Assembly: GCA_018813815.1 (NCBI GenBank)
Contig: JAHJAY010000035.1
Coordinates: forward strand, 1-46,127
DNA: 46,127 bases
Direction: 5' to 3'
Source: Patescibacteria group bacterium
Lineage (GTDB): Bacteria > Patescibacteriota > Microgenomatia > UBA1400 > JAHJAY01
The notes below the pieces were generated by a model. That model was not told where the DNA came from. It was given only the letters and a program-made list of their open reading frames with translations, and searched no databases. How positions within the stretch are numbered: position 1 is the first letter of the stretch; the number at the start of each line of letters is the position of its first letter. A program made the translations under genes and the position numbers. Shown here one piece after another: positions 1 through 46,127 of this stretch.

Positions 1-1
1 G

Positions 2-106
2 CTTAAGCAGCAAATCTCTTTTCTGCGCTGGTACTTTACTTTCAGCCGGGTTAAAAACAAAGATGATCTTAAGAAATTATGGGACTGCTGGAAGAAGCGG
101 CTATAA
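2..106 (+). CDS. C-terminal fragment of a truncated CDS (LKQQISFLRWYFTFSRVKNKDDLKKLWDCWKKRL*), product unknown
   Basis: Open frame from the window edge to TAA at 104-106. Confidence 0.45.
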   Translation, partial: LKQQISFLRWYFTFSRVKNKDDLKKLWDCWKKRL

Positions 107-159
107 CTTCGTTTACCAATACATTTCCTTACTTAAACTAATTATTTCGACTTTGAAGA

Positions 160-981
160 ATGAATAAAATGGTCCAAACAATTAACAATATTATTACAGT
201 TAAAAATCTAACTAAGAATTTTAATGGTTTTACTGCTGTTAAAGCAATTGATTTTAAGGTAAAAAAGGGCGAGATTTTTGCTTTTTTAGGACCTAATGGA
301 GCAGGGAAGACTACCACTATTAAAATGTTAACCACCCTGCTTAGGCCAACCAGTGGGAAAATGCGTATCAATGGTTTTGACCCTTTGTCAGAAAAGAATC
401 AAGTAAGGCAATCTTTTGGGATTGTGTTTCAGGATCAGAGCCTGGATGATGAACTGACTGCTTGGGAAAACATGGATTTTCATGGGGTTTTATATAAGTT
501 GCCTAAAGAAATAAGGCATCAGCGAATCAAGGGGTTATTGCAGATAGTTGAATTATGGGAGCGACGCGCTGATTTAGTTAAAACTTTTTCCGGCGGCATG
601 AAGCGCCGCTTGGAAATTGCCCGCGGACTTCTGCATCATCCGCGAATTCTTTTTCTTGATGAACCTACTCTGGGGTTGGATCCTCAAACACGAAATAAAA
701 TCTGGAATTATATTCAAAGATTAAATCAAAAAAAACAGACTACAATATTTTTTACCACTCACTATATGGAGGAGGCGGAGAAAATGGCCCAAACGATTGC
801 CATTATTGACCACGGCAAGATTATTATTCAAGGCAGCGTGGCTGAGTTGAAGCAAAAAACTAAGACTGATTCTTTAGAAAGCGCTTTTATTGCTTTAACC
901 GGTCAGGCAATTCGTCATGAAGCCGCTGATCCCTTAGATAAAATGAGATTGTTTAAGAACAGAAGGGTGTTTAGGAGATAA
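160..981 (+). CDS. ABC transporter ATP-binding protein (DrrA-like, ABC-2 exporter)
   Basis: Walker A GPNGAGKTTT, signature FSGGMKRRLEIA, Walker B ILFLDEPTLGLDP. Confidence 0.95.
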   Translation: MNKMVQTINNIITVKNLTKNFNGFTAVKAIDFKVKKGEIFAFLGPNGAGKTTTIKMLTTLLRPTSGKMRINGFDPLSEKNQVRQSFGIVFQDQSLDDELTAWENMDFHGVLYKLPKEIRHQRIKGLLQIVELWERRADLVKTFSGGMKRRLEIARGLLHHPRILFLDEPTLGLDPQTRNKIWNYIQRLNQKKQTTIFFTTHYMEEAEKMAQTIAIIDHGKIIIQGSVAELKQKTKTDSLESAFIALTGQAIRHEAADPLDKMRLFKNRRVFRR

Positions 982-985
982 AAAG

Positions 986-1732
986 ATGAGCACGATTTAT
1001 ATCCTTTGGCTCAGGCAATTAAAACGCTATTGGCGTTCAAAGCCGAGAATTATTGGCTCTTTAGGTCAGCCAATTCTGTTTTTACTGGCTTTGGGTTTTG
1101 GAATGGGACCAATGTTTGCCAAAGCCGGCGGCGGGAGCTATATTGATTTTTTAGCGCCTGGCGTGATGGCTCAGGCAATTGTGTTTATGGCAATTTTTTC
1201 CGGGGTAGAGCTGATTTGGGATCGCCAGTTTGGATTTTTAAAAGAAACTTTAGTGGCTCCGGTTTCTCGCCTTAATATCATAATTGGCCGGATTTTGGGT
1301 GGATCTACAATTGCCACTTTGCAAGGAATGATTGTATTATTATTAACCCTGTTGATCGGATTCCGGCCAACAAATTTTTTAGCTTTGCCAATGGCAGTAG
1401 TGGTGATGTTTTTAATCTCGCTTTTGTATACTGCTTTGGGAACGGCCATTGCCGCAAATTTAAAAGACTTTCATGGTTTTCAACTGATTATGAATTTTTT
1501 AGTGATGCCTAGTTTTTTCTTATCCGGCGCTTTGTTCCCAATTCAAAATGCGCCCGCTTCATTGCAATTAATTTCCCAAGTTAATCCTTTGACTTATGGA
1601 GTTGACGCTTTAAGGGCAGTTTTAGTCGGCACTGCGCATTTTGGTTTGGCTCAAGACATTTTTATCCTGACGGTAATAGCGGCCGGGTTATTGATAATTG
1701 GCAGTTGGCTTTTTTCCAGAATTCAGGTCTAA
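986..1732 (+). CDS. ABC-2 type transporter permease
   Basis: Multi-TM protein directly downstream of the ATPase; ABC-2 membrane motifs (FLAPGVMAQAI, NPLTYGVDALR). Confidence 0.92.
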   Translation: MSTIYILWLRQLKRYWRSKPRIIGSLGQPILFLLALGFGMGPMFAKAGGGSYIDFLAPGVMAQAIVFMAIFSGVELIWDRQFGFLKETLVAPVSRLNIIIGRILGGSTIATLQGMIVLLLTLLIGFRPTNFLALPMAVVVMFLISLLYTALGTAIAANLKDFHGFQLIMNFLVMPSFFLSGALFPIQNAPASLQLISQVNPLTYGVDALRAVLVGTAHFGLAQDIFILTVIAAGLLIIGSWLFSRIQV

Positions 1733-1798
1733 CGATTTAAACTAAATTTACAAACATAAACAGATTAGATATAATAATTTTAAGGAGGTGATATAAAA

Positions 1799-2401
1799 AT
1801 GAAAATTAAAATTGGACTTATAATTTTAATTGGGTTTTTATTGGTTGTACCGACTGCATTGGCGCAGGGACAGGGAAATGGACTTCAACAAAGAGTTCAA
1901 GATCCTGCTGTTCATGAAAGCGTAGCGGTTCTGCCATCGGGCAATCAAGTTCAAAACCAAAATCAGCTTCAAACCAAAAATCAAGGAGACGAGACTCAGC
2001 TGCAAATTGCCAGTCAACACATGGAGCAATTAATGGCAATGGAGGAATGGGGAGGAGAGGTTGGTGTTCAAGTTAAAACTCTTGCCCAAGAACAAGTTCA
2101 GGCCCAAAGTCAGATTCAACAGCAATTAAACAGGCTGGAAGTTAAAACCGGTTTTATGAAAAAACTGTTTGGTCCTGACTATAAAGCGATTAAAAATCTG
2201 AAGCAGCAAATGGAGCAGAATCAAAACAGAATTCAACAATTGCAACAACTGCAAACTCAACTCCAAAATCAAGCTGAAGAAACACAATTGCAATTAGCCA
2301 CTCAAGCATTAGTTAATCAAAATATGGCCCTACAAGAACAAGTTCAGGCAGAAGAACAGGTGGGTAGTGTTTTTGGTTGGTTAATGAGGCTGTTTAATTA
2401 A
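1799..2401 (+). CDS. Secreted Gln-rich coiled-coil protein, unknown function
   Basis: Signal peptide MKIKIGLIILIGFLLVVPTALAQ; strong SD AAGGAGGTGAT; Q-rich helical repeats. Confidence 0.8.
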   Translation: MKIKIGLIILIGFLLVVPTALAQGQGNGLQQRVQDPAVHESVAVLPSGNQVQNQNQLQTKNQGDETQLQIASQHMEQLMAMEEWGGEVGVQVKTLAQEQVQAQSQIQQQLNRLEVKTGFMKKLFGPDYKAIKNLKQQMEQNQNRIQQLQQLQTQLQNQAEETQLQLATQALVNQNMALQEQVQAEEQVGSVFGWLMRLFN

Positions 2402-2501
2402 TAAAAATTAACAGCTAGCTTGAGGGGTAAAGAGCTATCAGCCCAAGTGCAAAAAATATTGATTGTTTTTTTTAAAGAAAACTGCTAAAATAACCGCTAT
2501 T

Positions 2502-2717
2502 ATGGGAAAAGTTTCTAGTAAAAGACGATCGATGGTTTTACACCAGAAACGTCAACGCCGGGATAAGTTGAAAAAACTGCGTCAGGCATATCAGGCGGCT
2601 AAATCAGAGACAGAAAAAGAACGCCTATTAATCAAGGTTAATAAAATTGCCCCCTGGTTATCTAAGGAAGAATTTATTGCCGCCATTAAACCGCTTGCCA
2701 AGCCGTTGGTTTCTTGA
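2502..2717 (+). CDS. Small basic conserved protein (MGKVSSKRRSMVLHQKRQRRDKLKKL...), unknown function
   Basis: Internal ATG at 2502 gives a basic, ribosome-associated-like protein; the tracked start at 2463 adds a low-complexity extension. Confidence 0.65.
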   Translation: MGKVSSKRRSMVLHQKRQRRDKLKKLRQAYQAAKSETEKERLLIKVNKIAPWLSKEEFIAAIKPLAKPLVS

Positions 2718-2810
2718 GGAGCGCCTCTTGACAAACCTGGGTAATCTCCTCTAAGCTAACAGAGAAAGATTAAAAATTTAATCTGTCCTTCAAGGGAGGT
2801 GAATAAATTA

Positions 2811-3008
2811 ATGGCTTATTCTTATACTAATTCCAAAAAAGTTACCTATTATCTTCACTATAAAGATGTTACTCTGCGTGGTGGTCGGAAACAGCGGATT
2901 TACTTTTTTGCCCGAGATGAAAGAGATGGTTCACTTGATGCTGTTCCCGCTGGCTACAAAGTGATGGAAACTCAGAGAACCGGTATGCCGGTTTTAAAGA
3001 AAGCTTAA
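2811..3008 (+). CDS. Small conserved hypothetical protein (MAYSYTNSKKVTYYLHYKDVTLRGGRKQRIYFF...)
   Basis: SD GGGAGGTGA upstream of ATG 2811; ORF 2799-3008 in the track. Confidence 0.7.
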   Translation: MAYSYTNSKKVTYYLHYKDVTLRGGRKQRIYFFARDERDGSLDAVPAGYKVMETQRTGMPVLKKA

Positions 3009-3032
3009 ACTTTTTAAGTTAAAGTTTTAAAG

Positions 3033-3068
3033 AAAGTATCTCGATACTATTTCGAGATACTTTTTATT
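3033..3068. terminator. Bidirectional intrinsic terminator between convergent genes
   Basis: AAAGTATCTCGA / TCGAGATACTTT 12-bp inverted repeat with flanking A/T tracts. Confidence 0.85.
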
Positions 3069-4228
3069 GTATGCTGATAAAGTTTTTCCATTTGAGAAAA
3101 ACTTTTTTTAATGTCATGCTGAAGTGCTGTTTGACGCGCGGCCAGAGACATTTTTTTTCTGGCTTCAGGATTATTCAGCAATGACTGTATTGCTTTGGCT
3201 AGGGAAGCCGCCTGGGGTTTTACCAGTAAACCATTAATGGTATCTTTGATTAGAATTTTTTGTCCAATAGTGTTAGTGGTAATAACGGGTAAGCCGGAAG
3301 CAAGGGTTTCCAGGGAGGTTAAACTTTGATTTTCAATAATTGATGGATTGATCAAAGCAAAACAGCTGGCATATATTTGCGCTAGAATCGGATTGTCATG
3401 GTTGATTTTTCCCGTAAAAACAATGGTTTTATTCAACCCCAGTTTACTGGTTAATTGTTTTAATTTTTTTTCCTGAGCACCGCTGCCTACAATCAGTAAT
3501 TGTTTGTGGGGCTTACGGGTTGTTGCCGCAAAAGCTTTAATTAATAAATTAAGGTTTTTATCATTTTCCAGCCGGCCGCTGAATAGAAAAGTTGGAATTT
3601 CAGGCTTAAGTTTAAACCGGCTGAGCACTTGAGGATTTTTTTTCTTGGGGTGAAAGCGGCTGAGATCAACCCCATTGGAAATTGTTACTACCGGTACTTT
3701 AAGTCCTGAGTTTTTTAGCTGTTGGGTAATTAAAGGATTAGGAACAGTAACAACCTGGCATTTATTATAAATTGTACCAATTTTTGTTAAAATGGCCTTT
3801 TTAGTGGCAATTGATTTATTTAACTGAGATGTTAACCGGCTTTTACTTAATAAATATTCCGGAGTGAAATGATGAGTAATGATAATCGGGGCAGAACTGT
3901 TTTTAGCACCGCTAAAGGGTTTTAATAAAAGAGAGCTTGGATCCTGTAAATGAATAATATCCGGCTGAAAATTATTAATAATGGTTTCAATCTGTTTTTT
4001 TGGTGCTTGCACCACATACCAAAGATTTTTTCGGCTGATTTTAAGGGCTTGGAGATAGTGGATAGTTAGCCCGGGTTTTTTTTCAGCATAGCCCTTACCT
4101 TTAAAAGAGGTGGTAATTACTGCAACCGAGTGTTTTTTCCGGGCAAAATACTCTGCCAGTTGTTGAGCAACAATGCTGACTCCGCAAATATACGGCGGGT
4201 AAACAGCAGTGAAATAAACAATTTTCAT
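3047..4228 (-). CDS. Glycosyltransferase family 4 (GT-B)
   Basis: N-terminal YFTAVYPPYICGVSIVAQQLAEYF; SNGVDLSRFHP; FSGRLENDKNLNLLIKAF. Confidence 0.93.
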   Translation of the reverse strand: MKIVYFTAVYPPYICGVSIVAQQLAEYFARKKHSVAVITTSFKGKGYAEKKPGLTIHYLQALKISRKNLWYVVQAPKKQIETIINNFQPDIIHLQDPSSLLLKPFSGAKNSSAPIIITHHFTPEYLLSKSRLTSQLNKSIATKKAILTKIGTIYNKCQVVTVPNPLITQQLKNSGLKVPVVTISNGVDLSRFHPKKKNPQVLSRFKLKPEIPTFLFSGRLENDKNLNLLIKAFAATTRKPHKQLLIVGSGAQEKKLKQLTSKLGLNKTIVFTGKINHDNPILAQIYASCFALINPSIIENQSLTSLETLASGLPVITTNTIGQKILIKDTINGLLVKPQAASLAKAIQSLLNNPEARKKMSLAARQTALQHDIKKSFSQMEKLYQHTIKSISK

Positions 4229-5055
4229 AAATCAATTATGTCAGCGATTTTATGGTAAAGTATTTTTAATTTTAGCGGCAGCTGGCTTTTTTTCCTGGGT
4301 TTGTCATAGAACCTTCCGCCCAGCATCGGATATTCAGCTAATGGTTCTTGAGCATAACCCTGAAGCAAGCGCATTGCTCCGGTTTTAGTCAGTTTTTGCA
4401 GGAGTTTGAGCTTACCTTCTTTTCTCAGGCGTCGAAAGGAATAGGCGTATTTAGGGTCTTTAAAAAGCTGAAAACGCCCGCCTTGTTTGAAAGCCCTGAT
4501 GGAAAATTCCCGGTCTTCAGCATAAACAATTGATTCATCAAAGCCGCCGATTTTGCTAAAAAAAGCTTTTTTACAGCCGATTAAAGCTCCTAGAGCCATG
4601 GGGGCATCAATGATTTTATCTTGAATTTCACTTGATAAATTTAAAAGGCTGGCTACAGTTTTGTCCTGGGGCTTGGTTGAATCCGGATCCAAATAACAGG
4701 TAAATAGCTGCGGTTTGTTCAATTCCAGGCGGTATTTTATTCCCAATAAAAAGTATGGCGGCAATTGATTATCCGCATCCATAAAAATTAAAATTTTACC
4801 CCGGGCTTTTTTGGCGCCTAAATTACGCTGATGGGCTACATTCCTTTGCCGGCTATTTATAATAGTTAAGCAGGGAAGTTGGCGGGTTAACTTTTTCGCT
4901 TGGGAAATAGTTTTATCGTTTGAATGAGCGTCAACCACAATAACTTCAAAATCACAGTAGCTTTGCCGGGCCAAATCAGCCAGTAGGCGAGGCAGACATT
5001 CTTCTTCATTAAGCGTCGGAATAACAATTGAAAAAAATGGCGTTGATTTTGTCAT
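4225..5055 (-). CDS. Glycosyltransferase family 2 (GT-A)
   Basis: FSIVIPTLNEEECLPRLL, EVIVVDAHSNDKT, FMDADNQLPP. Confidence 0.93.
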   Translation of the reverse strand: MTKSTPFFSIVIPTLNEEECLPRLLADLARQSYCDFEVIVVDAHSNDKTISQAKKLTRQLPCLTIINSRQRNVAHQRNLGAKKARGKILIFMDADNQLPPYFLLGIKYRLELNKPQLFTCYLDPDSTKPQDKTVASLLNLSSEIQDKIIDAPMALGALIGCKKAFFSKIGGFDESIVYAEDREFSIRAFKQGGRFQLFKDPKYAYSFRRLRKEGKLKLLQKLTKTGAMRLLQGYAQEPLAEYPMLGGRFYDKPRKKSQLPLKLKILYHKIADIIDL

Positions 5056-5112
5056 GGTTTTGTTATTATAAACTATAGACTTTCATTCAAGAAGGCCTTA
5101 TAGTGGGAAAGT

Positions 5113-5736
5113 ATGCAATTTATTAAAAATGTCGCTTTTTTTGGCTTTGCTGATACTAAGCCGGGCGAGCGTCTTTATGATCAGGCCTTTAAAGTCGCTC
5201 AAACTTTGGCTAAAAAGGGTTACGTAATTGTTAATGGCGGCGGTCCTGGGGTGATGGCGGCCTCAACTGCCGGGGCAGAGTCAGTTGGGGGTGAAACTTT
5301 ATCAGTGACTTTTTATCCTAAAGATGCTCCGGGATTTGAGGGACGCTATCCAAAAAACATTACCGACAAGGAGATTAAAACCGGTAATTATATTGAACGC
5401 ATGTTTAAGCTTTTTGAGCATGGCGATATTTATATTATTTTTAAAGGGGGCACGGGGACATTGTCTGAATTTGCCACTGCTTGGTGTTTGAGCCGGCTTT
5501 ATTATGGTTCCCATAAGCCGTTCATTCTTTATGGCGATCATTGGAAAAAATTAATCAGGGTTTTTAAAGAAAACATGCTTTTACGGGGTGAAGAAAACAA
5601 AATTTTTAAGATTGTTGATTCGACTAAAGAAGTTCTGGAGGCAATTGATGTTTTTGAGGATAATTTCGAAAAACGTTTAAAAAAATATTTAGGCAACAAA
5701 GACGAACGGGCTTTTATGGAGGGAGGCTTGCGGTGA
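5113..5736 (+). CDS. LOG family protein (TIGR00730-like; lysine-decarboxylase-like fold)
   Basis: VNGGGPGVMAAS and KGGTGTLSEFATAW motifs. Confidence 0.85.
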   Translation: MQFIKNVAFFGFADTKPGERLYDQAFKVAQTLAKKGYVIVNGGGPGVMAASTAGAESVGGETLSVTFYPKDAPGFEGRYPKNITDKEIKTGNYIERMFKLFEHGDIYIIFKGGTGTLSEFATAWCLSRLYYGSHKPFILYGDHWKKLIRVFKENMLLRGEENKIFKIVDSTKEVLEAIDVFEDNFEKRLKKYLGNKDERAFMEGGLR

Positions 5737-6182
5737 TTTTTTTAGCAGCTGATGCTAGGGGTTTTGATTTAAAAGAAAAAATCAAAGTTTGGCTTAAAGA
5801 TTGGGGTCAAGATTATCAAGATTTGGGAGCGGCAACCATTAAGCCGGGTGATGATTTTCCTGACTATGCTTTTCCCTTGGCTGAGGCAGTAGTTGAAAAC
5901 CAAGCCTTAGGTATTGTTATTTGCGGCACCGGTAATGGTATGGTGATGGCAGTTAATAAGGTTAAAGGTGCCAGGGGAGGTTTAGGGATTAACCCCGAAC
6001 AAGTCGCCTGGTCAAAAAAAGCTGATTTTATGAATATTTTAGCCTTAGCGGTTAGGTTTACTAATGAAGTGGAAGCTAAGGCGATGGTTAAGGTTTTTTT
6101 AGAAACTGATTTTGTTAATGAACCGCGTTATCAGCGGCGTTTTGATAAAATAAAAAAATATGAAGAAAGGAGCTTAAAATGA
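5733..6182 (+). CDS. rpiB: Ribose 5-phosphate isomerase B
   Basis: ADARGFDLKEKIKVWL, VICGTGNGMVMAVNKVKGARGG; GTG start overlapping the previous gene. Confidence 0.88.
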   Translation: MIFLAADARGFDLKEKIKVWLKDWGQDYQDLGAATIKPGDDFPDYAFPLAEAVVENQALGIVICGTGNGMVMAVNKVKGARGGLGINPEQVAWSKKADFMNILALAVRFTNEVEAKAMVKVFLETDFVNEPRYQRRFDKIKKYEERSLK

Positions 6183-7198
6183 TTCGGGTTGGCATTAATG
6201 GCTTTGGCCGCATGGGCCGTTTGTTTTTAAGGCGGGCTTTAGAAGAAAAAGCCGGTTTTAAAGTTGTGGCGGTTAATACTTCGGGCCGGATGGAAATAGC
6301 GGGCTGGGCGCAGCTTTTTGAATATGATACGGTTTATCATCGCTATGCCGGCGAAATGAAGACTGATGATAAAGCAATGATTATTGACGGTCAAAAAATT
6401 GCGGTTTTGGCTGAAAGGAATCCTCAACAAATTCCTTGGGGCGATTATGGCGTTGAATTAGTAGTGGAAGCGACCGGCGCTTTCCGTAAAGAATCAGAAC
6501 TGCGCTGGCATCTCCGGGATACGGTTAAGCGAGTTTTGCTTACAGCGCCGGCGAAAGAGGGGCAAGTGCCAATGTATTTATTAGGTATTAATGATGATCA
6601 TTTGGGCGAGGCTGAAATTTGGAGCAACGCTTCTTGCACCACTAACTGTGTAGCACCGGTTACTCAGGTAATTCAGCGGAGTTTTAAAATTCTTAAATCA
6701 ATGATGACAACAGTTCATGCGGTTACTTCAGATCAGAGGTTGTTGGATAATTCCCACAAAGATTTGCGGCGGGCTCGTGCCGGCGCTTGGAATATTGTGC
6801 CCACCAGCACTGGGGCGGCTCAGGCTACCGGAGCAGTAATTCCTGAGGTTAAAGGGATTTTTACCGGTTTATGTATGCGGGTTCCGGTGCCGACAGGCAG
6901 TGTGTGTGATTTTACTTTTTTAGTTAAGCGAAAAACTACTAAAAGCGAGGTTAATAAGGCGTTTGTTGAAGCCAGTAAAAGCCCGGGCTACCTGGGTATT
7001 TTAACTGTCAGCCAAGCACCGTTGGTTTCCAGTGATGTGATTGGCAGTTCTGCTTCAGCCATTGTTGATTTATCATTAACTCAAGTGGTTGTTGATGATT
7101 TGGTTAAAGTCATAGCTTGGTATGATAATGAATGGGGTTATGTTTGCCGTTTGGTTGATCAGATAGAGTTAGTGGCTAAAAAGCTCAAACAGGAATGA
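6179..7198 (+). CDS. gap: Glyceraldehyde-3-phosphate dehydrogenase, type I
   Basis: VGINGFGRMGRL, active site SNASCTTNCVAPV, WYDNEWGYVCRLVD. Confidence 0.97.
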   Translation: MIRVGINGFGRMGRLFLRRALEEKAGFKVVAVNTSGRMEIAGWAQLFEYDTVYHRYAGEMKTDDKAMIIDGQKIAVLAERNPQQIPWGDYGVELVVEATGAFRKESELRWHLRDTVKRVLLTAPAKEGQVPMYLLGINDDHLGEAEIWSNASCTTNCVAPVTQVIQRSFKILKSMMTTVHAVTSDQRLLDNSHKDLRRARAGAWNIVPTSTGAAQATGAVIPEVKGIFTGLCMRVPVPTGSVCDFTFLVKRKTTKSEVNKAFVEASKSPGYLGILTVSQAPLVSSDVIGSSASAIVDLSLTQVVVDDLVKVIAWYDNEWGYVCRLVDQIELVAKKLKQE

Positions 7199-7857
7199 TA
7201 CTTAATAACAAAGTTTTAATTGTGCCAACTATTTTAGTGGCCAATAAGGCAGAGGTTGTCGTTAAATTAAAACAGCTTCAAGGAGTAGTTAAAAGAGTTC
7301 AGTTGGACATAGCTGACGGCCGGTTTGCTCCGGTTAAGACCGTTGAGCTTCAAGAGCTTCAGGGTGAGGCTTTATTAACAACATTTGAACTTGAAGCCCA
7401 CTTAATGGTTAAAGAACCAATTGGCTGGTTGAGCCAATGTAAACAGCTGGGAGTGAAAATCGCTGTTGGCCATATTGAAAGAATGAGCAGTCAACAACGT
7501 TTTGTTGAGGAAGCCAGAGATTTAGGCATGGCCGCTGGTTTAGGTTTAAACTTGGAGACTGATATTGAAGAAGTTGAATCGGGTTTATTAAGTACGGTTA
7601 AAGAAATTGTTTTATTGGCTAATAAGCCGGGCTATGGAGGCCAGTCATTTGATCACCAGGTACTGGAAAAAATTGAACGCGTTCGTTATTTAACTGGTGG
7701 AGTAGCGGAGATTTGTGTTGACATTGGTATTAATGAACAAACAGCGCCGTTAGCGGTTAAGGCTGGCGCTAATGTGCTGGCAGTGGGTAGTTTTTTATGG
7801 CAAGATAATCCTAAGGTTCAAATTGATAAATTAAAAGAGGCAATTAATGAAATTTGA
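7195..7857 (+). CDS. Ribulose-phosphate 3-epimerase-like protein (divergent)
   Basis: TIM-barrel motifs LDIADGRFAP, EAHLMV, NKPGYGGQSF, ICVDIGIN; ATGA overlap with gap. Confidence 0.82.
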   Translation: MILNNKVLIVPTILVANKAEVVVKLKQLQGVVKRVQLDIADGRFAPVKTVELQELQGEALLTTFELEAHLMVKEPIGWLSQCKQLGVKIAVGHIERMSSQQRFVEEARDLGMAAGLGLNLETDIEEVESGLLSTVKEIVLLANKPGYGGQSFDHQVLEKIERVRYLTGGVAEICVDIGINEQTAPLAVKAGANVLAVGSFLWQDNPKVQIDKLKEAINEI

Positions 7858-8821
7858 TGTTATTTGTTTTGGTTCGGCTTTTGCGGATGTATTCTTAAAA
7901 TCTGACGAGTTTAAAACCGTACGTTCCCCTCGAGTAAAAACCGGCGTGGCCATGTGCGGAATAATGGGTGGCAAGCTGGCTGTTGATGAATTGGTGATGA
8001 CTACCGGCGGCTGCGCGACTAATGCGGCGGTCTCCTTTGAGCGCAAAGGTCTTCAAGCGGCTTGTATTGCTTGTGTTGGTAATGATTTTTGGGGTCAATT
8101 TATTAAGCGGGAGTTAAAAAATGAAGGCGTTAGCTTAATACATTTACAAACTGATAAAAGCCGTCAAACCAGCTGTTCCACGATTTTAGTCAACCAGCAA
8201 GGTAGGAGAGTGGCTTTAGTTTATCGTAATGCCAGTAATCAGCTTGCTTGGCAAAAAGTCAAATGGCAGAGTTTAAATAGTCGTTGGTTTTATGTTGGTT
8301 CTTTAGGAGGAGATTTAGCGTTATTAACCAAAATTGTCCGGACTGCTCAAGATAAAAAAGTTAAAATCGCTTTTAATCCGGGTTCAAATGAAATTAAAAG
8401 CAGGGATCAGCTGGTGCCTTTTTTAAAGCAAGTTGAAGTTTTACTGCTAAATACAGTTGAAGCGGCCCAGTTAACTGGGATTAAAATTAGTCAAAAAACC
8501 GCCATGTTTAAAAAACTCAGAAAAATGGGACCTAAAGTTATTGCTTTAACTCAGGGCTCTCAGGGTGCGTGGCTGAGCTTTGGGAAAAAGGTTTATAAAG
8601 CACCGGTATTTAAAGTTAAGACAATGGAAGAAACCGGTGCTGGTGATGCTTTTGGTAGTGGTTTGGTGGCTGGTTTGGCTTTGGGATTAAAACCCAAAGA
8701 TGCTATTAAGCTGGCTATGGCTAATTCTGCTTCAGTCGTGGCTCAAGTCGGTTCTAAAGCCGGTTTGTTGTGGCAGGATGAAGTTAAAGCTTGGCTCAAA
8801 AAACCGCTGACAATAAGATGA
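7847..8821 (+). CDS. PfkB/ribokinase-family carbohydrate kinase
   Basis: TTGGCATNAAVSFERKGLQAACIACVGNDFWG and EETGAGDAFGSGLVAGL. Confidence 0.92.
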   Translation: MKFDVICFGSAFADVFLKSDEFKTVRSPRVKTGVAMCGIMGGKLAVDELVMTTGGCATNAAVSFERKGLQAACIACVGNDFWGQFIKRELKNEGVSLIHLQTDKSRQTSCSTILVNQQGRRVALVYRNASNQLAWQKVKWQSLNSRWFYVGSLGGDLALLTKIVRTAQDKKVKIAFNPGSNEIKSRDQLVPFLKQVEVLLLNTVEAAQLTGIKISQKTAMFKKLRKMGPKVIALTQGSQGAWLSFGKKVYKAPVFKVKTMEETGAGDAFGSGLVAGLALGLKPKDAIKLAMANSASVVAQVGSKAGLLWQDEVKAWLKKPLTIR

Positions 8822-8834
8822 TGAGAAATTAGTT

Positions 8835-9032
8835 ATGTCCAAAGATTTTGTGTTTAAACTCAGAAAAGAAAAACCGGACAAGCGTATTAAAACTTCGCCG
8901 CGCGAGCGCCTGGTGATTGCGGTTTTATTTGTGTTCACTGTGATTTTATCTCTGTTTTTTTGGCTGAAAGTTGAGTTAAAATATTGGTGGCAAAATTGGC
9001 GCCAGCCCACTACTTACCATTTTGAACGCTAG
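8835..9032 (+). CDS. Small single-TM hypothetical protein
   Basis: 65-aa ORF with basic N-terminus and hydrophobic segment VIAVLFVFTVILSLFFWL. Confidence 0.55.
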   Translation: MSKDFVFKLRKEKPDKRIKTSPRERLVIAVLFVFTVILSLFFWLKVELKYWWQNWRQPTTYHFER

Positions 9033-9064
9033 TTCAAGTTTACTCCCACTTTTACTTTAACAAA

Positions 9065-9084
9065 GATATAACACGTGTTATATC
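9065..9084. repeat. Perfect 20-bp palindrome GATATAACACGTGTTATATC
   Basis: Read directly from sequence; lies between convergent genes. Confidence 0.9.
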
Positions 9085-9100
9085 CGGAGCCAAGTGTAAA

Positions 9101-11323
9101 TCAGTTAGTATGACTGACTCCTTCTAGAATTTGATCACGCTGAACTTGATTATTTTGGGCTTGAGCCATTTGGATTTGTTCGGCCGTGCAATGAGTGGTT
9201 GGTTCAGTGCCGCTAATAAACAGTTCGGTTTTCGTTGGACAGCCGGCGCAGGGAAGCAGGCCGTTTAACTGACAAATTTCTACAGGAATTAGATTTTTAG
9301 GCTCAATAAAGCGATGGGGAATTTTATTGGTTAATAATAAGTTCATAGTCCGGTTCCAAATTGGTGAAGCGCCGGTAATGCCTGAGGCTACTTCTGACAT
9401 GGATGTATTATCGTTATTGCCGACCCAAACACTGACTAAATAATCACTGGTATAACCAATGGTCCAATTATCTCTTTTATTATTAGTGGTTCCGGTTTTG
9501 ACGGCGACTTGATGATCAGGAATATATAAGTCGGAGTTAGCGCCAAAAGCCGGTGTTCGGGCCGCATTATCAGCTAAAATGTCGGTTAATATGTAGGCGA
9601 TTTGCGGCGAAAGAACTTTGGTATTTTCTAAAGCAAAAAACGGTTTTTCCATAGTTTTACCTTTGGCGTTTTTTACTTCAATAATCGGATGCAGATCAAC
9701 TTTAAAGCCTAAATTAGCCAGGCTGCCGTAAGCAACCGCTAAATCAACCATTTTTACTTCAGCGCCACCAAGGGTCAGAGATAAACCATAACGTTCTGGT
9801 TGAGTCCAGGTAGTAATGCCCATTTTCTGACCCTGACTGATCATTTTATCAACGCCATAAGAGTACAGTACTTTAACTGCCGGTACATTATAAGAATTTG
9901 CCAAAGCGCTTCTTAAAGAAATCGCGCCATGAAAACGGCCATCGTAGTTTTGAGGGGAGTATGGCGGCGAACCCGGATAATTATAAGTGATGGGTGTATC
10001 AGCCAGAATCGTTGCCGGCGTATAACCATTAGCCAAGGCAACTGCATAATTAATCGGTTTAATGGCGGAGCCGGCCTGACGCGGCCGCAGAGTGACATTA
10101 ACATTGCCGTCATTAGCTACGTCAAAATAATCTTTAGAGCCGACCATGGCAAGAATTTCCCCGGTTTGAGGATTAGTGATTAAAACCGCGCCGTTGCCGA
10201 TTTGATAATGCGTTACTTTAGCTAGTTCTTGCTGAATAATAGTTTCCGCTTGTTGTTGTAATTTTAAGTCCAATGAAGTGATAACTTGAAGACCACCTTG
10301 TTCAACGGTTTTAATGCCATATTTTTTAGCTAATAAATTTTTAATATACATTACAAAATGAGGCGCTTGAATTTGATTTTTTAAAGGCACAAACTCCAGT
10401 GTTGTTTTTTCGGCCTGCTTAGCTGTTGCTTGATCAAGATAGTTTTCTTCAACCATGCGATTCAGTACAAAACGCTGTCGATCTTTGGTTAATTCCGGAT
10501 GCGCGCCGCTGGGAGAAAAAATGGTCGGAGCCGCCGGCAGGCCGGCCAATAAAGCCGCCTCGCTTAAATTAATTTGCGTGATTGATTTGCCAAAATAAGT
10601 TTGGGCCGCTTCTTCAGCGCCATAAGCCATCCCGCCATAGGGAATTTCATTAAAATACATTTGCAAAATTTCATCTTTATTAAAATAATATTCAGTCATG
10701 ATTGAGAGCACAAGCTCTTTTAGTTTTCGTTGCATCGTTTGCTCTGAAGATAAAAGCGCATTTTTAACTAACTGCTGAGTAATGGTTGAACCGCCCTGAA
10801 CGCTTTGTTTTAAGAGCAGATTTTTTAAAGAGCGGAAAATACCCTTTAGGGAAAAACCATTGTGTTGGTAAAAGTCAGCATCTTCAGCCGCCAAGGTGGC
10901 TTGAATAAAATAAGCAGGCAATTCTGACAGTTGAACCAAAGTCCGGTTTTCGTCATGGTAGATGCGATAAAGTAATTGGCCGTGGCGGTCGTAAATCTTG
11001 GTGGTTAAAATTTGTTCCTGGGTAACCAGAGTTTTTGGATTCGGCAAGCCATCAAGTACATAAAAGTAAAAACCGGCGGTAAGAGTCACAAGCAATAATA
11101 AAACCAATAAGCGTTTTTTAAGTTTGCCTGACCAGGTAAAACGAATTGAGAGCCGTGGTAGTTGAAGACTTTTGAATGATGGCAGCCTGATGACTTTAAT
11201 TAAATGAAGCGGGGCTTTAATTAAATAAATTAAAACTTTGAATAAGAAAAAAACGGTTTGGTAAGTGAAACGACCAATGATTTCCAAAGCCAAGCCGAAG
11301 TTTTCTACTGTCCTAGAAATCAT
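9101..11323 (-). CDS. Penicillin-binding protein 1A (transglycosylase/transpeptidase)
   Basis: GT51 motifs AAEDADFYQHNGF, GGSTITQQLVKN; transpeptidase SAIKPINYAVAL, SYNVPAVK, KTGTTNNKRDNWTIGY. Confidence 0.96.
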   Translation of the reverse strand: MISRTVENFGLALEIIGRFTYQTVFFLFKVLIYLIKAPLHLIKVIRLPSFKSLQLPRLSIRFTWSGKLKKRLLVLLLLVTLTAGFYFYVLDGLPNPKTLVTQEQILTTKIYDRHGQLLYRIYHDENRTLVQLSELPAYFIQATLAAEDADFYQHNGFSLKGIFRSLKNLLLKQSVQGGSTITQQLVKNALLSSEQTMQRKLKELVLSIMTEYYFNKDEILQMYFNEIPYGGMAYGAEEAAQTYFGKSITQINLSEAALLAGLPAAPTIFSPSGAHPELTKDRQRFVLNRMVEENYLDQATAKQAEKTTLEFVPLKNQIQAPHFVMYIKNLLAKKYGIKTVEQGGLQVITSLDLKLQQQAETIIQQELAKVTHYQIGNGAVLITNPQTGEILAMVGSKDYFDVANDGNVNVTLRPRQAGSAIKPINYAVALANGYTPATILADTPITYNYPGSPPYSPQNYDGRFHGAISLRSALANSYNVPAVKVLYSYGVDKMISQGQKMGITTWTQPERYGLSLTLGGAEVKMVDLAVAYGSLANLGFKVDLHPIIEVKNAKGKTMEKPFFALENTKVLSPQIAYILTDILADNAARTPAFGANSDLYIPDHQVAVKTGTTNNKRDNWTIGYTSDYLVSVWVGNNDNTSMSEVASGITGASPIWNRTMNLLLTNKIPHRFIEPKNLIPVEICQLNGLLPCAGCPTKTELFISGTEPTTHCTAEQIQMAQAQNNQVQRDQILEGVSHTN

Positions 11324-11407
11324 TAAGCTTATTTTAACCTATTATTAAAGTTTATAAAAGTACAATTTGTTATAATGAATGCTAAAATGAATGTTAAGGA
11401 GGAAATT

Positions 11408-12370
11408 ATGGAAAACACTTTAGCTTTACAACTTTCTCATGCAACTGAATTAGCCGCGATGGCCGCCGCCCGAGCCGCCGGTTTTGGTAATAAAAAAGGC
11501 GCTGATGGTGCCGCAGTGGCCGCGATGCGCCAATTTTTTAATCAGGTTGATTTTAATGGCCGGGTAGTAATTGGCGAAGGAGAGCGGGATGAGGCACCCA
11601 TGCTTTATATTGGTGAAAAACTCGGCACCGGTAAAGGTCAGGCGGTTGATATTGCCGTTGATCCATTGGAAAACACCAATGCGACCGCCGTTTTGGGTTC
11701 GCGGGCAATTGCGGTTTTAGCCGCTTCGGAAAAAGGCGGCTTATTCCATGCTCCGGATATGTATATGAATAAATTAATTGTTGGTCCGGAAGCTGTCGGT
11801 CAGGTTAGCCTTGATGATCCGGTAAAAAAAACCCTGCGAATAGTGGCTAAATCTTTAGACAGAGAGGTTCGTGATTTGGTAGTGGTGGTTCTAGATAGGG
11901 ATCGGCATGAAGAATTAATTGCCGATATTCGTCAGGCCGGAGCGCGGGTTAAATTAATTCCTGATGGAGATCTTTTACCCGGTATTTCCGTGGCAATGCG
12001 CGGCAGTGGAATTCATGCAGTTATGGGAATTGGTGCCGCACCGGAGGGTGTGATGAGTGCCGCCGGACTCCGCTGTCTTAAAGGTGAAATGCAGGCCCGC
12101 TTTTGGCCTAAAAATAAAGAAGAAGAAACGCGTTTGAAAAAAATGGGCGGTGACTCCAAGCGGATTTATCGGACTGAAGATTTGGCTTCGGGCAAGGAGA
12201 TTGTTTTCTGTGCTACCGGAGTGACTGATGGCGATATTTTAAAAGGAGTCAGGTTTTTTGGCGGCGGCGCCCGAACCCAATCTTTAATGATGAATAATGT
12301 TTCCCACAAAATTCGTTTTACTGATACGACTCATGTATTTGATAAAAAACAAATAGAGTATCGACTATAA
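11408..12370 (+). CDS. glpX: Class II fructose-1,6-bisphosphatase (GlpX)
   Basis: IGEGERDEAPMLYIGE, AVDPLENTNA; SD AAGGAGG before ATG 11408 (tracked ORF starts upstream at 11375). Confidence 0.93.
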   Translation: MENTLALQLSHATELAAMAAARAAGFGNKKGADGAAVAAMRQFFNQVDFNGRVVIGEGERDEAPMLYIGEKLGTGKGQAVDIAVDPLENTNATAVLGSRAIAVLAASEKGGLFHAPDMYMNKLIVGPEAVGQVSLDDPVKKTLRIVAKSLDREVRDLVVVVLDRDRHEELIADIRQAGARVKLIPDGDLLPGISVAMRGSGIHAVMGIGAAPEGVMSAAGLRCLKGEMQARFWPKNKEEETRLKKMGGDSKRIYRTEDLASGKEIVFCATGVTDGDILKGVRFFGGGARTQSLMMNNVSHKIRFTDTTHVFDKKQIEYRL

Positions 12371-12380
12371 TAAAGGAGGA

Positions 12381-13655
12381 ATGATGGATTATAAACAACT
12401 GGATCAATTGGCCTGGCAAGCTGTTTTTGGCAGTGACTCGGAAAAAAACAAGGCCTATGTGACACTCTGGAATTTGGCTCAAAAACACGGTCTCCGGCCA
12501 GCTTCGATTAATAATCTTTATTTGGCTCGAGGTAGAGGTGAACTGCCTTTAGATTTTACTGTGCCGGCAATTAACTTGCGCGGTATGGTTTATGACATGG
12601 GTCGGGCGCTTTTCCAGACGGCGGTAAAGCAAAAAGTGGGCGCTTTGATTGTAGAGCTGGCTCGTTCAGAAATGGGTTATACGGCTCAGCCGCCTCAGGA
12701 ATACGTGGCGGTTATTTTAGCGGCCGCTTTACGGGAGAATTTTACTGGTTCGGTGTTCATTCAGGGCGACCATTTTCAGCTAAAGCTGGGGGATCGGGCC
12801 GGCCAGCCTAAAGCGGACGAACTTGATAAGGTTAAAACCTTGATTAAAGATTCAATTAATGCCGGTTTTTATAATATTGATATTGATACTTCAACTTTGG
12901 TTGATTATTCCCGGAAAAGCATTGAGGAACAGCAAAGAACTAATTATGAGTTGAGCGCTCAACTAGCCCAATATGTTCGTCAAATCCAGCCGGCGGGGGT
13001 GACTGTTTCTTTAGGCGGCGAAATTGGCCATATTGGCGGCAAAAATTCAACCGAAGCAGAACTGCGAGCCTATATGGAAGGTTTTAAGCGTGAATTTGTT
13101 GATGGCGCTGGTCTATCCAAAATTTCGATTCAAACCGGCACTCATCATGGCGGCGTGGTTTTACCTGACGGCAGTTTGGCTAAAGTAGCGGTTGATTTTA
13201 GTGTGTTGAAACAATTGGCTCAAGTCAGTCGGGAGTATGCTATGGGCGGAACGGTTCAGCATGGCGCTTCCACTTTGCCGGATGAGTATTTTAATCAATT
13301 TCCTAAAAGTGAAGCGATTGAAGTTCATTTGGCCACCGGATTTCAAAATATTATTATGGACCATCCTCAGTTTCCTAAACAATTATTAACTAAAATGTAC
13401 TGTTGGTTAGACCGGGAAAAGATTGAGGAGTGCAAACCCGATCAAACAGAGGAACAGTTTCACTATAAACTACGGAAAAAAGCTTGGGGTGAATTTAAAA
13501 AAGACTGTTGGTTGTTGTCGGAAAGAGTTAAACAGCCAATCCGGATTGCTTTAGCTAAGCGTTTTCAGTTCATGTTTGAGCAGTTAAATGTAGTTAAGAG
13601 CCAGACATTGATTAATCGGTTTGTTAAACCGGCGCCGGTTAAAAAAACTGCTTAA
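12381..13655 (+). CDS. Class II fructose-bisphosphate aldolase-like protein
   Basis: QGDHFQLK, YNIDIDTSTLVDYS, SLGGEIGHIGG, QTGTHHGGV, VQHGASTLPDEYF. Confidence 0.85.
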   Translation: MMDYKQLDQLAWQAVFGSDSEKNKAYVTLWNLAQKHGLRPASINNLYLARGRGELPLDFTVPAINLRGMVYDMGRALFQTAVKQKVGALIVELARSEMGYTAQPPQEYVAVILAAALRENFTGSVFIQGDHFQLKLGDRAGQPKADELDKVKTLIKDSINAGFYNIDIDTSTLVDYSRKSIEEQQRTNYELSAQLAQYVRQIQPAGVTVSLGGEIGHIGGKNSTEAELRAYMEGFKREFVDGAGLSKISIQTGTHHGGVVLPDGSLAKVAVDFSVLKQLAQVSREYAMGGTVQHGASTLPDEYFNQFPKSEAIEVHLATGFQNIIMDHPQFPKQLLTKMYCWLDREKIEECKPDQTEEQFHYKLRKKAWGEFKKDCWLLSERVKQPIRIALAKRFQFMFEQLNVVKSQTLINRFVKPAPVKKTA

Positions 13656-13673
13656 TTTTAGAAGGGTAAATCA

Positions 13674-14903
13674 ATGAAGAAAAAAACATTACGCGATATT
13701 CAACTTAAAAATAAAACCGTAATTCATCGCTGTGATTTTAATATTAAACTAAAAGAATGCGGTCAAGCGGGAATGGCGCCAGTATCTGATGTGCGGATTA
13801 AAGCTTATTTTCCTTCAATTTTTTATCTTTTGGAAAAAGGCTGCAAAATTGTTTTTATGTCTTATCTTGAACGGCCCGGTGGAAAAGTAGTAGAACAATT
13901 ACGTTTAGCGCCAGTAGCTCAGCGAATGTCTCAACTGATTAATCGTCGGGTTTATGTTTTAGAGGAGTGTGTCGGGTCTAAAGTAAGAAAATTTATTAAG
14001 CAAATGAAACCTGGAGAAATGGTAATGTTGGAAAATACCCGTTTTCATCCGGGCGAAGAAGCGGATGATAATCGTTTTGCCCAAGCTTTGGCTGATAACG
14101 GTGAAGTGATGGTTCAGGATGCTTTTGGACAATGTCACCGAATGCACGCGTCTGTTACCGGAATTCCCCGTTATCTGCCGTCAGTGGCCGGTTTTTATCT
14201 TCAAGGAGAGATGCAGGTATTTGATAAATTAATGCGTCGACCCAGCAGACCGTTGGTTTTAATTGTAGGCGGCACCAAGATATTTGATAAAGTTGGCGCT
14301 ATCCGGAATTTAATTGATCGGGCTGATCAGGTTTTGATTGGCGGCGCGGTGGCTAATAACTTCTTATGTGCCCAGGGGATTGATATTGGCCGTTCATTTA
14401 TGTCTGAACCATTTGTTGATCAGGCCAAGGGAGGGCGAATTGATCCGGTAGCGATTGCTAAAAATTTACTCCGGGACTATGCTGATAAAATTTTTATACC
14501 TCAGGATTTAGTGGCGGCAGATAGTTTAACTGAGCCCAAAAAAACCAAAATAATTGATCTGAAGAAAAAGGCCAAATTGCCAACAACTTGGTCTTTTTTA
14601 GATATTGGACCCAGAACGACTGAGCATTATTTAAAAATTATCGGTCAAGCAAAAACTGTGTTTTGGGACGGACCAATGGGTAAATATGAAGATGTTCGTT
14701 TTAGGCGGGGGACACTCAAGATTGCTGAGGCGGTGGCTGAGAATCATGAAACTACGATTTTGGCTGGTGGCGATACGGCTGCTTTAGCTGAGAATTTTGG
14801 TTTGATTTTTCGCTATAGTCATGTTTCGGTTGCCGGCGGGGCGGCTTTGGAATATTTGTCCGGCAAGCCTTTGCCCGGCATTACTGCCTTGTTGGATAAC
14901 TGA
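13674..14903 (+). CDS. pgk: Phosphoglycerate kinase
   Basis: RCDFNIKL, ENTRFHPGEEADD, DAFGQCHRMHAS, GGTKIFDKVGAI, WDGPMGKYE, LAGGDTAA. Confidence 0.94.
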   Translation: MKKKTLRDIQLKNKTVIHRCDFNIKLKECGQAGMAPVSDVRIKAYFPSIFYLLEKGCKIVFMSYLERPGGKVVEQLRLAPVAQRMSQLINRRVYVLEECVGSKVRKFIKQMKPGEMVMLENTRFHPGEEADDNRFAQALADNGEVMVQDAFGQCHRMHASVTGIPRYLPSVAGFYLQGEMQVFDKLMRRPSRPLVLIVGGTKIFDKVGAIRNLIDRADQVLIGGAVANNFLCAQGIDIGRSFMSEPFVDQAKGGRIDPVAIAKNLLRDYADKIFIPQDLVAADSLTEPKKTKIIDLKKKAKLPTTWSFLDIGPRTTEHYLKIIGQAKTVFWDGPMGKYEDVRFRRGTLKIAEAVAENHETTILAGGDTAALAENFGLIFRYSHVSVAGGAALEYLSGKPLPGITALLDN

Positions 14904-14915
14904 AACATAAGCAAA

Positions 14916-17114
14916 TTACTGAATTTTTTCTTCTGGAATCGGGAACAGACTGATGCTGGTTGGTTGTTCTTGGATTTGGCCGTTTTCATCAACCGGCCGC
15001 GGGCAGGTCAGGCAATAATCCGTTACTACCGGATCAGAAAGAATCAAATGTTCTTGAAGTTCAAGATTGTCGGTTACGCCCGGCTCTGACGGCAGATTAG
15101 TATTTTTATCAATCCAAATTTGTTGTTTAATATTATCAACTTTAGTGGGGGCTGAATCCTTGATAAAGTATTCAAAACGGGTTTCACACCCGGATTCGCC
15201 GGGTAAAAGTCCGGACATCGAGCAAATTGTTAAGCCAACTATATTTTCCGGTTTTTTGGGCCATTCATCTGGTTGATCTTTTAGGACATGAGTCATGATT
15301 TGATGCCAAATTGGCGCCGCACCAGTGATACCGGAAACTAAATAAGGATGCATCGGGGTGTTATCGTTGTTGCCAACCCAGACTGCGGTTAAAAATTGAG
15401 GAGTATAACCAATAGTCCAGTTATCCCGTAGATCATTAGTAGTGCCGGTTTTGACTGAAACCGCATGTTGAGGGATAACCAGTTGAGACGAGCTGCCAAA
15501 AGCGGCGCTTCGGGCATTATTGTCTAATAAAATATGAGAAATTAAATAAGCTACTTCAGGAGGAAGGGCGCGTTCGCCCGGGGGTAAAGAATTTTCCCAG
15601 TCAAATTCTTCCCAGACTTTGCCTTTATAGTCTTCGACTTTAAGAATTGGATTAAGGTTAATTTTTAAACCCTGATTAGCAAATACTCCAAAGGCAGTTG
15701 CCATTTCCGTCATTTTAACTTCACCGCCGCCAAGAGTCAGCGATAAGCCATAATTACTCGAATCACCCCAAGTGGTAATTCCCATAGCTGAGGCAGTGGC
15801 AATCATCGCTTCAACGCCATTGGCCGCCAGCATTTTAACAGCCGGAATATTATAGGAATTACCCAGAGCAAAACGCATTTGTACTGGTCCATGAAAACTA
15901 TTGTCATAATTACGGGGACAATAAGGTGGTTGTCCGGGGACATTAAAACAGCTGGGTGCATCAATAAACATGGTAGCAGGGTGATAACCATTTAATAATC
16001 CGACAGCATAATTAATCGGTTTAATTGAGGAACCGGGCTGGCGCGGCCGCAAAGAGACATTAACATTACCATCAATTTCCTGGTTAAAATAATCAGCTGA
16101 ACCGACCATAGCTATGATTTCACCGGTTTTAGGTTTGGTTATCAAGGCCGCCCCATTAGAAACTTGAGATTGGTTTAGTTTTTGCACCTCAGCTGAAACT
16201 GTTGCCTGAGCAAATTTTTGTATTTCTAAATCCAGAGATGTAGTTACTCTTAACCCGCCTTGTTCCACCAAGCGCTGACCATATTTTTCTACCAAAAGAT
16301 CTTTAACATACATTACAAAATGAGGCGCTTGGATATTGGTTTTTTGTTGAGCATAATTAAGTGTTTGTTCGGTTGCTTTCTGAGCTTCTTCTTCAGTAAT
16401 GTAGTTATCTTCAATCATTCGTTTTAAAACCATTTGCTGCCGGTTTTTTGCCAACTCAGGATGGGCGCCAAAAGGAGAATATCGGGTTGGCGCCGCGGGC
16501 AGACCGGCCAACAAAGCCGCTTCGGCCAAGTCTAAGTCCTTAGCTGATTTATTAAAGTAGGTTAAACTGGCTTGTTCAATGCCATAAGCGGTGCCGCCAT
16601 AAGGAGCATGGTTAAAATACATTTCCAGGATTTGATCTTTACGATAAATTAACTCTACTATCGCAGTTAGCAGAGCCTCTTTAATTTTTCGTTGCATGGT
16701 GCGGCGAGGATCTTCCAAAACGGCATTTTTAATTAATTGTTGGGTAATAGTTGAACCTCCTTGGGTTTGTTTTTTAAATATAGTTCGGTAAGCGGCCCGG
16801 CCAATACTGCTCAATACTAGGCCATGGTGTTGGTAAAAATTTTTGTCTTCAATAGCAATGGTGGTTTGTTTAACATAGTCCGGAAGGTCTTCAAGTTTAA
16901 TAGGCGCCCGGTTTTTTTCAGTGTAGATTTCATAAAGCAGCTCGCCGCGGCGATCGTAGATTTTGGTGGAAACCGGATAAATGTCTTGCGAAAGCCGGGT
17001 GGGCGAAGGCAGATCTTTAAAAACATAGAAAAACAAAAACAAAACCATAGCCGCAACGATTAAAAGCGGCGGCCAGCCGGCTTTGAGCCAATTAATGAGT
17101 TTTTTAAGTTTCAT
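14916..17114 (-). CDS. Penicillin-binding protein 1A paralog
   Basis: AIEDKNFYQHHG, GGSTITQQLIKN, SSIKPINYAVGL, KTGTTNDLRDNWTIGY. Confidence 0.96.
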   Translation of the reverse strand: MKLKKLINWLKAGWPPLLIVAAMVLFLFFYVFKDLPSPTRLSQDIYPVSTKIYDRRGELLYEIYTEKNRAPIKLEDLPDYVKQTTIAIEDKNFYQHHGLVLSSIGRAAYRTIFKKQTQGGSTITQQLIKNAVLEDPRRTMQRKIKEALLTAIVELIYRKDQILEMYFNHAPYGGTAYGIEQASLTYFNKSAKDLDLAEAALLAGLPAAPTRYSPFGAHPELAKNRQQMVLKRMIEDNYITEEEAQKATEQTLNYAQQKTNIQAPHFVMYVKDLLVEKYGQRLVEQGGLRVTTSLDLEIQKFAQATVSAEVQKLNQSQVSNGAALITKPKTGEIIAMVGSADYFNQEIDGNVNVSLRPRQPGSSIKPINYAVGLLNGYHPATMFIDAPSCFNVPGQPPYCPRNYDNSFHGPVQMRFALGNSYNIPAVKMLAANGVEAMIATASAMGITTWGDSSNYGLSLTLGGGEVKMTEMATAFGVFANQGLKINLNPILKVEDYKGKVWEEFDWENSLPPGERALPPEVAYLISHILLDNNARSAAFGSSSQLVIPQHAVSVKTGTTNDLRDNWTIGYTPQFLTAVWVGNNDNTPMHPYLVSGITGAAPIWHQIMTHVLKDQPDEWPKKPENIVGLTICSMSGLLPGESGCETRFEYFIKDSAPTKVDNIKQQIWIDKNTNLPSEPGVTDNLELQEHLILSDPVVTDYCLTCPRPVDENGQIQEQPTSISLFPIPEEKIQ

Positions 17115-17196
17115 TTACTAAAAATTATTCCATTTGCTGAAAACACAGGATGTATTATATATTAAGATTAAAGATTTGAAAAAGAGGGGAGTAAAG

Positions 17197-17697
17197 ATGC
17201 GAAAAAGAATATTGTTGACCACGATTACTTTATTATTGATGGCAATTCTTTTAACCGGTTGCTCAGTTAAGGGTGTTTTAAGTGAAATGTTAGCGAAAAC
17301 CAGCGGCGGCCGATTAAAACTAAAAGAAGGGAATGAAAAAATCATCCTTAAAACCGAAGATAAAGAAGTGACTTTAGGTCAGCAAGAACTAGTGCGGGGT
17401 TTTCCTGAAGATATTCCTGTATACCCCGGAGCTAATGTAGAAGCTTCTTGGCAGGTAACGCAAGAGGATCAGGAAGGTGTTACTGCCAGTTTTATTACCC
17501 AAGATAGCTTGGATAAGGTTGAACGGTTTTACCGCGATAATTTGGGCACAAACGGCTGGCAAACTAACAATACTATGACGGCGGCTGATTCAGTAGTTTT
17601 CATTGCCGAAAAAGACCAGCGTTCTGCCTGGATTACCTTGAGCCAGGATGATAATCAGGTGACAATTAATATTCTTGTTGGCACTAAAGGTGAATAA
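17197..17697 (+). CDS. Putative lipoprotein, unknown function
   Basis: Signal peptide plus lipobox LLTGCS; ATG 17197 preceded by GAGGGGAG. Confidence 0.75.
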   Translation: MRKRILLTTITLLLMAILLTGCSVKGVLSEMLAKTSGGRLKLKEGNEKIILKTEDKEVTLGQQELVRGFPEDIPVYPGANVEASWQVTQEDQEGVTASFITQDSLDKVERFYRDNLGTNGWQTNNTMTAADSVVFIAEKDQRSAWITLSQDDNQVTINILVGTKGE

Positions 17698-18317
17698 TGC
17701 CGATTATTACTGAAGAACTTAAAAGCCAAACCAAGAGAAACATTCTTGTAGTTATTTCCGGGCCTACCTGTAGCGGGAAAGATAGTGTAATGAAGCAATT
17801 ACTGGTTCGGAATAAAAATATGCGCCGCTTGATCACCACTAACTCTCGAGCTAAAAGAAAAGATGAAACTAATGGAGTTGACTATTATTTTGTTTCTAAA
17901 AAAGATTTTGAAGAATTGATTGCTCAAGATGCCTTTTTTGAATGGGTTGAATATCGGGGCGATTATCGCGGCGGCCAGAAAAAGCATGTTCAAGATGCCC
18001 TTAAATCAGGTAAAGATGTAGTTTGGCGCATTGATGTTCGCGGGGTAAAAAATATTTATAAAAAAGTAAAACGAGATATTCCTCATTCAGTTTTTATTTT
18101 TTTGACCGAGGATTTATTAATTTTAAAAAAGCGAATGACGAATAGAGCAACTGAAGATAAAAAATGGCAAAATTGGAGTCTGAATCGAGCCACTTGGGAA
18201 CTCAAACAATACCAAGGTTTTGACTATTTAGTTAAAAATAAACAAGGACAATTGGACAAAGCTGTGGCAATTATTGAAATGATTATTGAAACCGAGAAAA
18301 GAAAAATTTTTAAATAG
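17697..18317 (+). CDS. gmk: Guanylate kinase
   Basis: ISGPTCSGKDSVMKQL, TTNSRAKRKDETNGVDYYFVSKKDFEELI, EWVEYRGDYRGG. Confidence 0.88.
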   Translation: MPIITEELKSQTKRNILVVISGPTCSGKDSVMKQLLVRNKNMRRLITTNSRAKRKDETNGVDYYFVSKKDFEELIAQDAFFEWVEYRGDYRGGQKKHVQDALKSGKDVVWRIDVRGVKNIYKKVKRDIPHSVFIFLTEDLLILKKRMTNRATEDKKWQNWSLNRATWELKQYQGFDYLVKNKQGQLDKAVAIIEMIIETEKRKIFK

Positions 18318-18969
18318 ATTAATGCTAAAAAATAAACAACAACTTAGGCAGGCTTTTGTAGTTTATGGTTTAATTTTATTGGTTTGGACTTTTTACCGGG
18401 CGATTTTTTGGTTTCCGATCTGGATAGAAGAACTAGTGATTAAGCCGGCAGTTTTTTTACTACCAGTATGGATAGCGCTTAGAAAAGAACCTAAAAAATT
18501 AGCCTATTTGGGTTTTCGTAAAAATGTTTTTTCAGCCAGTCGTTGGGGAATGATATTTGGTTTAGGTTACGCCTTAGTAGCCCTATGGTTTAATTATCTT
18601 AAATATGGTCGGATTGAATTAGCGTCTTTTGATTTGGCTGGTTTTAATTTGTGGTTGTTTTTAGGTTTATTTCTGGTTACTGCGTGTTCTGAAGAGATTT
18701 TGTTTCGGGGCTATCTTTTGAAACAATTTTTAAAAGGTTGGCAAAATGAATGGTTGGCAGTTGGTGTTTCCGGGTTGTTTTTCGCTTTAATTCATTTGCC
18801 GATTTTGTTTTTTAATTTTGAACAAAATTGGTCCAGTATATTTATTCAATTAATGCTTTCATTGGTAGTCGGTTGGGGTAATGGAGTATTAATGTTGCGC
18901 TCGGCTAACATTGTTCAACCAATTTTATCTCATGTTTTTTGGGGTACAGCCATTTTTCTTTTTAGATAA
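18286..18969 (+). CDS. CPBP family intramembrane metalloprotease (ABI)
   Basis: CSEEILFRGYLLKQF and FFALIHLPI, HVFWG motifs; start may be internal (18322). Confidence 0.85.
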   Translation: MKPRKEKFLNRLMLKNKQQLRQAFVVYGLILLVWTFYRAIFWFPIWIEELVIKPAVFLLPVWIALRKEPKKLAYLGFRKNVFSASRWGMIFGLGYALVALWFNYLKYGRIELASFDLAGFNLWLFLGLFLVTACSEEILFRGYLLKQFLKGWQNEWLAVGVSGLFFALIHLPILFFNFEQNWSSIFIQLMLSLVVGWGNGVLMLRSANIVQPILSHVFWGTAIFLFR

Positions 18970-18990
18970 TTTAGCAAGGAGGTGAAGAGA

Positions 18991-19596
18991 ATGAAGAAAA
19001 AATTTATATTTTGGCTTTTGGCATTATTGGTAATTGTTTTTGGTTTTTCCCTGGTACTTTTTTCCGCTTTTAAACTTGGTCAACCTTCAGCGGTTTTTAG
19101 TTCTGCTGGTACCGGTACGCTTGAATTAACCGTAACTGAAACCGGAGAAGAACAGGCCCCAGAGGAAGTTGATTATTATTTAGCCTATCCGGGAGTTTTG
19201 CCTGACCATCCGCTTTATTGGCTAAAAATGATCCGGGATCGAATTTGGGGTTGGTTGATTCGCGATCCGTACCAAAAAACCGAGTGGTTATTATTAATGG
19301 CAGATAAGCGCGTGGGGGCCGCTAAAGCCTTAGTTGAAGGCGGCAAGGTTCAATTGGGCCTAACTACAGCCAGCAAAGCAGAGAAATATTTAGACCAAGC
19401 AGTAATTAAATTTAAAAGCTTGAAGAACACAGCGGATAATTTAGGTGGTTTAGAAGAAAAGTTGGTCTTGGCGATTAAAAAACACCAGTTGGTTTTAGAA
19501 ACATTGGCCGGACGTTTACCGGTTGAAGAACAGTCTGGGTTATTTGAATTAGCCAGCCAGCCAGAAAGGCTCTTAAAAGAGCTATTTGTTGATTAA
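18991..19596 (+). CDS. Membrane-anchored protein with DUF5667-like domain
   Basis: N-terminal TM; LPDHPLYWLKMIRDRIWGWLIRDPYQKTEWLLLMADKRVGAA; SD AAGGAGGTG. Confidence 0.72.
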   Translation: MKKKFIFWLLALLVIVFGFSLVLFSAFKLGQPSAVFSSAGTGTLELTVTETGEEQAPEEVDYYLAYPGVLPDHPLYWLKMIRDRIWGWLIRDPYQKTEWLLLMADKRVGAAKALVEGGKVQLGLTTASKAEKYLDQAVIKFKSLKNTADNLGGLEEKLVLAIKKHQLVLETLAGRLPVEEQSGLFELASQPERLLKELFVD

Positions 19597-19713
19597 TTGA
19601 ATACCTTTTTTTAGCAGTAGTTGATGCTTCAATGGGGAAGAGTTGGATTTTCTGTTGTGCTTAAATTAAGCCCGATTGATAAAACTGATATAGTTTGAAT
19701 AATTAATTGAGGG

Positions 19714-19719
19714 TTGACA
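19714..19719 (+). promoter_or_regulatory. Candidate -35 element TTGACA for the nrdR operon (matching -10 not clear)
   Basis: Consensus -35 immediately before the first palindrome. Confidence 0.4.
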
Positions 19720-19767
19720 ACTCTACTGCTAGTGGAGAAACTTAATAAAAGGCACTAGTTATAGTGC
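19720..19767. promoter_or_regulatory. Candidate tandem NrdR boxes (19720-19735 and 19752-19767)
   Basis: Two CTA-N4-TAG-core 16-mers (ACTCTACTGCTAGTGG and GCACTAGTTATAGTGC), centres 32 bp apart, upstream of nrdR. Confidence 0.55.
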
Positions 19768-19788
19768 TTTCTTTTTTTGAGAACTAAT

Positions 19789-20235
19789 ATGAAATGTCCA
19801 TTTTGCAAACACGAAGAAATTGTTGTCTTAGAATCGCGCGAAAGCGAAGATAACGAAGTTACTCGCCGCCGCCGGGAATGTAAGCGTTGTCAAAAACGCT
19901 TTACTACTTATGAACGAGTGGAGAATATTAGTTTAAAAATAGTTAAAAAAGATGATCGGATGGAGAATTATGATCGGGCAAAGATAAAAAATGGTTTACT
20001 TAAGGCATGCGAGAAAAGTAATTGTAGCCAAGAAGACATTGAAAACATTGTTGATGATATTGAGATGCGTTTAATGGCCAGAAAAACCACTCAAGTTTCT
20101 TCTTCTGATATTGGACGGATGATTTTAACCCGATTAAAAAAACTTGATCCAGTGGCCTATTTACGTTTTGCCAGTGTTTTTTTGGAATTTACCGACGTGC
20201 AGGAATTTAAAGCTCAAATTAAGGAGTTGTCGTAA
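19789..20235 (+). CDS. nrdR: Transcriptional repressor NrdR
   Basis: MKCPFCKHEEIVVLESRESEDNEVTRRRRECKRCQKRFTTYERVE zinc ribbon plus ATP-cone; ATG 19789 preferred over tracked 19777. Confidence 0.96.
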   Translation: MKCPFCKHEEIVVLESRESEDNEVTRRRRECKRCQKRFTTYERVENISLKIVKKDDRMENYDRAKIKNGLLKACEKSNCSQEDIENIVDDIEMRLMARKTTQVSSSDIGRMILTRLKKLDPVAYLRFASVFLEFTDVQEFKAQIKELS

Positions 20236-22352
20236 TGGCTCGTTCAGCAATTAAAACTAAGATTAAAAAGATTAAAAAACGTCATGGGAAAATCGTGGCT
20301 TTTAGTCCGGCTAAAATTGAGCGGGCGATTTGGCAAGCGGCTAAAGCCGCCGGAGGAGCTAACCGTCAACAAGCCAAAACTTTAGCTAGGCAAGTGGTTC
20401 AAGAATTAGAAAAGCGTTTTAACTTAACCATCATACCTGAGGTGGAACAGGTTCAGGACTTGATTGGTAAAACCCTTTTAGCCAAAGGGCATGAAAAAAC
20501 CTATCGGGCGTTTAAGCTTTACCGCGAACTTCATCGCAAACTTAGAGATATTAGCAGCCTGGTTGATTCAGACGAGTTAATTGAAAAATATTTAGAGCGA
20601 AGCGATTGGCGGGTTAAAGAAAATGCCAATATGACCTATTCACTTCAAGGATTAAATAATCATGTTGCCAGTATTGTTTCGGCCAACTTTTGGTTAAATA
20701 AAATTTATTCCCGGGAAATTAGAAAAGCTCATCAGCGGGGCGATATTCATATTCATGATTTGGCGATGATTTCTGCTTATTGTACTGGTTGGGATTTAAA
20801 AGACCTTTTGGTGCGTGGTTTTGGCGGAGTGATCGGCAAGATTAGCAGTAAGCCGCCCAAACATTTAGCTACTGCCCTAGGTCAGCTGGTTAACTTTTTT
20901 TATACCCTTCAGGGCGAAGTTGCCGGCGCCGTGGCGGTGGCTAATTTTGACACTTATTTGGCGCCTTTTATTCGTTATGATCGTTTGACTTACAAGCAGC
21001 TTAAGCAGGTAATGCAGGAGTTTCTTTTTAATATGAATGTTCCCACTCGAGTAGGCTTTCAAACCCCCTTTACCAATGTTACTTTGGATTTAAAGCCAAC
21101 CGGGTTAGTGGCTAATGAAGCTGTTATTATCGGCGGCCGGCCAGTTAAAGCCAAATATAAGGATTTTCAAAAAGAGATGGATATGTTTAATCGGGCTTTT
21201 GCCGAAACCATGCTTGAGGGTGATGCTCACGGCAGGGTGTTTACTTTTCCGATCCCGACCTATTCAATTACTAAAAACTTTGATTGGGACAATCCGGTTT
21301 TAGAACCGATTTTTGAAATGACGCGCAAATATGGCGCGCCTTATTTTGCCAATTTTGTTAATTCTGATATGGATCCGGATGATACTCGCAGTATGTGTTG
21401 TCGTTTGAGATTAGATAATAAAGTTTTGCGCAAACGCGGTGGTTTGTTTGCCGCCAATCCGCTTACCGGCAGTTTGGGGGTAGTGACGATTAATTTGCCC
21501 CGCATCGGCTATTTGGCTAAGCAAGAAAATAACACTGACAGCATGAATAAATACCGTTTTTTTAATTTATTGGGTCATTTGATGGATTTGGCAAAGGATT
21601 CGTTAATGATTAAGCGCACTACCGTGGAACAATTCACTCGGCAAGGATTGTATCCTTATTGCCAATATTATTTAGAGGGTATTTGCCAGCGCAACGGGGT
21701 TTATTGGAAAAACCATTTTAATACTATTGGTATTAATGGCATGAATGAGGCCCTGTTAAACTTAATGGGTAAATCTATTGTTGAGCCTGAAGGTAAAGCG
21801 TTTGCTTTAGAGGTGTTGGATTATATGCGGGAGAAAATCCTGATTTATCAAAAAGAAACTGACGAAATGTTTAATCTCGAAGCTACGCCGGCCGAGGGGA
21901 CAGCTTACCGGTTTGCCCGGATCGATAAAGCTAAGTATCCGGATATTATTTGTGCTAATGAACAAGAGGTGCAACAAAAAGGCACTGCCCCATTTTATAC
22001 TAATTCAACTCATTTGCCGGTTGATTATACTGATGATATTTTTACTTGTTTGGATGAACAGGATGAATTGCAGTGTAAATATAACGGCGGAACCGTACTT
22101 CATGGGTTTTTAGGTGAAAGTTTGTCCAGCACCCAAAGCGTTAAACATCTGATTAAAAAAATTGCCACCAATTACCGTTTGCCTTATTTTACTTTAACAC
22201 CAACTTTTTCGATTTGCCCCAAGCACGGTTATTTAAAAGGTGAGTGGTATTTTTGTCCCAAGTGCGATCAGGAAATTGGATATAAGTCAAAAACAAAAAT
22301 CAGAAAGGAGCAGCATGGTAAAAAACGCCCCGCTAAAAAGAACCAAGTGTGA
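20235..22352 (+). CDS. nrdD: Anaerobic (class III) ribonucleoside-triphosphate reductase large fragment, lacking the glycyl-radical C-terminus
   Basis: ATP-cone N-terminus, NrdD core (DIHIHDLAMISAYCTGWDLKDLL, NVPTRVGFQTPFTN), C-terminal zinc motif CPKHGYLKGEWYFCPKC; ends before the radical loop. Confidence 0.95.
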   Translation: MARSAIKTKIKKIKKRHGKIVAFSPAKIERAIWQAAKAAGGANRQQAKTLARQVVQELEKRFNLTIIPEVEQVQDLIGKTLLAKGHEKTYRAFKLYRELHRKLRDISSLVDSDELIEKYLERSDWRVKENANMTYSLQGLNNHVASIVSANFWLNKIYSREIRKAHQRGDIHIHDLAMISAYCTGWDLKDLLVRGFGGVIGKISSKPPKHLATALGQLVNFFYTLQGEVAGAVAVANFDTYLAPFIRYDRLTYKQLKQVMQEFLFNMNVPTRVGFQTPFTNVTLDLKPTGLVANEAVIIGGRPVKAKYKDFQKEMDMFNRAFAETMLEGDAHGRVFTFPIPTYSITKNFDWDNPVLEPIFEMTRKYGAPYFANFVNSDMDPDDTRSMCCRLRLDNKVLRKRGGLFAANPLTGSLGVVTINLPRIGYLAKQENNTDSMNKYRFFNLLGHLMDLAKDSLMIKRTTVEQFTRQGLYPYCQYYLEGICQRNGVYWKNHFNTIGINGMNEALLNLMGKSIVEPEGKAFALEVLDYMREKILIYQKETDEMFNLEATPAEGTAYRFARIDKAKYPDIICANEQEVQQKGTAPFYTNSTHLPVDYTDDIFTCLDEQDELQCKYNGGTVLHGFLGESLSSTQSVKHLIKKIATNYRLPYFTLTPTFSICPKHGYLKGEWYFCPKCDQEIGYKSKTKIRKEQHGKKRPAKKNQV

Positions 22353-22458
22353 AGTTTATTCGCGGATTGTGGGTTATCTCCGGCCGGTTTCTCAATGGAA
22401 CGACGGTAAAACGGCAGAATTTTATAAGCGGAAAACCTACAATAATATAAAAACATAA
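22315..22458 (+). CDS. Separate 47-aa NrdD glycyl-radical domain peptide (MVKNAPLKRTKCEVYSRIVGYLRPVSQWNDGKTAEFYKRKTYNNIKT)
   Basis: NrdD C-terminal glycyl-radical motif in the +1 frame relative to nrdD, 38-nt overlap, SD AGAAAGGAG 4 nt upstream of ATG. Confidence 0.75.
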   Translation: MVKNAPLKRTKCEVYSRIVGYLRPVSQWNDGKTAEFYKRKTYNNIKT

Positions 22459-22493
22459 AGTCCCGGTGAGGCAAAGAATGGTTACTAGACGCT

Positions 22494-23225
22494 ATGTTAA
22501 TTGGTGGATTGCAAAAAACTACCCTAATTGATTTTCCCGGTCGGGTAGCCTGCACGGTTTTTACCCTGGGTTGTAATTTTCGCTGCCCTTTTTGCCATAA
22601 TAAAAACTTGGTTACTCTAAAAAACTTTCAGCAGGCTAAGCTTCAATTGATTAAAAAAAAAGACCTTTTCGACTTTTTAAAAAAACGCCGGCGAATCCTT
22701 GATGGTGTTTGTATTACTGGTGGAGAACCTACTCTTCATCAGGATTTGCCTAAGTTCTGTCAGCAGATTAAAGCTTTGGCCCTAGAAGTTAAATTAGATA
22801 CTAATGGCAGTCAGCCAAAAATGCTTAAAAAATTGATTGAGCAGAGCTTGGTTGATTTTGTGGCTATGGACATTAAAACTGCTTTTAGTGACTACACTAA
22901 AGCAGTAGCAGTCAATTCCCAATTTTCAATTCCAAATTTACAGAATTCAATTAAACTAATTTTACAATCCGGGTTGGAGTATGAGTTTAGGACTACGGTT
23001 GTGCCCGGAATTCATGACGAGAAAACTCTAGTTAAATTGGCTAGGGAACTAGCCGCTCTAAGTAAGTCTCCAAACCTCCAATATATTCTCCAGCCCTTTC
23101 GTCCCCAAAACTGCCTTGATTCTAAATTTTTAAAGATTGAGCCTTTTAGCAATACTCAAATGAAACAGTTTTTAAAAGCAATTCAAAAAATTCTGCTGAA
23201 AGCAAAGTTGCGCGGAATTGATTGA
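22494..23225 (+). CDS. nrdG: Anaerobic ribonucleotide reductase activating protein, radical SAM (NrdG2-like)
   Basis: GGLQKTTLIDFPGRVACTVFTLGCNFRCPFCHN (CxxxCxxC cluster), GVCITGGEPTLH. Confidence 0.94.
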   Translation: MLIGGLQKTTLIDFPGRVACTVFTLGCNFRCPFCHNKNLVTLKNFQQAKLQLIKKKDLFDFLKKRRRILDGVCITGGEPTLHQDLPKFCQQIKALALEVKLDTNGSQPKMLKKLIEQSLVDFVAMDIKTAFSDYTKAVAVNSQFSIPNLQNSIKLILQSGLEYEFRTTVVPGIHDEKTLVKLARELAALSKSPNLQYILQPFRPQNCLDSKFLKIEPFSNTQMKQFLKAIQKILLKAKLRGID

Positions 23226-23231
23226 AGAAGC

Positions 23232-23265
23232 ACCCAGCCCTTCGCAAAGGGCTGGGTTTATTTTA
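23232..23265. terminator. Intrinsic terminator
   Basis: ACCCAGCCCTT-CGCA-AAGGGCTGGGT followed by TTATTTTATTTT. Confidence 0.9.
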
Positions 23266-23278
23266 TTTTCACCTAACT

Positions 23279-23548
23279 TTAAATTACCGGTGCCGGTGGA
23301 ACTGGTTTTTCGGCTTCATCTTCAGGCACTACTGGTTCATCTAAGTCCGGGGTTGGTACGGCTGGCAGTTCAGATGTAGGTGGTGCCGCTGGAGTGGGCG
23401 GAACAATTGGTTCTATCGGTGAGGGCGGAGCAGGGGGCATCACTGGCGGTTCAGGTGTAACTGGTGCCATTGGATCAGGCGGTTGAGCCGGATCAGCCGG
23501 CTGGTTTAAGGATTGACCAACAGAAGGCATTTGTTGAACATCATCCAT
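23279..23548 (-). CDS. Pro-rich acidic hypothetical protein
   Basis: 89-aa ORF with SD GGGGGTGA upstream of ATG; extreme Pro content. Confidence 0.55.
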   Translation of the reverse strand: MDDVQQMPSVGQSLNQPADPAQPPDPMAPVTPEPPVMPPAPPSPIEPIVPPTPAAPPTSELPAVPTPDLDEPVVPEDEAEKPVPPAPVI

Positions 23549-23644
23549 TTTTCTTCACCCCCTTTTTTAATTCGAATTAAATTTAACTTTATCCTTATTC
23601 ACTATAGTCTGAAAACTATTTAACTTTCAAGGTATAATTTACTA

Positions 23645-24676
23645 ATGACTGCTGAAGACTATTTAAAAAACAGATTAAAAAACTGTTCTAGTTATATTTT
23701 GAATGATGCTGACAAGGCTTTTTTAAAAAACCACGGAGTAGAGGCTTTTGTTTATAAAAAATTAACCTGGAAAAAGTTTCGCAAATGGAAATTAGAATCT
23801 GAATGTATTGAACGGACTAAAAAAACCATCCATCTGGCTCTTTCTAAAAATGAACCTTTAAAAGTAGTTTTTCCCATTGGTGGCTATAAACTCTGGCGAT
23901 TAGCCTCTTGGCCAGAGGTTGACTGGGCGGAATTTTTTAATATTGCCTATATTTTAGAATATCTTTCACCTCTAGCTGCGGTTTATAAACCCGGCGTTAT
24001 ATTCAGTTATTATGTTCATACTTTATTAATGGAAAAACATGATAACTTAACCACTAAAGAAATTAAGCAGTACATGGTTTCTTTTGGAGCTTTAATTAAT
24101 TTTTTTAAAAAGCATTTGCCTAAAAATCTTAAGCTAGAAATTTGGAAAGACATCGATCTTTATTCTCGGAAAGAGTATTTTAAAACATTAGATGTTGTTT
24201 ATGCAGAAGTAAAAAAAGAGTATGAATTTTGGTCTAAAGAAAAGCAAGCGCGCTACCAGAGAATGGCGATGTTAAATTTAAGATGGGAAGGGAAACAAAA
24301 TTGGACTACTCTTTCCGAAACAGAAAAAAAAGCCAAGTTTAAAATGGCGGCCGTCTATGAGGCAGCTGCCCCGCGCTTGATCAAGGTTCAAAAACAAGTT
24401 AAGGGATCAGATAAAGTTTTAGTTTTTGTAAACCCGACAAAAGAATTTATTGGCATTGGTTCAACTAGAGGTTCAATTGTTAAGCCGTGGATTGGTGTTG
24501 GTGTATTGGAAAAAAGGGGACAGGGTTTTATCGACCGGATTTTATCGCCCTCTCAGTGGCAAAAAGTCCAAAACCAGAATCATAAAGCAGTAAAAACAGA
24601 GCTAATTCCTTTAAAAAACTTTAAGGAGATTAGGGTTTATCCCAAAAGGTTTAATTTTTCCAGCAGTCAAGTTTAA
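23645..24676 (+). CDS. Conserved-looking hypothetical protein, unknown function
   Basis: 343-aa ORF with TATAAT 6 nt before ATG. Confidence 0.75.
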   Translation: MTAEDYLKNRLKNCSSYILNDADKAFLKNHGVEAFVYKKLTWKKFRKWKLESECIERTKKTIHLALSKNEPLKVVFPIGGYKLWRLASWPEVDWAEFFNIAYILEYLSPLAAVYKPGVIFSYYVHTLLMEKHDNLTTKEIKQYMVSFGALINFFKKHLPKNLKLEIWKDIDLYSRKEYFKTLDVVYAEVKKEYEFWSKEKQARYQRMAMLNLRWEGKQNWTTLSETEKKAKFKMAAVYEAAAPRLIKVQKQVKGSDKVLVFVNPTKEFIGIGSTRGSIVKPWIGVGVLEKRGQGFIDRILSPSQWQKVQNQNHKAVKTELIPLKNFKEIRVYPKRFNFSSSQV

Positions 24677-24682
24677 ATAACT

Positions 24683-24711
24683 TTGACCCCCTAGAGCTAT
24701 TTTGCTACAAT
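24683..24711 (+). promoter_or_regulatory. Promoter of pyk (TTGACC-17-TACAAT), leaderless
   Basis: -35/-10 with 17-bp spacer; ATG 8 nt after -10. Confidence 0.7.
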
Positions 24712-24719
24712 CTTCTGGT

Positions 24720-26141
24720 ATGAATACTAAAACCAAGATTGTGGTTACTATTGGGCCAGCTTGTGACTGTGAGACTTGTATTGCCGATATGATTGAAGCT
24801 GGCGCTTCGATTTTTCGTTTTAACACCAAGCACAATTCTTTAAAATGGCACTCGAGCCGGATTGCCCGGGTCAGGCGGGCGGCCAAAAAAGTCGGTGTGC
24901 CGGTGGCGATTCTATTAGACTTGCGTGGATCTGAATTGCGGGTCGGCACTTTTAAAAGCGGCCAGCTGAATTTAGAATCAGGGGAAACTGTTTGGCTTCG
25001 GCCCCAAGATTACAAATCGGATTACAAACAAATTATTGTTAAAGATTTGAACCTGGTTAAAGGGGTTAAGCAGGGTGCTGCAGTTTATCTTGATGATGGC
25101 TTTTTAAAATTGCGGGTTACTCAAGTCAGTTTGCCTCAGGGAATACAAGCCAGCGTGATTGAGGGTGGTATATTAAAAGACAATAAAAGTATCAATTTCC
25201 CCGGGGCAAAAGTTGATTTACCCTCGTTAGTTAAACGCGACCTGGAATTTTTATCCATGCCGGCCAAGCAAGATATTGATTTTGTGGGTCATTCTTTTGT
25301 CCGCTCTAAGGCAGATATTTTGGCGCTCCGAAAAGTGTTAAGTAAACAAAACCTTAAGGTAGCAATAGTGGCCAAAATCGAGAATCGTCAGGCAATTGAT
25401 AACTTTGAAGAAATTTTGGCTGCAGCTGATGCGATTATGGTTGCCCGAGGAGACTTGGGTGTAGAAATTGCTTTGCAAGAAGTGCCTTTTTACCAGAAGA
25501 TGATTATTCAGCGCTGTCGGGAAGAGGCTAAGCCGGTAATTGTGGCTACTCAAATGCTGGAGTCAATGATAACTAAACCCCGGCCGACCCGGGCAGAAAC
25601 TTCAGATGTGGCCAATGCGGTTTATGATGCCACTGATGCTTTAATGCTTTCCGGAGAAACCGCCGCCGGTAAATTTCCAATTAAAACGGTTCAAGTTATG
25701 AATACTATTGCCGATTTTAGCGAACAAAAACGCATAGTTAAAAAAGTTGAATGTCAAGGCAGGAATTTAACCGAAGTAATTTCTTTTTCCGCCTTAAAAG
25801 TTTTAAATAATAGATATTTTGCTGTTAAAAGGCCGCGCAGTTTTGTTATTTTTACCGATACGGGTTTGACCGTGCGTTTTTTATCCAGTTTGCGGCCAAC
25901 TATTCCCATTTTTGCCATTACTGATGACAAAAAAGTTCGTGATCAGCTTTGCTTGTCATATGGAGTGGTGCCTTTTTATCATCAATTTCCTCAAGGACAG
26001 ATTCGTTCCACCAAATATGCCTTGCAATTTTTAAAACAGAAAAAACAGCTGCAAACCGGCGACCGGGTAATTTTAATTTATGGTAAGCAATGGGGAGTTC
26101 CCGGCGGCACTAATACGATTCGGGTAGAAGAAATCCAGTAG
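24720..26141 (+). CDS. pyk: Pyruvate kinase
   Basis: TKIVVTIGPA, VARGDLGVEIALQEVPFYQKMII, TQMLESMITKPRPTRAETSDVANAVYD; ATG 24720 (tracked 24702 lies in the promoter). Confidence 0.95.
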   Translation: MNTKTKIVVTIGPACDCETCIADMIEAGASIFRFNTKHNSLKWHSSRIARVRRAAKKVGVPVAILLDLRGSELRVGTFKSGQLNLESGETVWLRPQDYKSDYKQIIVKDLNLVKGVKQGAAVYLDDGFLKLRVTQVSLPQGIQASVIEGGILKDNKSINFPGAKVDLPSLVKRDLEFLSMPAKQDIDFVGHSFVRSKADILALRKVLSKQNLKVAIVAKIENRQAIDNFEEILAAADAIMVARGDLGVEIALQEVPFYQKMIIQRCREEAKPVIVATQMLESMITKPRPTRAETSDVANAVYDATDALMLSGETAAGKFPIKTVQVMNTIADFSEQKRIVKKVECQGRNLTEVISFSALKVLNNRYFAVKRPRSFVIFTDTGLTVRFLSSLRPTIPIFAITDDKKVRDQLCLSYGVVPFYHQFPQGQIRSTKYALQFLKQKKQLQTGDRVILIYGKQWGVPGGTNTIRVEEIQ

Positions 26142-26193
26142 TTTAATAAAATCAACTACATTCTTTGGTTTTTAGTGAGATAATTATAGAGAG

Positions 26194-28296
26194 ATGAAAA
26201 GAAACAAGGGTTTAAGATTAAGGCAACTATTTTTTTTCAGGCACTCAGTTTTTTTGTTCTTTGTGGCCGCATTGTTAACTTTTTCTATTTTAGGAATCAA
26301 GCATTTTAACGCAATTTCTGTTTTAGCCTGGGATGCGATTGATTCTTTTGAAGATTCAGCTTTGCCTGGTTGGCAAATTCTTGCCGGCTCTTCCGGGATT
26401 AGAGTTTGCAATGATCAAGTTTATGATGGTAACTTTTCTCTTTGTTTAAAAAAACCTGCTGATGGTTATATAGAGATGAAAAAAAATGTTTCTAGTGTAA
26501 CTAACAAGAAATTTTCAATGCGATATTATGATAATCTTGAAAAAAAAGGAACGCAGTGGAGGGTAGAAAACAGCAGCACAGGCCAATATTATATGGTAGG
26601 TATAAAAGATTCTACCAACCCTGATAATTACTTTGTCAGATACAGCGATGATGGGGGCAATCTTTTATATTTTGATACAGGAGTTAAAAGAACGCTGGGC
26701 TGGCATCAATTTGAAATCATCGTAACCGAAATTGGTACTTATGCGAAGATTGATGGTTTTAATACTTCATATTTAGGCATGAATAATGGCGATAGACCGC
26801 TAAACAATACCCTGACAAGTATTGATGCAATTTATATTGCTTCTACTTGGAGCGTGATTAGCGATGATTATTATGATCTTTTAGAATCTGAAGCAATTGA
26901 AAAATTTGATGGAGTAACAAAAGCAACTCTAAAAAGGCTCGAAAATTTTGTGCAAAAGTATACTGACCGGTTTATCGGAGCTGAAAGCTACTCTATTGAA
27001 GATATTGCTCAAGATGGCGATAATCAGCTTTCGCGAAGCGCAGCTAATTTAAGTTTGGCTTTATCAATTTTATGTTTAGAAAGTGGTAACGAGAATCATT
27101 GTCAAAACTCTTTAGTTTTAGCAGATAAAGTAAGACAGTCTTATTATGTTGCTTTGAATAATTGGAAAGCAGTTGATTCAAGCAATCCTTATTTTATCTA
27201 TAATTCTTCTCCGTTGACTTTATACCCTTTGCTTTTAACCACTTGGATTAACAAAGACAGGCTGACTATTGAAGAATATGATTCTTATTATGAAATTTTT
27301 AGTCAAGAAGCCAATTGGTTTCTTGATCATGACTTAGCGGTTGAACTTATTTCTGAGCCTGGAAATTCTAACTCAGAAACTTTAGCTTGGACAGGTGCCT
27401 ACCTTTGCTTGGCGGGAAAAGCTTTTGAAAACCCCTCATGGTTAGATATGGGAAATTATTTAATTGAGTCTTCTTTGTTAGAAGAAAATATAGGAGTAGA
27501 TTATAGATTTTATAACCATAACATTTTTCATCCCGCTTATGCTTTTTATACTCTGGCATCAGTGGCAGAGGCCGGTTTAAGTTATCGCGTTCGTGGCGAA
27601 GAGATTCCGATTGTCTGGAAAGATAATATTGTTAATTTATATAAAGGAAGCATTGAAAGTAATGTTGCCTGGAATTATAGGTATTTTTATTTGAATTTTA
27701 CTCATGGAGTTGATGATTGGCATCGTACTCCTGTGGATTCGGCCATTTCTGCCCTTACTTTACTGGAATATTTTGAGGAGGGCATAAATGACAACTTGGG
27801 AAAATATATTTGGTATGTAGCTCATGATTATCAAACTTTTCCTGAAATTAAAGATTTAGCAGCTGATTATGAAGTAGACAACTATGAGGTTGGAGTTGAT
27901 ACCTATGGTAATGTGAAGTATGTTTATTCTTTTCTTGATGAATACAATAAGAGGCTTTTAGTGAATGGTTGTGTGGCGTTTTATGATGCGATTACTTACT
28001 TTTATGAAACAAACTTTTTATTAGATTCTTTTTTGTCGCCACCCACGACTTTTATTTGCCTTTTTTGTCCAGTCGGACAATTATTAAAATCGTTGGGTAA
28101 TGCTGATTGTAATTCTAAGATTAATGCTTTGGATTTTACCGGTTGGCTAAAGGTTTATAGACAAGTTGTTGACGGAGAGCTTATTCTTGAAGAAGAAAAG
28201 GGGCCAGTTGATTTTAATTGTCAAGCGGATACAAAAGAACTTATAGTTGATTTTGAAGATTTTGCTATTTGGGCCAAAAATTATGGTTCGGAATAA
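26194..28296 (+). CDS. Large secreted protein with LamG/carbohydrate-binding-like N-terminus, helical toroid-like middle and dockerin-like C-terminal repeats
   Basis: N-terminal hydrophobic segment; GNADCNSKINALDFTGWLKVY and VDFNCQADTKELIVDFEDFAIWAKNY Ca-loop-like repeats. Confidence 0.75.
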   Translation: MKRNKGLRLRQLFFFRHSVFLFFVAALLTFSILGIKHFNAISVLAWDAIDSFEDSALPGWQILAGSSGIRVCNDQVYDGNFSLCLKKPADGYIEMKKNVSSVTNKKFSMRYYDNLEKKGTQWRVENSSTGQYYMVGIKDSTNPDNYFVRYSDDGGNLLYFDTGVKRTLGWHQFEIIVTEIGTYAKIDGFNTSYLGMNNGDRPLNNTLTSIDAIYIASTWSVISDDYYDLLESEAIEKFDGVTKATLKRLENFVQKYTDRFIGAESYSIEDIAQDGDNQLSRSAANLSLALSILCLESGNENHCQNSLVLADKVRQSYYVALNNWKAVDSSNPYFIYNSSPLTLYPLLLTTWINKDRLTIEEYDSYYEIFSQEANWFLDHDLAVELISEPGNSNSETLAWTGAYLCLAGKAFENPSWLDMGNYLIESSLLEENIGVDYRFYNHNIFHPAYAFYTLASVAEAGLSYRVRGEEIPIVWKDNIVNLYKGSIESNVAWNYRYFYLNFTHGVDDWHRTPVDSAISALTLLEYFEEGINDNLGKYIWYVAHDYQTFPEIKDLAADYEVDNYEVGVDTYGNVKYVYSFLDEYNKRLLVNGCVAFYDAITYFYETNFLLDSFLSPPTTFICLFCPVGQLLKSLGNADCNSKINALDFTGWLKVYRQVVDGELILEEEKGPVDFNCQADTKELIVDFEDFAIWAKNYGSE

Positions 28297-28369
28297 GCCC
28301 TTGTCTTAAAAATTAATTGCTGGTTTTATTGAATTACTGGGTTACTGGATCTGCTTTTTATGCTACCAT

Positions 28370-28825
28370 TTGGATATGGATGACAATCTGCCCAACGATC
28401 AACCACAACAATCAGCCCCGCCAAAATCTTCAGATTCAGGCGGGAAAGCAGTTATGCCGTCAGCACCCGGAGTTGATAAAGAAAAAGAGGTTTGGGTTGG
28501 ACAAGAGCGCAAAGAACCGGGAGTAATTGAGCATAAAGAGCCGGTTTTACCTAAAGAAACCGAAGGCTGGTTAGAAAAACTGGAAAAGGGCGAAGAGATT
28601 AAATTACCCCAACCAATAACTGATGATACCGGTCAAGTGATTTTAGATGATGTTGCGCCACAAGTTGATAAGGTTGAATTACCCTTGACTGAAGAGGAGA
28701 TTAAAATTGGTTTGCATCAGAAAATTTGGGATTCAATTCGTTGGCTGGCGGCTTGGTGTTTCCGCATGATTAAGCTCGACCCCAAAAAATTTATTTATCA
28801 TCGCAAGAGAAAAGTAGGAGTATAG
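28370..28825 (+). CDS. Hypothetical acidic/Pro-rich protein, coupled to the ATPase gene
   Basis: ORF directly upstream of 28830; chosen over overlapping ORF 28317-28526. Confidence 0.65.
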   Translation: MDMDDNLPNDQPQQSAPPKSSDSGGKAVMPSAPGVDKEKEVWVGQERKEPGVIEHKEPVLPKETEGWLEKLEKGEEIKLPQPITDDTGQVILDDVAPQVDKVELPLTEEEIKIGLHQKIWDSIRWLAAWCFRMIKLDPKKFIYHRKRKVGV

Positions 28826-28829
28826 TCAG

Positions 28830-31151
28830 ATGATGAACAATGCGCTTGGTTTAATGGAACAGTTTTTAGTGATGGCGTTGGTTTTTTTAATCAGCCTGGG
28901 AGGGTTGGCGGCGACTTTTTATTTTGTCCTGCAATGGTTTAAATTCAAAGATCGGGAAGAAAATTCACTGTCATACGTTTTATTACAAATTGCTTTACCG
29001 CGAGATAATGAAATTAAAATTGATGCCGCCGAACAATTTTTTTCTTCCCTTTTTTCAGTTAAAAACAGTGGTTGGCTTTCCTTTTTAAAGTCCCAGCAAC
29101 ATTTTTCTTTTGAAATTGTCGGTAAAAAAGAAGACATTCGTTTTTATGTTTCCGTTCCCGAAAAATTGATGGACATGGTGGAAAAGCAAATCCACGGGGC
29201 TTATCCTGAAGCCGAAATTGAACACGCTGATGAATATAATATTTTTTCAGCTAAAGGTAAAGTGGCCTTTAGTGAATTAAAATTAAAAAATTCGAGCTAT
29301 TTGCCTTTAAAGATTTACAAAGATTTATCGGTTGATCCGCTGTCATCAATTACTTCGGGTTTGGCCAAGATGGAGGCAGATGAGGGTGCGGCCATTCAGT
29401 TGATTGTTTCTCCGGCCGGGAGTAAGTGGCAACAACAAGGACGAGGTTATATTAGCAAAACAAAGTCTCGCGAATCTGATCCGGAAAAAGCCCAATACAA
29501 TGTTGACCCAAAAATTTATGATCAAATTGAAAACAAATGCAGTAAGCCCGGCTTTAATTTGACTGCCAGAGTGGTAGTTTCTTCTAAAAACCGGGATTCG
29601 GCTGAGGCTCATTTAAGCAATATTAAAGGCGCTTTTTCCCAGTTTAATTCTGACCAGAATAGTTTTACCGGTAAAAAGATTTGGTTAAAGCGGGCTTTTA
29701 TGAATAATTTTATTTATCGCTACCAACCTTTGTTTGGCAATAAAACTATTCTTTCCACTGAAGAATTGGCTACAATTTTTCATTTTCCCAATAAGTCGGT
29801 AGAAACTCCGCACATTGATTGGCTGGCGGCTAAAAAAACGCCTGCTCCGGCAGAAATCCCCAACCAAGGCCTTTATTTAGGTAAAAATATATTTCGGGGA
29901 ACCACCCGAAAAATTTATATTAGCGACGATGATCGTTTGCGTCATGTTTATATCATTGGCAAAACCGGTACGGGTAAATCCGAATTGCTTCGAGATATGA
30001 TTTATCAGGACATTATGGCCGGTAGGGGGGTGGCTTTTATTGATCCCCATGACACGGTAGAAAAAATTCTTAAGATGATTCCGCCGGAACGAGCCGAAGA
30101 TGTGATTTACTTTAATCCTTCTGATGAAGCCAGACCCATGGGGTTAAACATGCTTGAAGCTTATACTGAACAACAAAAGCACTTTGTGGTTACCAGTATA
30201 ATTGGTTTGATGTACAAGCTTTATGATCCTTATAAGACCGGTATTATTGGCCCGCGGTTTGAACATGCGATTAGAAATGCCATGTTGACGGTTATGAGCG
30301 AAAAGGGAACTACTTTTATTGAGGTAGTTCGGTGTTTAACTGATCAAAAATATGTGCAGGAATTATTACCCAAGGTTCAAGATCCGATTGTCCGGCGTTA
30401 TTGGACCGACCAGATTGCCCAAACATCAGATTTTCATAAAAGCGAAGTGCTTGATTATATTGTGTCTAAATTTGGCCGGTTTGTAACTAATAAAATGATG
30501 CGTAATATTATTGGTCAAAGTGAGTCGTCTTTTGATTTTCGCAAGGTTATGGATGAAGGTAAGATTCTTTTAATTAATTTGGCTAAAGGTAAAATCGGTG
30601 AGGAAAACTCCAACTTTTTAGGCTTAGTTTTAGTACCTAAAATTTTGATTGCCGCTATGAGCCGTCAAGACATACCCGAAGAACAACGCCGGCCGTTTTA
30701 TCTTTATGTTGATGAGTTTCAGAATTTTGCCACGCCGGATTTTGCCCAGATTCTATCTGAGGCGCGAAAATTCGGGCTGGCTTTAACTGTGGCGAATCAA
30801 TTTATTGGTCAGATGGAGGAGGAAGTTAAAAATGCTATTTTCGGCAATGTTGGCACCCTGATTTCTTTCCGGGTTGGTGTCAGTGATGCTAATTATTTAC
30901 AACATGAGCTGCAGCCAACCATTAGCGAGTCAGATCTTATTAATCTAGAGCGTTATAATGTTTATACCAAAACGATTGTTAATAATGAGCCGCAGACGCC
31001 TTTTTCTATGAATTTGATGAAAGATATGGCTCAAGTTAAGAATCTGGAAAGTCCTAAGGTAGCGGAAATGGTTAAACAGTTGTCCAGCTTAAAGTACGGT
31101 AGGGATAGCGACATCATTGAGGCCGAAATTGCCCGCCGGTCGAAGTTGTAA
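28830..31151 (+). CDS. Membrane-anchored TraG/VirD4-like (type IV secretion, HerA/FtsK clade) ATPase
   Basis: IIGKTGTGKSELLRDMIYQD Walker A, GVAFIDPHDT, RPFYLYVDEFQNFATPDFAQILSEARKFGLALTVANQF. Confidence 0.9.
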   Translation: MMNNALGLMEQFLVMALVFLISLGGLAATFYFVLQWFKFKDREENSLSYVLLQIALPRDNEIKIDAAEQFFSSLFSVKNSGWLSFLKSQQHFSFEIVGKKEDIRFYVSVPEKLMDMVEKQIHGAYPEAEIEHADEYNIFSAKGKVAFSELKLKNSSYLPLKIYKDLSVDPLSSITSGLAKMEADEGAAIQLIVSPAGSKWQQQGRGYISKTKSRESDPEKAQYNVDPKIYDQIENKCSKPGFNLTARVVVSSKNRDSAEAHLSNIKGAFSQFNSDQNSFTGKKIWLKRAFMNNFIYRYQPLFGNKTILSTEELATIFHFPNKSVETPHIDWLAAKKTPAPAEIPNQGLYLGKNIFRGTTRKIYISDDDRLRHVYIIGKTGTGKSELLRDMIYQDIMAGRGVAFIDPHDTVEKILKMIPPERAEDVIYFNPSDEARPMGLNMLEAYTEQQKHFVVTSIIGLMYKLYDPYKTGIIGPRFEHAIRNAMLTVMSEKGTTFIEVVRCLTDQKYVQELLPKVQDPIVRRYWTDQIAQTSDFHKSEVLDYIVSKFGRFVTNKMMRNIIGQSESSFDFRKVMDEGKILLINLAKGKIGEENSNFLGLVLVPKILIAAMSRQDIPEEQRRPFYLYVDEFQNFATPDFAQILSEARKFGLALTVANQFIGQMEEEVKNAIFGNVGTLISFRVGVSDANYLQHELQPTISESDLINLERYNVYTKTIVNNEPQTPFSMNLMKDMAQVKNLESPKVAEMVKQLSSLKYGRDSDIIEAEIARRSKL

Positions 31152-31174
31152 AAAGCTGCCCAGGTTGCTATACT
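31146..31174 (+). promoter_or_regulatory. Promoter TTGTAA-17-TATACT, leaderless start at 31182
   Basis: Consensus-like hexamers, 17-bp spacer, 7 nt to ATG. Confidence 0.6.
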
Positions 31175-31181
31175 ATAGGGC

Positions 31182-31475
31182 ATGTCACCAGAGTTAGGTT
31201 GTTTTTATGTTTTTAAAGTATTCCTACGCTCAGAAAAACAGGTGGTTGTTCCTGATTGTCCTGGAGTAGAGCCAATTATTATGCCTGCTAAGGCTGTAGC
31301 TATGTGTTGTGGGCCAAAACAGGAAGAAAATCGATGTAGCCTAAGATATGTTGGCCCTGGTTTCAGAGGACATTGTGGCGTAGCAGGACAATCAGTACAA
31401 TTTTCAGCTCCTTGTTTAGAAAAAGCGCTTCAAGTTCGAGCAACACAGATGGGTTATGTTTTAAGCTTTGATTAA
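31182..31475 (+). CDS. Small Cys-containing orphan protein
   Basis: 97-aa ORF with its own promoter. Confidence 0.5.
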   Translation: MSPELGCFYVFKVFLRSEKQVVVPDCPGVEPIIMPAKAVAMCCGPKQEENRCSLRYVGPGFRGHCGVAGQSVQFSAPCLEKALQVRATQMGYVLSFD

Positions 31476-31498
31476 TTTTTTGCTATAATATCTTTATT

Positions 31499-31572
31499 GC
31501 TCGCGTAGCTCAGTTGGTTAGAGCACCAATCTTATAAGTTGGGGGCCCCTGGTTCGAGTCCAGGCGCGAGCA
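31499..31572 (+). tRNA. tRNA-Ile (anticodon UAU)
   Basis: GCTCGCG/CGCGAGC acceptor, D-arm GCTCAGTTGGTTAGAGC, anticodon loop CTTATAA, T-arm CCTGG-TTCGAGT-CCAGG; CCA not encoded. Confidence 0.93.
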
Positions 31573-31577
31573 CTTGA

Positions 31578-31605
31578 TTGACTTTTCAGAGATATTTGAT
31601 ATAGT
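31578..31605 (+). promoter_or_regulatory. Promoter TTGACT-16-TATAGT upstream of a promoter-proximal hairpin
   Basis: Hexamers and spacing read by eye. Confidence 0.45.
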
Positions 31606-31617
31606 TTGTTAAACTTG

Positions 31618-31644
31618 AACCTGTCTGTTGAGGACAGGTTTTTT
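31618..31644 (+). terminator. Intrinsic terminator/attenuator-like hairpin
   Basis: AACCTGTC-TGTTGAG-GACAGGTT then TTTT. Confidence 0.75.
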
Positions 31645-31662
31645 GGTTTTTGGAGAGAAACA

Positions 31663-32901
31663 ATGGGGTTTAATAAAGAACATTTTTGGGTAAATAAATC
31701 TATTGGTCTTGATTTTGGTTTACTTCGGACAGAAGATGGTTGGAAAATAGCTCCTGGGCTCGATAATGTTTTGGCCGTAAGAGATGATAAAACAGTAATA
31801 ATTGCTGGTTCAGGCGCGCCGGCTATTTTTCTCCAAGGACCTTATAAAAACTGGCCTCTTAATTCAGACGAAGTGTCCAGAAGAATACAACAGGGACTTC
31901 CTTTACCTTCTGATTTATTAGCTGAAACAATAGCAATTAATGCCGCCAGGGCAAGACGAGAGGAGGCGATCCGACAGTATTTTCCTCAGGCTTTTTTATA
32001 CAGAACCTCTAAGGGAAGAATGGGAGCAATGATTGGTGCTTATGAAACAATAACCGGTCGAGTTGAAGATGCTTTTCCTCGGGCAGTGGTGAGTAGAGAG
32101 GAACTTGATCAGCTTTTGGCAATTGGAAATGACTTTCTTGTTAGAAACATGACTGTGGGCATTTCCTTGTGTGGCGGTGATCCTTGGGCCAGCTCAGATA
32201 GAAATGGGAGTCCTATTGAAGGCAGCGGAAGAGAGAGTAAGGAGAGGGATAGAGAGGGGTTGATGTTTTTCTACCCTATTTATAACTTAGAGGAGTTAGT
32301 TCGAGCCCGTCAAGCAGCAACGCATCTTTGTTATAAGCATACAAAGATTGAGGAATTTTTAATTACCGGTCATCCCAATTTTAAAGACGAACCTTGGGCA
32401 GCTAAAGAAACCAGACATACGGCTGCACGCCTGTTTCTTACAGAGGAGGGGTTAATTATAGAGTTTGCCCCAGGATACCATACAAGAGAAATTGGGACAT
32501 ATCTATATATTAATGATAAAGGAGATAAAGTCCAAGTTGCCTTTGGAGAAGATCCGCCTGCTACATGTTGGGCCAGGGGGCTTGTGGCTTATCGGGCTCC
32601 GTGGCAAGACTTAGAGGCAGGTTTGCCTGGAGAATGGGAACCTTGTTTTAGCGGTGCTTGGTGGCAGCAGAATTTACCTGTAGTGAAAAATGCAAAAAAG
32701 GCGATTGAGTTGATGATGGGGGAAATTTTTGAGCCAGAAAGATGGCAGGCCTTTTTAAAATTTGCCGGCTTGGCCTTGCTAACCGGACACGATTCTTTTG
32801 AGTTTATGGCGGCTCATCCCGATACAAGCGAAGGCCAGCTTACTAGAATTAATTGGGTGCGTTTCTACCAGATGGATGGAGCAGCCAGATTAATGCTTTA
32901 A
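31663..32901 (+). CDS. Orphan hypothetical protein
   Basis: Long ORF; ATG 31663 with GGAGAG upstream; tracked start 31606 lies before the terminator hairpin. Confidence 0.7.
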   Translation: MGFNKEHFWVNKSIGLDFGLLRTEDGWKIAPGLDNVLAVRDDKTVIIAGSGAPAIFLQGPYKNWPLNSDEVSRRIQQGLPLPSDLLAETIAINAARARREEAIRQYFPQAFLYRTSKGRMGAMIGAYETITGRVEDAFPRAVVSREELDQLLAIGNDFLVRNMTVGISLCGGDPWASSDRNGSPIEGSGRESKERDREGLMFFYPIYNLEELVRARQAATHLCYKHTKIEEFLITGHPNFKDEPWAAKETRHTAARLFLTEEGLIIEFAPGYHTREIGTYLYINDKGDKVQVAFGEDPPATCWARGLVAYRAPWQDLEAGLPGEWEPCFSGAWWQQNLPVVKNAKKAIELMMGEIFEPERWQAFLKFAGLALLTGHDSFEFMAAHPDTSEGQLTRINWVRFYQMDGAARLML

Positions 32902-33773
32902 AGCTCTTCGATTTTAACCGAGCCGTTGTTTTCTTTGGGTTGTTTGGCTACTTGAAGATATTTTTCAGTTGTTACTAAGCGTTTGTGCCCCACGAGTCTA
33001 GATACTACTACTAAAGGTGTGCCGGCTTTAAGCTGGTGGGCGATAAAGGTATTTCTTAAATCATTGACAGTCGCGTTTTTAATGCCTGCCAGTTTAAAAT
33101 AGCGGTTAATGCTGGTGCGAATATTTCTGACTAAAAATTTTCGTCCGGTTTTAGTAATAAATAAGCTTTTACTTTTACTCTTGGGTTTGATGGCTAAATA
33201 ACGATTTAAAGTGCTGCTGCTGGCTTTATTAAGGGGAATTTCTCTTTGGGAGTGGGATTCATAAGCCTTAATGATAATTGTTTTATCTTTAATATCATCC
33301 AAGCTGAGATTGCCGAGCTCACCAATACGCATGCCGGTTTGCAGTAAGAGTTCCACAATGGCTGAGATTCTGACATCATCACGGCAGACATCGCGTAAGG
33401 CACGATATTCAAGGGCAGAAAGAATTCGTGGCGGGTTAATCTGATATTTTGGATGTTTGACGTTTTGAGTGGGGTCATTTGCAACCACTCCGGCTTCCTT
33501 AAGGAAGCGGAAAAAAGTTTTAGTTGAGTTGATTTTTCGCGAAATAGACTTAGGTGTATAATTATTTTCTGACAGTTGTTTTTTAAAAGCCTCAACATCT
33601 TCAGCGGTAATTTGAGTTACTTGGTTTTTCTTTTTTTCATTCACAAAGGCGGCTAATTGAGAAATATCTTTTCGATATGCTAAGATAGTGGCAGTTGCCC
33701 GACCCGCCTTTTTGAGGTTTTCGACAAATTTTTTCTGGGCCAGAGTTAAATTGTTTAAATCAGATGTATTCAT
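32898..33773 (-). CDS. Tyrosine recombinase (XerC/D-like)
   Basis: SAM-like N-terminal domain; TGMRIGELGNL, NDLRNTFIAHQL, GH, TTEKYLQV. Confidence 0.88.
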   Translation of the reverse strand: MNTSDLNNLTLAQKKFVENLKKAGRATATILAYRKDISQLAAFVNEKKKNQVTQITAEDVEAFKKQLSENNYTPKSISRKINSTKTFFRFLKEAGVVANDPTQNVKHPKYQINPPRILSALEYRALRDVCRDDVRISAIVELLLQTGMRIGELGNLSLDDIKDKTIIIKAYESHSQREIPLNKASSSTLNRYLAIKPKSKSKSLFITKTGRKFLVRNIRTSINRYFKLAGIKNATVNDLRNTFIAHQLKAGTPLVVVSRLVGHKRLVTTEKYLQVAKQPKENNGSVKIEEL

Positions 33774-33828
33774 AGTTAATTTTAAATTTAAGCAGGAGTA
33801 GAGCTTATAGTAACACTTTAGGGGTTTT

Positions 33829-34191
33829 ATGTCAACTTTGTTAAGAAAAAAGGCTAGCTACTGGTTTATAGTTGGGGTAATTGGGGTAATGCTAGTTAAC
33901 TTTTCTCGTAATATTTACCGTTTGTTAAAAAGCCAGGACCGGCTTAAATTGGCCAGTGAACAATTAGCTGAAGCTCAACAAGAAAATCAAGAACTAAAAC
34001 TAAAAAAACACTTTTTTAACACTGATGAATTTGTAGAACAAGAAGCCAGGAATAAACTTTTTATGGCTAAAGAAGGTGAAGTAATAGTGGTGTTGCCCGA
34101 AGAACTCCGCGATTTACCAGAAGAACAATCAATAGTTAATTATGATTCAAGCCAGCCGGTTTGGCATCAATGGCTTGACCTTTTCTGGTAG
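33829..34191 (+). CDS. Septum formation initiator-like (FtsB/DivIC) protein
   Basis: Single TM followed by coiled coil SEQLAEAQQENQELKLKK and EFVEQEARNKLFMAKEGEVIVVLPE. Confidence 0.75.
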   Translation: MSTLLRKKASYWFIVGVIGVMLVNFSRNIYRLLKSQDRLKLASEQLAEAQQENQELKLKKHFFNTDEFVEQEARNKLFMAKEGEVIVVLPEELRDLPEEQSIVNYDSSQPVWHQWLDLFW

Positions 34192-34202
34192 AATAAGAAG
34201 TA

Positions 34203-34862
34203 ATGAGCCTGAACAAGAAAACGCTGTCTTTTATTAAAAGGATGTATCCATCGGTTGATAAGACCGTTTTTAAACCTTTTATTACTGTTTCCCGTGAGGC
34301 TGGCAGTGGCGGACGGCCGATTGCCCGTTTATTGGCTAAAGAGCTGGGATTTGATTTTTATGATGAACATTTGGTAGATTTAACGGCCGGTAAATTAAAA
34401 AAAAGACGAGAATTAGTAGCTTCTTTAGATGAACAGCAGCAGGGAATAATGCAGGGCATCATTGCCTTGTTGACTGATACCGGGCTTTCCAAAGACAAAT
34501 ATATTCATGGTTTATGTGAAGTGATAGTTAGCTTGGCTCAAAAAGGCAATTGTGTGATTTTGGGTCGGGGAGCTAATTTTATTACTCCTTTTGGAGAGGG
34601 GCTTCATGTTAGAGTAATTGCTCCTTTTTTGACCCGAGTAGGCTACACAGCTTCATACGAAGGTTATTCAAAGTATGAAGCCAATCAGCGAGTGCGCCAT
34701 TTTGACCGCGAGCGCAAAGAGTTTATTAAACGTTATTTTAGTAAAAATCCTTCCAATACCAATTACTACGATTTAACGATTAATACTGCTTATTTTAATA
34801 TTGAACAGGCAGTAAAAGTTATTTTGAAAGCATATAAGCGAAAGTTTAAGAAAAGAAAGTAG
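34203..34862 (+). CDS. Cytidylate kinase-like family protein
   Basis: ITVSREAGSGGRPIARLLAKELGFDFYDEHLV, VILGRGANFI, YYDLTINTAYF. Confidence 0.85.
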   Translation: MSLNKKTLSFIKRMYPSVDKTVFKPFITVSREAGSGGRPIARLLAKELGFDFYDEHLVDLTAGKLKKRRELVASLDEQQQGIMQGIIALLTDTGLSKDKYIHGLCEVIVSLAQKGNCVILGRGANFITPFGEGLHVRVIAPFLTRVGYTASYEGYSKYEANQRVRHFDRERKEFIKRYFSKNPSNTNYYDLTINTAYFNIEQAVKVILKAYKRKFKKRK

Positions 34863-34933
34863 CAGGGGTGGGAGTCGAACCCACGACCTCCGGTTTATGA
34901 ATCCGGTGCTCTAACCAACTGAGCCACCCTGCC
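34860..34933 (-). tRNA. tRNA-Met (anticodon CAU), elongator-like
   Basis: Minus strand GGCAGGG-TG-GCTCAGTTGGTTAGAGC-A-CCGGATTCATAAACCGG-AGGTC-GTGGGTTCGACTCCCAC-CCCTGCT-A. Confidence 0.9.
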
Positions 34934-34974
34934 TACGCTAAAGCTTCGGCAAGACAAAAGCCTGCCATTCATTG

Positions 34975-35047
34975 TAGCGGGTCCAGGGTAACGCTCCCTG
35001 GTTAAGTGAGGTTATGAGCCTCACGAGATACTTACCTCCCACCCGCA
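34975..35047 (-). ncRNA. tRNA-like cloverleaf with CAU anticodon loop and initiator-like features, non-canonical D- and T-loops
   Basis: Minus strand T-GCGGGT-GG-GAGGTAAGTATCTC-G-TGAGGCTCATAACCTCA-CTTAA-CCAGGGAGCGTTACCCTGG-ACCCGC-T-A; all four stems form. Confidence 0.65.
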
Positions 35048-35061
35048 ACGTTAATAGGGTT

Positions 35062-35090
35062 ATTTTACTAAACTTGCCTTACAGATTCAA
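35062..35090 (-). promoter_or_regulatory. Promoter TTGAAT-17-TAAAAT reading into the tRNA-like gene and tRNA-Met
   Basis: ATTTTA at 35062-35067 and ATTCAA at 35085-35090 on +. Confidence 0.6.
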
Positions 35091-35103
35091 GCTGTGATAT
35101 AAT
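35074..35103 (+). promoter_or_regulatory. Promoter TTGCCT-18-TATAAT of the T-box/trpS transcript
   Basis: Hexamers with 18-bp spacer upstream of the T-box. Confidence 0.6.
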
Positions 35104-35105
35104 TC

Positions 35106-35286
35106 ATTTATTGAAAACTTAATAAAGGCGTTTGTACCGAGCAAGGTTGGGGCTCGGAAGCCATCTGAAGGAAATGTCAGATCGGGTAAGCCCGTAACAG
35201 CTGGAACGAGATATTCGCCAATCGGGGGATAACTTAAGGTGGTACCGCGGAGCTTTTCGCCCTTAGAAAAGCAAGGCGGTTTTTTT
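35106..35286 (+). promoter_or_regulatory. T-box leader, probable Trp specifier (UGG at 35202-35204)
   Basis: T-box core AAGGTGGTACCGCGG (35236-35250), competing terminator, located upstream of trpS; CTGGAACG on the 3' side of stem I. Confidence 0.85.
35245..35286 (+). terminator. T-box-controlled intrinsic terminator
   Basis: CCGC...GCTTTTC-GCCCTTA-GAAAAGC...GCGG then TTTTTTT. Confidence 0.85.
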
Positions 35287-35319
35287 ATGGCCATTAAATT
35301 TTAAAATAGAAAGGTAATT

Positions 35320-36348
35320 ATGAAAAAAGATTATACGATTTTAACCGGCATTACGCCGTCGGGGAGCGGCGAGGTTCATATTGGTAATTATTTAGGTACA
35401 GTTGTGCCTTTTCTAGACATGGCCAAAAAAGCCCGACAGGTTTATTTTTTTATTGCTGATTTGCATGCTTTGAGTACGGTTCAGAATAAAGAAGAACTCC
35501 AGCGCAATGTTGAAAACCTGGTTTTATCATACTTGGCTTTTGGTATTGACACTAATAAGATTATTTTTTATCGCCAGTCAGACATTCCCCTACATACTGA
35601 ATTACAAAATATTTTAAACAATGTTACTCCGATAGGTTTGATTAAGCGCTGTCATGCTTATAAAGATAAGCTTCAAAAAGGTTTTGATCCGGAAAGGGTC
35701 AACATGGGCCTTTTTAGTTATCCGATTTTAATGGCCGCTGACATTGTGATGTATGATCCGGATTATATTCCTGTTGGTGAAGATCAAAAACAGCATATTG
35801 AGGTTACTCGAGACATTGCCGGCTATTTTAACAAAACTTTTGGCCAGACTTTTAAACTGCCGGATATTTACAACATTAAAGAAACCGCTCGTTTGATCGG
35901 CACTGATGGCAAGCGGAAAATGAGTAAAAGTTTAAATAATTACATTTCGGTTTTCGGGGATGAAATGACAATTAAAAAGCAAATTATGGCGTGTTTCACT
36001 GATCCTAATCGGCTTCATCCAACTGATCCCGGCCAGATAAAAGGCAACCCGATATTTATCTATCATGATTTATTAAATGAAGATAAAAAAGAAGTTGAGG
36101 GGTTAAAAAAACGCTATCAGGACGGCAGAGTTGGTGATGTTGAGGTAAAAGAAAAATTGTTTAAGGTTTTGCTAAAGAAATTTACTGTTGAAAGAAAGCG
36201 CTACCAGCAGTTAAAAAAGAATCCTGAAAAAATAAGAAAGATTTTGGCAGAAGGCGCTCAACAAGCCAGAAAAGTGGCAGTTAAAAAGATGATGTTGGTG
36301 CGCCAAGAAATCGGCATCACCAATCAGTATTCATTTTTCAAATACTAG
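35320..36348 (+). CDS. trpS: Tryptophanyl-tRNA synthetase
   Basis: GITPSGSGEVHIGNYLG (HIGH-like), GTDGKRKMSKSLNN (KMSKS), GEDQKQHIEVTRDIA. Confidence 0.95.
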   Translation: MKKDYTILTGITPSGSGEVHIGNYLGTVVPFLDMAKKARQVYFFIADLHALSTVQNKEELQRNVENLVLSYLAFGIDTNKIIFYRQSDIPLHTELQNILNNVTPIGLIKRCHAYKDKLQKGFDPERVNMGLFSYPILMAADIVMYDPDYIPVGEDQKQHIEVTRDIAGYFNKTFGQTFKLPDIYNIKETARLIGTDGKRKMSKSLNNYISVFGDEMTIKKQIMACFTDPNRLHPTDPGQIKGNPIFIYHDLLNEDKKEVEGLKKRYQDGRVGDVEVKEKLFKVLLKKFTVERKRYQQLKKNPEKIRKILAEGAQQARKVAVKKMMLVRQEIGITNQYSFFKY

Positions 36349-36374
36349 CTTGGTTTAAGTAAAAAAGGAGTTAA

Positions 36375-36704
36375 ATGAAGCCAACAATTGATTTTAAGGA
36401 TTTTACTAAACTTGATTTGCGGTTGGCTAAAATTGTTAAGGCCGAGATGGTTGAAGAAGCAGACAAGTTGTTAAAAATAACTTTAGATGTTGGCGAGTTG
36501 GGCGAGCGAGTAGTGGTGGCCGGAATTAGGGAATGGTATAAGCCGGAAGATTTAGCGGGCAAATTGGTAGTTTATTTGGTTAACTTAGAGCCAAAGAATA
36601 TTCGCGGCATTGAAAGCCAGGGAATGATTGTGGCCGCCGGCAAAGATGAAGCTGTGCTTTTACACCCGGATAGAAAAATTAAACCAGGAGAAATCGTAAG
36701 ATGA
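36375..36704 (+). CDS. tRNA-binding domain protein (MetRS beta / Trbp111-like)
   Basis: IDFKDFTKLDLRLAKIVKAEMVEEADKLLKITLDVG, IRGIESQGMIVAA. Confidence 0.9.
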   Translation: MKPTIDFKDFTKLDLRLAKIVKAEMVEEADKLLKITLDVGELGERVVVAGIREWYKPEDLAGKLVVYLVNLEPKNIRGIESQGMIVAAGKDEAVLLHPDRKIKPGEIVR

Positions 36705-36746
36705 CTTGCTTCCGGATAGCACACATGTTACATTCGGAATCAAGTC
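36703..36746. repeat. Imperfect inverted repeat GACTTGCTTCCG ... CGGAATCAAGTC
   Basis: 11/12 complementary arms, 20-nt loop, just after the Trbp111 stop. Confidence 0.75.
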
Positions 36747-36807
36747 AAGAAACATCTTTTGTTACCTTCTTCTTTTCTCTATAACAATCTGTTAGAATTA
36801 TAAAGTT

Positions 36808-38658
36808 ATGGTAGTGTTAAAACCTAAACCAGCAGTTAAGTCGCCTATAAAAAAAGTTCAGCTTAAGTTCAAATTTAACTTAAAGCGAATTTTTCTTTGG
36901 AGCTTGATTATTTTTTTACTCCTGCCGTTTTTCTTTTCTTTGGGTGAAGTTCTGCCTGAAACCAATATGCCTTTGTCTGAGGTGTTAAGAGACATTAAGT
37001 CCGGACAGGTTGAACGCGTTGAAGTCGCTAACGATGAATTAATGATTTTTTATCAAGACGATCGGGTGGCCTTATCTCTTACCAGCGGCACTGAAGCTTT
37101 TGAAACTGTTTTGGAAAAAGCCGGCATTGATCCGACAGAAATTGAGTTTAGTTATAAAGATCAAAGTATGATTAAGGCTTGGGCGGGAATTCTGGAAGTT
37201 TTTGGTCCAATTATTCTTATGGGAGTGTTAATGCTTTTTCTATTTCGGCAAGCCCGCGGCGCTCAGGATTCAATTTTTTCTTTTGGCAAATCCAAGGCCA
37301 AGTTGTTTGCCAAAGGCAAACAAGACACTACTTTTAAAGATGTCGCCGGGGTCGATGAAGCGAAAAAAGAACTTGAAGAAGTGGTGGACTTTTTAAAGCA
37401 TCCTAAAAAATATCAAGCCTTGGGGGCTCGAACCCCCAAAGGAGTGATTTTAATTGGTCCGTCCGGTTGCGGTAAAACTTTATTGGCCAAAGCGGTTGCC
37501 GGCGAAGCCAGTGTGCCGTTTTTTTCCATGGCCGGATCAGAGTTTATGGAAATGTTGGTTGGAGTTGGTGCCAGCCGGGTTAGGGATTTGTTTAAAACCG
37601 CTAAAAAGAGCGCTCCGGCAATTATTTTTATTGATGAAGTTGATGCCATTGGTCGTACTCGAAGCGTGGGTGTTTCCGGCGGTCATGATGAGCGCGAACA
37701 GACTTTAAACCAAATTTTAGTGGAAATGGATGGTTTTAATCCTAATGATCAGGTGGTAGTGGTCGCGGCTACAAATCGCGGCGATCTTTTAGATCCAGCC
37801 TTGGTTCGACCCGGCCGGTTTGACCGGAGGATTATTTTAGACCTGCCGGATATTGCCGGCCGGAAGGCGATTCTAAACATTCATAAAAAAGGCAAGCCAT
37901 TTGTTCAAACAGTTGAATGGGAGAAGGTAGCCAAAAGAACAGTTGGTTTTTCCGGGGCTGATATTGAAAACATGCTTAATGAGGCGGCTATTTCAGCCGC
38001 TCGAGAGAATAAAACAGTCATTGGGTCCGAAGAAATTGAGGAAGCGGCTTTGAAAGTTAAACTTGGGCCGGAAAAGAAGCGTAAGCAAACCAAGGATGAT
38101 TTGAAAATGACTGCTTACCATGAAGCCGGACATGCAGTTGTAACCCATTTTTTGCCCCAAATGGATTTGGTTCATCGAGTGAGTATTGTTTCCCGTGGCA
38201 TGACTTTAGGTTATACCTTAATTCCGCCGAAAACCGATCGCTACACTGAAACTCGTTCTCACTTGCTTGCCCGCATTGTTTCCTTATTTGGCGGTCGGGC
38301 GGCTGAAGAGCTTATTTTTAATGAATTAACCGGTGGGGCGGCCAATGACATTAGTCAAGCGACTGATATTGCCCGAAGAATGGTGGTTAATCTCGGCATG
38401 AGTAATTTGGGTCCAATTAATTATGGTGATAGGACTAGTGTTCAAGGTTTGAGTAGTCTTTGGTATGAGCCGGTTCAAGTTTCGCCGGATATGCAGGCTA
38501 AAGTTGACCAGGAGGTTAAAAAAATTATTGATAAAGCCTATCAACAGGCTTTGGAGATTCTCAAGAAAAACACACCTAAGCTGGATAAAGTGGCAGAGGT
38601 TCTGCTGGAAAAGGAAACTGTTGAAGGCGATGAGTTTGAGAGTTTGATGAAAGCATAA
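36808..38658 (+). CDS. ftsH: ATP-dependent zinc metalloprotease FtsH
   Basis: [48 protein letters not shown] zinc motif. Confidence 0.97.
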
Positions 38659-38742
38659 CTATAGCTTGACAAGCGAATGAGTCAGGCGGTAGTCTACTTA
38701 AACAAGATGATTGTAGATTTTAAGAATAAAAAGTTTTAATCC

Positions 38743-38763
38743 AGCCCCTTTGGGGCTTTTTTT
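38743..38763 (+). terminator. Intrinsic terminator
   Basis: AGCCCC-TTT-GGGGCT-TTTTTT. Confidence 0.88.
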
Positions 38764-38774
38764 ATAATCAGAAA

Positions 38775-39158
38775 ATGAATAAAGAAATTGATGGTTGTTC
38801 TGGTTTATATATTCAAGATGGATGCGAGGGGGAAATTGCCGTCACATTAGTAGATAAGGCGGGAGCGATTCCTCCTGATGTTGCTTGGATAGTAAAATCA
38901 GGAGAAGGTTGGTATGTAATAGAATTTGGCGAACGAGTTTGGGGTTGGGTTAGAACCCTTGAAGAAGGGGACTCTTGGATAACTGCTGAAATAGTAAGAG
39001 CCAATCCTAATAGTGTTCCTCCATTTTTAATAGCTCAAAGATTTATTCCTACATATCCTGATCGGTATAATTTAGTAATGACGAATAAAGCAGGTGAAGG
39101 GTTGGATTTTGAGATGAGATATGTGGGTAGGGCCTTAAAACAGCTAACTCTGTGGTAA
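38775..39158 (+). CDS. Orphan hypothetical protein
   Basis: 127-aa ORF; TATAAT 6 nt upstream of ATG. Confidence 0.55.
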   Translation: MNKEIDGCSGLYIQDGCEGEIAVTLVDKAGAIPPDVAWIVKSGEGWYVIEFGERVWGWVRTLEEGDSWITAEIVRANPNSVPPFLIAQRFIPTYPDRYNLVMTNKAGEGLDFEMRYVGRALKQLTLW

Positions 39159-39167
39159 AATTCTCCT

Positions 39168-40181
39168 ATGCAGCGTTTGGTTTTGATTGATGCCCATGCT
39201 TTATTGCATCGGGCTTATCATGCTTTTCCTAAAACTTTAGTTAATTCTAAAGGAGAAATGGTTAATGCGGTTTATGGTTTTGCCCGGACGCTGTTGTCAT
39301 TATTCAGTGAATTAAAACCAAGCCATGTGGTGGTTGCTTTTGACCAAAAAGGGCCTACTTTTCGCCATCACCAGTTTAAAGGCTATAAAGCAACTCGACC
39401 CAAAGTGGATCAGGAGTTGATTGACCAGATTAAACCGGCTCATGAGGTGGTAGAGGTGTTAAACATTCCGATTCGGGAAGTTGCCGGGTTTGAAGCTGAT
39501 GATGTGATTGGGACAATAGTGAGGCGTTTTAAAACCAGCGTGTCACATTCTGTAGGAGATATTGATCGGCTTGATGAAATAATAATCGTTACTGGTGACA
39601 AAGATGCGTTTCAATTGGTTAATGACCGGGTCAAGGTTTATATGCCTAGCCGGGGTCAGCGGATTCCCGCTAAGTTGTGGGATCAACAGGCAGTGGTGGC
39701 TAAGCTTGGGATTAAGCCTGAACAGGTAGTTGACTTTAAAGCCTTAGCCGGCGATGCCTCAGATGATATTCCCGGCGTCAAGGGAATTGGGCAAAAAATG
39801 GCGCAAAAATTACTCAATCGCTGGCAGGATTTAGAAACAATTTATAGCCGGCTTAACGAAGTTCAGAGCCGCCTTGGCTCTCGGGTGGTTAACTTATTAA
39901 AAAGCAGTGAGGATACAGCTCGTTTATCCCAGAAGCTGGCTCAGATTTTTGCTCAGGTGCCGATTAAGGTTAATCTTAGGCAGTGTCAATTGCATGATTA
40001 TGATAAGGTTAAGGCGGTTAAGAAATTTACCGAGCTGGAGTTTAAAAGCTTGATTAAAAAATTACCCAATGATAGTTTGGAAGAAATGACTCAGGAGGTG
40101 TTTGGTAAAACTGCTAAAGCCGGTAAAAAAACCAACCCCGTTCCTTGCGAAGAGCGGGGTAAACAGATGGGGTTGTTTTGA
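39168..40181 (+). CDS. Stand-alone 5'-3' exonuclease (PolA N-terminal/FEN-like)
   Basis: LIDAHALLHRAYHAF, FEADDVIGTI, ALAGDASDDIPGVKGIGQKMAQKLL. Confidence 0.92.
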   Translation: MQRLVLIDAHALLHRAYHAFPKTLVNSKGEMVNAVYGFARTLLSLFSELKPSHVVVAFDQKGPTFRHHQFKGYKATRPKVDQELIDQIKPAHEVVEVLNIPIREVAGFEADDVIGTIVRRFKTSVSHSVGDIDRLDEIIIVTGDKDAFQLVNDRVKVYMPSRGQRIPAKLWDQQAVVAKLGIKPEQVVDFKALAGDASDDIPGVKGIGQKMAQKLLNRWQDLETIYSRLNEVQSRLGSRVVNLLKSSEDTARLSQKLAQIFAQVPIKVNLRQCQLHDYDKVKAVKKFTELEFKSLIKKLPNDSLEEMTQEVFGKTAKAGKKTNPVPCEERGKQMGLF

Positions 40182-41284
40182 AATTAGCAATAGTTCATGA
40201 CTATCTTTTTGATTATGGCGGCGCTGAGCGGGTGCTTGAGGCCTTACATGAGATTTGGCCCAAAGCGCCGGTTTATACGGCTTTTTATTCACCTCAGAGT
40301 TTAGGTAGTAAAGCCAAACATTTTGAAAACTGGGATATTCGAACCACTTGGTTTGACCGTTTGCCCGGCAAAGAAAAATTAGTCAGCCCGCTGCGTTTTT
40401 TAGCTCCCTGGGTGTGGGGCAGTCTGGATTTGTCCCAATATGATTTAGTGATTTCCTCAGCCGCTTGGTTTATTACCAAGGGGTTTTCCAAAAGCAAGTC
40501 GTCCGTTGAGATTTGCTATTGCCACACGCCGCCGCGCTATCTTTATGGCTATCAGACCTCGCGCAACTGGCGCAAGTATTGGCCGATTAAGGTTTATGGC
40601 ATGATAGTTAATCACTTTTTGCGTCAATATGATTTTAATCAAGCTCAAAAAGTTGATTATTTTGTGGCTAATTCTGAAGAAATTCGTCAGCGGATTAAAA
40701 AGTTTTATCGTCGGCAAGCAGAAATAATTTATCCCCCGGTTCAAACTGAGACTAAAACCAAAGTTAAATCTTGGCGTCAGGGTAGATACTATTTATATGT
40801 GGGTAAACTGTCTGAGGCTAAGCGGCCGGATTTAGCTATCCAGGCCTGTCAAAAATTAGGCAAAAAACTTAAAATAGTTGGTGGTGGGCCTTGGGAGGGA
40901 TATTTAAAGAGCTTAAAGGGTTCAAAAGTTCAATTCTTGGGTCGGGTAGAGGATAAGCAGCTTTGGCAGCTTTACCAAAACTGCCGGGCAGTTATTTTTC
41001 CGGCAGTTGAAGAAGATTTTGGTATTGTCCCAGTTGAGGCTATGTCTTGGGGTAAGCCAGTGGTGGCCTTGCGCAGCGGCGGGGTTAAGGAAACAGTGAT
41101 TGAAGATAAAACCGGCATCTTTTTTAATGAGCCTGAAGTTTCCAGTTTGGTTGAGGCTATCAACCAGCTGGAAAAGTCTTCAATTTGTTCCCAAGACTGT
41201 TGCCGACAAGCCAAACAGTTTTCTCAGGCCCGGTTTAAAAAAGAAATTACCGCTTTTGTCAAAACCGCGCTTGACAAAAAATAA
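40178..41284 (+). CDS. Glycosyltransferase family 4
   Basis: IVHDYLFDYGGAERVLEAL, YVGKLSEAKRPDLAIQAC, FPAVEEDFGIVPVEAMSWGKPVVALRSGG. Confidence 0.93.
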   Translation: MKLAIVHDYLFDYGGAERVLEALHEIWPKAPVYTAFYSPQSLGSKAKHFENWDIRTTWFDRLPGKEKLVSPLRFLAPWVWGSLDLSQYDLVISSAAWFITKGFSKSKSSVEICYCHTPPRYLYGYQTSRNWRKYWPIKVYGMIVNHFLRQYDFNQAQKVDYFVANSEEIRQRIKKFYRRQAEIIYPPVQTETKTKVKSWRQGRYYLYVGKLSEAKRPDLAIQACQKLGKKLKIVGGGPWEGYLKSLKGSKVQFLGRVEDKQLWQLYQNCRAVIFPAVEEDFGIVPVEAMSWGKPVVALRSGGVKETVIEDKTGIFFNEPEVSSLVEAINQLEKSSICSQDCCRQAKQFSQARFKKEITAFVKTALDKK

Positions 41285-41299
41285 TATAGGCCTTAAAAT
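41271..41299 (+). promoter_or_regulatory. Strong promoter TTGACA-17-TAAAAT
   Basis: Near-consensus hexamers, 17-bp spacer, overlapping the end of the GT4 gene. Confidence 0.7.
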
Positions 41300-41308
41300 A
41301 CCTCCATT

Positions 41309-41389
41309 ATGCCAGCACTATCAACCCTTTTTCTTATTTTTATTATTAGTTTTAATAGGCGGGGGTTGGTAATGCAAATGCTAAATTAA
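41309..41389 (+). CDS. Candidate 26-aa hydrophobic leader peptide (MPALSTLFLIFIISFNRRGLVMQMLN)
   Basis: ATG 9 nt after TAAAAT; short ORF followed by a terminator. Confidence 0.35.
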   Translation: MPALSTLFLIFIISFNRRGLVMQMLN

Positions 41390-41410
41390 AAAAGCCATAA
41401 ACAAAATTAC

Positions 41411-41443
41411 CAGTCCAGTTTTTCGCGAAAGCTGGATTTTTTT
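41411..41443 (+). terminator. Intrinsic terminator-like hairpin upstream of ORF 41457
   Basis: TCCAG-TTTTTCGCGAAAG-CTGGA with following T-run. Confidence 0.7.
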
Positions 41444-41456
41444 ATTAAAGGGGAAT

Positions 41457-41714
41457 ATGCCAATTGTTAGTGTAATGGGAATGAGCAAAGGTGCTCCGTT
41501 TTCAGGAGTAAAATATGAACAAGCTAAAGGCCATACTGGGAAAATTACCCCTCAAGATGCCTTAACTATACTTACTTTATTAATAGAAGCTGAATTAGAA
41601 GAAAAATTACAGGTTAGTGGTGGAAGAGAAATCTTTATTAGGAATATGGTGTTAGCGGGCCCATACGGGTTTTCCCCGATAGTATCCATATCTAATGAGA
41701 TAAACAATGATTGA
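41457..41714 (+). CDS. Small orphan hypothetical protein
   Basis: 85-aa ORF with AAAGGGG upstream. Confidence 0.55.
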   Translation: MPIVSVMGMSKGAPFSGVKYEQAKGHTGKITPQDALTILTLLIEAELEEKLQVSGGREIFIRNMVLAGPYGFSPIVSISNEINND

Positions 41715-41750
41715 CAAGTAGTGTGGGTTGAGGCAGAGTAAGGAGCAAGT

Positions 41751-42572
41751 ATGCCTGAACTTCCTGAAGTTGAAACCATCAGACGCGGTTTGGCCAAAAA
41801 AATTGTTGGCAAGACAATTGCCGGTATAGAGGTGCGGCGAACCAAAAGCTGGCAGGGAAATAAACAGCTAGTTATTGGTAAAAAGATCATTGACGTTAAG
41901 CGGCGAGCCAAAATTTTGCTAATTCAGCTTCACGGCGGTGAAGCTGAATTAATGATCCACTTAAAGATGACCGGGCAACTCATTTATAATATGGAGCAAT
42001 TGCCGCATAAATACACCCGGGCGATTATTCAATTTAGCGACGGAGCTGTTTTATTTTTTAATGATCTTCGTCTTTTTGGCTGGATTAAAGTAGTTAAAAT
42101 TGAAGATTTGGCTGAGGAACTAAAAATTTTTTCCGGAGTTGAACCGCTGAGTAAAAAATTTACAGCTAGTTATTTAATTCAGGTGTTAGGCGCTACTAAA
42201 AGGGCAATTAAGCTGGTTTTAATGGATCAAAAAAAGATTGCTGGCATAGGCAATATTTATGCAAATGAGGCATTATTTTGTGCAAGAATTGATCCTCGCC
42301 AGCCAGCTAAAAATATTGTAATTAACCAACCAAAAAAACTAGTTAAACTTCATTTCTGCATTGTTAAAATTTTACGACAAGCAATTAAATATCGGGGAAC
42401 AACTAGCTCAGATGAGGCTTTTCGTGATGTTGGTGGCAAGCGTGGTCAGATGCAGAAACACCTTTTGGTTTATGGTAAAAAAGGTGAAGCGTGTTCGAAT
42501 TGTGGCGGGATAATTAAATGGGTTAAGCTGGGCGGGCGCGGGACTTTTTTCTGCCCTGACTGTCAAAAGTAA
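41751..42572 (+). CDS. mutM: Formamidopyrimidine-DNA glycosylase
   Basis: MPELPEVETIRRGL; GIGNIYANEALF; C-terminal zinc finger CSNCGG...CPDCQK. Confidence 0.97.
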   Translation: MPELPEVETIRRGLAKKIVGKTIAGIEVRRTKSWQGNKQLVIGKKIIDVKRRAKILLIQLHGGEAELMIHLKMTGQLIYNMEQLPHKYTRAIIQFSDGAVLFFNDLRLFGWIKVVKIEDLAEELKIFSGVEPLSKKFTASYLIQVLGATKRAIKLVLMDQKKIAGIGNIYANEALFCARIDPRQPAKNIVINQPKKLVKLHFCIVKILRQAIKYRGTTSSDEAFRDVGGKRGQMQKHLLVYGKKGEACSNCGGIIKWVKLGGRGTFFCPDCQK

Positions 42573-42594
42573 CATGGGTTATAATAGTTCCAGG

Positions 42595-43830
42595 ATGAAA
42601 AAACACTTTTGCTTGATTTTTCTGTCGGCAATTTTTTTATTTTTACGGCTTTATCAACTGGAAAAGCAAATGAACTTTACTGCTGATCAAGGCCTGTTTT
42701 TTTCAAAAAGCTGGCAAATTTGGCAAAATAAAGAGTTGACGCTTTTAGGCCCTCCAACCTCAATGATTTATCAGGGGCGGCAGTTTTTTCAAGGCCCGGT
42801 GATTTACTACTCAATTATACTCTTGCTTTTAATGGCTGGTTGGAGCCCCTTAATTGTTTCAGTTAGCTTTATTTTTTTAAACCTGCTAGCCACGCTTTTG
42901 GTTTACTTAGGGGTTAAAAAACTTGCCGGATCATTATCTGCTTTAACCGCGTTTTTCCTGATAGCGATTAATCCAATCCTGATTTATTTTTCTCAATTTT
43001 TATGGAACCCTAATTTTTTGCTTTTAATCACGCCGGTTTTGTTTTATCTATTAATTAGTTTTTGGCAAAAGACCAGCCTGTTTAAGCTGTTTTTAATTGG
43101 TTTCATTTTAGGCTTGGGATTACAGTTTCATTTTCAGTATTTATTAATCAGTTTTTTGCTTGTTATCTGGTTAATTTTCCGATTCCGCTTAAAAGCCAGA
43201 CAGTTTCTGCTCTTATTGTTGGGTTTTATTGTTGGTTATTTCCCTTTGATTGTTTTTGAACTGCGTCATAATTTTTATAATTTAAAAACCGTCTGGTTAA
43301 TTTTACAGAATCAGGGTTTATCCGGCACTCGGGTTTTTGTGGTTCATTATTGGTTAGCCGTCCTGCTTTTTTTAACCATTGGTTTGGGTGTGTGTTTGGG
43401 TAGGTTAGCTGCTGCTAATAAATTAGCTTATGGTTTAAGTCTTGGTTTGGCGGCAATGATTTGTTTTTTAACTGGACCTGATTGGCGCGCCAGCCAAAAA
43501 TCATTTTTACACTGGGATTATACTGATACCAGCAAAATAGCCAAACTAATCGTTGACCAGAATTTAGTCAATTATAATGTAGCTAATTTGCTTTATGGCG
43601 ATACCCGGGCCCAAGGAGTGCGCTATTTAACTACCATTGCCGGTCAACCGCCCTTAAGCGTGGAAGAATATGAAAATAATGACTATTTGTTTATAATTTC
43701 CAGTGACGAATATCAACTAACACGAGCCAATCCGGTTTGGGAAGTTAGTGCTATGCAGCCGGCCGATTTAGTTAAACACTGGTCAATTAACCAGACAGTT
43801 AAGCTTTATTTATTAAAAAGGCAATCATGA
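42595..43830 (+). CDS. GT39/PMT-like multi-TM glycosyltransferase
   Basis: Many TM segments, NFTADQGLFFSKSWQIW N-terminal loop; ATG 42595 follows TATAAT (tracked 42574). Confidence 0.8.
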   Translation: MKKHFCLIFLSAIFLFLRLYQLEKQMNFTADQGLFFSKSWQIWQNKELTLLGPPTSMIYQGRQFFQGPVIYYSIILLLLMAGWSPLIVSVSFIFLNLLATLLVYLGVKKLAGSLSALTAFFLIAINPILIYFSQFLWNPNFLLLITPVLFYLLISFWQKTSLFKLFLIGFILGLGLQFHFQYLLISFLLVIWLIFRFRLKARQFLLLLLGFIVGYFPLIVFELRHNFYNLKTVWLILQNQGLSGTRVFVVHYWLAVLLFLTIGLGVCLGRLAAANKLAYGLSLGLAAMICFLTGPDWRASQKSFLHWDYTDTSKIAKLIVDQNLVNYNVANLLYGDTRAQGVRYLTTIAGQPPLSVEEYENNDYLFIISSDEYQLTRANPVWEVSAMQPADLVKHWSINQTVKLYLLKRQS

Positions 43831-44864
43831 AATTAAAACAATTAAGCTTGGTTAATTTTCGGAGTTTTTCTAATAAAAGCTTTAAGTTTTCTCCGGCAAT
43901 AACTTTAATTGTTGGCGACAACGGTGCCGGTAAGACTAACCTGTTGGAAGCCTTATTTTTATTGTCAACCGGCAGAAGTTTTCGTGCCACTAAAGAGGCT
44001 CAAATGATTAATAATGGCGCTGAGCTGGCTCGAATTCAGACTCAAACAGAAACTGATAGTTTAGAAATTGTTTTAACCACCGGTGAAATTGCGGGGCAAA
44101 AAGTGGCTAAAAAGCGCTATTTGCTTAATGGAGTGGCCAAGCGTCGGATGGATTTTATCAGTTGTTTGCGCTGTGTTCTTTTTCGGCCTGAAGATATTAA
44201 TTTGATTTTAGGCAGTCCAAGTCTTAGGCGGGATTATTTAGATACGGTTTTAGAGTCAGTTGATTGGCAGTATCGCCGCAGCAATTTGGCTTATCAAAAA
44301 GGCCTGCGTCAGCGCAATAAGCTTTTGCAGCGAATTCGAGAAGGAGAAGCCCAGAGGAGTCAGCTATTGTTTTGGAACCGGCTTTTAATTAAAAATGGGG
44401 AGTTAATTAGTCAAAAACGTCAAGAATTGATTGATTTTATTAATCATCAGTTGGAGACAGATCAGCGTAATACCAGGCTTGAGTATGATAAAAGTGCCAT
44501 TAGCCCCGAGCGCTTGGAAAAATATAAAGAGGCTGAAGTTGGAGCGGGAGCAACTTTGATTGGGCCTCATCGCGATGATGTCAAATTTTTAAAATCTAAT
44601 CAGCGCGATCTGGCTCTTTATGGTTCTCGGGGAGAGCAGCGTATGGCAGTTTTAGCCACTAAGTTGTCAGAGTTAGTTTTTATTACTCAGCGGATTCAGG
44701 AAAAGCCGCTGTTGTTGCTGGATGATATTTTTTCTGAATTAGATGAAAATAACCGCCAGTTGGTTTGGCAGCTAATTAACCAGCACCAGACTATTATTAC
44801 CGCTACAGATGAAGATTTGGTTAGCCAGCAAACTTTTGATAAAATAATAAAAATAGGAAAATGA
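43827..44864 (+). CDS. recF: DNA replication/repair protein RecF
   Basis: LVNFRSFSNKSFKFSPAITLIVGDNGAGKTNLLEAL, GPHRDDVKF, LLLDDIFSELDENN. Confidence 0.95.
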   Translation: MKLKQLSLVNFRSFSNKSFKFSPAITLIVGDNGAGKTNLLEALFLLSTGRSFRATKEAQMINNGAELARIQTQTETDSLEIVLTTGEIAGQKVAKKRYLLNGVAKRRMDFISCLRCVLFRPEDINLILGSPSLRRDYLDTVLESVDWQYRRSNLAYQKGLRQRNKLLQRIREGEAQRSQLLFWNRLLIKNGELISQKRQELIDFINHQLETDQRNTRLEYDKSAISPERLEKYKEAEVGAGATLIGPHRDDVKFLKSNQRDLALYGSRGEQRMAVLATKLSELVFITQRIQEKPLLLLDDIFSELDENNRQLVWQLINQHQTIITATDEDLVSQQTFDKIIKIGK

Positions 44865-45649
44865 AAAAGATTGATAAATCAATTTGTAAACACCTTTATC
44901 GGCCGCCTAAAGATTCACATAAGGGTCAAAATGGTAAGCTTTTAATCATTGGTGGTTCTGAGTTGTTTCATGCCGCTTCGCGCTGGTCGCTTTTAGTTGC
45001 TTCGCGGATTGTTGACATGGTGTTTTATTCTTCAGTGCCGACTAATAACGTTTTAGTTAAAGAAGCCAAAAAAGAGTTTATTAATGGTATTGTGGTGCCG
45101 CGTAGTCAGGTTGAAGACTATATTAAAGAGTCAGACTGTATTTTAATTGGACCGGGAATGACTCGGAGTCAAAAAACCGCCCAAATTACCAACCAATTGT
45201 TAGTCAAATATCCGGATAAGCGCTGGGTGGTGGATGCCGGCGCTTTACAAATGATGCAAGTTGATTTAATTAATGAGCAAATGATTTTAGTGCCGCATGC
45301 TGAGGAGTTCAATCGTTTGTTTGGCGCAGAAAAAATCACCAATGTGGTGAAAAAGCATGGCGGAACTATAGTTTTAAAAGGCCAAGTGGACATTATTTAT
45401 AATCGCCAACAATGCATTGAAAATCACACCGGTAATGAAGGTATGACAAAAGGTGGAACCGGTGATACTTTGGCCGGATTGGTTGCGGCTTTGTATTGTA
45501 AAAATAAAGCCTGGTTAGCCGCCTGCGCCGGAACTTATATTAATGGTTTGGCCGGCGATCAGTTATATAAAAAAGTTGGGCTTTACTTTAATACCTCAGA
45601 TCTGGCCGACGAAATTCCCCGAGTAATGAAAGAGTTGATGATTGATTAA
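44861..45649 (+). CDS. nnrD: ADP/ATP-dependent NAD(P)H-hydrate dehydratase (ribokinase-like)
   Basis: GKLLIIGGSELFHAA, LIGPGMTRS, VVDAGAL, LKGQVDIIY, GNEGMTKGGTGDTLAG. Confidence 0.88.
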   Translation: MKKIDKSICKHLYRPPKDSHKGQNGKLLIIGGSELFHAASRWSLLVASRIVDMVFYSSVPTNNVLVKEAKKEFINGIVVPRSQVEDYIKESDCILIGPGMTRSQKTAQITNQLLVKYPDKRWVVDAGALQMMQVDLINEQMILVPHAEEFNRLFGAEKITNVVKKHGGTIVLKGQVDIIYNRQQCIENHTGNEGMTKGGTGDTLAGLVAALYCKNKAWLAACAGTYINGLAGDQLYKKVGLYFNTSDLADEIPRVMKELMID

Positions 45650-45918
45650 TTTTTTAATTTTTCCTCAAGCTTTGAAAGCTGTAAAGTAATAATTACGGCC
45701 AAGACAGTGACAATTGCTGCGTAGATTAGTAAAGATAAAATGCCGGATTGTTGGCCTAAACAGGGTTTAATATAAACTTCAACGGTTTCTTTAATTACAT
45801 TATTCCAAGCCAGGGCGGCGACTAAGCCAAAACCTGAAGTGGCAAGGGCCAGCATTTGTTGGACAATTGCCTGGGGCAGTTTTTTGGGATCTTTTGGTAC
45901 CTGAATTTTAGGAGTCAT
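45646..45918 (-). CDS. DUF5654-like small membrane protein
   Basis: Two TM segments, LATSGFGLVAALAWNNVIKETVEVYIKP. Confidence 0.75.
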   Translation of the reverse strand: MTPKIQVPKDPKKLPQAIVQQMLALATSGFGLVAALAWNNVIKETVEVYIKPCLGQQSGILSLLIYAAIVTVLAVIITLQLSKLEEKLKN

Positions 45919-46050
45919 TAATTTTAAATTCTAACACGAATGAATAAGTTACGATACATATTGGACTCTCGGGAGTCTAAAAGTGGGAGCAGTTAAAAAC
46001 GGTAAAACAGGAGTTCCTTCACAGATATTTTCTCTCTTTGGTAACATAAA

Positions 46051-46086
46051 AGGCTATAGGAGGTTTCTTATGATTACCTATAGCCT
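46051..46086 (+). promoter_or_regulatory. 10-bp perfect inverted repeat flanking an SD and ATG (AGGCTATAGG ... CCTATAGCCT)
   Basis: Read directly; 16-nt loop contains the ATG at 46070. Confidence 0.7.
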
Positions 46087-46127
46087 TAATCGCTATGATA
46101 CCACAGCTGTGGCCAAATTCAGACTAA
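46070..46127 (+). CDS. N-terminus of a truncated CDS (MITYSLNRYDTTAVAKFRL...), possibly a transposase/integrase
   Basis: SD AGGAGG upstream; open to window edge. Confidence 0.5.
   Translation, partial: MITYSLNRYDTTAVAKFRL

What the first reader, a model, noticed from the sequence alone, without database searches (positions are those of the whole stretch)
34975..35047. Initiator-tRNA-like cloverleaf with a rewired elbow, upstream of tRNA-Met
On the minus strand a 73-nt sequence folds as a full cloverleaf: GCGGGT/ACCCGC acceptor with an unpaired U:U at 1:72; D-arm GAGG-TAAGTA-TCTC; anticodon arm TGAGG-CTCATAA-CCTCA; 5-nt variable loop; T-arm CCAGG-GAGCGTTAC-CCTGG (or 6 bp plus 7 nt). It shares initiator hallmarks: CAU anticodon in the standard CUCAUAA loop, G30:C40 and G31:C39, purine11:pyrimidine24 (A11:U24), a mismatched 1:72, and a GCGGG acceptor core like bacterial tRNA-fMet. 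It lacks both canonical elbow partners, G18G19 in the D-loop and TTC in the T-loop. Intact stems with diverged loops look like structural selection rather than decay. It has its own promoter and sits 41 nt upstream of a canonical tRNA-Met(CAU). It could be a mitochondrial-style initiator tRNA, or a tRNA-derived regulatory RNA.
Basis: partly seen in the sequence, partly recalled or inferred. Interest (0 to 1): 0.82.

Follow-up and report, generated by a model that had tools for sequence, protein, structure and literature searches.

The report
Initiator tRNA with a rebuilt elbow
This is almost certainly the organism's only start-of-protein (initiator) tRNA, whose elbow, a joint that is nearly identical in all life, was rebuilt by matched changes in its two loops, so that standard tRNA finders do not see it.

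Summary
The cloverleaf is real (MFE -33.4 kcal/mol, z -3.8) and is at the stated coordinates. It is best explained as the sole initiator tRNA-fMet of a Microgenomatia (Patescibacteria/CPR) genome. It recurs in five other families of the order, including Collierbacteria, Beckwithbacteria and UBA1400. There, 99.8% of stem cells pair and 11 of 22 pairs show compensatory change. Some relatives carry an intron between U33 and C34, confirmed as group I in two. Most relatives without this form have one conventional initiator instead, often beside elongator tRNA-Met. A complete genome, G002, has the same body with canonical loops, which fixes the register: G19:C56 is kept, while G18:U55 became A18:G55 and U54:A58 became A54:U58. 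Across initiators of 82 Patescibacteria families, positions 18 and 55 covary without exception: G18-U55 113, G18-C55 6, A18-G55 59, mixed 0; three families hold both states. All 22 other tRNAs found in the genome are canonical. Mitochondrial-style and regulatory-RNA readings are not supported. The rebuilt elbow is a new variant of a known kind. Loss of TruB (the Psi55 enzyme) does not explain it.

The parts
34975..35047 (-). initiator tRNA-fMet(CAU) with non-canonical elbow, 73 nt from position 1 to discriminator A73; CCA not encoded (CAA follows)
   Evidence: fold; covariation in 20 relatives; model R1 98.4 bits, single match in own genome
35014..35016 (-). anticodon CAU inside the loop CUCAUAA; the intron of several relatives lies just 5' of C34
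   Evidence: sequence; splice junctions in relatives
35029..35034 (-). D-loop UAAGUA (A18 at 35032, G19 at 35031); canonical form in G002 is UCGGUA
   Evidence: alignment A1, G002
34989..34995 (-). T-loop AGCGUUA (A54, G55 at 34994, C56 at 34993, G57, U58) closed by a 6-bp T-stem; canonical form in G002 is UUCAACU
   Evidence: alignment A1, G002, 18/55 covariation
35062..35090 (-). sigma-70-like promoter TTGAAT-17-TAAAAT; a -10-like box lies about 15-25 nt upstream in most relatives
   Evidence: flanks of relatives
34859..34933 (-). canonical elongator tRNA-Met(CAU), 41 nt downstream, probably co-transcribed
   Evidence: ARAGORN, RF00005 70.1 bits

Best explanation
The element is the genome's only initiator tRNA (tRNA-fMet). 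It is expected to be transcribed from its own promoter, trimmed, given CCA by the CCA-adding enzyme, charged by MetRS, formylated by Fmt and placed in the ribosomal P site (these steps inferred). Its elbow was rebuilt by matched loop changes. The outer G19:C56 pair, the flat face on which RNase P and the ribosome stack, is kept. The layer beneath it changed from G18:U55 to A18:G55, and in this subgroup the T-loop closing pair changed from U54:A58 to A54:U58 (G54 with G58 in much of Collierbacteria), with one extra T-stem base pair. The matched replacement of 18 and 55 is shown by sequence covariation; that A18 and G55 contact each other in the folded molecule is inferred.
For: Own genome: of 22 canonical tRNAs the only other CAU tRNA is the elongator tRNA-Met, and R1 finds one match. 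Order: 17 intact copies at 90-102 bits, each the only match in its genome, plus split copies; the remaining families mostly have a single conventional initiator at about 30-44 bits that ARAGORN reads as tRNA-Met(CAU) near elongator tRNA-Met. The single-contig G011 and G005 (99% complete) show no TTCRA-type initiator. Covariation in all four stems. Introns exactly between U33 and C34 with a U.G P1, above the Rfam group I threshold in G009 and G051. Intermediate G002. Phylum-wide 18/55 covariation with 0 exceptions in 178 sequences. Fmt present in all 8 genomes tested. Two IMG/VR contigs carry a related A18/G55 initiator-like sequence, one within an array of at least 20 tRNAs.
Against: No transcript, charging or formylation data. 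The own assembly is a draft (49 contigs, about 94% complete). The own 1:72 is U:U, unlike its relatives. The A18:G55 contact is inferred from covariation only. The count samples only initiators that have C56 and GG-CUCAUAA.
Confidence: 0.93

Rival explanations
1. A tRNA-like regulatory or decoy RNA derived from an initiator tRNA, with the true initiator elsewhere in the genome.
For: Non-canonical D- and T-loops; missed by ARAGORN and by Rfam RF00005.
Against: No second initiator in any of the 17 genomes with an intact copy, including the single-contig G011. Conventional orthologues sit in the same tRNA-Met neighbourhood in sister families. Introns at U33/C34 fit the need for a mature anticodon loop.
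Confidence: 0.04
2. A degenerating tRNA pseudogene.
For: Loss of GG in the D-loop and TTC in the T-loop; U:U at 1:72 in this genome.
Against: 99.8% of stem cells pair across 19 distinct sequences, with compensatory change at 11 of 22 pairs; the new loops are themselves nearly invariant; positions 18 and 55 change together without exception.
Confidence: 0.01
3. A mitochondrial-style tRNA in which the D-loop/T-loop contact is lost and the fold is held by other means.
For: In this subgroup 8, 14, 18, 54, 55 and 58 all differ from the standard; G8 and U14 replace U8:A14.
Against: G19 and C56 are invariant; 18 and 55 covary across the phylum, which predicts a kept, altered contact; both arms are full size.
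Confidence: 0.05

Closest known systems
Bacterial initiator tRNA-fMet
   Same: CAU in CUCAUAA, G30:C40 and G31:C39, purine11:pyrimidine24, unpaired or weak 1:72, A73, GCGGG acceptor core; one per genome here
   Different: A18, G55, A54, U58, G8 and U14; 6-bp T-stem; 29:41 A:U; 1:72 is U:U here and U:A or A:U in relatives rather than C:A
Conventional initiators of the same class (for example G028, G010, ARAGORN-detectable)
   Same: Orthologous position near elongator tRNA-Met, same acceptor and anticodon arms
   Different: They keep G18G19 with TTCRA, have U8 A9 and a 5-bp T-stem
Eukaryotic initiator tRNA
   Same: Another initiator with a T-loop exception at position 54 (A54 with A58; PMC7912444) and an A1:U72 pair (from general knowledge)
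   Different: Only 54 differs there; U55 and G18 are kept (general knowledge)
tRNA-Pyl
   Same: Small D-loop without GG, T-loop without the standard U54-U55-C56; G8 in the Desulfitobacterium type (PMC7609411)
   Different: Lacks G19 and C56, different arm geometry, CUA anticodon; here G19:C56 is kept
Group I introns in anticodon loops of bacterial tRNAs
   Same: Relatives of this element carry such introns in the anticodon loop
   Different: Here the host is the altered-elbow initiator and the site is between U33 and C34

Membership tests
Bacterial initiator tRNA (functional class) | Full cloverleaf with CAU anticodon, conserved by compensatory change | tested here: met
Bacterial initiator tRNA (functional class) | No strong Watson-Crick pair at 1:72 | tested here: met
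   U:U here; only U:A or A:U in relatives; U1-A72 is a known minor initiator class (PMC5143459)
Bacterial initiator tRNA (functional class) | Three consecutive G:C pairs 29-31:39-41 (typical, not strictly defining: from general knowledge some accepted bacterial initiators deviate) | tested here: not met
   30:40 and 31:39 are G:C here but 29:41 is A:U; in most relatives 31:39 is G.U
Bacterial initiator tRNA (functional class) | It is the only initiator candidate of its genome | tested here: met
Bacterial initiator tRNA (functional class) | Charged with Met, formylated, bound in the P site | not testable with these tools
   Only that a Fmt homologue is encoded
Canonical tRNA elbow (G18:Psi55, G19:C56, U54:A58) | G18 with U55 | tested here: not met
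   A18 and G55
Canonical tRNA elbow (G18:Psi55, G19:C56, U54:A58) | G19 with C56 | tested here: met
   both invariant in 20 relatives
Canonical tRNA elbow (G18:Psi55, G19:C56, U54:A58) | U54 with A58 | tested here: not met
   A54 and U58 here; G54 and G58 in most sampled Collierbacteria
Rfam RF00005 tRNA model | Score above 29 bits | tested here: not met
   No match even at E<=5
Mitochondrial-type (armless or truncated) tRNA | Reduced or missing D- or T-arm, no D/T contact motif | tested here: not met
   4-bp D-stem, 6-bp T-stem, G19/C56 kept

The most novel reading that the evidence does not exclude
In Patescibacteria the elbow of the initiator tRNA alone has been freed from the universal G18:Psi55 rule and switches between G18:U55 and A18:G55, because this elbow acts as an initiator-specific signal, for example keeping it from elongation factors or modification enzymes, or matching an altered P-site contact of the small CPR ribosome. 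The window's lineage is the extreme case in which the U54:A58 pair has been replaced as well.
Probability: 0.3. Interest if true: 0.88.

Novelty: new variant of a known kind. Interest (0 to 1): 0.77.

Why it matters
G18:Psi55 is among the most conserved tertiary contacts of tRNA, and Psi55 is called its most universally conserved modification (PMC7912444). Here a large bacterial group replaces it by matched substitutions in the initiator tRNA, leaving the outer G19:C56 pair untouched; in the window's genome every other tRNA found is canonical. This is a natural double-mutant experiment on what the elbow needs in order to work, and what an initiator in particular tolerates. In practice, ARAGORN and the Rfam tRNA model miss the initiator in these genomes, so annotations can wrongly suggest that it is missing.

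Tried and rejected
(1) TruB loss as the cause: TruB is present in 15 of 49 genomes with A18/G55 and 17 of 39 with G18/U55 (Fisher p=0.27), and this genome has TruB. Rejected. (2) A Watson-Crick kissing between D-loop GUAA and T-loop UUAC, visible in this genome: not kept in relatives with GGCGGAA, so rejected. (3) An R1 match in G012 has no cloverleaf around it and appears to lie in a coding stretch; matches L164 (Bacillota) and L165 (Desulfofustis) also lack the cloverleaf; all discarded as chance. (4) One phage row was misread by the 18/55 script because its T-stem end differs from the pattern; it is A18/G55 by eye and was left out of the count. (5) The literature searches found no report of A18:G55 or of this initiator; the library lacks most subscription journals, including, as I recall, selection work on the D/T region of suppressor tRNAs that may have seen such pairs.

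Full report
CHECK. The 73-nt minus-strand stretch 34975-35047 folds as a cloverleaf at -33.4 kcal/mol, z -3.76, with no shuffle as low. ARAGORN reports only tRNA-Ile(UAU) at 31499-31573 and tRNA-Met(CAU) at 34859-34933 in the window. Rfam's tRNA model gives nothing here even at E<=5. A sigma-70-like promoter lies upstream (35090-35062 minus, TTGAAT-17-TAAAAT).

CONSERVATION. A DNA search of 95 genomes of the order found it in 21 (own included), from several families. In five of these the match covers only one or both halves, broken in the anticodon loop. Splicing after U33 and before C34 restores the element with CUCAUAA intact in four of them; the fifth contig, in G059, is cut short. The 5' exon GAGGCU pairs with an internal guide such as GGGUCUC, ending in U.G (read). 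Rfam calls the insert a group I intron above threshold in G009 and G051; the inserts of G005, G016, G059, G029, G032 and G002 look alike but did not pass or were not tested. On 20 aligned sequences, 99.8% of stem cells pair, 11 of 22 pairs show change on both sides, spread over all four helices, and sliding the partners by one column drops pairing to 48-57%. Even 1:72 covaries (U:A in 12, A:U in 6, and U:U only here).

ONLY INITIATOR. The own genome has 22 tRNAs above the Rfam cut-off, none a second initiator; all 22 read by ARAGORN have GG in the D-loop and TTCRA in the T-loop. In the order, model R1 gives two kinds of match: 17 intact copies at 90-102 bits, each the sole match in its genome, and in most genomes of other families a single 68-70-nt match at about 30-44 bits. 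The second kind are conventional initiators, recognised by ARAGORN, often within about 200 nt of elongator tRNA-Met. A search for CAU tRNAs with a canonical T-loop finds elongator and initiator in three of the four f11 genomes tested and the initiator in the fourth, but no initiator in nine genomes with the altered form.

ANATOMY. Complete genome G002 carries the same body (G8 G9, CTTAA variable loop, 6-bp T-stem, anticodon-loop insert) but with D-loop UCGGUA and T-loop UUCAACU. This fixes the register of the window's loops: UAAGUA is U14 A15 A18 G19 U20 A21, and AGCGUUA is A54 G55 C56 G57 U58 U59 A60. So G19 and C56 are kept; G18 with U55 became A18 with G55; U54 with A58 became A54 with U58.

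PHYLUM-WIDE TEST. A pattern that fixes neither 18 nor 55 was run on 289 genomes of the class and 294 of the phylum. Among 178 distinct family-sequence pairs from 82 families: G18-U55 113, G18-C55 6, A18-G55 59, A18-U55 0, G18-G55 0 (Fisher p about 1e-48, which ignores relatedness). The script looked for a purine followed by G in the D-loop, and a few sequences from other calls were added to the list. 52 families are G/U only, 22 A/G only and 3 hold both. In family f95 an A/G and a G/U sequence differ at only four positions, two of them 18 and 55, so the pair switched in place. 54:58 is U:A in all G18 sequences; with A18/G55 it is U:A, C:A, A:U, G:G or rarer.

MECHANISM. Shown: conservation, stem covariation, sole-initiator status, paired 18/55 change. 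Inferred: that A18 and G55 touch, stacked under an unchanged G19:C56 pair. The exposed G19:C56 face is what elbow-binding machinery stacks on (reviewed in PMC4810234), which would explain why it alone is fixed. Fmt is encoded in all eight genomes checked, so initiation with fMet is expected. Why only the initiator changes is not known; loss of TruB does not predict it.

KNOWN OR NEW. It is a member, by function, of bacterial initiator tRNAs, and fails the canonical-elbow definition at 18, 55, 54 and 58. I found no report of it, within the limits of the library. I rate it a new variant of a known kind.

Noticed in passing
window 35122-35310 +: T-box leader upstream of trpS (35320-36348; PF00579): Rfam T-box 50.2 bits, E 5e-10, below its cut-off. 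Stem I is very short, with UGG in the hairpin loop AAGGUUGGG (likely Trp specifier), and a terminator-like CCGC...GCGG-UUUUUUU follows.
   Followed up: partly
L168 1..3820 and L169 1..1098 (IMG/VR contigs): Putative phage contigs carry tRNA genes (20 found on the L168 stretch, 7 on L169), plus an initiator-like tRNA with D-loop UAAGUA and T-loop UGCGAUU, so A18/G55 also occurs on possible CPR phages.
   Followed up: partly
80 Patescibacteria genomes: TruB, the Psi55 synthase, gave no match in 53 of 80 genomes, although their other tRNAs probably keep U55.
   Followed up: partly
window 36375-36704 +: Small protein with a tRNA-binding OB-fold domain (PF01588), the family whose Aquifex member Trbp111 is reported to bind tRNA; sits just after trpS, near the odd initiator.
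   Followed up: no
initiators of the class: Most Microgenomatia initiators have G31.U39 in place of G31:C39, a departure from the three-GC-pair rule; the window's copy has G:C.
   Followed up: no
own genome G000: No tRNA for Ser, Tyr, Phe, Trp, His, Asn or Gln was found over the Rfam cut-off in the 94%-complete draft; they may lie in gaps or hold introns.
   Followed up: no
L118 (G042:C45): The G042 copy is cut by a run of N just before ATAATCC, so that genome's form could not be read fully.
   Followed up: no
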